Source of the DNA: Candidatus Aerophobetes bacterium Ae_b3b
Lineage (GTDB): Bacteria; Aerophobota; Aerophobia; Aerophobales; AE-B3A
DNA: 40,788 nucleotides
Reading direction: 5' to 3'
Assembly: GCA_005223085.1 (NCBI GenBank)
Contig: NJBP01000012.1
Span: forward strand, 1 to 40,788
Translations under genes and position numbers: made by a program
In this document: positions 1 to 40,788 of the stretch, piece after piece
How positions within the stretch are numbered: the stretch's first letter is position 1
How the letters are laid out: the number at the start of each line of letters is the position of its first letter
Notes under the pieces: model-generated
What the model was told of the DNA's origin: nothing
What the model saw: only the letters and a program-made list of their open reading frames with translations
The model's database searches: none

Positions 1-135
1 GTTGACAGAGAGGTTGTAGCCATAGGGGGCACCGATCGCGGGGCGGACACTGCCGTGGTAATAAAACCTGCCCACGCCCAGAAGTTTCTTAGTCTGGAAA
101 TCAGAGAAATCCTGGCCAAACCCAGAAAAACTTAA
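1..135 (+). CDS. C-terminal end of a pyruvate-kinase alpha/beta-domain-like protein (partial)
   Basis: The gene is cut by the left edge; 44 codons remain before TAA. The visible tail has a glycine/aspartate turn ([16 protein letters not shown]) followed by a helix ending [13 protein letters not shown]. This is the ending I associate with small stand-alone proteins homologous to the C-terminal regulatory domain of pyruvate kinase. It is not the end of the complete pyruvate kinase found later in this window, which closes with a different sequence. Such stand-alone proteins have no established reaction. An opposite-strand frame is also open across this stretch, but its protein resembles nothing, so I prefer this strand. 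The identification rests on only about 40 residues. Confidence 0.6.
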
Positions 136-274
136 ATCTATTCTCAGTAGTCTAAAACTCCATTCTTCCCCATTAATTATTGAGCTGCTGGGTTTAATCT
201 TGGGAATCAATCTTTTCCGATAGTATCCTCTGGGGAAAGGGATTGTATCGGTTTCTATTTTGCTCTGTTCTGGG

Positions 275-303
275 TTGACTTGTAGATAAGCCTTGGTTAA
301 CAT
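275..303 (+). promoter_or_regulatory. Possible promoter of the URO-D gene
   Basis: TTGACT, 17 bases, TAACAT. Predicted transcription would start around 310, only a few bases before the ribosome-binding site, so the leader would be very short. That weakens the call. Confidence 0.35.
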
Positions 304-322
304 TTAAAGAGGGAGAACTAAA

Positions 323-1453
323 ATGACGGATAGACAACGATTTAAGTTGATTGCCAGGTGTGAATTGAAGGGTGAACTATTTGTTCCTTCTGATTTTCAA
401 TGGTTCTGGCATCAGACACTGGTTCGATGGGTAAATGAGGGGGCACCTCCGGAGATACTTTCCAACGAACACCGGGCAAAATTCTTTGAATTTGGCAGAG
501 TGGAAACACTTCCCGTTGTTTCAGGCATTTCAGATCTAGGACCGTCAGGAGGACCTCCCTATGTTGCACCCGTTATACCCCGCTATGAAAGAAGAGTATT
601 AAAGGAAGATCTGAGGACAAGGGTTGTCATTAATGAGGGTGGGGTGAAATACCGGGAACACAAGGATGACCCAGAGAAAATGCCCCAGTGGCTTGAATAT
701 CCGGCATCCAACAAAAAGGGATGGAAGGAGTACAAAAAAAGATTGGATCCCCACGCGGCCCTGCGCTGGCCCGCCTACTGGGAGGATTATGCTCGTTCAG
801 TGAGGGAGAGAAATTATGCCCTGGGAATAAACGTGGGGAGTTTCTTCGGTTTGCTACGAGAATGGGCGGGACTGGAGAATCTACTGGTTATGTTTTACGA
901 TGAGCCTGAACTGGTAAATGAGATGCTGGATCATATGGAGCAGTTTGAACTGGAGATCATAAAAAAAGTGGTGAGAGACGTTGACCTTGATTTTGCTTAT
1001 TTTTGGGAGGATATGGCCTATAAAAACGGTTCCCTGATTTCACCTCAAATGTTTCGGGAGTATCTAATACCCCGATACCGATCAATCACTCAACTTTTAA
1101 GAGACAACGGGATTAATATCATACTGGTGGACTCTGACGGAGATACCAGACAGTTAATACCTCTGTGGATAGAAAGTGGTATTAATGGACAGTACCCCTT
1201 AGAGGCAACGGCGAATATGGACGCGGTACGATTAAGAGAGGAGTATCCAAATTTCATTCTCATAGGAAATGTCGATAAACGCGCCCTGGCCAAAAACAAG
1301 GAGGCGATCGAGGAAGAGCTGTCAAAGAAAATACCCTATCTTCTCTCCCGGGGAGGGTATTTTCCGGCCATAGATCACTTTGTTCCCCCCGATGTTTCTT
1401 TCAAAAACTACCTGTACTACTTGGAGTGCCTAAGAGAAATGGCAGGAACTTGA
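323..1453 (+). CDS. Uroporphyrinogen decarboxylase (URO-D) family protein, methyltransferase type
   Basis: 376 residues with the URO-D barrel pattern: an EYPASNKKGW region before a long acidic helix, a middle segment with FFGLLREWAGLENLLVMFYD, then the family signature region VDSDGDTRQLIPLWIESGIN, an IGNVDKRAL strand, and a closing GGYFPAIDHFVPPDVSF segment. The N-terminal arginine motif of true heme-pathway HemE is not apparent, so I place it with the divergent URO-D proteins related to cobalamin-dependent methyltransferases (MtaA/CmuA type). Many of these transfer methyl groups between a corrinoid and a thiol; the substrate here is unknown. No corrinoid protein gene is adjacent. AGGGAG lies 9 bases before the ATG. 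The 3' end overlaps the convergent peptidase gene by 53 bases. The sugar importer downstream is separated from it by debris that includes a second URO-D fragment. Confidence 0.85.
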   Translation: MTDRQRFKLIARCELKGELFVPSDFQWFWHQTLVRWVNEGAPPEILSNEHRAKFFEFGRVETLPVVSGISDLGPSGGPPYVAPVIPRYERRVLKEDLRTRVVINEGGVKYREHKDDPEKMPQWLEYPASNKKGWKEYKKRLDPHAALRWPAYWEDYARSVRERNYALGINVGSFFGLLREWAGLENLLVMFYDEPELVNEMLDHMEQFELEIIKKVVRDVDLDFAYFWEDMAYKNGSLISPQMFREYLIPRYRSITQLLRDNGINIILVDSDGDTRQLIPLWIESGINGQYPLEATANMDAVRLREEYPNFILIGNVDKRALAKNKEAIEEELSKKIPYLLSRGGYFPAIDHFVPPDVSFKNYLYYLECLREMAGT

Positions 1454-2372
1454 TCTGCTTATACCATCTACGAATAACAAATTTTTTCTCCCCCTCTTCC
1501 ACTTTGTCTTCATAACTGTCAACAGGAATTCTCTTCTCCATAATTTCTGCTAGCACTTCTTTAAGTCGACGAATTCTAACCCCTCCTTGAAGTCCCTTTT
1601 TGTATTTGTCACAGTGTAAACAGCTTTCGATTACCTGCTCTTTATTAAGGATAACAACAACATGCCCTCTCCTTACGATTATATCTAGAGGCTCTACCTT
1701 TTTGATGATCTGATCAACCTTTAAGCCAGCTATCCGGACAGGGGCTCCATAGCTAACTAAACTACTTGTATTTCGAGGGGTGTAACCATTTGTAGCTTGA
1801 TAGAGTAGACCCGAGCAATCTACTCCTTTCAACATCCATTTATCCTGAACCCTTAAAGAAATTGAAGAACTCAGTCTATAAAAAGAGGGCATTTGAGGGA
1901 CACCATCTTTATAGTTGCCGCCCCCAAGGTAATTACTACCTTTGGCCGCTAGAAGATTTTGGATAATAGTTTGCTTTGAAGGTAGTATCTTTGGTCTTTC
2001 AGGAGGTTTTGTTTTCACCATTTTTACAAATCTGCTATCGATAAAATAACCTTTGTTCGTTGGGTAGGGATAGTCTTTTGTTGTTACTCTGTATATTATC
2101 CTCCCATCCTTGTTAATGATTTTTTTAATTTTAAATACTGTTTTGGGAAGAGCGATAAATTCTAATCCTTTAATCTGATTATCCTCGTCAAGGCGTAAAG
2201 TGCTCCCATCCTTTCCTCCAAAAACATCGGGAAAATCTGGAGTATGTAAAACAGGTGTAGGTAGGGTAGCGATGCCGTACTTAGCTAAATCTTCTGCAGT
2301 TAACCCCGAGTTTAACTCTCCAATTAGAAGGAAAGCAAAAATTACAACTGCTAGCACTTTTCTTAACAGCAT
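1401..2372 (-). CDS. Secreted NlpC/P60 (C40) family cell-wall peptidase
   Basis: 323 residues with an N-terminal signal sequence (hydrophobic core about residues 5-20). Residues 35-80 contain PTPVLHTPDFPDVFGGKDG, a leader region I recall from chlamydial-type NlpC proteins. The catalytic part has the Cys in KGVDCSGLLYQATNG (Cys186) and the His in RRGHVVVIL (His237), the usual C40 pair. C40 enzymes cleave D-Glu-meso-diaminopimelate-type bonds in peptidoglycan; the exact bond here is inferred. The C-terminal 53 bases overlap the convergent URO-D gene. The ATG lacks a clear SD sequence, so an internal start is possible. It may be read from the promoter at 2652-2680, after the HicB-like remnant. 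Confidence 0.82.
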   Translation of the reverse strand: MLLRKVLAVVIFAFLLIGELNSGLTAEDLAKYGIATLPTPVLHTPDFPDVFGGKDGSTLRLDEDNQIKGLEFIALPKTVFKIKKIINKDGRIIYRVTTKDYPYPTNKGYFIDSRFVKMVKTKPPERPKILPSKQTIIQNLLAAKGSNYLGGGNYKDGVPQMPSFYRLSSSISLRVQDKWMLKGVDCSGLLYQATNGYTPRNTSSLVSYGAPVRIAGLKVDQIIKKVEPLDIIVRRGHVVVILNKEQVIESCLHCDKYKKGLQGGVRIRRLKEVLAEIMEKRIPVDSYEDKVEEGEKKFVIRRWYKQIKFLPFLLGTPSSTGSF

Positions 2373-2398
2373 AGTCTATTTTTGTTGATCCTCGAGTT

Positions 2399-2581
2399 TC
2401 AAAAATACAGGATATTGTAAGCCTTTACCGCATGACTTGCCGACTCGGTCCTTTTTTCTTGGGAGAGTTTAGCCAATTTCTGCCCGGAGGTATACACTCC
2501 GTCTCGGGCTTTCTGGAAGTTGAACCGGGAAGCGGGAAAGGGATCTTCTTCGATCATGACTTTGAAAATATAAGTTTTCAT
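2399..2581 (-). pseudogene. HicB-like antitoxin remnant
   Basis: A 60-codon frame with AAGGAA before its ATG. It opens with MKTYIFKVMIEEDPFP, close to the start of HicB antitoxins. The middle, DGVYTSGQKLAKL, recalls the HicB 'GvyTqGkTleEA' stretch, but the hydrophobic core is lost and the tail is unlike the family. No hicA toxin gene precedes it. I read it as a decayed or shortened hicB. A short unrelated gene with a chance match is possible. Confidence 0.4.
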
Positions 2582-2651
2582 CTTTCGTTCCTTAATGATT
2601 GGTGGCTATTGGTTCTACAGAGCTCTAATGTTTAACTTTGACCTTTGTTTC

Positions 2652-2680
2652 ATCCTAAGGTTTAGGAGAAGGTTTGTCAA
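2652..2680 (-). promoter_or_regulatory. Leftward promoter before the HicB-like remnant
   Basis: On the minus strand: TTGACA, 17 bases, TAGGAT. It lies about 75 bases upstream of the HicB-like frame and could also serve the NlpC/P60 gene beyond it. Confidence 0.5.
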
Positions 2681-2682
2681 CA

Positions 2683-2757
2683 TTACGCGATTCTCACCAA
2701 GCGTTCTGCAAAGACTTGCGATTCGTCCAGTTCTCTGCTATTCTTTTTCTCGGCCAT
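2683..2757 (-). pseudogene. rpsE: N-terminal fragment of ribosomal protein S5 (rpsE)
   Basis: A strong SD (AAAAGGAGG) precedes an ATG that opens 24 codons, MAEKKNSRELDESQVFAERL followed by VRIA, then TAA. This matches the usual beginning of bacterial S5, where the acidic leader runs into (E)RVVRI(N/A)RVAKV. The match stops exactly where the conserved RVAKVVKGG core should start. No other ribosomal protein gene is nearby, so this is a stray 5' piece of rpsE with its own ribosome-binding site, not the functional gene. The call rests on a short stretch. Confidence 0.5.
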
Positions 2758-2801
2758 CATATCCTCCTTTTCGATAAGGGTTCTTGTTCTTAATTCTCCT
2801 T

Positions 2802-2831
2802 ATCTTGGAGGAAAGATGGCCTTTTTGTCAA
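2802..2831 (-). promoter_or_regulatory. Weak leftward promoter-like site before the S5 fragment
   Basis: TTGACA, 18 bases, CAAGAT on the minus strand, 45 bases before the S5 fragment start. The sequence after the -10 box (AAGATAAGGAGAA) partly resembles that after the repeated promoter at 22997-23024. Confidence 0.3.
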
Positions 2832-3004
2832 GGTCATCCAATTTTACAGAAATTATAGGGCTTAATCGATAAAGGAGTTTCCCCAATAGAACTCAAAACC
2901 TTTTTTGGTGAGATAGTTTTCACGATCCTGCTGCAATTTTGCTGCTTTTTCAAGAAATTGAAAAGTCTTTACTTTTCAGCAACTAAAAAAGAGGCAGAAT
3001 GGAC

Positions 3005-3033
3005 TTGAGAAAATGATATTTTTATGCTATAAT
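3005..3033 (+). promoter_or_regulatory. Promoter of the ribose-type ABC importer
   Basis: TTGAGA, 17 bases, TATAAT: a near-consensus housekeeping promoter. Transcription would start about 3040, pass through the URO-D fragment, and reach the ATPase gene after a leader of about 265 bases. Confidence 0.65.
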
Positions 3034-3063
3034 ACAATTAAAAGTAGGAAAACGACCGCAAAT

Positions 3064-3177
3064 ACACTCGGAGGTGGATATATTCTCGCTCCAGCTCATA
3101 ACATCCAACCTGATACTCCTCCAGAAAATGTTGTTGCGATGTACAAAGCAGCAGAAAAATATGGAAGATATCAGTGA
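3064..3177 (+). pseudogene. C-terminal fragment of a second URO-D family gene
   Basis: The frame reads NTLGGGYILAPAHNIQPDTP, then PENVVAMYKAAEKYGRYQ and TGA. This is the typical ending of URO-D family proteins (GGG(F/Y)I...HNIQ.DTP.EN). The intact URO-D gene of this window ends differently (GGYFPAIDHFVPPD), so the fragment comes from another paralogue. In frame, an ATG at 3013 opens 16 unrelated codons before the homology. The fragment sits just after a good promoter and before the importer operon. The promoter and importer may once have belonged to an operon with an intact URO-D gene whose body was deleted. Confidence 0.72.
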
Positions 3178-3305
3178 AATGAGTTCCTATGAAGATTCGT
3201 TTTAAAATCACGAAGATAATTCTTTTATAAAAAGAGGATTTGTATTTCTAAGAAGACCTATAGAACGACGAACAAATTATTTTACTGGCAGGCAAGAAGG
3301 TAAAA

Positions 3306-4037
3306 ATGAGGGAAAATAACTACACTCTTGAAATGAAAAATATACATAAATCCTTCGGCGGGATACACGCACTCATAGATGTGAGCCTGGAACTGAGGCA
3401 CGGAGAAATCCTTGGACTGGTGGGAGACAATGCGGCAGGTAAATCGACCCTTATGAAAATCTTGACCGGTGCCTATCAGGCTAATAGGGGGAGGATATTT
3501 TTTGAAGGAAGGGAAGTACATATCACCAATCCCCGAGTGTCAAGACAGGTTGGAATTGAAATGGTTTATCAGGATTTCGAATTGTGTCCGAATCTGAATG
3601 TCCCTGCCAATCTGTTTCTAGGCAGGGAAATTACAGGTAACTTCTTTAAGGCGCTTAAAAACAGGCAGATGGAAAACAAGGCGGTTGAGATCCTTGGCAG
3701 GCTCAAGATAGACATAAAAAACTCTAAAATAAAGGCTAACAGACTTTCAGGCGGCCAGCAGCAGGCCCTGGCTATAGGAAAGGCGGTTAGCTTCAATCCG
3801 AAGGTTGTAATAATGGACGAGCCTACCGCGAGCCTTGCGGTGATGGAGATAGAAAAGGTGATCGATTTGATCCTGCGTTTTAAAGAGCAGGGCATCTCTA
3901 TAATTCTTGTAACTCACAGATTGGACGATATATTCAAAGTTTCCGATAGAATTTTTGTCCTGAAGCACGGTCGAAGAGTGGATGTAAAAGAAACTTCGCA
4001 AACAAACAAGGATGAAATTATAAAACTTATGTTTTAA
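3306..4037 (+). CDS. Sugar ABC importer ATP-binding protein (RbsA/FrcA-like, single domain)
   Basis: 243 residues forming one complete ATPase domain. Walker A is GDNAAGKST (40-48), the signature is LSGGQQQALAIGKA (147-160), Walker B is VVIMDEPTASL (167-177), and the switch His lies in VTHRL. The family's usual RbsA has two such domains in about 500 residues; this one has a single domain like fructose-type FrcA, so it should act as a homodimer. The next genes are a BPD_transp_2 permease (29-base gap) and an RbsB-like binding protein, the same A-C-B order as rbs operons. Substrate is unknown, probably a monosaccharide or similar small molecule. SD-like AAGAAGG precedes the ATG. Confidence 0.9.
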   Translation: MRENNYTLEMKNIHKSFGGIHALIDVSLELRHGEILGLVGDNAAGKSTLMKILTGAYQANRGRIFFEGREVHITNPRVSRQVGIEMVYQDFELCPNLNVPANLFLGREITGNFFKALKNRQMENKAVEILGRLKIDIKNSKIKANRLSGGQQQALAIGKAVSFNPKVVIMDEPTASLAVMEIEKVIDLILRFKEQGISIILVTHRLDDIFKVSDRIFVLKHGRRVDVKETSQTNKDEIIKLMF

Positions 4038-4066
4038 GCTTAAGAAAAAAGTTTTAAGGAATAAAT

Positions 4067-5089
4067 ATGCATGTGAAAAAACATAACCGGCAGCTAACAT
4101 TAAGTGAGCGAAGAGAAGATTTTGTAAAAGTGGGCTTTTTAAAAAGCCTCCTGGTACACCCCGAGGCAGGTATAACTATTGCTGTCGTTATATTACTCAT
4201 CGTCTTCTCAGTTGCATCACCCAGTTTCCTGACGGCATACAATATTTTTAATGTTGCAAGAAATGTCGCGTCCTATGCTTTTATAGCCATTGCCCAGGCA
4301 CTGGTTATCGTTGGTGGAGGGATGAACCTTTCTGTGGGAGCCATAGGCGGGCTTGCGGTAGTCACGACAGGATATTTCATCGATGTTCAGGGTTTTTCTC
4401 CAGCGATAGCTGTTATTATAGCCCTTTTAGTTGGGCTGGCTGCCGGCGCATTCAACGGTGTAATTATAACCAAGATAGGTATCAATTCTTTCGTAGCAAC
4501 ACTCGCAACGCTGTTTGTTTTCACCGGTATTGTATACGGAATTACCAAAGGATATCCCTACATAAACATTCCAAAGTCTTTCACCATCATTGGAAGAAAG
4601 GGTATATGGGGATTGCCTTACCTTTTTTGGCTCATGGTAGTAGCTCTGGGCTTCATCTTTTATCTGTTTAATTTCAGACGCTTTGGCAGATGGCTTCTGG
4701 CGACCGGCGGTAGCAAGGAAGCAACGAGAGTATCGGGAGTCAATGTAGATAGGATAATTTTGCTTTCACATGTATTATCCGGCCTGTTTGCTGCGATTGC
4801 CGGTGTGCTCTGGGTCTCAAGGATGGGCTCCGCCCAGCCGGCAACTGGGCAGGACTGGCTTATCATATCATTTGCGATAGCAATAATCGGCGGAACTGCT
4901 TTGAGCGGAGGGTCAATTTCGGCCCTGGGCCTTCTCATGGGCAGTGTAATAATTGTTCTGATCAGGAATGGGTTGATCCTGCTCGGGGTAAATATATATT
5001 TTGAGCAGACTTACCTGGGACTTATAATCCTGCTAGCAGTTACTGTGGACAGAATAAGGGCTTTTTATTACCAGAGGGCAGGTATTTAA
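4067..5089 (+). CDS. Sugar ABC importer permease (RbsC-like)
   Basis: 340 residues with about ten hydrophobic segments after a polar N-terminus of about 35 residues. Diagnostic stretches include IAQALVIVGGGMNLSVGAIG, GAFNGVIITKIGINSFVATL, GGSKEATRVSGVNVDRI (coupling helix) and GGTALSGGSISALG, all characteristic of the RbsC/XylH family (BPD_transp_2). It forms the membrane channel for the ATPase just upstream and the binding protein downstream. Length is normal for the family. Confidence 0.92.
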   Translation: MHVKKHNRQLTLSERREDFVKVGFLKSLLVHPEAGITIAVVILLIVFSVASPSFLTAYNIFNVARNVASYAFIAIAQALVIVGGGMNLSVGAIGGLAVVTTGYFIDVQGFSPAIAVIIALLVGLAAGAFNGVIITKIGINSFVATLATLFVFTGIVYGITKGYPYINIPKSFTIIGRKGIWGLPYLFWLMVVALGFIFYLFNFRRFGRWLLATGGSKEATRVSGVNVDRIILLSHVLSGLFAAIAGVLWVSRMGSAQPATGQDWLIISFAIAIIGGTALSGGSISALGLLMGSVIIVLIRNGLILLGVNIYFEQTYLGLIILLAVTVDRIRAFYYQRAGI

Positions 5090-5163
5090 ATACTCAAGCT
5101 GCAGCAATAGGTGGAAGACTACTCCTATTTTTCAAGGTACCAAGAAAGGGTCAAAAATCAAGT

Positions 5164-5175
5164 AAAGGAGGTGAT
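5164..5175 (+). promoter_or_regulatory. Extended SD sequence not followed by a gene
   Basis: AAAGGAGGTGAT is nearly the full complement of the 16S rRNA 3' end. The only start codons (GTG at 5171, ATG at 5174) are too close for normal initiation and lead to a frame of 12-13 codons ending at 5212. The real SD of the binding-protein gene (AAAGGAGG) follows 35 bases later. It may be a ribosome standby site, a leader peptide or a relic. Confidence 0.4.
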
Positions 5176-5226
5176 GATAGCTACTTTAAAGGCAAGACCC
5201 TTAACCAATTAAAGGAGGACTAAAAA

Positions 5227-6249
5227 ATGAAAAAGCTTTCAATCTTACTGCTGACAGTAGTACTTACCACAGTATTTGTTTGGGTTGGCTTTGCGGCAGG
5301 CCAAAAGAATCCAGCTGAGTACAAAATTGCATGGTTCGCTCCTATACCGCACCCTTACTTTGATGCTGTAAAGAAGGGTATAGAGGCCTGGGAAAAGGAC
5401 ACCGGGATTGAAGTAAAAAAGGTAATAGGGCAGGAATGGACACAGAAGAATGAGAATGAAAATGTTGAGGCCCTCGCAGCGCTGGGCTATAAGGCCTTCT
5501 CTATCTATCCAGCCGACCCGACTGCAGCAAACGGCCTCTACGAAGAGTTGGTCGAACACGGAATATATGTGGTTAACTTTGGCGCAAAAACGACAGAGCC
5601 AACTCCGGCTTCATTTTACGTGGGCACAGACATAAGACAAGCTGCGCTGGATGCTGCGGAAAAGCTGTGTGAACTGTTGGGGTATAGAGGGAATATCCTG
5701 AATGTGCTTGAGATAATTGAAGATGTAAACACCATCGTCCGGGACAAAGCCATAAAGGAGGTTGTTGCAAAATACCCCGATGTTCACATCATTGGTGAAG
5801 TAGCCGACATAAAGAGCGTTGAGGAGGGCATGGAAAAGATTCAGAATGCCCTTGCGGCCCAGATCGAGGAGATCGATGGCGTTATCTGCACCGGTTTTAC
5901 CATTACGGTTGCGGCAACGATCATTCTTTCAGAGTTTCATGAGACGCAGGAAAAATATATTCGATTCGTCGGCATTGATGATGATCCGTCGGTGCTGAAA
6001 GCAATCAGGGAAGGTCTTATTGACACTACCGTTGCCCAAAACCCATGGGGAACCGGCTACATAAGCGTTGAAGTGTGCAAGCGCTTGCTGGACGGATGGA
6101 CACCAAAACCTGATGGTTACTCTGTTTATGCAGGGCACGTATTTGTTACGAAGAGGAATATCGATACCTATTTTGATGAGCTGGTTAATTTGACAATGGA
6201 TATTGGGGAGGGCCTGGAGAATAAAAACATGAACCCGCCTAAAGAGTAA
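5227..6249 (+). CDS. Sugar ABC importer substrate-binding protein (RbsB-like)
   Basis: 340 residues. The signal peptide has a hydrophobic core at about residues 5-22 and likely cleavage after FAAG/GFAA. The mature part is a type I periplasmic binding fold (Peripla_BP_4): KIAWFAPIPHPYFDAVKKGI at the N-terminus, ALAALGYKAFSIYPADP, the FYVGTDIRQAALDAAEKL helix, and FVGIDDDPSVLKAIREGLID near the C-terminus. This is the autoinducer-2/ribose/rhamnose-type subfamily; the true ligand cannot be told. A strong SD (AAAGGAGG) sits 8 bases before the ATG, consistent with the high expression usual for binding proteins. A hairpin follows the stop. Confidence 0.92.
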   Translation: MKKLSILLLTVVLTTVFVWVGFAAGQKNPAEYKIAWFAPIPHPYFDAVKKGIEAWEKDTGIEVKKVIGQEWTQKNENENVEALAALGYKAFSIYPADPTAANGLYEELVEHGIYVVNFGAKTTEPTPASFYVGTDIRQAALDAAEKLCELLGYRGNILNVLEIIEDVNTIVRDKAIKEVVAKYPDVHIIGEVADIKSVEEGMEKIQNALAAQIEEIDGVICTGFTITVAATIILSEFHETQEKYIRFVGIDDDPSVLKAIREGLIDTTVAQNPWGTGYISVEVCKRLLDGWTPKPDGYSVYAGHVFVTKRNIDTYFDELVNLTMDIGEGLENKNMNPPKE

Positions 6250-6289
6250 GTGGGTTAAGCATTTTCCATTAACGAAGGGCAAGGAGTCA

Positions 6290-6340
6290 AGGAAGGGGGG
6301 AAATTCCGTCCAGGAAGGCGGCTTAATTTCCGCCCTTCCT
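6290..6340 (+). terminator. Hairpin at the end of the sugar importer operon
   Basis: Arms 6290-6305 and 6325-6340 pair over 16 positions with one mismatch (19-base loop). The run after it (AGTTATT) is only moderately T-rich, so it may act as a weak terminator or an RNA-stabilising 3' end. Confidence 0.6.
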
Positions 6341-6350
6341 AGTTATTAAA

Positions 6351-6374
6351 AGGAGGTAAAAAAGTATGAGATAA
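6351..6374 (+). other. Strong ribosome-binding site with a two-codon frame (ATG AGA TAA)
   Basis: AGGAGGT, 8 bases, then ATG AGA TAA. The spacing is ideal, so ribosomes should initiate and stop after two residues. It could be the decayed start of a lost gene or a true minigene. No recognisable protein continues in any frame before the nitroreductase gene 100 bases on. Confidence 0.4.
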
Positions 6375-6473
6375 ACTGCTCTGTTTGTCGTCTTCCTGTC
6401 CCAAAGTGCGACATTCACTACTTTCTTCCAAACTAAAATCTGAATAACCGTAATGGCTAAATGAGGAGGAAAT

Positions 6474-7040
6474 ATGACAATAGTAGAGCTAATGAAAAAA
6501 CGCAGAAGTATTCGAAGGTATAAGATTTCACCTATATCTAAACACCTGATAAATAAAATAATAGAAGCAGCCAGCTACGCTCCGTCGGGGCTAAATCGTC
6601 AGCCATGGTTTTTTGTTGCGGTAAGCAATTCAAACTTAAAAGAAAGGATTCGTCAGGAGTGTGAGAAACACGAGCGGAGATTTTATGAACAGGTAAAGGG
6701 TAATTTTAGAGAGTCTCTATCCTTTTTTGACCTGTCACCTGTTAAATCTTTTCTCACGCAAGCGCCATACTTAATTGTAGTATTTGCAAAAAAGGAGGAC
6801 CCGTATTGGAAGGAATCTATATGGATTAGTATCGGCTACATGATATTGAAAATTGAAGAAGAAGGGCTTGCCTCCCTAACCTATACCCCACCCGGGATGT
6901 CTTTTTTGAATAAGATGCTCAGCATGTCGAATAACTATAAAGCAGTAGCTATTTTGCCAGTTGGATATCCGGATGAAAAAGTCAATTTGAGCAAGAGAAA
7001 ACGCAAATTAATTGGTCAATTGGTAAAATTTATTGACTAA
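6474..7040 (+). CDS. Nitroreductase family protein (FMN-dependent)
   Basis: 188 residues, normal for compact nitroreductases. It begins with the FMN-phosphate-binding arginines (KKRRSIRRYKISP), followed by EAASYAPSGLNRQPWFFV, the FMN-contacting loop. Towards the C-terminus a YTPPGMSFLNKML stretch precedes AVAILPVGYPDE, the usual end of the fold. These enzymes reduce nitro groups, quinones or flavins with NAD(P)H; the substrate cannot be inferred. AGGAGG lies 5 bases before the ATG. It is separated from the importer operon by a hairpin. Confidence 0.88.
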   Translation: MTIVELMKKRRSIRRYKISPISKHLINKIIEAASYAPSGLNRQPWFFVAVSNSNLKERIRQECEKHERRFYEQVKGNFRESLSFFDLSPVKSFLTQAPYLIVVFAKKEDPYWKESIWISIGYMILKIEEEGLASLTYTPPGMSFLNKMLSMSNNYKAVAILPVGYPDEKVNLSKRKRKLIGQLVKFID

Positions 7041-7172
7041 ATCATCACCTCTAAATCCTAAGGTTTGAAAAGTAAGGAAATCAAAGTATCTGCTAAAAGA
7101 GGCTTGCTTCATTCTCTCCGAGCAAATGTTCTTTATTGGACGGGTGCATATTAGATGGTTTAATTCGCGCTC

Positions 7173-7200
7173 TTGACAAAAAAATGGCGCATAGTATAAT
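7173..7200 (+). promoter_or_regulatory. Promoter of the RRM protein gene
   Basis: TTGACA, 16 bases, TATAAT: both boxes are perfect. Transcription would start about 7207, 210 bases before the coding region. Confidence 0.75.
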
Positions 7201-7416
7201 TAATTTGTGAGTCTCGTACAGAGCATGTGAATACAAAGAATAGTGCATGAAGACCAGGTAGTGACCATTTCTAAGTCTAGCGTCCGCTTCTTTATGTCTC
7301 ATCCTTTGAAGCCATCCGTGCTACTGACCGTCTAAAATCTCATAAAAAGACCTTAGACTAAGAGACACAAATAAACATGGTGTTTTTGGTAATGCTCAAA
7401 AACCAAGGAGGAAACA
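7201..7416 (+). promoter_or_regulatory. Long 5' leader of the RRM protein gene
   Basis: About 210 bases without a convincing reading frame lie between the promoter and the RRM gene. It contains a small stem (GTCTAA 7330-7335 with TTAGAC 7353-7358) and a TTTTTG/CAAAAA pairing just ahead of the AAGGAGG site. Long leaders are common in cold-inducible RNA-binding protein genes, so a temperature-responsive leader or autoregulation is plausible but not shown. The stretch 7041-7172 before the promoter holds nothing recognisable. Confidence 0.4.
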
Positions 7417-7722
7417 ATGAGCAAAACCCTGTACGTAGGAAATCTACCGTACACAATCACGATAGAGGAGTTGAAGGGTCTCTTCAGCGGATATAATACT
7501 GAGGATGTCAAAGTCATCACGGATCGCGACTCAGGTCGCTCTCGCGGATTTGGCTTTGTACACTTCAACTACGATGGAGAGGCCGAAAAGGCGATCAAAG
7601 CTCTCGACGGGCATTCGCTAGGAGACAGAAAGATCGTAGTGAACGAAGCGCGTCCCCGGACGAATCGGAACTCTGGAGGATCCGACCGATCCTTCAACAA
7701 ACCGATCTTCAACAGATGGTAA
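7417..7722 (+). CDS. RNA-binding protein with one RNA recognition motif (RRM)
   Basis: 101 residues: one RRM of about 80 residues plus a short Gly/Ser/Arg/Asn tail. RNP2 is LYVGNL (residues 4-9) and RNP1 is RGFGFVHF (about 44-51), both with the aromatic residues that stack on RNA bases. This is the small bacterial RRM type, best known from cyanobacterial cold-induced Rbp proteins. The likely role is single-stranded RNA binding or chaperoning in the cytoplasm. AAGGAGG precedes the ATG. A GC-rich hairpin with a T-run follows. Confidence 0.93.
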   Translation: MSKTLYVGNLPYTITIEELKGLFSGYNTEDVKVITDRDSGRSRGFGFVHFNYDGEAEKAIKALDGHSLGDRKIVVNEARPRTNRNSGGSDRSFNKPIFNRW

Positions 7723-7747
7723 CAGATCAGTAAGAATCATTAGGTCC

Positions 7748-7798
7748 CGCCGTTGGTGGCTGACGCCAACGGCGCGCTAGGCAAAAGGGGTTTTTTTT
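7748..7798 (+). terminator. Terminator between the RRM gene and pyruvate kinase
   Basis: A perfect 9-bp stem (CGCCGTTGG at 7748-7756, CCAACGGCG at 7766-7774) is followed 16 bases later by eight T residues. It lies between convergent genes. The gap before the T-run is larger than in classical terminators. Confidence 0.6.
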
Positions 7799-7859
7799 CT
7801 CACAAACCGGGATACGGCTTCTCGGATTATGCCAGTGGATGATTTTCCCAGGCTGAGTT

Positions 7860-9287
7860 TTAGGTTGAAAGTAGTTTTATGCTACCCGAAGGTCTATCCG
7901 ATTCTTTGGTAATTCCACTCATGAGCACAACCAACTCTCCCCTGCTGATCAAATTTTTCCTGATCGCTTGGTTGAGGAAATACTCAAAGTGTTTCTCGAT
8001 ATCTGGTACCTTATCCACTACCATTGCTTCCACTCCCCAGTATAACAGCAGCTGTTGTGCTGTGCAATAATTGGGCGTGACTGCTATTATCCGGGCCTGA
8101 GGACGATACTTTGAAATGATTCTTGCCGTATGTCCAGAAAGGGTAAAGGCCATTATTGTGGAAGCCTTAGTAAGTTGTGCTAACTCGCGGGCGGCAAAAG
8201 CGACGCTGTCAGAGATTGTTTTGTGAGGCACAATACCTCTGATATGTAGAAGTTCTTCATACTTTAGGGAAGCCTCAGTAGTAAGGGTTATTTGGTGCAT
8301 TTCTTTCACTGCTTGCTCTGGGTAGGAACCAACCGCCGTTTCACCGGAGAGCATTACCAGATCTGTTCCATCGATAATAGCATTGGCCACATCCGCCACC
8401 TCAGCTCTGGTCGGAACGTAATTACGGATCATTGAATCTAACATCTGAGTGGCGGTAATTACCGGTTTGCCCACTCGGTTACATTTTTGAATGATCATTT
8501 TCTGGATGAGGGGAACCTGAGCTCGAGGCAAGCACACACCCATGTCTCCCCGGGCAATCATGATCCCGTCGCAGATCTTGATTATTTCATCGATACTCTC
8601 AACTCCTCTATCATCTTCTATTTTGGCTAAAACCCCAATATCTTCTCTCCCCTCTTTTCGAAGTAGATCTTTTATCATCAGGATATCGTCGCTTTTGCGG
8701 ACAAAAGACTGAGCTATGTAATCAATCCCCAGCTCTATCCCCAACTGAATGTCTTTGATGTCCTTCTTGGTGAGGGAAGGAAACTCAAGCTTTGCTCCGG
8801 GAATGTGGATTCCCTTTCGTTCTCCCAGTAGACCACCGATGATAACTCTGGTCGTGATCCTTTCCGGTGAGACCTGGGTAACCTCAAGTTCTATCTTTCC
8901 ATCATCGATAAATATCCTATCTGTTGGTTTTAAAAATCTGTATAATTCAGGATAAGAGACGCTCGCCCATTTATCCTCTCCGTCTATGTTTCCTGAGAGA
9001 AGAAAGAATGAATCGTTCTCTTTTAAATGTAAACTCGTGCTACCTTTGAAAGAACTGATTCGAATTTTGTATCCTTCCAGATCTTGCAGTACCCCTATGG
9101 CCTTGCCTATCTTTCGGGAAACCTCCTGGATGGTGGCAAAAAATGCTCGATGTTGTTCAGGAGTTCCATGAGAGAAGTTGAGCCTGGCAATATCCATGCC
9201 AGCCATCGCCAACTTTCGTACAGCTTCTTCACTGCTACTTGCCGGACCCAAGGTACAGATTATTTTGGTCTTTCTCTTTTTTTTCAT
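7860..9287 (-). CDS. pyk: Pyruvate kinase
   Basis: 475 residues, normal length, with no extra PEP-utilising domain. Typical blocks: TKIICTLGPASSSEEAVRKL at the N-terminus, ARLNFSHGTPEQH, LQDLEGYKIRI (usually LQDLxGPKIR), LAKIEDDRGV, MIARGDMGVCLP (the usual acidic residue after GV is replaced by Cys), PVITATQMLDSM and GTDLVMLSGETAVGSYP. The C-terminal allosteric domain is present. It converts phosphoenolpyruvate and ADP to pyruvate and ATP. As the last gene of a leftward sugar-uptake cluster, 118 bases after the NagB-like gene, it would couple uptake to ATP formation. The SD before the ATG is weak. Confidence 0.95.
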   Translation of the reverse strand: MKKKRKTKIICTLGPASSSEEAVRKLAMAGMDIARLNFSHGTPEQHRAFFATIQEVSRKIGKAIGVLQDLEGYKIRISSFKGSTSLHLKENDSFFLLSGNIDGEDKWASVSYPELYRFLKPTDRIFIDDGKIELEVTQVSPERITTRVIIGGLLGERKGIHIPGAKLEFPSLTKKDIKDIQLGIELGIDYIAQSFVRKSDDILMIKDLLRKEGREDIGVLAKIEDDRGVESIDEIIKICDGIMIARGDMGVCLPRAQVPLIQKMIIQKCNRVGKPVITATQMLDSMIRNYVPTRAEVADVANAIIDGTDLVMLSGETAVGSYPEQAVKEMHQITLTTEASLKYEELLHIRGIVPHKTISDSVAFAARELAQLTKASTIMAFTLSGHTARIISKYRPQARIIAVTPNYCTAQQLLLYWGVEAMVVDKVPDIEKHFEYFLNQAIRKNLISRGELVVLMSGITKESDRPSGSIKLLST

Positions 9288-9405
9288 GCGGTATTTGCCT
9301 CGCCTACTATCTTCGAGCTGGAAAACATGCAGGTGAACAATGCACCAGAAGAGCCCTTTTGTATCATCTCAGCATGAAACTGGCTTGGATTATTGTAGTT
9401 GCTTA

Positions 9406-10314
9406 TTACCAAGCTGCTCCTTCTTTCCTAGCGGTAAACATTGTTACCGTATTCTTAGGATCAGGACGCTCCTGAACAAAGGTTACCGGAAAATCCATGG
9501 TTGGTGGGTGCATGGCAGCTATTCTGAATACTGGTCCATCACCGGAGAGCATTAACGTCTTAGCTCCGAGGAGCCACTTCATACCAATAGTTATTGCTCC
9601 TGGAGGCGCCAGGGTGTACAGCGGTTTATCAGGAGGATCCCAGTCCCCTCGCAGAGCTCTTATAGAGGTTTCTGGATTCACATGGGGAAGGATGCGAGTG
9701 GGAGCATTCTTAAATTCTTCCGGAGTTATATGGGTCCAATGAGTCATGAGGTCTGGAGCTTCCTCATAAGCCAAATGTCCGTGCTCCCCAATACCATCAA
9801 AAGAAATGTCCACCCCTTTTCCCTTGGTAATTTCGGCAATTTTCTTACCGATAGCATCAGGATCTCGTGGATCAGGGAACCATATATGATTCTCCGGAAT
9901 ATCAACTTTATTAAAGAGTACTTTCTTGGTTGATCCATAAAAGCTCCAGGGATGGGTCTCCGGTACAGGCCTGTTGGTCCAGTCCAGAACCTCATCCATG
10001 TTAAAGGTCCAAACATTCTTCCAACTAATCCTCTCTTTAGCACTCATTTCAATAACATAGCGATACATTAAAGGAGGGCGGGCATAACTTCCAGCAGGGA
10101 TAATAAATGTTGAGGGTTTACCCTTTGCATTATTCTCCTTTATTTTTTCTATCATAGCTTTGGCTAGCGCCCGCCCGACATCCTCCCACTCGGGCAGTAG
10201 CACGACTTTAACGGGACTCCATTTGTCTATTTCTTCTAAGGGCATGACAAGGAGTTTTTCCATATCTTCCTTACTCAAGGTGACATTACGAACTATTCCT
10301 TTGAATCTTGGCAT
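9406..10314 (-). CDS. Divergent glucosamine-6-phosphate deaminase/isomerase-family protein (NagB-like)
   Basis: 302 residues against about 266 for E. coli NagB. The fold markers are clear: IIPAGSYARP near the phosphate loop, TFNMDEV with the catalytic Asp (107), SFDGIGEHGHLAYEEA, and APPGAITIGMKWLLGAKTL. In E. coli NagB the second motif is G.G.DGHIAFNE; here the ring-opening His (180) and the Glu (185) are kept but the Asp before GH is a His (178). Activity on glucosamine-6-phosphate is therefore uncertain; it may act on another sugar phosphate. It lies between a sugar-binding-protein gene and pyruvate kinase on the same strand, suggesting catabolism of the imported sugar. AAGGGGG precedes the ATG. 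Confidence 0.78.
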   Translation of the reverse strand: MPRFKGIVRNVTLSKEDMEKLLVMPLEEIDKWSPVKVVLLPEWEDVGRALAKAMIEKIKENNAKGKPSTFIIPAGSYARPPLMYRYVIEMSAKERISWKNVWTFNMDEVLDWTNRPVPETHPWSFYGSTKKVLFNKVDIPENHIWFPDPRDPDAIGKKIAEITKGKGVDISFDGIGEHGHLAYEEAPDLMTHWTHITPEEFKNAPTRILPHVNPETSIRALRGDWDPPDKPLYTLAPPGAITIGMKWLLGAKTLMLSGDGPVFRIAAMHPPTMDFPVTFVQERPDPKNTVTMFTARKEGAAW

Positions 10315-10394
10315 TTTTTCCCCCTTGTGTCTTTTTATGGTGATAAACTATTTTTTTCAAAGAGCCGAATGTTTTTGAGTCCTCTCTGGCAAAG

Positions 10395-10428
10395 TTAGGG
10401 TGCCTAGCAGGGGTGCTAGGCACCCTAA
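10395..10428 (-). terminator. Perfect 15-bp hairpin after the binding-protein gene
   Basis: Arms 10395-10409 and 10414-10428 are perfectly complementary around a GGGG (CCCC) loop. No strong T-run follows on the minus strand, so it more likely halts exonucleases or reduces read-through than ends transcription completely. It would keep binding-protein message higher than that of the NagB-like gene. Confidence 0.6.
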
Positions 10429-10440
10429 AGAGATCGCCGG

Positions 10441-11694
10441 CTACTTTTCTATTGCCTCTACTGCCGTCATCATATCCCTGGTAGCCTCCTCTACTGTTTT
10501 CACTTGCGTTAAGGCATTCATAACTTCTACCGTGCACACGTGGGAAAACTCAGAGTACCAAGTAACTTGAGGTAAACCGTGCAGATATTGAGCCTGCTTC
10601 CCAAACTGCTTCCAATAAGGATATAGCTTCAAGAGTTCCGGATCAGTAAATAGCTCTGTCCATATGGGTAAACTTCCTATGGCTAAAGATTGGGCTTTAT
10701 TGGTCTCCTTATTAGTAATGAACTGGATAAAAGCCCAGGCTTCATCGGGATGCTTACTGGTCTTAGGGATAGCCAATGCCTCCGGAAGAGAGAGAGCCGC
10801 ACCGATACCCTTGGTTACTCCCAATGGTTTGGGAGCAACTTCTACTTCCTCTACAATGTTTGATACTTCGGGATTGCGAGAGTACCTGTACAGGCCGGGC
10901 CAGGCCTGGGGGAAAAAGGCCGTATCCCCGCGGAGAAAAACATTTTGAGATACCTCTTGAGAACTGGTCAGAGAAGCGGGGTCTACGATCCTGTACTTAT
11001 GAAGAAGATCCACCATAAACTGTAGAGCGCCCACACATTCTGATGAATCCAATGTCGGGTTTCCCCGCTCATCGAGTAACCTACCACCAAAGCTGTGAGC
11101 AAATACTGTCTGAGCATTGGCAAGAGCTTGACCCATTTCCCATCCCTCTATGAACCCATACTTGGCTGTGCCTGCCGCCATTAGACGTCGGGATTGTTCA
11201 ACCAGTTCATTCCAGGTTGAAGGAGGATCTGCAATTCCTGCCTCTTTCAGCATTCTGGCGTTATACATAAAGAATCTCATATCGTTGTTCCAGGTTACCC
11301 CATACAAATGGCCCTTGGCAGAAAAGAGACCATTTAGAGCCGGAAGCATATCTTCTATATATTCGGTTCCTGCGTAGTTTTCTAAAGGGAGAAGCCATTC
11401 TGTTTCTGCAAACTGGGCCACCCAACAATTATCAAACTCAACCACGTCATAGGCAGAGCTACCTGCAGCCAAGGCAGGCAGAAGCTTGTCGGCTACCCTA
11501 TCCCAACTTGCACTTACTATACTTACTTTGGTCCCCGTCTTTTGCTCAAATTCTACCGCCTTCTGTTCAAAATAACCCAATATATCCGCCTCGTGATCGG
11601 GCATAATCACGGTTATCTCGACCCCAGCCAAAGCTACACAACCAAGTAAGCTAAATATTAAACCTGCCACCAAGACGCTCAGGACTTTCCTCAT
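10441..11694 (-). CDS. Sugar ABC importer substrate-binding protein (family 1, MalE/UgpB type)
   Basis: 417 residues. The N-terminus is a secretion signal; its SLLGC could be a lipobox (lipid on Cys19), with an ordinary cleavage site after ALA as the alternative. The mature protein is the extracellular solute-binding family 1 fold: FEQKTGTKVSIVSASWD, LAAGSSAYDVVEFDNCWVAQ, LYGVTWNNDMRFFMYN, and LPEALAIPKTSKHPDEAWAF. Known members bind oligosaccharides or polyols; the ligand is not predictable. It is followed by a perfect hairpin and preceded by two cognate permease genes on the same strand. AAAGGAGAT lies before the ATG. Confidence 0.92.
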   Translation of the reverse strand: MRKVLSVLVAGLIFSLLGCVALAGVEITVIMPDHEADILGYFEQKAVEFEQKTGTKVSIVSASWDRVADKLLPALAAGSSAYDVVEFDNCWVAQFAETEWLLPLENYAGTEYIEDMLPALNGLFSAKGHLYGVTWNNDMRFFMYNARMLKEAGIADPPSTWNELVEQSRRLMAAGTAKYGFIEGWEMGQALANAQTVFAHSFGGRLLDERGNPTLDSSECVGALQFMVDLLHKYRIVDPASLTSSQEVSQNVFLRGDTAFFPQAWPGLYRYSRNPEVSNIVEEVEVAPKPLGVTKGIGAALSLPEALAIPKTSKHPDEAWAFIQFITNKETNKAQSLAIGSLPIWTELFTDPELLKLYPYWKQFGKQAQYLHGLPQVTWYSEFSHVCTVEVMNALTQVKTVEEATRDMMTAVEAIEK

Positions 11695-11823
11695 TTTAAA
11701 ATCTCCTTTCTATTTTTGGTTCTTTGTCCCTGAAACTACTTTCCACCACCTCCTTTTGGACAAATTTTTTAACTTCTCTTGCGACAAATAAAATACTATA
11801 TTTTTAATAGCTCTTAAAAGGGC

Positions 11824-12708
11824 TTATCCTTTGATCGCCCCTCCAGTTAACCCCTTTATTATATACTTCTGGAAGGTCAGGGCTAGTATTACCGGAGGAA
11901 GGCTGGCCAATACGCCACCAGTGCTCATCATAACATAATCTGCTCCAAATTTAGTGCTGAATTCCGATACTAAAACAGGCAATGTCTTGACTGCCGCTTG
12001 AGTGAGAATCAAAGCAAGAAAAAATTCATTCCAGGCCACTATGAAAGCAAATATACCGGTAGCAGCTAATCCTGGTGCAGCTAAAGGTAAAACAATTCTA
12101 ACCAATGTACCTAACCGGGAACACCCATCTATCCTGGCCGCGTCTTCTATATCGATGGGTATTGTCTGGAAATACCCCATCATTATCCAAATCGTAAGAG
12201 GTAATACAAAAGAGGAATAAGTAATAAATAAACCCAGATGCGTATCCAAAAGACGAAGAGTCATCATAACTACATAAATAGGAATTATAATTGCTACTGC
12301 TGGAATCATCTGGGTAGCCAAAATCATTAAAAGAAGAGAGTGCCTGCCTCGAAATCGAAGTCTGGTAAATGAGTAAGATGCAATAGATCCGATGACCAAA
12401 CATAAAACCGTTGCACTTCCAGCAACGATAATGCTATTCCCCACCGCTTGTTTAAAGTAACGAGCTGCCCTGGTGGTCCTGGTTCCCCCAAATAATATCT
12501 CCTTGTAGCTTCTTAAAGTTGGATTCTTCGGTATCCAGTGGGGGGGAACGGAGAGCAGTTCGGTTTTTATGGAGATACTGGAGATGATTAACCAACAAAA
12601 TGGAACTATGGTAAACAGAAAAATTAGTACAACCAGTGTATATATTAAGACCTGATATGCTGGCAAGTGCTTGAGAAAACCGGTAATTTTCATTTCTACT
12701 TTTCTCAT
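11824..12708 (-). CDS. Sugar ABC importer permease (MalG-like)
   Basis: 294 residues with six membrane segments and the MalG-type coupling loop EDAARIDGCSRLGTLVRIVLP (EAA motif). I take the ATG that overlaps the stop of the preceding permease by one base (TGATG) as the start, so the pair is translationally coupled. It is the second membrane subunit of the importer with the MalF-like protein; no ATPase gene is present in the cluster, so a shared MsmK/UgpC-type ATPase encoded elsewhere is expected. Confidence 0.92.
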   Translation of the reverse strand: MRKVEMKITGFLKHLPAYQVLIYTLVVLIFLFTIVPFCWLIISSISIKTELLSVPPHWIPKNPTLRSYKEILFGGTRTTRAARYFKQAVGNSIIVAGSATVLCLVIGSIASYSFTRLRFRGRHSLLLMILATQMIPAVAIIIPIYVVMMTLRLLDTHLGLFITYSSFVLPLTIWIMMGYFQTIPIDIEDAARIDGCSRLGTLVRIVLPLAAPGLAATGIFAFIVAWNEFFLALILTQAAVKTLPVLVSEFSTKFGADYVMMSTGGVLASLPPVILALTFQKYIIKGLTGGAIKG

Positions 12709-13622
12709 CAAATTGTCTCAGCGTATAAGGTTTCGGTGTAAACGAGCCTCATATAGACTACAGCAAACACCAGAATGATCAGAGTTATCAGATAAGATAT
12801 AGCGGCTCCATATCCAAAACGAAGGAACTTGAAAGTGGTCAGATAGGCATAAAATGTTACTACCTGGGTACTTTCAGCAGGGCCACCCCTGGTTATCATA
12901 TAGACTATATCAAAGCTGTCTCTTATGGCCCATACTGATTTAAGGACAATCAAAAGTAGTATTATCGGCTTTAGCAGGGGTAGGGTTATATATCTAAAAC
13001 GACGCCAGGGACTGGCCCCATCCACCTTGGCTGCCTCATATAAAGAGGAGGGAATAGTTTGAAGAAAGGCAAGAATAAAAATAACACCCACCGGGGTTTC
13101 CTTCCATATCTCCGCCATTACAACAAAATTCATCGCTACTCTGGGATCCGCCAGCCACACCTTATAAGAATCAATCCACCCTAACTGTAGTAGAAACCCA
13201 TTGAGTGCACCGTAGCTGCCATCGTATATCCACTTCCACATCATTCCATTTACCACAGAAGAAAGTGCCCAGGGAAGTATTATCAATCCTCTCACAAAGG
13301 CCCTACCCTTAAAGTCTTGATTTAACACCAGAGCTATCCCAAGACCGAGAATGATCGCTACTCCTACGCTGACTCCCGTGAAGTAGAAGGTACGTCCTAC
13401 AGCAGCCCAAAAAACTGGGCTGCGCGATATCTTGATATAATTTTCCAACCCGACAAAGGGAAACTCTCCCGGACGCACTAAATATAACTTATGGAAACTT
13501 ATATAAACTGAGTAAAGTATTGGCCAGATTATGATACTGAAGATAACTACCAGACTGGGCAAAATTAATAGATAGCCGATCCCTGCCGATGAAGTTAACC
13601 ATCTTTTCATCTTTTCACTCAC
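12708..13622 (-). CDS. Sugar ABC importer permease (MalF/UgpA-like)
   Basis: 304 residues with six membrane segments. The coupling motif is YEAAKVDGASPWRRFRYITLP and the C-terminal half carries YMITRGGPAESTQV, a hallmark of MalF/UgpA proteins. The longest frame begins with GTG (13622); an ATG four codons later (13610) is equally possible, and neither has a strong SD. The MATE gene ends 34 bases upstream on the same strand, so the two may be co-transcribed. Confidence 0.92.
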   Translation of the reverse strand: MSEKMKRWLTSSAGIGYLLILPSLVVIFSIIIWPILYSVYISFHKLYLVRPGEFPFVGLENYIKISRSPVFWAAVGRTFYFTGVSVGVAIILGLGIALVLNQDFKGRAFVRGLIILPWALSSVVNGMMWKWIYDGSYGALNGFLLQLGWIDSYKVWLADPRVAMNFVVMAEIWKETPVGVIFILAFLQTIPSSLYEAAKVDGASPWRRFRYITLPLLKPIILLLIVLKSVWAIRDSFDIVYMITRGGPAESTQVVTFYAYLTTFKFLRFGYGAAISYLITLIILVFAVVYMRLVYTETLYAETI

Positions 13623-13656
13623 ATCTATTTATTCAAAAGACTTATTCGCCATGGCG

Positions 13657-15117
13657 TCAAGCGCTTCTGCCTATAATGCCTTCTGAGCTCAAAACATCTT
13701 CCTCGTCCTTTCTCGCAGCAGCCATCAAACTGCGGATATGCGCCGTTGCCCAGAGGAAAGCCACCGCCGCTCCAACGGTGTTGCCCGCCGCTATGCCCAA
13801 CCAGACTCCCGGAAGACCCCTGTCCAGGATGAAAGCAAACACCACCGAGAATAGAGGCGTCAATACCAGGGTACGGATAATTGTTGCTATGAGGGCGTTC
13901 ATTCCCTTGCCCGTACCTTGGAACACAGCGGAAGACAATATTCCGAAGGCTGCCGTCGGATAGAACAGACACATTATCCTCAAGAAAACTACCAGATCAT
14001 TGGCGATCCGAGCCGAAGCCTCGGCCTGGGTGAACATCGCCGTGATCTGGAGAGAAAGTAAGAAGATGGCAATCGCTATCAAGACCTCAATGACGATGCC
14101 TATCTTCAAAGCGTACATAAAGGCCGCCTCAAGCTTCTTGAAGGCGCGTTGTCCGAAGGTAGCGCCAGTAACCGATACCACGGCAGTGGCCATTCCAAGA
14201 AGAGGCAGTATGGCAATGGTGGCCACTCTCCATCCGGTAGTGTAAACTGCCACCCCGTCGGTGCCGCCAACACGGACGAGAATGAGATTTATGATCAACA
14301 TGGTAAATGACATGGAGAGCTGCTGGGCCGAGGCAGGTAAACCGACCTTAAAGATATCTGCTACGATTTCTCGCTTAAATCGAAAACCACGGAAGCTGAA
14401 TGAGATGTAGGTGTCTTTCTTGAGGAAGAGCCAATTAAACAGGATCACGGATGTGACGAGTAACGATACAATGGTAGCCCAGGCAGCCCCGGCAACGCCA
14501 AGCCTGAGCGTATAAATGAAGATAGGATCCAGCACCATGTTGATGCCGGAGCCCAATGCCATGGCGAACATAGCTCTTCTGGCATCTCCTTCACTGCGCA
14601 GTATGGCAGCTGCGATGCTGACGAAGAATACAATTGTGGTACCGGCGAACATTATCTTGGCATAGGATACGGCCATACCAATCGTTCTTCCGGCGCCCAA
14701 CTGAAGGAAGACGTTCTCAGCGAAGAGGAACAGCGGAATCGTGAAAACCACTGCTACCAAGAGCATTATGATGATTGTATGGGCCGCAACGGCGTCTGCG
14801 CCCTTCTTATCTCTGGCCCCTATCCTGCGGGATATGGCAGATCCACCCCCTAGTCCTAGCCCCGTGGCTATGGCCATGGCCATGAAGAAAAAGGGGAAAA
14901 AGAACCCCACCGCCGACAGGGCATCAGCACCCAGGCCAGAGACCCAAATAGCATCAACAAGATTGTATATTGTGTGCACCGACATTGCTGCGATCATAGG
15001 CAAGGCAAGCTTGATGATGGCTTTTTTGGGGTCACCCAACAGAGTCTTGACGCCCTCAGTCTCGATTTTGGGAGAGGGTGTATCTGACAGGGACTGCCCG
15101 GGGGATTGCTCAGTCAT
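13657..15117 (-). CDS. MATE family multidrug/cation antiporter
   Basis: 486 residues with twelve hydrophobic segments in two similar halves (first half IIKLALPMIAAMSVHTIYNL, NLVDAIWVSGLGADALSAVG, GLGLGGGSAISRRIGARDKK; second half starting IFKVGLPASAQQLSMS). This is the NorM/DinF-type MATE fold. Such proteins export drugs or metabolites in exchange for sodium ions or protons. By eye it is more GC-rich than its neighbours, and its N-terminal region resembles archaeal MATE proteins, so acquisition by transfer is possible. AAGGAAA precedes the ATG. It lies just upstream of the sugar permeases on the same strand; no functional link is evident. Confidence 0.92.
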   Translation of the reverse strand: MTEQSPGQSLSDTPSPKIETEGVKTLLGDPKKAIIKLALPMIAAMSVHTIYNLVDAIWVSGLGADALSAVGFFFPFFFMAMAIATGLGLGGGSAISRRIGARDKKGADAVAAHTIIIMLLVAVVFTIPLFLFAENVFLQLGAGRTIGMAVSYAKIMFAGTTIVFFVSIAAAILRSEGDARRAMFAMALGSGINMVLDPIFIYTLRLGVAGAAWATIVSLLVTSVILFNWLFLKKDTYISFSFRGFRFKREIVADIFKVGLPASAQQLSMSFTMLIINLILVRVGGTDGVAVYTTGWRVATIAILPLLGMATAVVSVTGATFGQRAFKKLEAAFMYALKIGIVIEVLIAIAIFLLSLQITAMFTQAEASARIANDLVVFLRIMCLFYPTAAFGILSSAVFQGTGKGMNALIATIIRTLVLTPLFSVVFAFILDRGLPGVWLGIAAGNTVGAAVAFLWATAHIRSLMAAARKDEEDVLSSEGIIGRSA

Positions 15118-15205
15118 GAAAGTTTCCTTGATTCTATAGGATTTAACCAGTTACTGCTTCTTTCAAACCCTTGGCTGGTTCAAACATTGAACCTATATTC
15201 CAAAT

Positions 15206-15964
15206 CTATTCGCCGAGATGTCGGATAAGGCCGTATTTCCTGGAAATCACAAGATCTGCCTTTCTGGCTGGTTGGTCTTCTTTCATTCTGTAATCAACGT
15301 CCATGATTTCTATAAACTCTGCTGTATAGTCCTTTAACACACCTGGATATTCAAATATTTTATCACCTCTGGTTAACTCAAGTACAGCCTTCTTGCCTAT
15401 ATGTCTTTCTAATAAAGGTTCAAAAGAAGTTGCCATAGGACCTACCAATTCTTTTTTTAATTGCGAGACATATTTATCTTGAGAGGTCAGTATCGCACCA
15501 CCAGGAGCTGCCCTTTTGGCCTGACCGATTAACAGATTCACTACATCCATCACCGAATCTCTTACGGTCTTGAAGAAATTTTGTATTCTTCTTTTAAGCC
15601 TTCTTAAGGCTCGAGGATGATAGGTTCTTTTTAATTCCTTCTCCCTTTCTTTCCTTCTATGTTCATTTAATTCATTGTGGTAGCGAATCAAGGCTTGAAT
15701 ATTAGGATACTCGTGTTTATAGAGAATGTAGCTCGTCTCATCGTGTCCACTTTTATCTTTGTGTTTGGTTGGATAAATTAATTCGAAGCCGGTATTTTCC
15801 ACGCTCAGTTTACCCCAAATTATTTTGCCAGTCGTTTCTTCCAGGGTTACCAGGTCCTCTGAAAAAGCCTTCAAGCATTTATCCTTAACTCTTCCTCTGA
15901 TAAAAGCAGCAACGACTGTAACTATGATAATAGAAACTATAGTTATGGCGAATGTATCAGGCAT
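15206..15964 (-). CDS. Conserved-looking membrane-anchored protein of unknown function
   Basis: 252 residues that I cannot assign. One membrane segment lies at residues 6-22. Then come a TGKIIWGKLSVENTGFELIY strand-rich part with SYILYKHEYPNIQALIRYHN, a very basic stretch at residues 102-130, and an amphipathic segment. The last part, VLELTRGDKIFEYPGVL followed by KDYTAEFIEI, has a strand-turn-strand pattern that could form a small beta-barrel of Sm type; this is only an impression. AAGGA lies 7 bases before the ATG. A good promoter of its own lies at 16063-16091. A short N-terminal anchor and a cytoplasmic body are inferred. Confidence 0.7.
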   Translation of the reverse strand: MPDTFAITIVSIIIVTVVAAFIRGRVKDKCLKAFSEDLVTLEETTGKIIWGKLSVENTGFELIYPTKHKDKSGHDETSYILYKHEYPNIQALIRYHNELNEHRRKEREKELKRTYHPRALRRLKRRIQNFFKTVRDSVMDVVNLLIGQAKRAAPGGAILTSQDKYVSQLKKELVGPMATSFEPLLERHIGKKAVLELTRGDKIFEYPGVLKDYTAEFIEIMDVDYRMKEDQPARKADLVISRKYGLIRHLGE

Positions 15965-16062
15965 AATAAATTCCTTTTAAAACCCGTCGAAAATTTTGGA
16001 TAACTGGCCATAAACCAACTTACCACTTATTCAAGAATTCTCTGATGACATGTTCTGGAGAT

Positions 16063-16091
16063 AGATTAAGATAAATTTGACTGGTTGTCAA
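16063..16091 (-). promoter_or_regulatory. Promoter of the unknown membrane-anchored protein gene
   Basis: Minus strand: TTGACA, 17 bases, TAATCT. The stretch from TTGACAACCAGT onward closely resembles the plus-strand promoter at 29679-29706. Confidence 0.5.
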
Positions 16092-16115
16092 TTTTATGTC
16101 CTCTTTTTCCTCCTC

Positions 16116-16598
16116 CTAAGTTTGAGAATTCACCTTCAGCCTCTTCAATCTTTGCTCACGACGAACTTTTGCTTCTTCACATTTTTTTCTCTGTTCCTGG
16201 GTTTGAAGAATGAGCTGAGGAACAGGGGTAGATCGTCCTTTTTCATCAAGAGCTACCATGGTTAGAAAAGCGGTGGCTACCGGGAGAACCTGGCCGGTTT
16301 TTATCTTTTCGGTGTCCACATGAACCTCAATCTCCATACTGGTTTTTCCCACAAAGGTGAGCTCTGCTCTCAGGGAAACTACATCGCCAATATGAACCGG
16401 ATTCTCAAAATCTAATGAGTCTATGGAAGCGGTGACTACGTTAGAGCGAGCATGACGAGAGGCAGCTACATAGGCCACCTCATCTACCAGTCTCATGATG
16501 ATGCCTCCATGAACATTACCATAATGACTGGCGTGGTGAGGCATCATAACCTGCGAAAGAGTAGTGGTTGACTCTGTTGCTTTTTTCCCTATCAGCAT
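16116..16598 (-). CDS. Acyl-CoA thioesterase (hotdog fold, YciA/ACOT type)
   Basis: 160 residues from the ATG at 16598, chosen because AAGGAG lies 9 bases before it; a longer TTG-started frame (from 16634) has no SD. The single hotdog domain contains PHHASHYGNVHGGIIMRLVD, the family's catalytic Asn/His/Gly and Asp region, then VVTASIDSLDFENPVHIGDV. Near the end, FLTMVALDEKGRSTPVP is typical of the YciA/acyl-CoA thioester hydrolase group. A basic coiled tail of about 30 residues closes the protein. It hydrolyses acyl-CoA to free acid and CoA in the cytoplasm; chain-length preference is unknown. Confidence 0.9.
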   Translation of the reverse strand: MLIGKKATESTTTLSQVMMPHHASHYGNVHGGIIMRLVDEVAYVAASRHARSNVVTASIDSLDFENPVHIGDVVSLRAELTFVGKTSMEIEVHVDTEKIKTGQVLPVATAFLTMVALDEKGRSTPVPQLILQTQEQRKKCEEAKVRREQRLKRLKVNSQT

Positions 16599-16731
16599 TT
16601 GGTACATCTCCTTGGTTCTTTTATCGTCTTTCAATAGAAACAGGTCGACAAGGTAATCGGATTATCCTTATATCTAGAAGAGTGATATGGGAACGTGATT
16701 ATTTTTACCTCCATGGGTCAATCAGTTTTCC

Positions 16732-18192
16732 TTAAAATGACTTTTGGTAGAAGGTAGCAACAAAAACCTGAATCTCTTTCTCATCCGTGGTCGCCTGGTA
16801 GCCACTTTTTTCTAGTTCTTCTTTTGATGAGGCGAGATACTGACGAAAGGCATTGTAGGGGTAGCCCCAATACTTTGAGGTTCTTTTGGCATCTCGGCAA
16901 TCGGGATGGTGACGTTCAAATATGGTAAGAGGATAGAGAACGTACCTTCCAGCATAATAGTCTAAAGCTATGGGGTCTCGGCCTGCAAGAACCAGGTCAG
17001 CTTTGTAAGCGCTCTCATAGCTTGAAGCTGGTCCTCTGGGACTGACACCAATGTAGCTGGCATCAATCAGATTGAGATCGGGATAGATAACCTCGGCCAT
17101 TATCCTTCCCATAAGTCCGTGCTCAATCATCCCCTGGTGTTGGTCAAAACCGTCATTACAAAGAGAGGTACTGAGAACGCCCATGTAGTGCTTGGTTGCT
17201 GCAGTTACCCCCATCAGTGAATGACTCTTCAGAACCGGCATATTGATAAATTTGACCTGCGAGTTATCATATCTACCTTCCTTCCAGATTCCGTCTTTCA
17301 AGCTGATTCGAGTGCCAAATTTGGTGGTAAATATTGGATAGGAGACTCCTCCGGGCAGGTCCACATATCCATCCTTTTCTCTTTCATTCTCTTCGATGAT
17401 GATAATTTCTCCGGCAGTTCCCCCGATTCCGGTCCAGTCGTATAAGGAGACCTGGTAGCCCTGATTTTCAAAATAGTTTACCACCTTTTGAAAACTCTGA
17501 CTTTTATCTTCAGCATTACTGCGGTCCGAGTCAAGATATATGGCCCACTGCCCATTCTCCACCACTACTACCTCCCCTGTGAAACCTTCCGGATGATCGA
17601 TGACTTTCTGAATAAAGGCTTTGAGAAGGTCGGTGTTGGTTCCACCTCGTTCTTGCCACTCCCCATTGATCTTTATGAGAACCGTGTCTTCTTTTCCTAT
17701 GATCCCTTTTCTCTGGGAAGTTTGGTAAATTGAGAGGCCCTTTTCCTCCATGAGTGAGAAGAGCAAGTCGAGGCTATGGGAAGGGTCTTTCCCTTGGGCT
17801 ACATACAGAGTTGAGACCGGGTGATCAGAGTGTAGTTCGGTAATGGTTAAATCTTTATTTTGGACATAACTCGTCTCAAGGTTCACAGTTGCATAAAGTA
17901 GGCTGAAGACAAAAGAGTTTGAGGCAACCAGCACCCCCATACCCACCAGCAAAATTGCTGATACGACAAAGGCAATTCTTTTTTTGCTCCACTTTCGGTT
18001 CTTGGCTTTATTTCCCACGATAAATGAACCGAGAAGAGGAATTCCCAGAAGAACCAGGTCCAGGCTGGCCTTCTGACAGGGATACCTTATACGATCGACA
18101 CGAGTGCCAGTTCTCAGGAGAAGCCAGGCTAAAGCGGCGAGAGTTATGCCGACAATACCGAAAAGACTATGTTTTTTCCTTATCCTCACCAT
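16732..18192 (-). CDS. DUF362 domain protein with N-terminal membrane segments
   Basis: 486 residues. Three hydrophobic segments occupy about residues 12-28, 45-60 and 72-92. The remainder matches DUF362: ILIKINGEWQERGGTNTDLL-like strand, KFINMPVLKSHSLMGVTAAT, KHYMGVL, and ADLVLAGRDPIALDYYAGRY. DUF362 proteins are often found with iron-sulfur ferredoxin domains in anaerobes, but no Cys-rich ferredoxin motif is present here. The domain probably faces the outside of the cytoplasmic membrane. The reaction is unknown. The neighbours on the same strand (DUF2914 protein, thioesterase) do not reveal its role. Confidence 0.82.
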   Translation of the reverse strand: MVRIRKKHSLFGIVGITLAALAWLLLRTGTRVDRIRYPCQKASLDLVLLGIPLLGSFIVGNKAKNRKWSKKRIAFVVSAILLVGMGVLVASNSFVFSLLYATVNLETSYVQNKDLTITELHSDHPVSTLYVAQGKDPSHSLDLLFSLMEEKGLSIYQTSQRKGIIGKEDTVLIKINGEWQERGGTNTDLLKAFIQKVIDHPEGFTGEVVVVENGQWAIYLDSDRSNAEDKSQSFQKVVNYFENQGYQVSLYDWTGIGGTAGEIIIIEENEREKDGYVDLPGGVSYPIFTTKFGTRISLKDGIWKEGRYDNSQVKFINMPVLKSHSLMGVTAATKHYMGVLSTSLCNDGFDQHQGMIEHGLMGRIMAEVIYPDLNLIDASYIGVSPRGPASSYESAYKADLVLAGRDPIALDYYAGRYVLYPLTIFERHHPDCRDAKRTSKYWGYPYNAFRQYLASSKEELEKSGYQATTDEKEIQVFVATFYQKSF

Positions 18193-18249
18193 ATCAACAA
18201 AATCCTTGTTTATGGCGTTGGAATCTAGTAACTTTCTGTGGGAGATGGA

Positions 18250-19074
18250 CTAATAAGTTTCAAAAGATAAAGATGCTAATTGCCTGTGTTTAGCTACAAT
18301 TTCTAATCTCCAGGTTCCAATCCGCCCATGTAGATTTTTGAATGCATAGGTTCGCCATCCTCTTGCAGCTAGATTGAATCCAACCTCCTGAGTATAACTG
18401 CGGACAAGCTTTCCGTTGTAGTACCATAAATAAGTGATTTCTGTCTTTTTGCCTTTTTCATATCCTGGTCGGCCAAAGACTCTTACAAAACACCAGATTG
18501 TGCCGATATCTACAGGGATTCGGGGGGCTTCTTCTTCAAATCTATTTACTGGCGTACAATCATCAACTCTTTCACAGAGGAAAGCTTCCACTTTTATATG
18601 GGGATTTTCTAAAATTAAAGGTTCACTTACCTTTACCGTTTTTCTGGTTACATTATTGGTGGTAACTTCCTCAACAGTCTCCGTATCGCTCCTAATCTCG
18701 ATACGCCGGGAGCATAGTTCCTCCCCATGATGAGCTTCAAGAATCACATAGTTACGATCGGGCACATTTGAGAACTGAAATTGACCTTTTTCATCGGTGA
18801 CGCTCTGCTTATCTATCTCTTTTATAATCACTATTGCGTCTTTTCTGGGATTATCAAATATATCCCTAACCTCACCTTCGATTTTTAGCTGGGTCTCAGG
18901 TGCCGGCGAAGACTGTCCCTGAGAGGATTTTGTTGGCCCAGGTGGAGTAAGAGTTTCTGGAATATTTTTTGCTCCTGTAGATATAGCTAACCCCAGTAAA
19001 AGAAATCCTACTCCTACCCCGCCTCCAAAATACTTTAGCTTCTGCCATTTTGGATTGATAGTTTTCTCCTTCAT
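18250..19074 (-). CDS. Membrane-anchored protein with carboxypeptidase-regulatory-like and DUF2914 domains
   Basis: 274 residues from the ATG at 19074, preceded by a perfect AAGGAGGTG; an upstream in-frame ATG (19107) has no SD. A membrane segment lies at about residues 17-33, then a Pro/Ser-rich linker. Residues 62-125 (IEGEVRDIFDNPRKDAIVII, then QFSNVPDRNYVILEA) look like a carboxypeptidase-regulatory-like Ig fold. The C-terminal 110 residues (GTIWCFVRVFG, YLWYYNGKLVRSY, GWRTYAFKNLHGRIGTWRLE) match DUF2914. Function is unknown; an extracytoplasmic binding or structural role is inferred. A fragment of a second copy of this gene lies at 25449-25553. The promoter at 19151-19178 belongs to the repeated promoter group. 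Confidence 0.8.
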   Translation of the reverse strand: MKEKTINPKWQKLKYFGGGVGVGFLLLGLAISTGAKNIPETLTPPGPTKSSQGQSSPAPETQLKIEGEVRDIFDNPRKDAIVIIKEIDKQSVTDEKGQFQFSNVPDRNYVILEAHHGEELCSRRIEIRSDTETVEEVTTNNVTRKTVKVSEPLILENPHIKVEAFLCERVDDCTPVNRFEEEAPRIPVDIGTIWCFVRVFGRPGYEKGKKTEITYLWYYNGKLVRSYTQEVGFNLAARGWRTYAFKNLHGRIGTWRLEIVAKHRQLASLSFETY

Positions 19075-19150
19075 ATTTTTCACCTCCTTGAGATCACACT
19101 CTCCCACATCGCTCCCGTTTTAATTGACTATCCTTCAAGAATTTGCTCTT

Positions 19151-19178
19151 ATAGTAGCTGAAAAGCGCCCGCTGTCAA
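19151..19178 (-). promoter_or_regulatory. Promoter of the DUF2914 gene (repeated promoter, copy 1)
   Basis: Minus strand: TTGACA, 16 bases, TACTAT, about 75 bases before the gene. The spacer ends CTTTTCAGC. The block continues upstream (GTGAGGC) and downstream (ATAAGAGCAA) in similarity to 22997-23024. Confidence 0.65.
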
Positions 19179-19286
19179 AATAGCCTCACCATCAGATCTC
19201 CGATGATATAGGTGGAAAATATCATGACAGACGGTATGGCATAACTCGGCAGTTGTTCCACCACCAAAAGAGGTAGAATAGCTAGA

Positions 19287-19314
19287 TTGACAAATCTCAT
19301 GGAGAATCTATCTT
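19287..19314 (+). promoter_or_regulatory. Promoter of the small membrane protein / permease operon
   Basis: TTGACA, 16 bases, TATCTT, about 20 bases before the SD of the 51-residue protein. It is divergent from the DUF2914 promoter. Confidence 0.6.
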
Positions 19315-19340
19315 AATTTGCGAGAGTTGGAGGATCCGGG

Positions 19341-19496
19341 ATGACATTTGATCTTGTAGCTGGAATAGCTCTGACAGTGCTTGCACTGGGTGTCGTCATT
19401 TTTCTGACCCTTTGGGGCCGGCGCATAATCGAGCGCAGTCACTCCAAGTCCCGAAAGAGACTGAGGAAGACAAGACGGGAGGTTGATAATGAATGA
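19341..19496 (+). CDS. Small single-span membrane protein (51 residues)
   Basis: ATG preceded by GGAGG with a 7-base spacing. The protein has one hydrophobic segment, about residues 4-24 (LVAGIALTVLALGVVIFLTL), followed by a strongly basic tail (GRRIIERSHSKSRKRLRKTR). Its stop lies inside the next gene: the two frames overlap by 8 bases, so translation is coupled. The topology rule predicts the basic tail inside the cell. It is an accessory-subunit candidate for the permease downstream. I know no family match. Confidence 0.65.
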   Translation: MTFDLVAGIALTVLALGVVIFLTLWGRRIIERSHSKSRKRLRKTRREVDNE

Positions 19497-21750
19497 TTCT
19501 CGAGGCGAAAAGTCCAAGGTAGTTACAACCCTTTCCCGCGAGCTCAATCTTCTACAAATTACCATGATGGGGGTAGGGATGATGATTGGCGCCGGGGTTT
19601 TCATAGGGATTGGCAACACTGCGAGGATAGCAGGACCGGGTGGGATGATACTCACGTTCGCCTTGAATGGAGTCATTGCTCTGTTCGTGGCCATGTCATA
19701 CGCCGAGCTTAGCTCGGCCATTCCCCGAGCTGGAGGTGCTTACAACTTTGCGAGGATCGCATTTGGCCGCGCCCCCAGCTTCCTGGCCGGGTGGATGGAG
19801 TGGTTCGCTTCTTCCGTGGCGGGGAGCCTGTATGCCGTGACCTTCGCCATCTACACCGTTCACTATTTTTCCCAGCTCGGCTTTATCCATATACCGGGAA
19901 CGCACCTTCCCATGCTTGAGAAACTGGTAGCCGTGGCAGTCGCCAGTATATTCCTGTATGTCAACTATCGGGGGGTCTCCCAAACGGGTACCACAGGAGC
20001 CCTGTTGACGCTGGGACAGACACTGATCTTAGCTTTCATTGCCCTGGTAGGAATAGGAACTGCACTGTATGAGCCGGAGCGGCTGGCAAATTTCAAGCCT
20101 TTTCTTCCTCACGGTTGGACCATGCTCCTGGTCACCATGGGCTTCACCTACGTTGCCTTTGAGGGATTCGAAGTGATTGCCCAGACCGGTGATGAAGCCG
20201 TAGATCCCCGTCGTAATCTTCCTAAGGCTATGCTTTACTCAATCCTCATAGTTGTACTCATCTATGTAGGTGTCTCGTTTGCATCCCTGGTGGCAGTGAA
20301 AGATGTGGGTGGGCCCGCATGGGTCTGGATTGGAAAATTCGGTGCCAAGGGATTTGGGCAGGCTGTTTCCCGACTCCTACCTTGGGGAGGTTTGGTGACA
20401 ACTATCGCGGTCATCTTTGCCTCTACCTCAGCTCTGAATGCCACTATCTATTCGGCTACGCGGGTCTCTTATGCTCTCGGGCGGGACCGGATGCTGCCGC
20501 CTATTTTCTCTCGACTTTCAAAGAGGAGAATGACCCCTTATGTTGCTCTTCTCTTCACCGCTGGGCTGGTGATCAGCGTGGCAGTTCTCCTGCCGACCAT
20601 ACACCTGGCATCAAGTGCCAGCATTATGTTCCTCTTTCTCTTCTTTTTGGTGAACCTTTGCGTAATCCGCATCCGCCACTATATGGGGGATGAGCTAACT
20701 TACGGATTCATGATGCCACTTTTCCCTTGGTTGCCGATTGCCGCAATATTCATCCAGGCCTTGCTGGCTGTGTGGCTGATCCGGATGAGTCTGGTAGCCT
20801 GGATTGTGGGACCGACATGGGTAGTCTCGGGGATCGCAATTTATTACGCTTACTCCAGACATAGGACCAGCACGACACGCGAGGAGATCGTGACCCTTCG
20901 GGAAGAACCGATCCCCAGGAAGCAAAGCTACCGGATTTTGCTTGCCGTCTCTAACCCCGAGAACGCTGTCCAACTCGCCTGCTGCTCCTACCGATTCGGT
21001 CAGGCAAAAGGAGCGGAGGTGGAGGTGGTATACATGATGCCCGTGCCGCCTCAGGTACCTCTTTCAGATGCTTCCCAGTACATGCTTAGAGGTGAAGAAG
21101 CTATTGTGGAGGCGATGCTTTACCTTTCAACTGATTTTACCTTTGGTAGTACAATCCGCTATTGTCGCAGTATCCCCCGCGGGATCATTTCGACCGCTGC
21201 CGAACAAAGAACGGACCTGCTAATCACGGGATGGGGAGGGCATCCACGCAAGGGCTTCGCTCTGGGAAGTACCGTCGATCCCATATTGAAACGAGCAACG
21301 TGCAACGTGGCAGTTTTGAAAAACTGTCACCAGCAGAGGTACATGAGGGTGATGGTCCCATTTGCTGGAGGTCCCAACGGTGTGTTTGCTCTGGAGGTAG
21401 CCTCGATGCTGGTTGAGCGGGAGGGTGGTCGGATAGATGTGTTTCACGTATCCTCACCGGGTGAACCTCGCCAGGACATTGAAGCTTGTCTGGAGAAAAG
21501 CCTGCCACCGCTTGGGGTAGAGAGCTCACTATTTGAGCCAAAGTACGCTATTTCGCGTGACATTCTGGGCACTCTCCTCGAGCAAGCGCAGCAGTACGAC
21601 CTGGTTGTTATGGGTGCGAGCCGGGAAGGGCTGTTCCGGCAGGTAGTCATGGGAAGGCTGCCCGAGGAATTCGCCCGACGTTGTGGGAAGCCACTGATTA
21701 TGGTTAAGGCTTCAAGCCCGGTCAGGTCTTTCGTGAGAAGATGGATGTGA
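19489..21750 (+). CDS. APC-family amino-acid permease with two C-terminal universal-stress (Usp) domains
   Basis: 753 residues from the ATG at 19489 (GGGAGG, 6-base spacing). Residues 1 to about 450 form an APC permease: MGVGMMIGAGVFIGIGNTAR (substrate-binding helix 1), YAELSSAIPRAGGAYNFARI, and about twelve membrane segments. Two Usp domains follow, roughly residues 477-612 and 612-750. The first has degenerate nucleotide-binding residues; the second has VVMGASREGLFRQVVMG, close to the ATP-binding G-2x-G-9x-G pattern. This suggests amino-acid uptake or exchange gated by ATP or energy state. Such fusions are known in archaea and some bacteria. Base composition looks more GC-rich than the neighbours, hinting at transfer. 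Confidence 0.9.
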   Translation: MNDSRGEKSKVVTTLSRELNLLQITMMGVGMMIGAGVFIGIGNTARIAGPGGMILTFALNGVIALFVAMSYAELSSAIPRAGGAYNFARIAFGRAPSFLAGWMEWFASSVAGSLYAVTFAIYTVHYFSQLGFIHIPGTHLPMLEKLVAVAVASIFLYVNYRGVSQTGTTGALLTLGQTLILAFIALVGIGTALYEPERLANFKPFLPHGWTMLLVTMGFTYVAFEGFEVIAQTGDEAVDPRRNLPKAMLYSILIVVLIYVGVSFASLVAVKDVGGPAWVWIGKFGAKGFGQAVSRLLPWGGLVTTIAVIFASTSALNATIYSATRVSYALGRDRMLPPIFSRLSKRRMTPYVALLFTAGLVISVAVLLPTIHLASSASIMFLFLFFLVNLCVIRIRHYMGDELTYGFMMPLFPWLPIAAIFIQALLAVWLIRMSLVAWIVGPTWVVSGIAIYYAYSRHRTSTTREEIVTLREEPIPRKQSYRILLAVSNPENAVQLACCSYRFGQAKGAEVEVVYMMPVPPQVPLSDASQYMLRGEEAIVEAMLYLSTDFTFGSTIRYCRSIPRGIISTAAEQRTDLLITGWGGHPRKGFALGSTVDPILKRATCNVAVLKNCHQQRYMRVMVPFAGGPNGVFALEVASMLVEREGGRIDVFHVSSPGEPRQDIEACLEKSLPPLGVESSLFEPKYAISRDILGTLLEQAQQYDLVVMGASREGLFRQVVMGRLPEEFARRCGKPLIMVKASSPVRSFVRRWM

Positions 21751-21824
21751 AATCAGCAAAAGATATCCCTGCTAAGGTTCATCGAATATTTCTTTTGATG
21801 AATTTGAATCTAAATAGGTAAATG

Positions 21825-21925
21825 TTCAGTAAACGCCGTGTCACATTGAATTTTCAGGGTGGCCGCACCCTTTAGGGTGCGCAGGCTAAAGCCTGCGACT
21901 ACCAAAAATGACGGGGTTCACTGAA
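21825..21925. mobile_element. 101-bp MITE/REP-like element with inverted ends and two central hairpins
   Basis: Imperfect inverted ends lie at 21825-21847 (TTCAGTAAACGCCGT...) and 21905-21925 (...GGGGTTCACTGAA). In the centre are two adjacent palindromes, GCACCC-TTTA-GGGTGC (21865-21880) and GCAGGC-TAAA-GCCTGC (21881-21896). No coding frame. The arrangement resembles REP-type doublets mobilised by REP-associated tyrosine transposases, or a non-autonomous MITE. No transposase is in the window. Confidence 0.55.
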
Positions 21926-21940
21926 TTGGAAAGCGCCCCA

Positions 21941-21970
21941 AAGAGAAACTAATCTTTCGTGGTTTCTCTT
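21941..21970. terminator. Hairpin between the permease and the leftward membrane protein
   Basis: Perfect 9-bp stem AAGAGAAAC (21941-21949) / GTTTCTCTT (21962-21970), 12-base loop. There is no long T-run on either side, so its terminator role between the convergent genes is tentative. The rest of 21751-22205 holds the MITE-like element and no convincing gene. Confidence 0.4.
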
Positions 21971-22205
21971 AATGGGAAAATTTCCTTTGTTTCCCAGCTA
22001 ACGGCCTACCTCCTTTTCACCTCCCTCTGGCCTTATTTTTAGCCTTTCCCCTGCCAGAAATCTCGCTTCATTGCTAATTATGATCAATCCTTTGGCCAAG
22101 ACACTTTTTGGAGAAATCATCTCTTTTATCCCTTCTAGAGGAGAAAACATCTCAGTGGCCCACGATGCTGGAGACAAACCACGCCCCCGGGAACAGGAAG
22201 ATATA

Positions 22206-22883
22206 TCAGGTCTTAATTGCTCGAACAACATAAGATATGCCGCCCAGGATGAATCCGCCTGCCACCCAGAAGTACAGGAGTGCGGGATAGATTAAAATCG
22301 CTACTCCTGCTCCCATATATACCAGGCCGGCAAAAACCAGACTCACTTTTTGAGCCTTACTAATTCTATTACTCATTTTATTCACTACCTCCATGAATAA
22401 AGGAATCCTCAAGGTTTTGGATACTATAGGATGCTCCCTGCTGAAGAGAACTATATTTTTTCTAACCTCATTCCAGAAATCTGCAAAATAAATGATATTT
22501 AGAAAAAGCACCCCGGTAAGTAGAGCAATAGCATAGCTTAAAGAAGACCAGTATTCCCCCCAGGTGAGGAGAAAACCAATCTCATCGATGAAAAAGCCCA
22601 ATCCTACTCCATACAGCAAAGCGGCCAGCTTTCTTACCCTTCCTTGCCTATAGTTAAGAGCAAGCCAACCACCAACACAAAGAAGTACAAATCCATAGAA
22701 GAAGTGATGAATGTGTATTCCTTTTATGATTAAATTCTTTCCCACATAGATAGCATTTTCCTGGTATACAGGACTATCGGCTCTCGTTACAATTACCCAT
22801 AATCTGGCACAAAGGAAGGAGAAGAAAAAAGAAGTTAGAACTATAAAGGGAGTTGACCTATCTTTTTTGCTGTTATTCTTCAT
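22206..22883 (-). CDS. Multi-span membrane protein with a His-rich IHIHH motif, unknown function
   Basis: 225 residues with about seven hydrophobic segments. The striking feature is IKGIHIHHFFYGFVLL (about residues 53-68), three histidines beside a membrane helix, followed by FFIDEIGFLLTWGEYWSS. Histidines with acidic residues in membrane helices suggest metal binding, but no family function is known to me. The C-terminus holds two further helices. The start overlaps the remnant of a serine hydrolase, and its promoter is copy 2 of the repeated promoter. AGGGA lies 10 bases before the ATG. Confidence 0.75.
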   Translation of the reverse strand: MKNNSKKDRSTPFIVLTSFFFSFLCARLWVIVTRADSPVYQENAIYVGKNLIIKGIHIHHFFYGFVLLCVGGWLALNYRQGRVRKLAALLYGVGLGFFIDEIGFLLTWGEYWSSLSYAIALLTGVLFLNIIYFADFWNEVRKNIVLFSREHPIVSKTLRIPLFMEVVNKMSNRISKAQKVSLVFAGLVYMGAGVAILIYPALLYFWVAGGFILGGISYVVRAIKT

Positions 22884-22999
22884 AATGTAAATTCCCTATC
22901 CAGAGTATCCATAAGTGAGACCTCTCCCTCTTCAACCACTCGCATTATTATCACTGCGGTAAGAGTTTTGGTTGTGCTGCCGAAGGTCTTGCTTTTATC
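22880..22999 (-). pseudogene. Internal fragment of a beta-lactamase-fold serine hydrolase
   Basis: 39 open codons read KTFGSTTKTLTAVIIMRVVE followed by EGEVSLMDTL. This matches the active-site region of class C beta-lactamase/PBP4-type hydrolases (F..GS.TK.fTA.ai..LveeGkl.LdD.v), with the S-x-x-K (STTK) intact. It begins exactly after the promoter's -10 box and stops at the start of the next membrane-protein gene. Nothing of the rest of the enzyme is present. Confidence 0.65.
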
Positions 23000-23024
23000 T
23001 TAGCTAAAAAACAGCCCGTGTCAA
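22997..23024 (-). promoter_or_regulatory. Promoter of the IHIHH membrane protein gene (repeated promoter, copy 2)
   Basis: Minus strand: TTGACA, 16 bases, TAAGAT; the spacer ends TTTTTTAGC. About 46 bases around it closely match copy 1 (19151-19178). Confidence 0.6.
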
Positions 23025-23151
23025 AAAAGGCCTCACGGAATTTGGGCGAGGCTGGTTTGCAGGTAGGTAGTCAAGGGTGAGATTTTTAAGGTGTGAATAT
23101 CGGTAATGTAGAACCATCCAAGGTTAGGGGAAATTTTGCCAGGAGGGGGAC

Positions 23152-23179
23152 TTGACAAACTCATTTTTTAGTATATACT
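23152..23179 (+). promoter_or_regulatory. Promoter of the AbrB-like/arsM operon
   Basis: TTGACA, 16 bases, TATACT. Transcription start is predicted around 23186, inside the palindrome that follows. Confidence 0.7.
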
Positions 23180-23196
23180 GAATTATCAGATAATTC
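23180..23196 (+). promoter_or_regulatory. Palindromic operator candidate at the arsM-operon start site
   Basis: GAATTAT-CAG-ATAATTC, a perfect 7-3-7 inverted repeat that touches the -10 box and covers the predicted start site: the classical position for a repressor. The AbrB-like protein encoded next is the first candidate to bind it; an ArsR-type repressor encoded elsewhere is the alternative. Confidence 0.55.
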
Positions 23197-23228
23197 TGAA
23201 AAAGGTACTTTGCAGTGAGGTAATTAAG

Positions 23229-23510
23229 ATGGCAAAGAAAGAAAAAAGTAAACCTTATTGTAGCCCTCTGGATACAGGGACCAGCTGCTGTAAGGTTGAA
23301 TCGGTAATAAGTATCGACGAGAGAGGGCAGATGGTGCTTCCTAAGGAGATAAGAGATAAGGCAAAAATTGGTGCCGGGGACAAATTAGCTGTTATGAGTT
23401 GGGAAAAAAATGGGAAGGTATGCTGTATTTCCTTGATTAAGACCGAAGATCTTACAGCAATGGCAAAGGATATGCTGGGGCCGATGATGAAAGAGATAAT
23501 CACCAAGTAA
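23229..23510 (+). CDS. Cys-rich AbrB/MazE-like DNA-binding protein, arsM-associated
   Basis: 93 residues. The middle (VISIDERGQMVLPKEIRDKA, then GAGDKLAVMSWE) is the swapped-hairpin AbrB/SpoVT DNA-binding fold. Five cysteines are unusual for it: Cys11, the pair 20-21 (GTSCCKVE) and the pair 65-66 (KVCCISL). It resembles AbrB-like proteins annotated beside mercury-methylation genes (HgcAB-associated protein) that also occur beside arsM. No hgcA or hgcB is in the window. I infer a thiol-based sensor for arsenite or another soft metal that regulates its own operon through the palindrome upstream. The arsM gene follows after 29 bases. Confidence 0.8.
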   Translation: MAKKEKSKPYCSPLDTGTSCCKVESVISIDERGQMVLPKEIRDKAKIGAGDKLAVMSWEKNGKVCCISLIKTEDLTAMAKDMLGPMMKEIITK

Positions 23511-23539
23511 TATTAGTAAATAACTTCGAGGGGGTTAAA

Positions 23540-24397
23540 ATGAAAGACGAGAAAGTAAAGAGAACCGTAAGAGAAGGTTATGCCAAAATCGCCAAACAGG
23601 ATGGTTCCTGTTGCACTCCGGTGAATTCGTGTTGTGGAAGTACTAATGTAGCACAGGACATCAGCAAGAAGATAGGATATACTGGAAAAGAGCTTAAGGA
23701 GATTCCTGAAAGTGCAAACTTAGGGCTTGGCTGTGGGAATCCTGTTGCTCTGGCTTCTCTAAAAGAGGGCGAAACCGTGCTTGATCTTGGCTCAGGTGCA
23801 GGGTTAGATTGTTTTCTTGCTGCTAACAGAGTCGGTACCAAAGGAAGGGTTATCGGGGTGGACATGACACCCGAGATGATCGAAAAGGCAAAAGAGAATG
23901 CCCAGAAAGGTAACTACAAAAATGTAGATTTCAGGCTGGGAGAGGTTGAAAACCTACCGGTTGCTGATGGTTCTGTTGATATAGTGGTCTCAAATTGTGT
24001 CATCAACCTTTCACCCGACAAAAGAGGAGTCTTCCGGGAAGCGTTCAGGGTGCTGAAACCAGGTGGTAGGCTGATGATCTCGGACATAGTTCTGCTCAAG
24101 GAACTTCCCGATTTCATAAAGAACTCTGTTGAGGCATATATTGGTTGTCTTTCGGGAGCAATGATGAGGGATGAATACCTAGGGGCTATAGGAGCGGCAG
24201 GATTTCAAGAGGTCAGGATAATTGATGAAACGTCTTTTCCTATTGATTGGATGGCCAATGATCCCACGGCAAAGGCAATCATGGAAAATCTAAACCTCCC
24301 GCCAGAGAAGGTAAAAGAGATTGCAAGTTCGGTTACAAGTATAAAAGTAAGGGGAATAAAGCCAAATGAGACAATTAACTCTCTTTTGCTAAATTAA
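23540..24397 (+). CDS. arsM: Arsenite S-adenosylmethionine methyltransferase ArsM
   Basis: 285 residues. The SAM-binding motif I is VLDLGSGAGLDCFLAA (80-95), followed by VIGVDMTPEMIEKAKEN. The three cysteines needed to bind trivalent arsenic in known ArsM enzymes are present: Cys65 in LGLGCGNP, Cys153 in SNCVINLSPD and Cys203 in YIGCLSGA. Two extra Cys pairs sit at the N-terminus (SCC at 23-25, SCC at 30-32). The enzyme methylates arsenite to mono-, di- and possibly trimethyl arsenic in the cytoplasm, using a thiol reductant. It is co-transcribed with the Cys-rich regulator, and an M48 protease gene follows after 46 bases. Confidence 0.93.
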   Translation: MKDEKVKRTVREGYAKIAKQDGSCCTPVNSCCGSTNVAQDISKKIGYTGKELKEIPESANLGLGCGNPVALASLKEGETVLDLGSGAGLDCFLAANRVGTKGRVIGVDMTPEMIEKAKENAQKGNYKNVDFRLGEVENLPVADGSVDIVVSNCVINLSPDKRGVFREAFRVLKPGGRLMISDIVLLKELPDFIKNSVEAYIGCLSGAMMRDEYLGAIGAAGFQEVRIIDETSFPIDWMANDPTAKAIMENLNLPPEKVKEIASSVTSIKVRGIKPNETINSLLLN

Positions 24398-24443
24398 ATG
24401 CTATAAATGAATATTTTAGATAATGAAAAAGAGGTGAACTAAA

Positions 24444-25418
24444 ATGGGACTTCAAATGAGAATGTGGCTATTGATGGCTTTAATGTTCGGCATTCTCTAT
24501 GGAGTAATTACCGGAATCGGAACCTGGATGGGAGCAGGAAATGCTTTGTTTTATCTGGTTTTAGCTTCTCTGTTCATAGGCTTTCAGTATTTGATTGGAC
24601 CCTCACTGGTGCAGCTAATGATGAGGGTTAAATGGGTTTCAGAAAGAGAAGAGCCTGAACTCCACCAGATGGTAGGAGAACTTGCTGAAAGAGCTGGTAT
24701 TCCAAAACCGAGAGTGGGCATCTCTAGATTAGCAATTCCCAATGCCTTTGCTTTTGGGAAAACCTTAAGAGATGGAAGAGTTTGTGTTACCCAAGAAATT
24801 CAGAGATTGCTAAATAAAGATCAATTGAAAGCAGTGCTGGGCCATGAAATCTCCCATCTTAAAAACAGAGATATGATGATTATCACTTTGCTTTCGGTCA
24901 TACCTTTGATGCTTTACTGGTTAGCTTGGAGTACCCTCTGGGGAGGGATGTTTGGCAGAAGAAGGGAAGGTGGAGGGTACGCTGTTCTGATAGGTCTGGG
25001 AGCTATGGTTCTTTATTTTGTAACCAACCTTTTAGTTTTGTATGGTTCCCGGATCAGAGAATACTATGCGGATCGAGGAAGTGTAAAACTAGGCAGTTCC
25101 CCTCAACATCTAGCTACAGCTCTTTATCGGTTGGTTTACAGGTCAGCTCAACTTCGAAGGAATCCCCAGGTAAAACAGGAACTTAAGCGAGTGGAAGGAG
25201 TAAAGGCTTTTTTCTTGAATGATGTTTCTCGAGCTCAAAATGAGATTAGAGAACTTAAGGAAATAGATAAAGACCTCTCGGGAACTATTGATCCAAATGA
25301 ACTTGCCGAGCTTCGCCTGAAAAGGGTAAAACTCAGGGGAGTTGATAAAATGATGGAGCTTTTCACTACCCATCCCAATATGCTAAAGAGAATTAAACAC
25401 CTTGCTCATTTTACTTAA
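24444..25418 (+). CDS. htpX: HtpX-like M48 zinc metalloprotease with an EF-hand-like loop
   Basis: 324 residues. Two membrane segments lie at the N-terminus (about 8-28 and 33-55) and two more after the active site. The zinc site is HEISH (134-138), with the third ligand in REYYAD (Glu206), as in M48B proteases. HtpX degrades damaged membrane proteins; the active site faces the cytoplasm. The protein is about 35-40 residues longer than typical HtpX: the extra part contains DKDLSGTIDPNE (275-286), which fits the calcium-binding EF-hand loop pattern D-x-D-x-S-G-x-I-D-x-x-E. The C-terminus has the family's FTTHPNMLKRIKHL. AAGAGGTG precedes the ATG. It may form one operon with arsM. Confidence 0.9.
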   Translation: MGLQMRMWLLMALMFGILYGVITGIGTWMGAGNALFYLVLASLFIGFQYLIGPSLVQLMMRVKWVSEREEPELHQMVGELAERAGIPKPRVGISRLAIPNAFAFGKTLRDGRVCVTQEIQRLLNKDQLKAVLGHEISHLKNRDMMIITLLSVIPLMLYWLAWSTLWGGMFGRRREGGGYAVLIGLGAMVLYFVTNLLVLYGSRIREYYADRGSVKLGSSPQHLATALYRLVYRSAQLRRNPQVKQELKRVEGVKAFFLNDVSRAQNEIRELKEIDKDLSGTIDPNELAELRLKRVKLRGVDKMMELFTTHPNMLKRIKHLAHFT

Positions 25419-25448
25419 AATTTCTTCTTCTCTATAATTTCTCAAAGC

Positions 25449-25553
25449 TATCTTTTTTAGACTCACTATTACGTTTTTTCTTGGATTATCAAATATATCC
25501 TTAACCTCACCTTCAATTTCCATCTGGGTCTCAGGTGCCGGCGAAGATTGCTT
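25449..25553 (-). pseudogene. Fragment of a second copy of the DUF2914-domain gene
   Basis: 35 codons read KQSSPAPETQMEIEGEVKDI then FDNPRKNVIVSLKKI. The intact gene at 18250-19074 has SSPAPETQLKIEGEVRDIFD and NPRKDAIVI at the same place. About 75 bases align with roughly seven differences (near 90 per cent identity by eye). Only the linker and first strands of the regulatory-like domain remain; both flanks are lost. It lies next to an HU fragment. Confidence 0.8.
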
Positions 25554-25565
25554 TTATCACCTCCT

Positions 25566-25661
25566 TTACCTAGCCGTTTCCCTCAAACCCCTCCCCGATT
25601 TGAACCTGGTACCCTTCTTAGCTGGTATCTGGATAGTTTTTCTTGCTTGGGGATTTCTTCC
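25566..25661 (-). pseudogene. C-terminal fragment of an HU-family DNA-binding protein
   Basis: 31 codons ending in TAA read GRNPQARKTIQIPAKKGTRF then KSGRGLRETAR. This is the end of HU/IHF proteins (GRNP.TGe.I.IPa.kv..FkpGk.Lk). The DNA-intercalating arm tip (RNP) is present, while the N-terminal two thirds are absent. An extended SD overlaps its stop codon (25556-25567) and would have served a following gene, but only the DUF2914-gene fragment follows. Confidence 0.72.
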
Positions 25662-25669
25662 TCTTAATC

Positions 25670-25996
25670 TTATTCTGTTTGCTTTTCAGCAATATCCCCT
25701 ACAATTGGCAACTTATATCTCTCACCCTTGTAAGCTTTGAACATCAGAATCAACCAGAGTATCAGTATCAATATCCATACTAGACCTGCGATGACCCATC
25801 CGGCGAATGGTATCCATCCCAGTATCCAGGCTAGTACTCCCAACGGTAGAAATGTTAACAGAGACTGGAAGGCATGGAACCGAACGAACTTATTCTCCTT
25901 CTCTAATACCAAGAAAACAATACCTGTTATCCAACCCAGAACATAGCATAGAAGCCCTGCTATATTCTCCTCCAGACCCGTTGATGTCTTTGCCAT
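25670..25996 (-). CDS. Tic20/DUF4870-like small membrane protein
   Basis: 108 residues from the ATG at 25996 (AAGGAGAG, 7-base spacing). A longer frame up to 26119 would begin upstream of the promoter, so I reject it. The protein begins MAKTSTGLEENIAGLLCYVL, then GWITGIVFLVLEKENKFVRF, HAFQSLLTFLPLG and two long hydrophobic helices: the DUF4870/Tic20-like pattern of four membrane segments. Function is unknown. Its promoter is copy 3 of the repeated promoter. It is followed directly by the HU and DUF2914 fragments. Confidence 0.85.
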   Translation of the reverse strand: MAKTSTGLEENIAGLLCYVLGWITGIVFLVLEKENKFVRFHAFQSLLTFLPLGVLAWILGWIPFAGWVIAGLVWILILILWLILMFKAYKGERYKLPIVGDIAEKQTE

Positions 25997-26036
25997 TTTG
26001 ACTCTCCTTTTTAGAAGATTTTCATTGATCACTGTC

Positions 26037-26064
26037 ATTTTAGCTAAAAAGAGGAGGATGTCAA
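26037..26064 (-). promoter_or_regulatory. Promoter of the DUF4870 gene (repeated promoter, copy 3)
   Basis: Minus strand: TTGACA, 16 bases, TAAAAT; the spacer ends CTTTTTAGC as in the other two copies. It lies about 40 bases before the gene start at 25996, which fixes that start choice. Confidence 0.65.
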
Positions 26065-26088
26065 AAAAGAATCCCCACCAGAGTCCTC
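26063..26088. repeat. 26-bp direct repeat, copy A
   Basis: Identical to 29645-29670. On the minus strand it runs straight into the TTGACA box of the DUF4870 promoter. In both copies a plus-strand TTGACAACCA follows after a short gap. Confidence 0.75.
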
Positions 26089-26112
26089 CAAACTCTCTTG
26101 GGCCATGACAAC

Positions 26113-26141
26113 TTGACAACCACCGAGCCTTAGATTAACCT
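26113..26141 (+). promoter_or_regulatory. Possible promoter of the fusion-hydrolase gene
   Basis: TTGACA, 17 bases, TAACCT, about 215 bases before the start codon. The rest of 26142-26360 shows no convincing gene. Confidence 0.35.
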
Positions 26142-26360
26142 GTTGCCAAAAAATGCTGCTAGATGGGTTTCTAAATAAGTGGTAGCTCCGTATATGCAGT
26201 AAGCCAAGGGACGTTTTGCTTTACAGCTTCAAAAGAGCTGATGGAGAGTGAGTTGATTCAAGATGGAGGAAGAAGGGGGCGTTTTTGTGCCTGATGAATG
26301 ACCTTCCCTCAGAAGTAGTCAGTTGAATCCCAAATCCCAGAAGCAAGAAGGAGGAAAACT

Positions 26361-29300
26361 ATGTTCCAATCAAGAAAACGGTCTGTGCTCTCATCATTTG
26401 TGGCCGTGATGCTGCTGGCCTGTCTTGTGCCCGTAGGTTCGGTGGCTGGCACAACATTTCCTTCAGGAGAAGAGATTGCCGATGCAAAAGCTGGCGATCT
26501 AATATTGAAAGCCGGTACCTACGAAATTGGAGGAAAGTCCTACCGAGCAGATTATGGCACTCTTGTTGTTCCGGAAAACAGGAATAAGGATGACTCACGG
26601 TTGATTCAGCTTCCGGTCATCAGAATACATGCCACAGGTGAGAATCCCGCCGAACCGGTATTCTTGCTAGTAGGTGGCCCGGGAGCTCCAAATGTTTTTT
26701 CTGCAGAGAGATTGGCAAGAATTGGATTCGATGATTTCCCCAAAGCATGGCTACTTGACCATCATGATTTTGTTATGGTTGGCTATCGGGGCGTTGATGG
26801 CTCCATTTCGCTTAACTTGCCGGAGGTTGCGGAGGCAGTGCAAGTTGAGAAGAATCCCCTTTCCTCAGAAAATCTGGAGAAACTGGGAAAGGCTTATCTT
26901 ACTGCTTTCCAAAGACTGAAAAGGGAAGGGGTTGATATTGATGGGTATACCATGGTTGAAGTAATTGATGACATGGAAGCTGCCCGAAAAGAACTGGGAT
27001 ATGAAAAGATCAACCTTTACAGTCCGAGTTATGGCTCACGCGTTGCCTATATATATAGTTTAAGATATCCCGACAGCATCCATCGATCCCTCATGGTTAG
27101 TGTGAATCCTCCAGGCCATTTTGTCTGGGAACCGGAAATGGTGGACTCTCAACTAAGGTACTATGCCGACCTTTGGGAAAAGGACCCTGTAGCTGTTTCA
27201 AAGAGCCCTGATCTTGTCAAAACCATGCAAAATGTGCTTAAAACCCTGCCCCGAGAATGGGAGGGTTTCAGGATTGACCCGGGCAAGGTCAAGATCACGA
27301 CGTTCATGCAGCTAATGCACAGGGCTTCAGCCGCCCAGGTTTTTGATGCCTATGTAGCGGCAGAGAAAGGAGATTACAGCGGTCTTGCCTATCTTTCAGT
27401 CGCTTATGACAAAATAATTCCCAACTCGAGCAATTGGGGTGAGCGTGCCTCAAAAGCTGTTAGTGCCGATTATGACCCCAAGCGGGACTATGAAGCTGAA
27501 ACGGATCCAGCGGGCTCGATTATCGGCTCTCCTGTATCTAAACAGGATTGGGGTAGCTTAGAAAAAGGTGGCTGGCCGATTAAACCAATTCCGAAAGAGT
27601 ATCGAAAGCTGCAGTATTCAGATGTTGAAACATTGTTGGTGAATGGAAGTATTGATTTTGCAACTCCTGCTGAAAGCGCCAAAGAGCTACTACCCTATCT
27701 TCGAAACGGAAAGCTGGTTATTTTGGCAGAAATGGCGCATGTCTCAGATTTAGAGAATATTCAGCCTCAAGCGTTTCAACATCTGGTGGAGAGATTCTAC
27801 CTGGAAGGGATCGTTGATGACTCTAAGTTCACCTACGAACCTATGAACTTTACCCCATCTCAAACTTTTCAAGACATAGCCAAACAATTTGTTGAGCAAG
27901 CCGCCCGGGGAGCGGCAGGACCAGCATCAGCCGAGAGGGGCAATGTGTATGAGGACCCGGAAGGCCGCTTCAGCATTCCCCTGGTAGGTGACTGGACCGA
28001 GGTTAAAACCGACGGCACTTATGCGAAGTTCGCGTTAGCTACGCCACCCCTGGACATGTACATCGTCACCGCAGAATCCTCTGATCTTGAGGCTGGTATG
28101 GATGAGGCCCTGAGGCAAGTTGGTATTGACCCTGGAGCACTAACGCTGCAGGATACAGGAAAATATGGCAATTGGAACTTATTCTACTACTCTTTCGGGG
28201 ACGGAAAGGGAGTCACGGTTCCAGCCCAGGTAAAAGATGAGACCACCTATTGCCTCATTATTACCGGGGATGAAGTTTTCACCATGGACCCTTCTGCTAA
28301 CCTGGTTAAGACCGTTGGCGGTTTTGCTCTCGCTAGCGAAGAGGTTATCCTCCCCACCACGGTCGATGAGTTTGAAGCATACATTAACAGCTTTGTGGGA
28401 GACAAGCCCCCCGCACTATCCATTGCCATTGCCCTCGGTAGTGATGTCATCTATACCAAAGGATTTGGAATGGCAGATGGTCCCAAGGGTATGGTAGCGA
28501 CTGCAGATACGGTGTATCAGTGGAGCTCAATGAGTAAAATAGTGAGCGCGACTGCGATTATGCAGCTTCGTGAAAAGGGTCTGCTTGACCTGGATGCACC
28601 GGTATCTCAATATCTAGATTATTTCCCTGCTCAGTATCCCATTACCGTTCGCCAAATCGAGAGCCATAGCAGCGGAATTCCCGAACCCGCTGATTTTGTG
28701 GTGCAGTACCTTACTTTGGAGGATCAGCCTCTCCCTGATCCGGACCAGATTGCGAGGAGATTCTCTAAAGAGTTCACCGGTCCCGGCTTTGAGCCCGGTT
28801 CAGCCTCTGCCTATTCCAGCCTCAACTCTGTCATCTTAGGCCAGATCGTGGCTGAAGTCTCCGGCATGTCCTACATCGAGTATGTGAGGGAGAACATTCT
28901 CATTCCCCTGGGAATGGAAAACACAGACTTCATCTACGCTAGCGATGCTATGATCGAGAAAGCAGCGGCTGGTGCTTTTGCAGCAAATGAGGCAGAGGCT
29001 GTAATTGCCATGGTAGATGAGATTAGAGGAAGAGGAGATGGGGCTGATTTTGTCCGTGAAGTTGATGGAGATCTTGCCTGGATGAACCGCTTCCGTGTTT
29101 TTGCACCAGCCGGTGGAGGCCTCATTGGCCCGGTAACTGAGGCCATTCGCTTCCTGGGGGCGCACCTCAATGGTGGCGAGTTTGAGGGAGTTCGTATTCT
29201 TTCCCCTGAGTCAGTTAGCCTCATGCGAGAGATGCTGCTTTCCAATACGGGTACCCCCTTAGGATTCGGAATTGGCTGGATAATTCTTGATGAGGTTCCC

Positions 29301-29471
29301 CATCCTTATGTTGAACATCCTGGTAGTGGCTACGGTAGCCAGGCTCTGATGCGCCTCTACCCCAATGAAGGATTCGCTGTTGTCATCATGAGCAACTTTG
29401 AGGGATATGACCACGAAGGGGTGGTAGATGCCGCTGCCAATGTGGTGTTCTCTATGCTGGAAGGGCGGTAA
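26361..29471 (+). CDS. Exported fusion protein: alpha/beta hydrolase plus beta-lactamase-fold serine hydrolase
   Basis: 1036 residues behind AAGGAGGA. The N-terminus is a signal sequence; LLAC (18-21) could be a lipobox. Residues about 65-485 are an S33/TAP-type alpha/beta hydrolase: LLVGGPGAP (oxyanion region), VGYRGVDGS, nucleophile Ser223 in SPSYGSRVA (first Gly of GxSxG replaced), Asp432 in NGSIDFATP and His460 in MAHVSD. Residues 528-658 form a small domain (DPEGRFSIPLVGDW) that I know from proteins with a following beta-lactamase domain. Residues about 664-1036 are a class C beta-lactamase/esterase fold: SxxK is Ser723-MSK726, YxN is replaced by YSS (818-820), HxG is HPGSG (986). Both active sites look intact apart from the YSS change. 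Peptidase, esterase or cell-wall peptide activity is possible. Confidence 0.88.
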   Translation: MFQSRKRSVLSSFVAVMLLACLVPVGSVAGTTFPSGEEIADAKAGDLILKAGTYEIGGKSYRADYGTLVVPENRNKDDSRLIQLPVIRIHATGENPAEPVFLLVGGPGAPNVFSAERLARIGFDDFPKAWLLDHHDFVMVGYRGVDGSISLNLPEVAEAVQVEKNPLSSENLEKLGKAYLTAFQRLKREGVDIDGYTMVEVIDDMEAARKELGYEKINLYSPSYGSRVAYIYSLRYPDSIHRSLMVSVNPPGHFVWEPEMVDSQLRYYADLWEKDPVAVSKSPDLVKTMQNVLKTLPREWEGFRIDPGKVKITTFMQLMHRASAAQVFDAYVAAEKGDYSGLAYLSVAYDKIIPNSSNWGERASKAVSADYDPKRDYEAETDPAGSIIGSPVSKQDWGSLEKGGWPIKPIPKEYRKLQYSDVETLLVNGSIDFATPAESAKELLPYLRNGKLVILAEMAHVSDLENIQPQAFQHLVERFYLEGIVDDSKFTYEPMNFTPSQTFQDIAKQFVEQAARGAAGPASAERGNVYEDPEGRFSIPLVGDWTEVKTDGTYAKFALATPPLDMYIVTAESSDLEAGMDEALRQVGIDPGALTLQDTGKYGNWNLFYYSFGDGKGVTVPAQVKDETTYCLIITGDEVFTMDPSANLVKTVGGFALASEEVILPTTVDEFEAYINSFVGDKPPALSIAIALGSDVIYTKGFGMADGPKGMVATADTVYQWSSMSKIVSATAIMQLREKGLLDLDAPVSQYLDYFPAQYPITVRQIESHSSGIPEPADFVVQYLTLEDQPLPDPDQIARRFSKEFTGPGFEPGSASAYSSLNSVILGQIVAEVSGMSYIEYVRENILIPLGMENTDFIYASDAMIEKAAAGAFAANEAEAVIAMVDEIRGRGDGADFVREVDGDLAWMNRFRVFAPAGGGLIGPVTEAIRFLGAHLNGGEFEGVRILSPESVSLMREMLLSNTGTPLGFGIGWIILDEVPHPYVEHPGSGYGSQALMRLYPNEGFAVVIMSNFEGYDHEGVVDAAANVVFSMLEGR

Positions 29472-29473
29472 CG

Positions 29474-29572
29474 ACCTTGGCAGGGTATGACCCTCACACC
29501 GGAGCTAGCGTAACAACAACAACCAATACCTTGGAAGGGAGCGTCATCATGCCCGGTGTAGCCGCCTTCTAG
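29474..29572 (+). pseudogene. C-terminal fragment of another serine hydrolase
   Basis: Directly after the fusion gene's stop, in another frame, 32 codons read LAGYDPHTGASVTTTTNTLE then GSVIMPGVAAF and a stop. This resembles the end of beta-lactamase-family D-Ala-D-Ala carboxypeptidases (mGYdP.tg..vvv.tN...g). It may be left from a tandem hydrolase gene. The match is short. Confidence 0.4.
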
Positions 29573-29644
29573 TATCTAAGAGAATCCAATAAGAAAATGA
29601 TAGCTCGCTCCCTTTACAAGCCCGCCTGATCGACCTTCGCCTTG

Positions 29645-29670
29645 AAAAAAGAATCCCCACCAGAGTCCTC
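29645..29670. repeat. 26-bp direct repeat, copy B
   Basis: Identical to 26063-26088, 3.6 kb away. Here the minus-strand TTGACA is missing, but the plus-strand TTGACAACCA promoter that follows is kept. Confidence 0.75.
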
Positions 29671-29678
29671 GAAGCAGA

Positions 29679-29706
29679 TTGACAACCAGTGAAAATCGGT
29701 TAACAT
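29679..29706 (+). promoter_or_regulatory. Promoter of the DUF4097 gene
   Basis: TTGACA, 16 bases, TAACAT. The leader would be about 165 bases long and contain the hairpin at 29785-29822. The stretch 29573-29644 holds nothing recognisable. Confidence 0.5.
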
Positions 29707-29784
29707 ATGTCCTGAGGATGCCGTCACGGAGTTTTTGGATGAGTGGTGAATGGATGCATACCAAGTGTGCCTGAGAATCTTGTT

Positions 29785-29822
29785 ATGCCCTATGGGTCTG
29801 TTTTGAAAAGAAAATAGGGCAT
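29785..29822 (+). promoter_or_regulatory. Leader hairpin, possible attenuator, before the DUF4097 gene
   Basis: Perfect 9-bp stem ATGCCCTAT (29785-29793) / ATAGGGCAT (29814-29822). A second, competing pairing GGGTC (29794-29798) / GACCC (29824-29828) overlaps it and is followed by TTTTT. The two pairings could be alternatives, as in an attenuator. Confidence 0.35.
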
Positions 29823-29877
29823 TGACCCTTTTTACGCGAATAGACCAATTCTAGGCAAAATAAGGAGGAGGTTAACT

Positions 29878-30903
29878 ATGATGGTGAAAAGAAGTTCGGT
29901 TGTTTTGGTAGTGGGGCTTCTATGCTTGGCTGTTGCCGTCACGGCTTCTGCTGCCCAGGTTGAGGAACGAACTTTCCCTCTGAAAGCGGACGGTTCGGTC
30001 TCGGTGGAGAACAGTGCCGGGAACACTATCATTCACGCCTGGACCGAAGAACAGGTCAAGATGATTGCTACCAGAAAAGGCTCCGGGGCGGACAGAATCG
30101 AGATTATCATCGATGCTCGGGAAAATCGCCTGAAGATCGAGACAGAATACCCCCGATTCAGCTGGTTCCAACGGGCTCGGGTGAACTATGAGCTCTGGGT
30201 TCCTCAGGGTGCAACGGTGCGAGCCGTATCCACCAGTGGTGATCTCTATATTGAGGAACAGCATAACGATGTTCGGGCGCAAACTACAAGCGGTGATGTT
30301 GAACTGATAAACATTTGGGGAGAAATCGATGTGGGTGCCACCAGTGGGAGTATTCGTACCGAGAACTCGAAAGGAGACATTACCGCTCGTTCTAGCAGCG
30401 GAAGTATAAGGATCTTGGGGGTTGAAGCCGCCGAGCAACCCAACGATATCCGAGTGCATGCGAGCAGCGGAGATATTGTCCTGAGAAACATTAGGGGAGA
30501 CATCGAGGTAGAAACAAGCAGTGGCGATATCGACACCGAGAATTTGGAAGGAACCATCACCGCCCGTGCCAGCAGTGGAGACATAAAGATTCTGGAGCTA
30601 CGGGGAGGAGTGCGAACTATCAGAACTAGCAGCGGAGACATCTGGGTGGAGCTGGAGGAAATCGATAAGGCCATCTCCGAGATGAGTTTTCAGTCTACCA
30701 GCGGGGATATCAGCCTGTTTGTCCCCTCGGATATTGGAGCTGAGGTTGATATTAGGACCACCTCGGGCCGGATCAGTACGGATCTTGCCATTACGGTCGA
30801 GGGAACCATGGGAAGAAATGAGCTACAAGGAACCATTGGGGGCGGTGGTATCTTCATCAAGCTCAAAGCTACCTCGGGGGACGTATCCTTGAGAAAAGTA
30901 TAG
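29878..30903 (+). CDS. Exported DUF4097-type beta-strand repeat protein
   Basis: 341 residues after a strong AGGAGG. Signal peptide: residues 1-26, cut after SASA. From residue about 112 the protein carries eleven copies, roughly 20 residues apart, of a (T/S)SG(D/S/R) turn followed by a strand (TSGDLYIEE, SSGDIVLRN, SSGDIKILE, TSGDVSLRK). This is the DUF4097 pattern, expected to fold as a long beta-helix or sheet outside the cytoplasmic membrane. Related LiaG-like proteins sit near cell-envelope stress systems, but no such regulator is adjacent. No membrane anchor is seen, so it should be periplasmic or secreted. Function is unknown. Confidence 0.87.
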   Translation: MMVKRSSVVLVVGLLCLAVAVTASAAQVEERTFPLKADGSVSVENSAGNTIIHAWTEEQVKMIATRKGSGADRIEIIIDARENRLKIETEYPRFSWFQRARVNYELWVPQGATVRAVSTSGDLYIEEQHNDVRAQTTSGDVELINIWGEIDVGATSGSIRTENSKGDITARSSSGSIRILGVEAAEQPNDIRVHASSGDIVLRNIRGDIEVETSSGDIDTENLEGTITARASSGDIKILELRGGVRTIRTSSGDIWVELEEIDKAISEMSFQSTSGDISLFVPSDIGAEVDIRTTSGRISTDLAITVEGTMGRNELQGTIGGGGIFIKLKATSGDVSLRKV

Positions 30904-31054
30904 TCGGCGGTTATCATCTGAGGGATACCGTTGATTCAATAGAGCACTTTAGTTTATCAAGGTGAATAATAACCGGGTAAATAACTGGTTATATATTTTC
31001 CCGAGTACCTCATGACGGCCACGGCGGTTCCCTGGCAGATAAAGTTTTACCATT

Positions 31055-32215
31055 TTATCCCAGGACTCTCTTAGTGTAAGGGATTCTTCTGATTAGATCA
31101 CTGACAACAAAGCACGCAGGAACACTGATCAATGCGACAAAGATGAATTTGAGAGCTGTTGGCATTGCAGCGTGCAGGAAAGGAATCATTGCTGCGACTA
31201 TTACCAATTGATGCATGATGTATACGGTATAGAAGTTCGGAGACATCCATCTTAGTAGACTCCCTTGTTTATTGTATCTTTTTTGGAATATATAGAGTAA
31301 GCTGATAATAATACTCAAGGCAGCAATTGACTCCCACACAGCAACTATAAAGGCCTGCCAAGAAAAACCACCCAGAAAAACTTCAATGTTCTCGGCTGCT
31401 CCGCTAAGAGCTATCATCATAACAGGTAAAGCAACGACTGTCGAGAGAGCGACTATTTTCCACACTTTTGCTTGTGATTTCGATAAACTGTCAAACCATT
31501 TCCCTCGGTATGCTAATATTCCCAACCAAAAACAAAAGGTATAGTGAACAAAATGCGCCAGCTGGAACGTGTGCACCCAAACGCCAACTGGGAACCATAT
31601 CCGCACGAGAAATGTTCCCAGCGTGATTGCCATGATACTTACTATTATTGCTGTGTTCGTTGGAAATCCATTTTTAAACGGATTAAATGAATAGTTAGAG
31701 ATTAGCTTGGAAATTAGCCGGTAAAGAACATATATTACTGTAAAAATCAGCAAAACTTCTACAAACCAAAGAGGGCCAATCCTCCAGGAAGGGTTCCTGA
31801 TTTGATGAGCCATTATCCTAAGAAAAGGCAGGTCTCTTCCTTGGGCAAAATTGAGTACCAGATAATCAATAACGGAAATAATCAAAGTAGTGAAAAACAA
31901 CAGGGGTATTGCAAGACGGATCAGTCTATCGGTCAAGAATCTTATTGGTCCTTTCTTGTCATATGATCTGGGAATGAAATATCCTGCAAGCAGAAAAAAG
32001 AATGATAAGACATAGCTTTGATTGATAGCATTGAATAAGAAAAGGATGATCGGACTGATTGCATCACTTGGAGCTTCCTTAAGGGGCCAGCCACCACTAC
32101 CTCCGTAGGCGACAGCAACATGGTGAAGAACGATGAGAACAATTAAAAGAATCCTGATATTATCAATAAAAAGAATTCTACCTGATTTAGAAGAATGATC
32201 TGCGATTTTAGACAT
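31055..32215 (-). CDS. Membrane acyltransferase (acyltransferase 3 / OpgC-like family)
   Basis: 386 residues with about ten membrane segments. The N-terminus carries FIDNIRILLIVLIVLHHVAV, where the HH pair is the presumed catalytic site of acyltransferase 3 proteins. YVLSFFFLLAGYFIPRSYDK with a following RFLTDRLIRLAIPLLFF is also typical. Members O-acylate sugars, glucans or lipids on the outer face of the cytoplasmic membrane; the acceptor here is unknown. OpgC proteins that succinylate periplasmic glucans are the nearest idea. A modest GGGGTGG precedes the ATG; no clear promoter was found. Confidence 0.9.
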   Translation of the reverse strand: MSKIADHSSKSGRILFIDNIRILLIVLIVLHHVAVAYGGSGGWPLKEAPSDAISPIILFLFNAINQSYVLSFFFLLAGYFIPRSYDKKGPIRFLTDRLIRLAIPLLFFTTLIISVIDYLVLNFAQGRDLPFLRIMAHQIRNPSWRIGPLWFVEVLLIFTVIYVLYRLISKLISNYSFNPFKNGFPTNTAIIVSIMAITLGTFLVRIWFPVGVWVHTFQLAHFVHYTFCFWLGILAYRGKWFDSLSKSQAKVWKIVALSTVVALPVMMIALSGAAENIEVFLGGFSWQAFIVAVWESIAALSIIISLLYIFQKRYNKQGSLLRWMSPNFYTVYIMHQLVIVAAMIPFLHAAMPTALKFIFVALISVPACFVVSDLIRRIPYTKRVLG

Positions 32216-32257
32216 TCTTAAACCACCCCCATCGTATTAAATGTTGATGAGATATAC

Positions 32258-32592
32258 ATGAGAACTTTGAAAGGGAAACTACCACGTCCATTTTTTGGAC
32301 CCCATATTTATGGAGACTGGCCTAGTGTATACGAAATTCGCTTTTCAGGCAGAATTACCTTTTTTTGAGGTTTAGCAAGCCAAACATCCTGGATCGTTTT
32401 GAGATCTCATCGAATAACATCTACAATCTGGATGATGCCAGCCTCCTCATGAATGTCAAGATAGATTACCAGGGAATGCAAGACCTTTCCATTTATGTTT
32501 TGGGGAATTTCTTTTTTGGAAAGGGGGATAGCGAGTTCGGTATGTTTTATCAAAGCCATACCTTCAGCGCAGGAGTGGAGTATTTCTTTTAA
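32258..32592 (+). pseudogene. Frameshifted C-terminal remnant of an outer-membrane beta-barrel protein
   Basis: One frame (ATG 32258) reads RPFFGPHIYGDWPSVYEIRF, SGRITFF and stops at a run of seven T (32360-32366). A second frame continues across the same run: LRFSKPNILDRFEISSNNIY, NLDDASLLMNVKIDYQGMQD, then SAGVEYFF and stop. Alternating strands, tight turns and a final Phe are the marks of an outer-membrane barrel C-terminus. A one-base change in the T-run would join both parts. The bulk of the gene is absent upstream. The assignment is from pattern, not from a known family. Confidence 0.5.
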
Positions 32593-32634
32593 ACTACTTA
32601 TTTCAACGGCCTTGGTGTCAGCGACGAATGTGCC

Positions 32635-32654
32635 GAACGCCTGCCATGGCGTTC
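32635..32654. terminator. Small palindrome between the barrel remnant and pbpC
   Basis: GAACGCC (32635-32641) / GGCGTTC (32648-32654), 6-base loop. It sits between convergent genes; there is no T-run, so the role is uncertain. Confidence 0.3.
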
Positions 32655-32672
32655 CTTCAGTATCCCCATTCT

Positions 32673-34625
32673 TTATTTGCCGTTTCTTGAGTTTACTAGA
32701 AGTTTGCCATCACAAAAATTGCAAACATCTTTAGGCTCAGTTCCTTTTATAAAAATCTCTTTGATCTTCCCGGGACAAAAAGAGCCGACTAACATCCCTG
32801 ATTGGGGACAAACATAAACTTCCATTAATCCGGCGGGAATAGTAAAATCAAAATTTCTCCTCTTTTCTCTTCTTTCTAAAAGAAGCATAATATCTCTAAA
32901 GAGTGGACCTGCTCCAGAAACTCCAGAAACACTCTGCATGGGCCTGCCATCAAAGTTACCCACCCATACCCCTACCGTATGATGAGGAGTATAACCTATA
33001 GCCCAGTTATCTCGGAAATTTGCCGAAGTTCCAGTTTTTACGGCACAGGGAAAAGGCAGGCTCAAACACGATCCTTCTCCAAAAGCAGGAATTCGGGCAT
33101 CTCTATCTTGGAGAATATTGGTGATAATATAAGACACCTCTGGAGAGAAAACACGACGAGAGGAGCCTTTTGGAAAAGACTTGGTTCTGTCCTGGATATC
33201 TTTGGCCTCCAAAAATATCCTCTCCTTTTTAAATACTCCTGATCTGGCTAAAGCTCCGTAAGCTCGGGCCAGCTCCAACAAGGTAACTTCTCCACCTCCC
33301 AGGGTAAGACCAAGACCATAATAATCAGCTCCTTTATCAAGAGTTTCAAAACCGAGCTTCTTGAGCCTATGAAGCAAAGATTCTATCCCTATATTTTCCA
33401 AGACTCTTATGGCTGAAACATTATAAGAACAGGCTAAAGCTTCTCTTAATCGAATGAGTCCATGAAACTTTCCGTCGTAATTTCTGGGAACATAGTCAAC
33501 TTCCTTACCTCGAATACGAATCTCCGTGTCCAGGATGAGAGTAGCTGGTGTCATTCCCTGTTCTAAGGCAAGAGCGTAGGTAAACGGTTTTAGGGCCGAA
33601 CCCGGTTGTCTTAAGGAAGTAACAGCGCTCACCTGTCCACTATGATAGGAATCAAAAAAGTTAGCCGATCCCACCAGGCAGAGAATTTCACCACTCTTAT
33701 TATCCATAATAACAGCTGCCGCATTGCTAACTTCCCATTTTTTTAAAGATTTGACAGAGTTTCTTAAAAGGACTTCCACATCTTTCTGAAGCTCAAAATC
33801 CAGAGTAGTTCGGAGGGAGGAGATATTTTGTCTCTCTTTGGGTGAGATCTTCGAGAGAACCAAATCACAAAAATGAGGAGCACGGAAGGATATCTCGGGA
33901 GAGATGAGATTGAGAGGTTCTTTAAAAGCTCTTCTATACTCTTCTTGCTTAATCATTCCCTTATTTAACATTCTTCGAAGAACTTCTCGTTGTCGTTTTT
34001 GCGCCCGAAGCTGATGGCGATAAGGATTGTAAAGGGAAGGACCCCGGGGAAGCCCGGCTAAAAAAGCTGCCTCAGCTAAAGAAAGATGAGATGGGGGTTT
34101 ATCAAAATAAAGTGAGGAAGCGGCATTAATCCCGAAAGTTTGATTACCATAAGAAATACGATTAAGATATTGAGTAAGAATTTCATCTTTGGACCTCGAA
34201 ATTTCTAGCCTTAAAGCATACCAGATTTCTACCATCTTCCAGAACCAATTCCTCGGAAAATGATAGATATTTTTTACTACCTGCTGGGTAAGTGTGGAAC
34301 CACCAGAGACAATTCTTCTCGCTCGGATATTCTGAATTATGGCTCTGGCAATGGCCCTTATATCAATACCGGGGTGTTCATAGAAACGGCTATCTTCCGC
34401 GGCTAAGGTGGCAAGGATTGCATTTGGGGAAATTTCTGGAAGAGAAACCCACCGACTTCTTCCCTCTTGGTCAGAGAGAACTTCTCTTAAAAGATTCCCC
34501 TTACGATCGAGAATTCTTAAAGAAACTACCGAAGCAGGCTCGAGTGCTTTTCGGGAGAAAGGAATATATAAGGATACCCCCAATAATACCAGGACAAATC
34601 CTAAAGAAACACTAAAAATCTTCAT
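32673..34625 (-). CDS. pbpC: Penicillin-binding protein 1C
   Basis: 650 residues; an N-terminal membrane anchor (5-22). The glycosyltransferase 51 domain has AAEDSRFYEHPGID (catalytic Glu77) and SGGSTLTQQVVKN (107-119). The transpeptidase domain has SxxK in PGSALKPF (Ser343), SxN in CSYNVSA (Ser400) and KTGTSANFRDNWAIG (Lys530). The C-terminal extension is short, ending with a four-Cys region (VCPQSG, FCPGK, CNFC), so the full BiPBP_C domain of E. coli PBP1C (about 770 residues) is reduced. It polymerises or repairs peptidoglycan in the periplasm. It starts 3 bases after the alpha-2-macroglobulin gene's stop, the usual yfhM-pbpC pairing. Confidence 0.94.
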   Translation of the reverse strand: MKIFSVSLGFVLVLLGVSLYIPFSRKALEPASVVSLRILDRKGNLLREVLSDQEGRSRWVSLPEISPNAILATLAAEDSRFYEHPGIDIRAIARAIIQNIRARRIVSGGSTLTQQVVKNIYHFPRNWFWKMVEIWYALRLEISRSKDEILTQYLNRISYGNQTFGINAASSLYFDKPPSHLSLAEAAFLAGLPRGPSLYNPYRHQLRAQKRQREVLRRMLNKGMIKQEEYRRAFKEPLNLISPEISFRAPHFCDLVLSKISPKERQNISSLRTTLDFELQKDVEVLLRNSVKSLKKWEVSNAAAVIMDNKSGEILCLVGSANFFDSYHSGQVSAVTSLRQPGSALKPFTYALALEQGMTPATLILDTEIRIRGKEVDYVPRNYDGKFHGLIRLREALACSYNVSAIRVLENIGIESLLHRLKKLGFETLDKGADYYGLGLTLGGGEVTLLELARAYGALARSGVFKKERIFLEAKDIQDRTKSFPKGSSRRVFSPEVSYIITNILQDRDARIPAFGEGSCLSLPFPCAVKTGTSANFRDNWAIGYTPHHTVGVWVGNFDGRPMQSVSGVSGAGPLFRDIMLLLERREKRRNFDFTIPAGLMEVYVCPQSGMLVGSFCPGKIKEIFIKGTEPKDVCNFCDGKLLVNSRNGK

Positions 34626-34628
34626 CTT

Positions 34629-37600
34629 TTATTTAATAACAACCTCCTTTTCCCTGCTTCTTCCAAAAACTTCCGGGGTGTACATCTCTTCTGCTTTGGT
34701 AGCAGGAAGACAATAAGTTCCTGGAGTTGTTACTCTTACTAAATAGGTATGAGTATGAATTCCGGGAGGAAGATAATCGGCGAAGAGAAGAACCTTGTCG
34801 TTATACATCTCCATATGCCTGAATCCTTGCCACCAGGGCTGGGTTTTTCTTTTTTCTATTTCTCTGGCCAGTTCCCTACTTTCCGTTTCAAAAGAAAGAT
34901 TCACCGGCGCAAAACCTGCCGGCAGCGGGTCTTCCACGACAACGAAGTGTCGTGCCTGAGGAATAACTACCTTTAGATTAACTACTACCAAATCCCCCAG
35001 TGGGAAAGAATCTTCTATCCTTTTTCCCTCAAGGGTCTCGAAGCTCTTAAAAACTGCGATTCCTTCATCCCGAGCCTCTATTCTCCCGGTTGGAGCATAC
35101 CTCATTCTTACCTCGTAATACATGCGACCCTCTCCATCTTTATCAATCTCTAAGGGTAGTTTTTCCCCTTTTTCTAAGGAGGCGATATCTACTGTTTTCT
35201 CGCTAACTCTGTCAATTCTCCTTCGGAAAAAGTGCTCGAGAATAGTTTTTCCTGCAAGCTGGACCTTTACCTGAAATTCAGGTTCTTCCTCTTCATAACG
35301 GTGAAAATAATCAGCTAAAGCGTAGAAAAGATAAGCATTATCTTGAGTAGATAACCACCGACCTTGCTGCTCCCTCAGAAGATACCGAGCAATCTGAGGG
35401 CTGAAAACGGGCTCTTTTTCTATCTCGATAAGCGTCTGCAGGATCATAGCCGTAGTGCGAAGGCTGCTGTGAAAAACCCAGGGTATTTTCTCTTCATCCT
35501 CAAAATAAGCACTGGTGGGAGAGATCTTTATCTTGTTCATAAAGTCCCGTACCAACTCTTCCTCCATTTCTCGATCTCCCGGTCCCAGATGGATAGCTTT
35601 GACTAAAAAGGTACGAGCAAAGAGGGGTATTTCATCTCTTTTTCGGTATAAGCGTTCCATGTAAGCGGGTTCAGGTTTTCCTAAAAGTGAGAGAACATAG
35701 AGAGAAAAGGCTTCCGAGCTTCTCCAGGATCTTGAGCCATAAGGATATTTTTGTTTCTCGAGCTTTCCGCGGAGAAATTCCTTAAGGTACTTAGCTCCTT
35801 TCTCCATAATACTTGAAGGAACTTCATAGCCAGCTTCCTCGGCTTTCTTTAAGATAAAGAGAGTGTAGCAGGTAAGGTAAGGAGAATCATAAGATGAATC
35901 CTCCCAATAGGAAAATCCTCCGTTCGGCCTCTGATAGAGAGAAACTTCCTTTAATGTTTCTTTAATGATCTGTTCAGGACTTTTCCCTTCGGGAAATGAG
36001 AAATGAAAACTTTCTACTATATCCTGGGAAAGAATTAAAGGAAATATCCGAGAAAGGCGCTGTTCCAGACAAAGGTAAGGATAATTGAGGAGAGAAACAA
36101 AAGGATGCTTTAAAGAAAATAATAGGCCCGAGGAAATAGCTACTTTTACTTCTCCCACATCGGGATAAATATCTTCAGGAATGAGAATCTCTTGATACGC
36201 ATCTTCTAAGCTACTTTCGAAGAGAGCTAAACTTTCGGTTTGTCGGGGAAGATTCACAGGAACCGTAACGGCAAGGCCGTCGCTATAGTCTCCCATTATG
36301 GCTTTAAAGAAAAATTTTGCCTCTCCTATTTTGTGAGCTTCAAATGAAAACCTCACCTCTCTATTCTCTCCGGGCCGCAAGAAAACTCTCTTAACTTTTT
36401 CTCCCTTCAGGGTAATTCCTTCTGTTTCTCCTAACAGTTGAACCTCTCCTTCCTTCCCGGTATAATTATATACTACCACCCCGGCTTCAAAAGAGTCTTC
36501 CCTGCGGACGAATTGAGGCAGGGCACTCTTTAAGAGCAGAGGTTTTTTCACCACCAGTTTTTCCTCTCCGGCACCGAAAGATGAGTCTTTGGTGAGAGCG
36601 GTAACCATTACCTTGAAAGTAGTAAGATTATCGGGAAGCTCAAAACTTACCTCACCCCATCCCTCAGCTCCAATTTCCACCGAGGGATTCCAGTAAGCAG
36701 TGGGAATAAGCCTTTCTCTCATAGCTATGCCGGCAAACTTCTCCATTCCCCCATCGCCTCCGGGACTTCTTCCTTTAGTTGCCACCTCGGTGGCCTCAAT
36801 TACATAAAAGCGCGTCTCCGAAGTTATAACAGACAACGGTCGATGGCTATAGAAAGTGGTAAAGGCATCAGGAGTCTTATATCCTATGAGGTTCAACACC
36901 CCCATATCTACCACCGCTACAGAAACCTCGGATGACACCGGCTCCCCAGCAGCGTTTCTTACCTTAATGGCTAGCCTCACCTTATTTTGAGGAGAGTATT
37001 CCTTCTTGTCGGGAATAACCTCTACCTGGAGTCGCTTCTCCATGGGGTCTACAGAAAGGTCAAGGTAGCCTATTTTAAAGGAAGGTTTTGCTAAATTCTC
37101 TTTTCCGGGAGTGTGATCTTCGGACAGTCTTCCCCGGAGAAGAATGACTGAAACAAAGAGATTGGGAATATGGTCACGGGTAATAGGAATCTCAAGGGTA
37201 TCGGCCGTGCCCTGTATCTGGTCGACCCAACTTTCTATAATACCCTCCCTCTCAAGCGTTATTAAAGCTCTTGCCTCCTCATAGGGTGATTTAACTAAGA
37301 TTTTAGCTCTATCCCCGGGACGATAATTGGTCGCATCAGCGACTAATTCAATCCGGTCATCTTTTCTTTTTTCCCAGAGATCATATCCTTTCCCACTTGC
37401 ATAGAAGGAGCTCCCGGTGAGAATTTTATTTCCCCGGGAATCTTCCCCTCTTGCTTCCAGAAGATAGAGTCCAGCACTTTCAGGGGAAAAGGAGAAAGAT
37501 AGAGGTTCCTCTCCAGAAATTACTTGGTAAAAAGCCTTTTCCTTATCCTCTTTTTTACTAATCAAACTCCAGCGCCCTCCGGGTCTTGCTTCTCTTTTAG

Positions 37601-40238
37601 AATACCACACCCGCTTTAACACCCGAAGCTCCAAGTTCTTTCCCGGAATAACCACTCCCTCGGAGTTTACCGTGATAACTTTAATCTTAACTTCCTCCCC
37701 TTCTTTGGTAAAAGTAGTGGAAGGTTTTATTCCTATATAGTACTCGCCCCGATGAACGACTGCCGTAGTGCGATCCGCGATACTCTGGCGAGTAAGGTCG
37801 GTAACCACTGCTTCCAGACGCAGGCTAGCCGAACCTTTGAAACCAACCTCTTCAAGACTCTTTTCTAGATAAAATCTTCCTGAAGAATCCAGTTTCCCCT
37901 CGCCAGACTCTATAAGCTGACTCTCATCATCATCTTCCCACCATCCGGGACCGAAGAAATATCCCTGGTGACCTGGAGGGGAAAAACGAGTGGGATTTAA
38001 CCTCAGTTTCCAGGAAACTTTCTCCCCGCTCATGGCTGCCCCGAAAAGATAGCTTCCCTCAATAGTTGCCTTGCAGGAATCTTTAAAGACATAGCTCTCT
38101 TTATCAGTGCGGACACTGACCTCGAAATTAGCCGGGCGAAAATCTTCTACCCGAAAAGATCCGTCAAACCTGCTTTCGGGGTGCTTATTCCGCTCTTCTT
38201 CATTCTCAAAAGGAGAAACCTGAATTCGGTAATACCCCGAAGGGGCATCCTTGGCTAGCGTAAAAGAAAGGAAGAAAGAGCCATAAGTAGAAAAAGCGAC
38301 CTTCTCTTTAAGAATTTCCTCATCCCGGGAATTGCGTATGAAAATCCAGGCCTCTTTCGTCTCAGGAATTTCCCACTTTCCGCTTCTTTTCTCTCTCACT
38401 ACTGCCTTCAGGTGAACTTCTTCTCCGGGTCGATAAAGACCTCTCTCGGTAAAGAGATAACCAGTGAGTTTCTGAGGGACTGGTCCCCAGTCATAAGAAA
38501 TACCAAATTGATAAGGGAAAATACCGGTTCCCCAATCAGAATTAATAACCACAGTATCCTCTCCTCGGCTAACAACGGCCCACTGGCGGGGTTTCTCTCC
38601 CTCTCTTTTGGCTTTTATTCCTAGAGTCTTCCATCCTGGTGTACGTACTAACCCATGAGAGTCGGTCCTCCCTCTCCAGAAAACCTGGTTAAAATCATCT
38701 CTTATTTCTACCAGGGCTCCCTCTATGGGAGCAGCAGTCTTAAGCTCTGTTACCCAGATAAGATTGTTTTCAGAAGAAAATTTGGCCGTCATTCCCATTT
38801 CGGTAACTTGAATAAAAACTCTTCTGTATCGTTCATATTCTTCTAATTCAGGAATGAAGAGTTCGGTGAAAACGGCGCCGTATTTCTTTTGGCCCAAAGT
38901 ATCTTTGATCTTTATAAAATCGACTACCTCCTGATTCCGAGATTCTTTTATTCTCCATTCTCTACTAATGTCAAGGAAATTTTTTATATCTTTGATGGGC
39001 TCACCTTGCCGGAAAATCCCTTCTTGGGAAAGGAGGGGAATGACCTCATCTAATCCGAGGAACCCCACTCGAAGTTTCACTTGGCTTATGTTCATAAAAG
39101 TAACCGGATACAAAAGACTTCCATAAGCTTCCAGAACGGCCCACCTGCCAGATGTAGATACCCAGGGAGCATAAGGACCGGTGCTAAAAGTAAAGTTTGT
39201 CTTCTCATCAAGAGGATTTCCAAATCTATCTTTGAGATCAGGAGAAAGAGCAGCCGTATAAAGGGTGTCAGGCTCAAGATTGAGCCATAAGTAAATGCGG
39301 GAGTTAGAATAATCCGATCCATAGTAATATTCAGGTATTTCTATCTCAGGCTGGAAAGAGATGTTGGTAGCTACTTCCCGGTAAGAGACAGGATTGCTAA
39401 AATTAAGGACAATAGAATCTTCGGGACTACTAAGATGAGGCTTCTCTATACGCAAGAATCTAAAAAGTCCATAAGTTGAAAAATTAAATTTATAATCTTT
39501 GGACATCCCTAAAGGACCTTCTACTCCTGGAAGCCCTTTAAGGACTTTTACCTCGTAAAAATATCCCGGTCTAAATTTTCCTTCAGGCTTCAAAAGAAGA
39601 ATTTCTCCTTCCTTAGCTCGAAGACGTTGCTCCTTTATCTCCTCCTGAGTTAAATATCTCACCTGAAAGGGAAGGAAGGTTTTTCTTCCCTCAGAACCTC
39701 TTCCAGTAAGTTCCAAAAAGTCTCTTGCCTCTTCGAGAGGCATCTTCTGATTGAACTGAAGGATTACTACTTCATTTAAATTGATCCATTGACTTTTGTC
39801 TCGAGGCCAGTGGGAAATGAGCTTTGGTCGAGGAGTTTCGAATGACCAGGAAAAATCTTCTTTTAAAACGTGTCCAGAAATTGAGGAGATACCCCGGGGT
39901 ACAGTGACAGTAAAATTAGTTCCGTAAGGAAGCCTCCCCCTTTCAGGAAGAAAAACTAAAGTGCGGGTTCCCATCCAGCGATACTTTCCAGAAACCCTGG
40001 GTCTGATGAGAAGAGGGCCTGTTCCTTCTCCTTCGGGAAATTTTTGCAGGGAAACCATAGGTTGGTTAAAACTAACAATAATAGTGGAGGTTTCTCCAAT
40101 ATGGTCTGTGGGACCTCGAGGTGCAACCGAAAGAATCTTAACTTCCTCCGCAAAAACGGAAGAAAGTCCCCATTTTGTAAGAACAAGAAAAGTTAAGATT
40201 CCTACCAGCCATACCATCTTTTGTTTTCTTTTAAGCAC
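34629..40238 (-). CDS. yfhM: Alpha-2-macroglobulin family protein (YfhM-like) with thioester site
   Basis: 1869 residues from a GTG preceded by AGGGAGG (7-base spacing); an ATG seven codons later is possible. The signal peptide ends SVFA/EEV, an ordinary cleavage site rather than the lipobox of E. coli YfhM. The thioester motif CLEQ is present (Cys1390 in PYLCLEQRLSR). Before it lie many macroglobulin-type beta domains (for example SYDWGPVPQKLTGYLFTERG, LYRPGEEVHLKAVVREK) and the bait-like region. After it comes the alpha-helical thioester domain (RPNGGFSYWEDSSYDSPYLT) and a receptor-type C-terminal domain. Such proteins trap invading proteases, and the partner PBP1C repairs the wall. It is longer than E. 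coli YfhM (about 1650). Confidence 0.95.
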   Translation of the reverse strand: MLKRKQKMVWLVGILTFLVLTKWGLSSVFAEEVKILSVAPRGPTDHIGETSTIIVSFNQPMVSLQKFPEGEGTGPLLIRPRVSGKYRWMGTRTLVFLPERGRLPYGTNFTVTVPRGISSISGHVLKEDFSWSFETPRPKLISHWPRDKSQWINLNEVVILQFNQKMPLEEARDFLELTGRGSEGRKTFLPFQVRYLTQEEIKEQRLRAKEGEILLLKPEGKFRPGYFYEVKVLKGLPGVEGPLGMSKDYKFNFSTYGLFRFLRIEKPHLSSPEDSIVLNFSNPVSYREVATNISFQPEIEIPEYYYGSDYSNSRIYLWLNLEPDTLYTAALSPDLKDRFGNPLDEKTNFTFSTGPYAPWVSTSGRWAVLEAYGSLLYPVTFMNISQVKLRVGFLGLDEVIPLLSQEGIFRQGEPIKDIKNFLDISREWRIKESRNQEVVDFIKIKDTLGQKKYGAVFTELFIPELEEYERYRRVFIQVTEMGMTAKFSSENNLIWVTELKTAAPIEGALVEIRDDFNQVFWRGRTDSHGLVRTPGWKTLGIKAKREGEKPRQWAVVSRGEDTVVINSDWGTGIFPYQFGISYDWGPVPQKLTGYLFTERGLYRPGEEVHLKAVVREKRSGKWEIPETKEAWIFIRNSRDEEILKEKVAFSTYGSFFLSFTLAKDAPSGYYRIQVSPFENEEERNKHPESRFDGSFRVEDFRPANFEVSVRTDKESYVFKDSCKATIEGSYLFGAAMSGEKVSWKLRLNPTRFSPPGHQGYFFGPGWWEDDDESQLIESGEGKLDSSGRFYLEKSLEEVGFKGSASLRLEAVVTDLTRQSIADRTTAVVHRGEYYIGIKPSTTFTKEGEEVKIKVITVNSEGVVIPGKNLELRVLKRVWYSKREARPGGRWSLISKKEDKEKAFYQVISGEEPLSFSFSPESAGLYLLEARGEDSRGNKILTGSSFYASGKGYDLWEKRKDDRIELVADATNYRPGDRAKILVKSPYEEARALITLEREGIIESWVDQIQGTADTLEIPITRDHIPNLFVSVILLRGRLSEDHTPGKENLAKPSFKIGYLDLSVDPMEKRLQVEVIPDKKEYSPQNKVRLAIKVRNAAGEPVSSEVSVAVVDMGVLNLIGYKTPDAFTTFYSHRPLSVITSETRFYVIEATEVATKGRSPGGDGGMEKFAGIAMRERLIPTAYWNPSVEIGAEGWGEVSFELPDNLTTFKVMVTALTKDSSFGAGEEKLVVKKPLLLKSALPQFVRREDSFEAGVVVYNYTGKEGEVQLLGETEGITLKGEKVKRVFLRPGENREVRFSFEAHKIGEAKFFFKAIMGDYSDGLAVTVPVNLPRQTESLALFESSLEDAYQEILIPEDIYPDVGEVKVAISSGLLFSLKHPFVSLLNYPYLCLEQRLSRIFPLILSQDIVESFHFSFPEGKSPEQIIKETLKEVSLYQRPNGGFSYWEDSSYDSPYLTCYTLFILKKAEEAGYEVPSSIMEKGAKYLKEFLRGKLEKQKYPYGSRSWRSSEAFSLYVLSLLGKPEPAYMERLYRKRDEIPLFARTFLVKAIHLGPGDREMEEELVRDFMNKIKISPTSAYFEDEEKIPWVFHSSLRTTAMILQTLIEIEKEPVFSPQIARYLLREQQGRWLSTQDNAYLFYALADYFHRYEEEEPEFQVKVQLAGKTILEHFFRRRIDRVSEKTVDIASLEKGEKLPLEIDKDGEGRMYYEVRMRYAPTGRIEARDEGIAVFKSFETLEGKRIEDSFPLGDLVVVNLKVVIPQARHFVVVEDPLPAGFAPVNLSFETESRELAREIEKRKTQPWWQGFRHMEMYNDKVLLFADYLPPGIHTHTYLVRVTTPGTYCLPATKAEEMYTPEVFGRSREKEVVIK

Positions 40239-40307
40239 TTCTTATCCTCCCTTCTACCACCATTTTTCTTCTCTTAGTCGCCTATGTGTTAAAAATTCGT
40301 CTTTTCA

Positions 40308-40336
40308 ATTATCCTCTTAAACACTAATTATGTCAA
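40308..40336 (-). promoter_or_regulatory. Promoter of the alpha-2-macroglobulin/pbpC operon
   Basis: Minus strand: TTGACA, 17 bases, GATAAT, 70 bases before the GTG start. Confidence 0.6.
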
Positions 40337-40398
40337 ACATAAGTGCCACAGCATTTTTTAGAGGATTTCTCAAGTTTTTTATCCCTGGTGCGCATCTG

Positions 40399-40426
40399 AT
40401 TTTACCATAAGCAAGTTTTTTGCCAA
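40399..40426 (-). promoter_or_regulatory. Second, upstream promoter of the macroglobulin operon
   Basis: Minus strand: TTGGCA, 16 bases, TAAAAT. Two promoters in tandem would allow separate controls. Confidence 0.45.
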
Positions 40427-40451
40427 CCGATCAGTCCTAATCTATTTTAAT

Positions 40452-40481
40452 TTCTCTTCTCTTCTCTTCTCTTCTCTTCTC
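40452..40481. repeat. Pentanucleotide tandem repeat (TTCTC x 6) next to a C9 tract
   Basis: Six perfect TTCTC units, GAGAA on the minus strand. Thirteen bases upstream (minus sense) stands a TTGACA box (40494-40499), itself preceded by nine G (C at 40500-40508). Both tracts are slippage-prone. No other structure was seen in the remaining bases up to 40667. Confidence 0.85.
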
Positions 40482-40667
40482 CTTGGCTTCCGTTGTCAAC
40501 CCCCCCCCTCTCTGAAATTAGACTCACAGCCTCATTACCAGATAGATAAAGAGATTACGGTTGGTATTAAAGGATCGCAAATTTGCCGGGAGAAGACGTA
40601 AATGGCGGACACCAATGGGGACCCGGACCAAGGTCTTGGGTTATCTTGAGATTTGACTTAGGTTAAA

Positions 40668-40787
40668 CTATGCTCTATCTTGCTTTAAGCTACGCAATAC
40701 CTGGGAGAGAACGTTGATTATCTCGGATCGGTCTACCCGGGCTTTCCTGAACCTAATTTTCAGAATGAAATCTTTTTCCGGAGCCCG
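40668..40787 (-). CDS. C-terminal end of an unidentified gene (partial)
   Basis: 39 open codons run in from the right edge and end in TAG: RAPEKDFILKIRFRKARVDR then SEIINVLSQVLRSLKQDRA. The basic strand followed by an amphipathic helix looks like a genuine protein end, but I do not recognise the family. The other strand shows no better frame. Confidence 0.4.
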   Translation of the reverse strand, partial: RAPEKDFILKIRFRKARVDRSEIINVLSQVLRSLKQDRA

Positions 40788-40788
40788 G

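Follow-up and report, generated by a model that had tools for sequence, protein, structure and literature searches.

The window analysed here, a stretch of 40,788 nucleotides from Candidatus Aerophobetes bacterium Ae_b3b, carries on its plus strand a short gene of the hgcC family (23229..23510, ATG start) coding for a 93-residue protein of the AbrB/SpoVT fold, a candidate thiol-based repressor with cysteines at positions 11, 20, 21, 65 and 66. Further along the same strand, after 29 bp, begins arsM (23540..24397), whose 285-residue product, an arsenite S-adenosylmethionine methyltransferase, matches the NF008823 profile well above the family cut-off (358.8 bits against 263). A single strong promoter lies ahead of the pair: a promoter scan placed a -35 element TTGACA at 23152..23157 and, after a 16-bp spacer, a -10 element TATACT at 23174..23179 (both plus strand), which together match the consensus at 11 of 12 positions, the best in the region. 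The first-pass annotation, made from the letters by themselves, had seen here an AbrB-fold protein with five cysteines, including two CC pairs, directly upstream of arsM, and the ORF translation together with the TIGR01439, PF04014 and NF008823 matches bears this out. Elsewhere in the window, in a single ORF (26361-29471) a TAP-like alpha/beta hydrolase is joined to a domain of the beta-lactamase family, and on the minus strand (32673-40238) a transglycosylase/transpeptidase adjoins a bacterial alpha-2-macroglobulin of 1869 residues.

By its curated score the 93-residue protein is a member of the HgcC family, and it carries a DNA-binding domain of the AbrB/SpoVT superfamily. It reaches 124.6 bits with NF040962 ('HgcAB-associated protein HgcC', NCBIfam; cut-off 70) and aligns to positions 1-70, that is, to the full 70-position model. 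Membership follows from this score, the hgcAB neighbourhood merely supplying the family name, and the adjacency to hgcAB from which that name derives is not found at the window locus, where arsM comes next. The protein also exceeds the cut-off of the AbrB-type model TIGR01439 (33.1 bits against 28.3) and, barely, that of the MazE model PF04014 (24.9 against 24.7). A predicted monomer model (mean pLDDT 78; residues 1-19 disordered) had SpoVT, AbrB, Sso7c4 and MazE as its top structural matches (best Z 6.0, rmsd 1.7 over 48 residues); the model supports the fold only, not the geometry of the cysteines.

A palindrome and a 9-bp repeat array at the shared promoter

The site that had been put forward as the operator, GAATTATCAGATAATTC (23180..23196), is a perfect 7-3-7 palindrome with one central base at the shared promoter, and it is unique in the window (two matches, which are one site on both strands, with 0.20 expected). 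It is not conserved as such: at that place the nearest relative (L012) has TATACTGCATTATCAGAAAAAGC, and the palindrome was rejected as the operator unit because it is broken in this and most other relatives, which keep an array of pentamers at 9-bp steps. The symmetry comes from the array itself, whose third unit, TCAGA, is the centre of the palindrome and an approximate centre of symmetry for the array as a whole. Of the proposed matching operator, what stands is a candidate operator over the hgcC-arsM promoter; what falls is its identity, the candidate now being the 9-bp TCWGA array at 23168-23199, with the palindrome a by-product.

Recognised by comparison of homologue upstream regions and by shuffles, the array has four units in the window, TTAGT (23168-23172), ACTGA (23177-23181), TCAGA (23186-23190) and TCTGA (23195-23199), placed at -19, -10, -1 and +8 from the predicted start, and it spans -19 to +12 of the TTGACA/TATACT promoter. 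Its four-unit score was reached by none of 2000 dinucleotide shuffles, and this is the sole such place in the window. A looser form of the pattern, run over the whole 2.04-Mb genome, found the window site and three others, two of them inside genes (one judged only by its overlap with an ORF at 12708-13622) and one before a PqqD/radical-SAM pair. The last, TCAGACAATTCAGAAAAATCTG, is an intergenic three-unit array with the 9-bp step (L116, about 1502-1523; 18109-18130 on contig C17 of the same genome), some 47 bp ahead of the PqqD and radical-SAM/SPASM genes, and is a possible second target of the regulator.

The array recurs in archaea and bacteria

For a first set, named genomes supplied 80 relatives of the protein; counts were taken over 81 loci, whose record titles name many phyla and which are not all independent, and over 75 non-redundant upstream regions. 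TC(A/T)GA pentamers spaced by steps of exactly 9 bp, an array common to archaea and bacteria, were present in 65 of these 75 regions and in none during ten rounds of shuffling. At a three-unit score of at least 13, it was found within 150 bp upstream of hgcC at 71 of about 82 loci, against five matches elsewhere in 751 kb, two of which lie before the decayed one of two hgcC copies in L059 and one at the true promoter of L114, where the start codon had been set too early. With the same score, periods of 7, 8, 10 and 11 gave no matches in the hgcC upstream regions, and a direct test of periods 6-14 peaked at 9 alone. A CTGA-N4-TCAG dyad, also considered as the operator, is real (46 of the 75 upstream regions against 0.14 in shuffles) but was set aside as merely the commonest spacing inside the array: further peaks lie at TCAG-N6-CTGA (40) and at the same word spaced by N14 (50) or N5 (20), with near zero between, and the peaks fall only at values compatible with a 9-bp step.

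Two independent sets were selected by searches with the family HMM, one over 393 archaeal genomes of a single phylum (to which the Methanomicrobiales genome L104 belongs), with matches in 74 genomes and 76 loci, the other over 400 Chloroflexota genomes, with matches in 16 genomes and 17 loci. The array passed at 23 of 28 arsM-linked, 20 of 22 hgcA-linked and 9 of the remaining 26 archaeal loci, control periods giving 0, and at 15 of the 17 loci from Chloroflexota. Relatives linked to acr3 (L192-L217) have a weak, degenerate array, a 9-bp repeat of the TTCNGAA type, and in L194 and L219, where arsM precedes hgcC, no array was found before either gene. A wide regulon was considered and rejected: the extra array matches in 20 genomes were mostly ACAGAG-type tandem repeats, and AT-rich promoter arrays were mostly hgcC's own.

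The units of the archaeal array fall at 0, 9, 18 and 36 and the TATA box takes slot 27, with 25 of 43 loci having TTTAAAT at precisely this position; bacteria have TTGACA or a near match as the -35 element in 38 of 39 loci, and their three best units reach into the region from -13 to +1 at 29 of 38 loci. Because two types of promoter share one operator over the element that positions the polymerase, as a repressor needs, this placement argues for repression rather than activation. Array position and gene order, compared across loci, likewise support the first-pass view of a regulator that would act at its own promoter and be co-transcribed with arsM.

Genes behind hgcC and the ArsR context

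Gene order shows that hgcC most often has arsenic genes, not mercury genes, as its partners. At 69 of 81 loci of the first set a homologue of ArsM starts within about 700 bp downstream, hgcA replaces arsM in five, and other genes follow in L074, L106 and L108. The next gene in the archaeal HMM set is arsM at 28 of 76 loci, hgcA at 22 and, in about 18 of the other 26, a gene for ACR3-like arsenite efflux, identified in every case from its N-terminus, with confirmation by TIGR00832 for all three tested (438-452 bits); arsM takes this place at 16 of the 17 loci from Chloroflexota. The arsenic link that had been suspected from a single locus therefore recurs across many phyla, and with acr3 as well as arsM. 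At three loci (L054, L075, L086) arsM and then hgcA follow a single hgcC on one strand, so that one transcript may serve arsenic as well as mercury methylation there. L059 has two hgcC copies, one decayed and shortened (4153-4410) with an intact array, before arsM, and one intact (6001 onward), before hgcA.

That no ArsR gene lies nearby, as first stated, proved correct: the window's contig (C65) has no match to HTH_5, the winged-helix model, and of seven such matches elsewhere in the genome one is a CVC-type ArsR on contig C76. This gene (L005), the only strong ArsR/SmtB gene of the genome, lies beside a thioredoxin-like protein and a permease that matches the SO_0444/SaoE efflux models below cut-off. 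At other hgcC loci, ArsR occurs within the flanks in a minority. A search for HgcA elsewhere in the window's genome, a MAG that is 88.6% complete, gave only a CdhD-type match of 28% identity.

Conservation of the cysteines

Cys21 is present at all 81 loci of the first set and Cys66 at 79. Two of the search seeds contained CC, and the cysteines were recounted over the 62 loci matching a Cys-free seed (Cys21 in 62, Cys66 in 60) and over the HMM-selected sets; the pattern holds, which rules out seed bias as the source of the conservation. Among archaeal copies linked to arsM or hgcA, Cys65 and Cys66 both occur in 50 of 50, and Cys21 in 27 of the 28 arsM-linked and 19 of the 22 hgcA-linked copies; Cys20 is rare in the archaeal HMM set, and the Cys set is incomplete in some copies. 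In the acr3-linked subgroup Cys65-66 are retained and the N-terminal cysteine is shifted by a few residues, with an extra cysteine in the preceding loop. One distal pair and one proximal cysteine persist across the arsM, hgcA and acr3-like contexts, and the AbrB paralogues examined, from the genome of the window and from its phylum, contain no cysteine. Since the cysteines are kept beside metalloid genes and absent from the paralogues, selection has probably acted on a thiolate site and the metalloid gene neighbourhood in concert. The cysteines would be accounted for just as well by antimony, redox stress, Hg(II) or methylated arsenicals.

Discussion

Comparison across loci shows the family, an operon-like gene order, the array and its place over the promoter, and it lends strong support to an operator with a repression architecture. 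A Cys-rich AbrB protein in this setting before arsM suggests that arsenic can be sensed by a protein with no relation to the classic ArsR, and we think it likely that the HgcC-family protein is a repressor of the AbrB fold that acts locally, regulates its own gene and senses trivalent arsenic through its thiolates; that it represses rather than activates, that arsenic is the inducer, which cysteines would bind it and that binding to DNA is oligomeric are the parts of this reading that we infer. The AbrB/SpoVT swapped-hairpin domain would bind the TC(A/T)GA array, with its units 9 bp apart, sitting on it as a dimer or a chain of dimers, and the bound array, overlapping the start site and the -10 element, or in archaea the TATA box, would block transcription of the hgcC-family gene and arsM. 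Trivalent arsenic entering the cell would then be bound as thiolates by the N-terminal Cys20 and Cys21, possibly Cys11, and by the Cys65-Cys66 pair, which is predicted to lie on the last strand; by bridging the N-terminal and Cys65-66 thiols, arsenite may cause the dimer or higher oligomer to leave the array, upon which arsM would be made. Trivalent arsenic is the best guess for the signal because the targets are arsM and, in relatives, acr3. As a target hgcAB also fits, because an arsenic-answering ArsR-like protein reportedly controls hgcAB in a bacterium, Pseudodesulfovibrio mercurii (cited in PMC10349881).

Thiol oxidation, Hg(II), some other soft metal or a methylated arsenical, rather than arsenite, might be what the same repressor and operator answer to, in which case arsM and hgcAB would belong to a general response to soft metals or redox state. 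At 22 of the 76 archaeal loci hgcA is preceded by this protein and this array, and the hgcA-linked copies retain most of the Cys set, as such a signal would allow; we nevertheless regard it as unlikely, given that arsM and acr3 make up most of the targets, that acr3 acts on arsenite, and that the Pseudodesulfovibrio report ties hgcAB itself to arsenic. Still less probable is a plain autorepressor with no metalloid switch, its cysteines serving a structural metal or a disulfide and the operon being regulated by dosage only: the N-terminal cysteines do vary among subgroups, but the Cys sites are near-invariant, the family's neighbours are mostly metalloid genes, and related AbrB proteins are entirely without cysteine. 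An activator that recruits polymerase through the array would explain why the array is conserved at the promoter, yet it would get in the way over -10/+1 in bacteria and around the TATA slot in archaea, and bacterial loci already have a consensus TTGACA, so that we give it very little credence. That the protein is the antitoxin of a type II toxin-antitoxin pair (MazE/PrlF), as hgcA-linked copies are labelled in a published survey (PMC10349881) and as a PF04014 match slightly over cut-off might suggest, is scarcely credible when the next gene is no toxin, being arsM at the window locus and arsM, hgcA or acr3-like in most relatives, and when the table of an AbrB/MazE neighbour survey (the part available of PMC2701414) names only toxins, with PIN, MazF, Fic and RelE as the usual partners.

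The arsenic-sensing repressor thus remains our preferred reading at this locus. A wider claim, that HgcC-type AbrB proteins form a separate class of metalloid sensor in archaea and bacteria, with a 9-bp-periodic pentamer operator, and provide one arsenic-responsive switch for the methylation and the efflux of arsenite and for the methylation of mercury by methanogenic and methanotrophic archaea, seems to us evenly balanced between true and false.

Zhang et al. 2023 (PMC10349881) put forward a 'prlF/abrB' gene upstream of archaeal hgcA as a regulator of hgcAB and labelled it a toxin-antitoxin gene; judging from its annotation and position, we infer that this gene belongs to the same family as NF040962, and the order of regulator and target is the same as at the window locus. 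As far as the available part of that paper goes, no description of the operator, the cysteine pattern or the arsM/acr3 link was found. The family name HgcC and the link to hgcA are already known, and relative to the literature searched, from which subscription papers were mostly absent, so that earlier work may exist, the arsM/acr3 link, the cysteine pattern and the operator are new. For a regulator so far known by name only, this offers a testable hypothesis on operator and ligand, with an AbrB-fold alternative to ArsR. The array can serve as a search handle for the regulon in any genome, and since the same array stands before archaeal hgcAB, it bears on the purpose and the inducer of the archaeal mercury-methylation genes.

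HgcC as named has hgcAB as its target, whereas at the window locus the target would be arsM, in a genome with no detectable hgcA. Akin to the As(III)-responsive members of ArsR/SmtB, the proposed repressor would be a small autorepressor over its promoter, with ars derepression by thiolate-bound arsenic, but ArsR/SmtB proteins are winged helices and the HgcC protein has the swapped hairpin of AbrB. With the AbrB/SpoVT/MazE superfamily it shares the fold and the DNA-binding motif D-x-R-G-Q-x-V-L-P-K-x-x-R, and it differs in its near-invariant Cys sites, its 9-bp pentamer array and its lack of a toxin partner. MraZ is another AbrB-fold protein that binds evenly spaced repeats; it has two AbrB domains per chain, its repeat and target differ from those of HgcC, and its profile NF001476 scores the 93-residue protein at 16.7 bits, far under the cut-off of 162. 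What the two would have in common, on our reading of HgcC, is an operator made of a repeat array and read by an AbrB-type protein.
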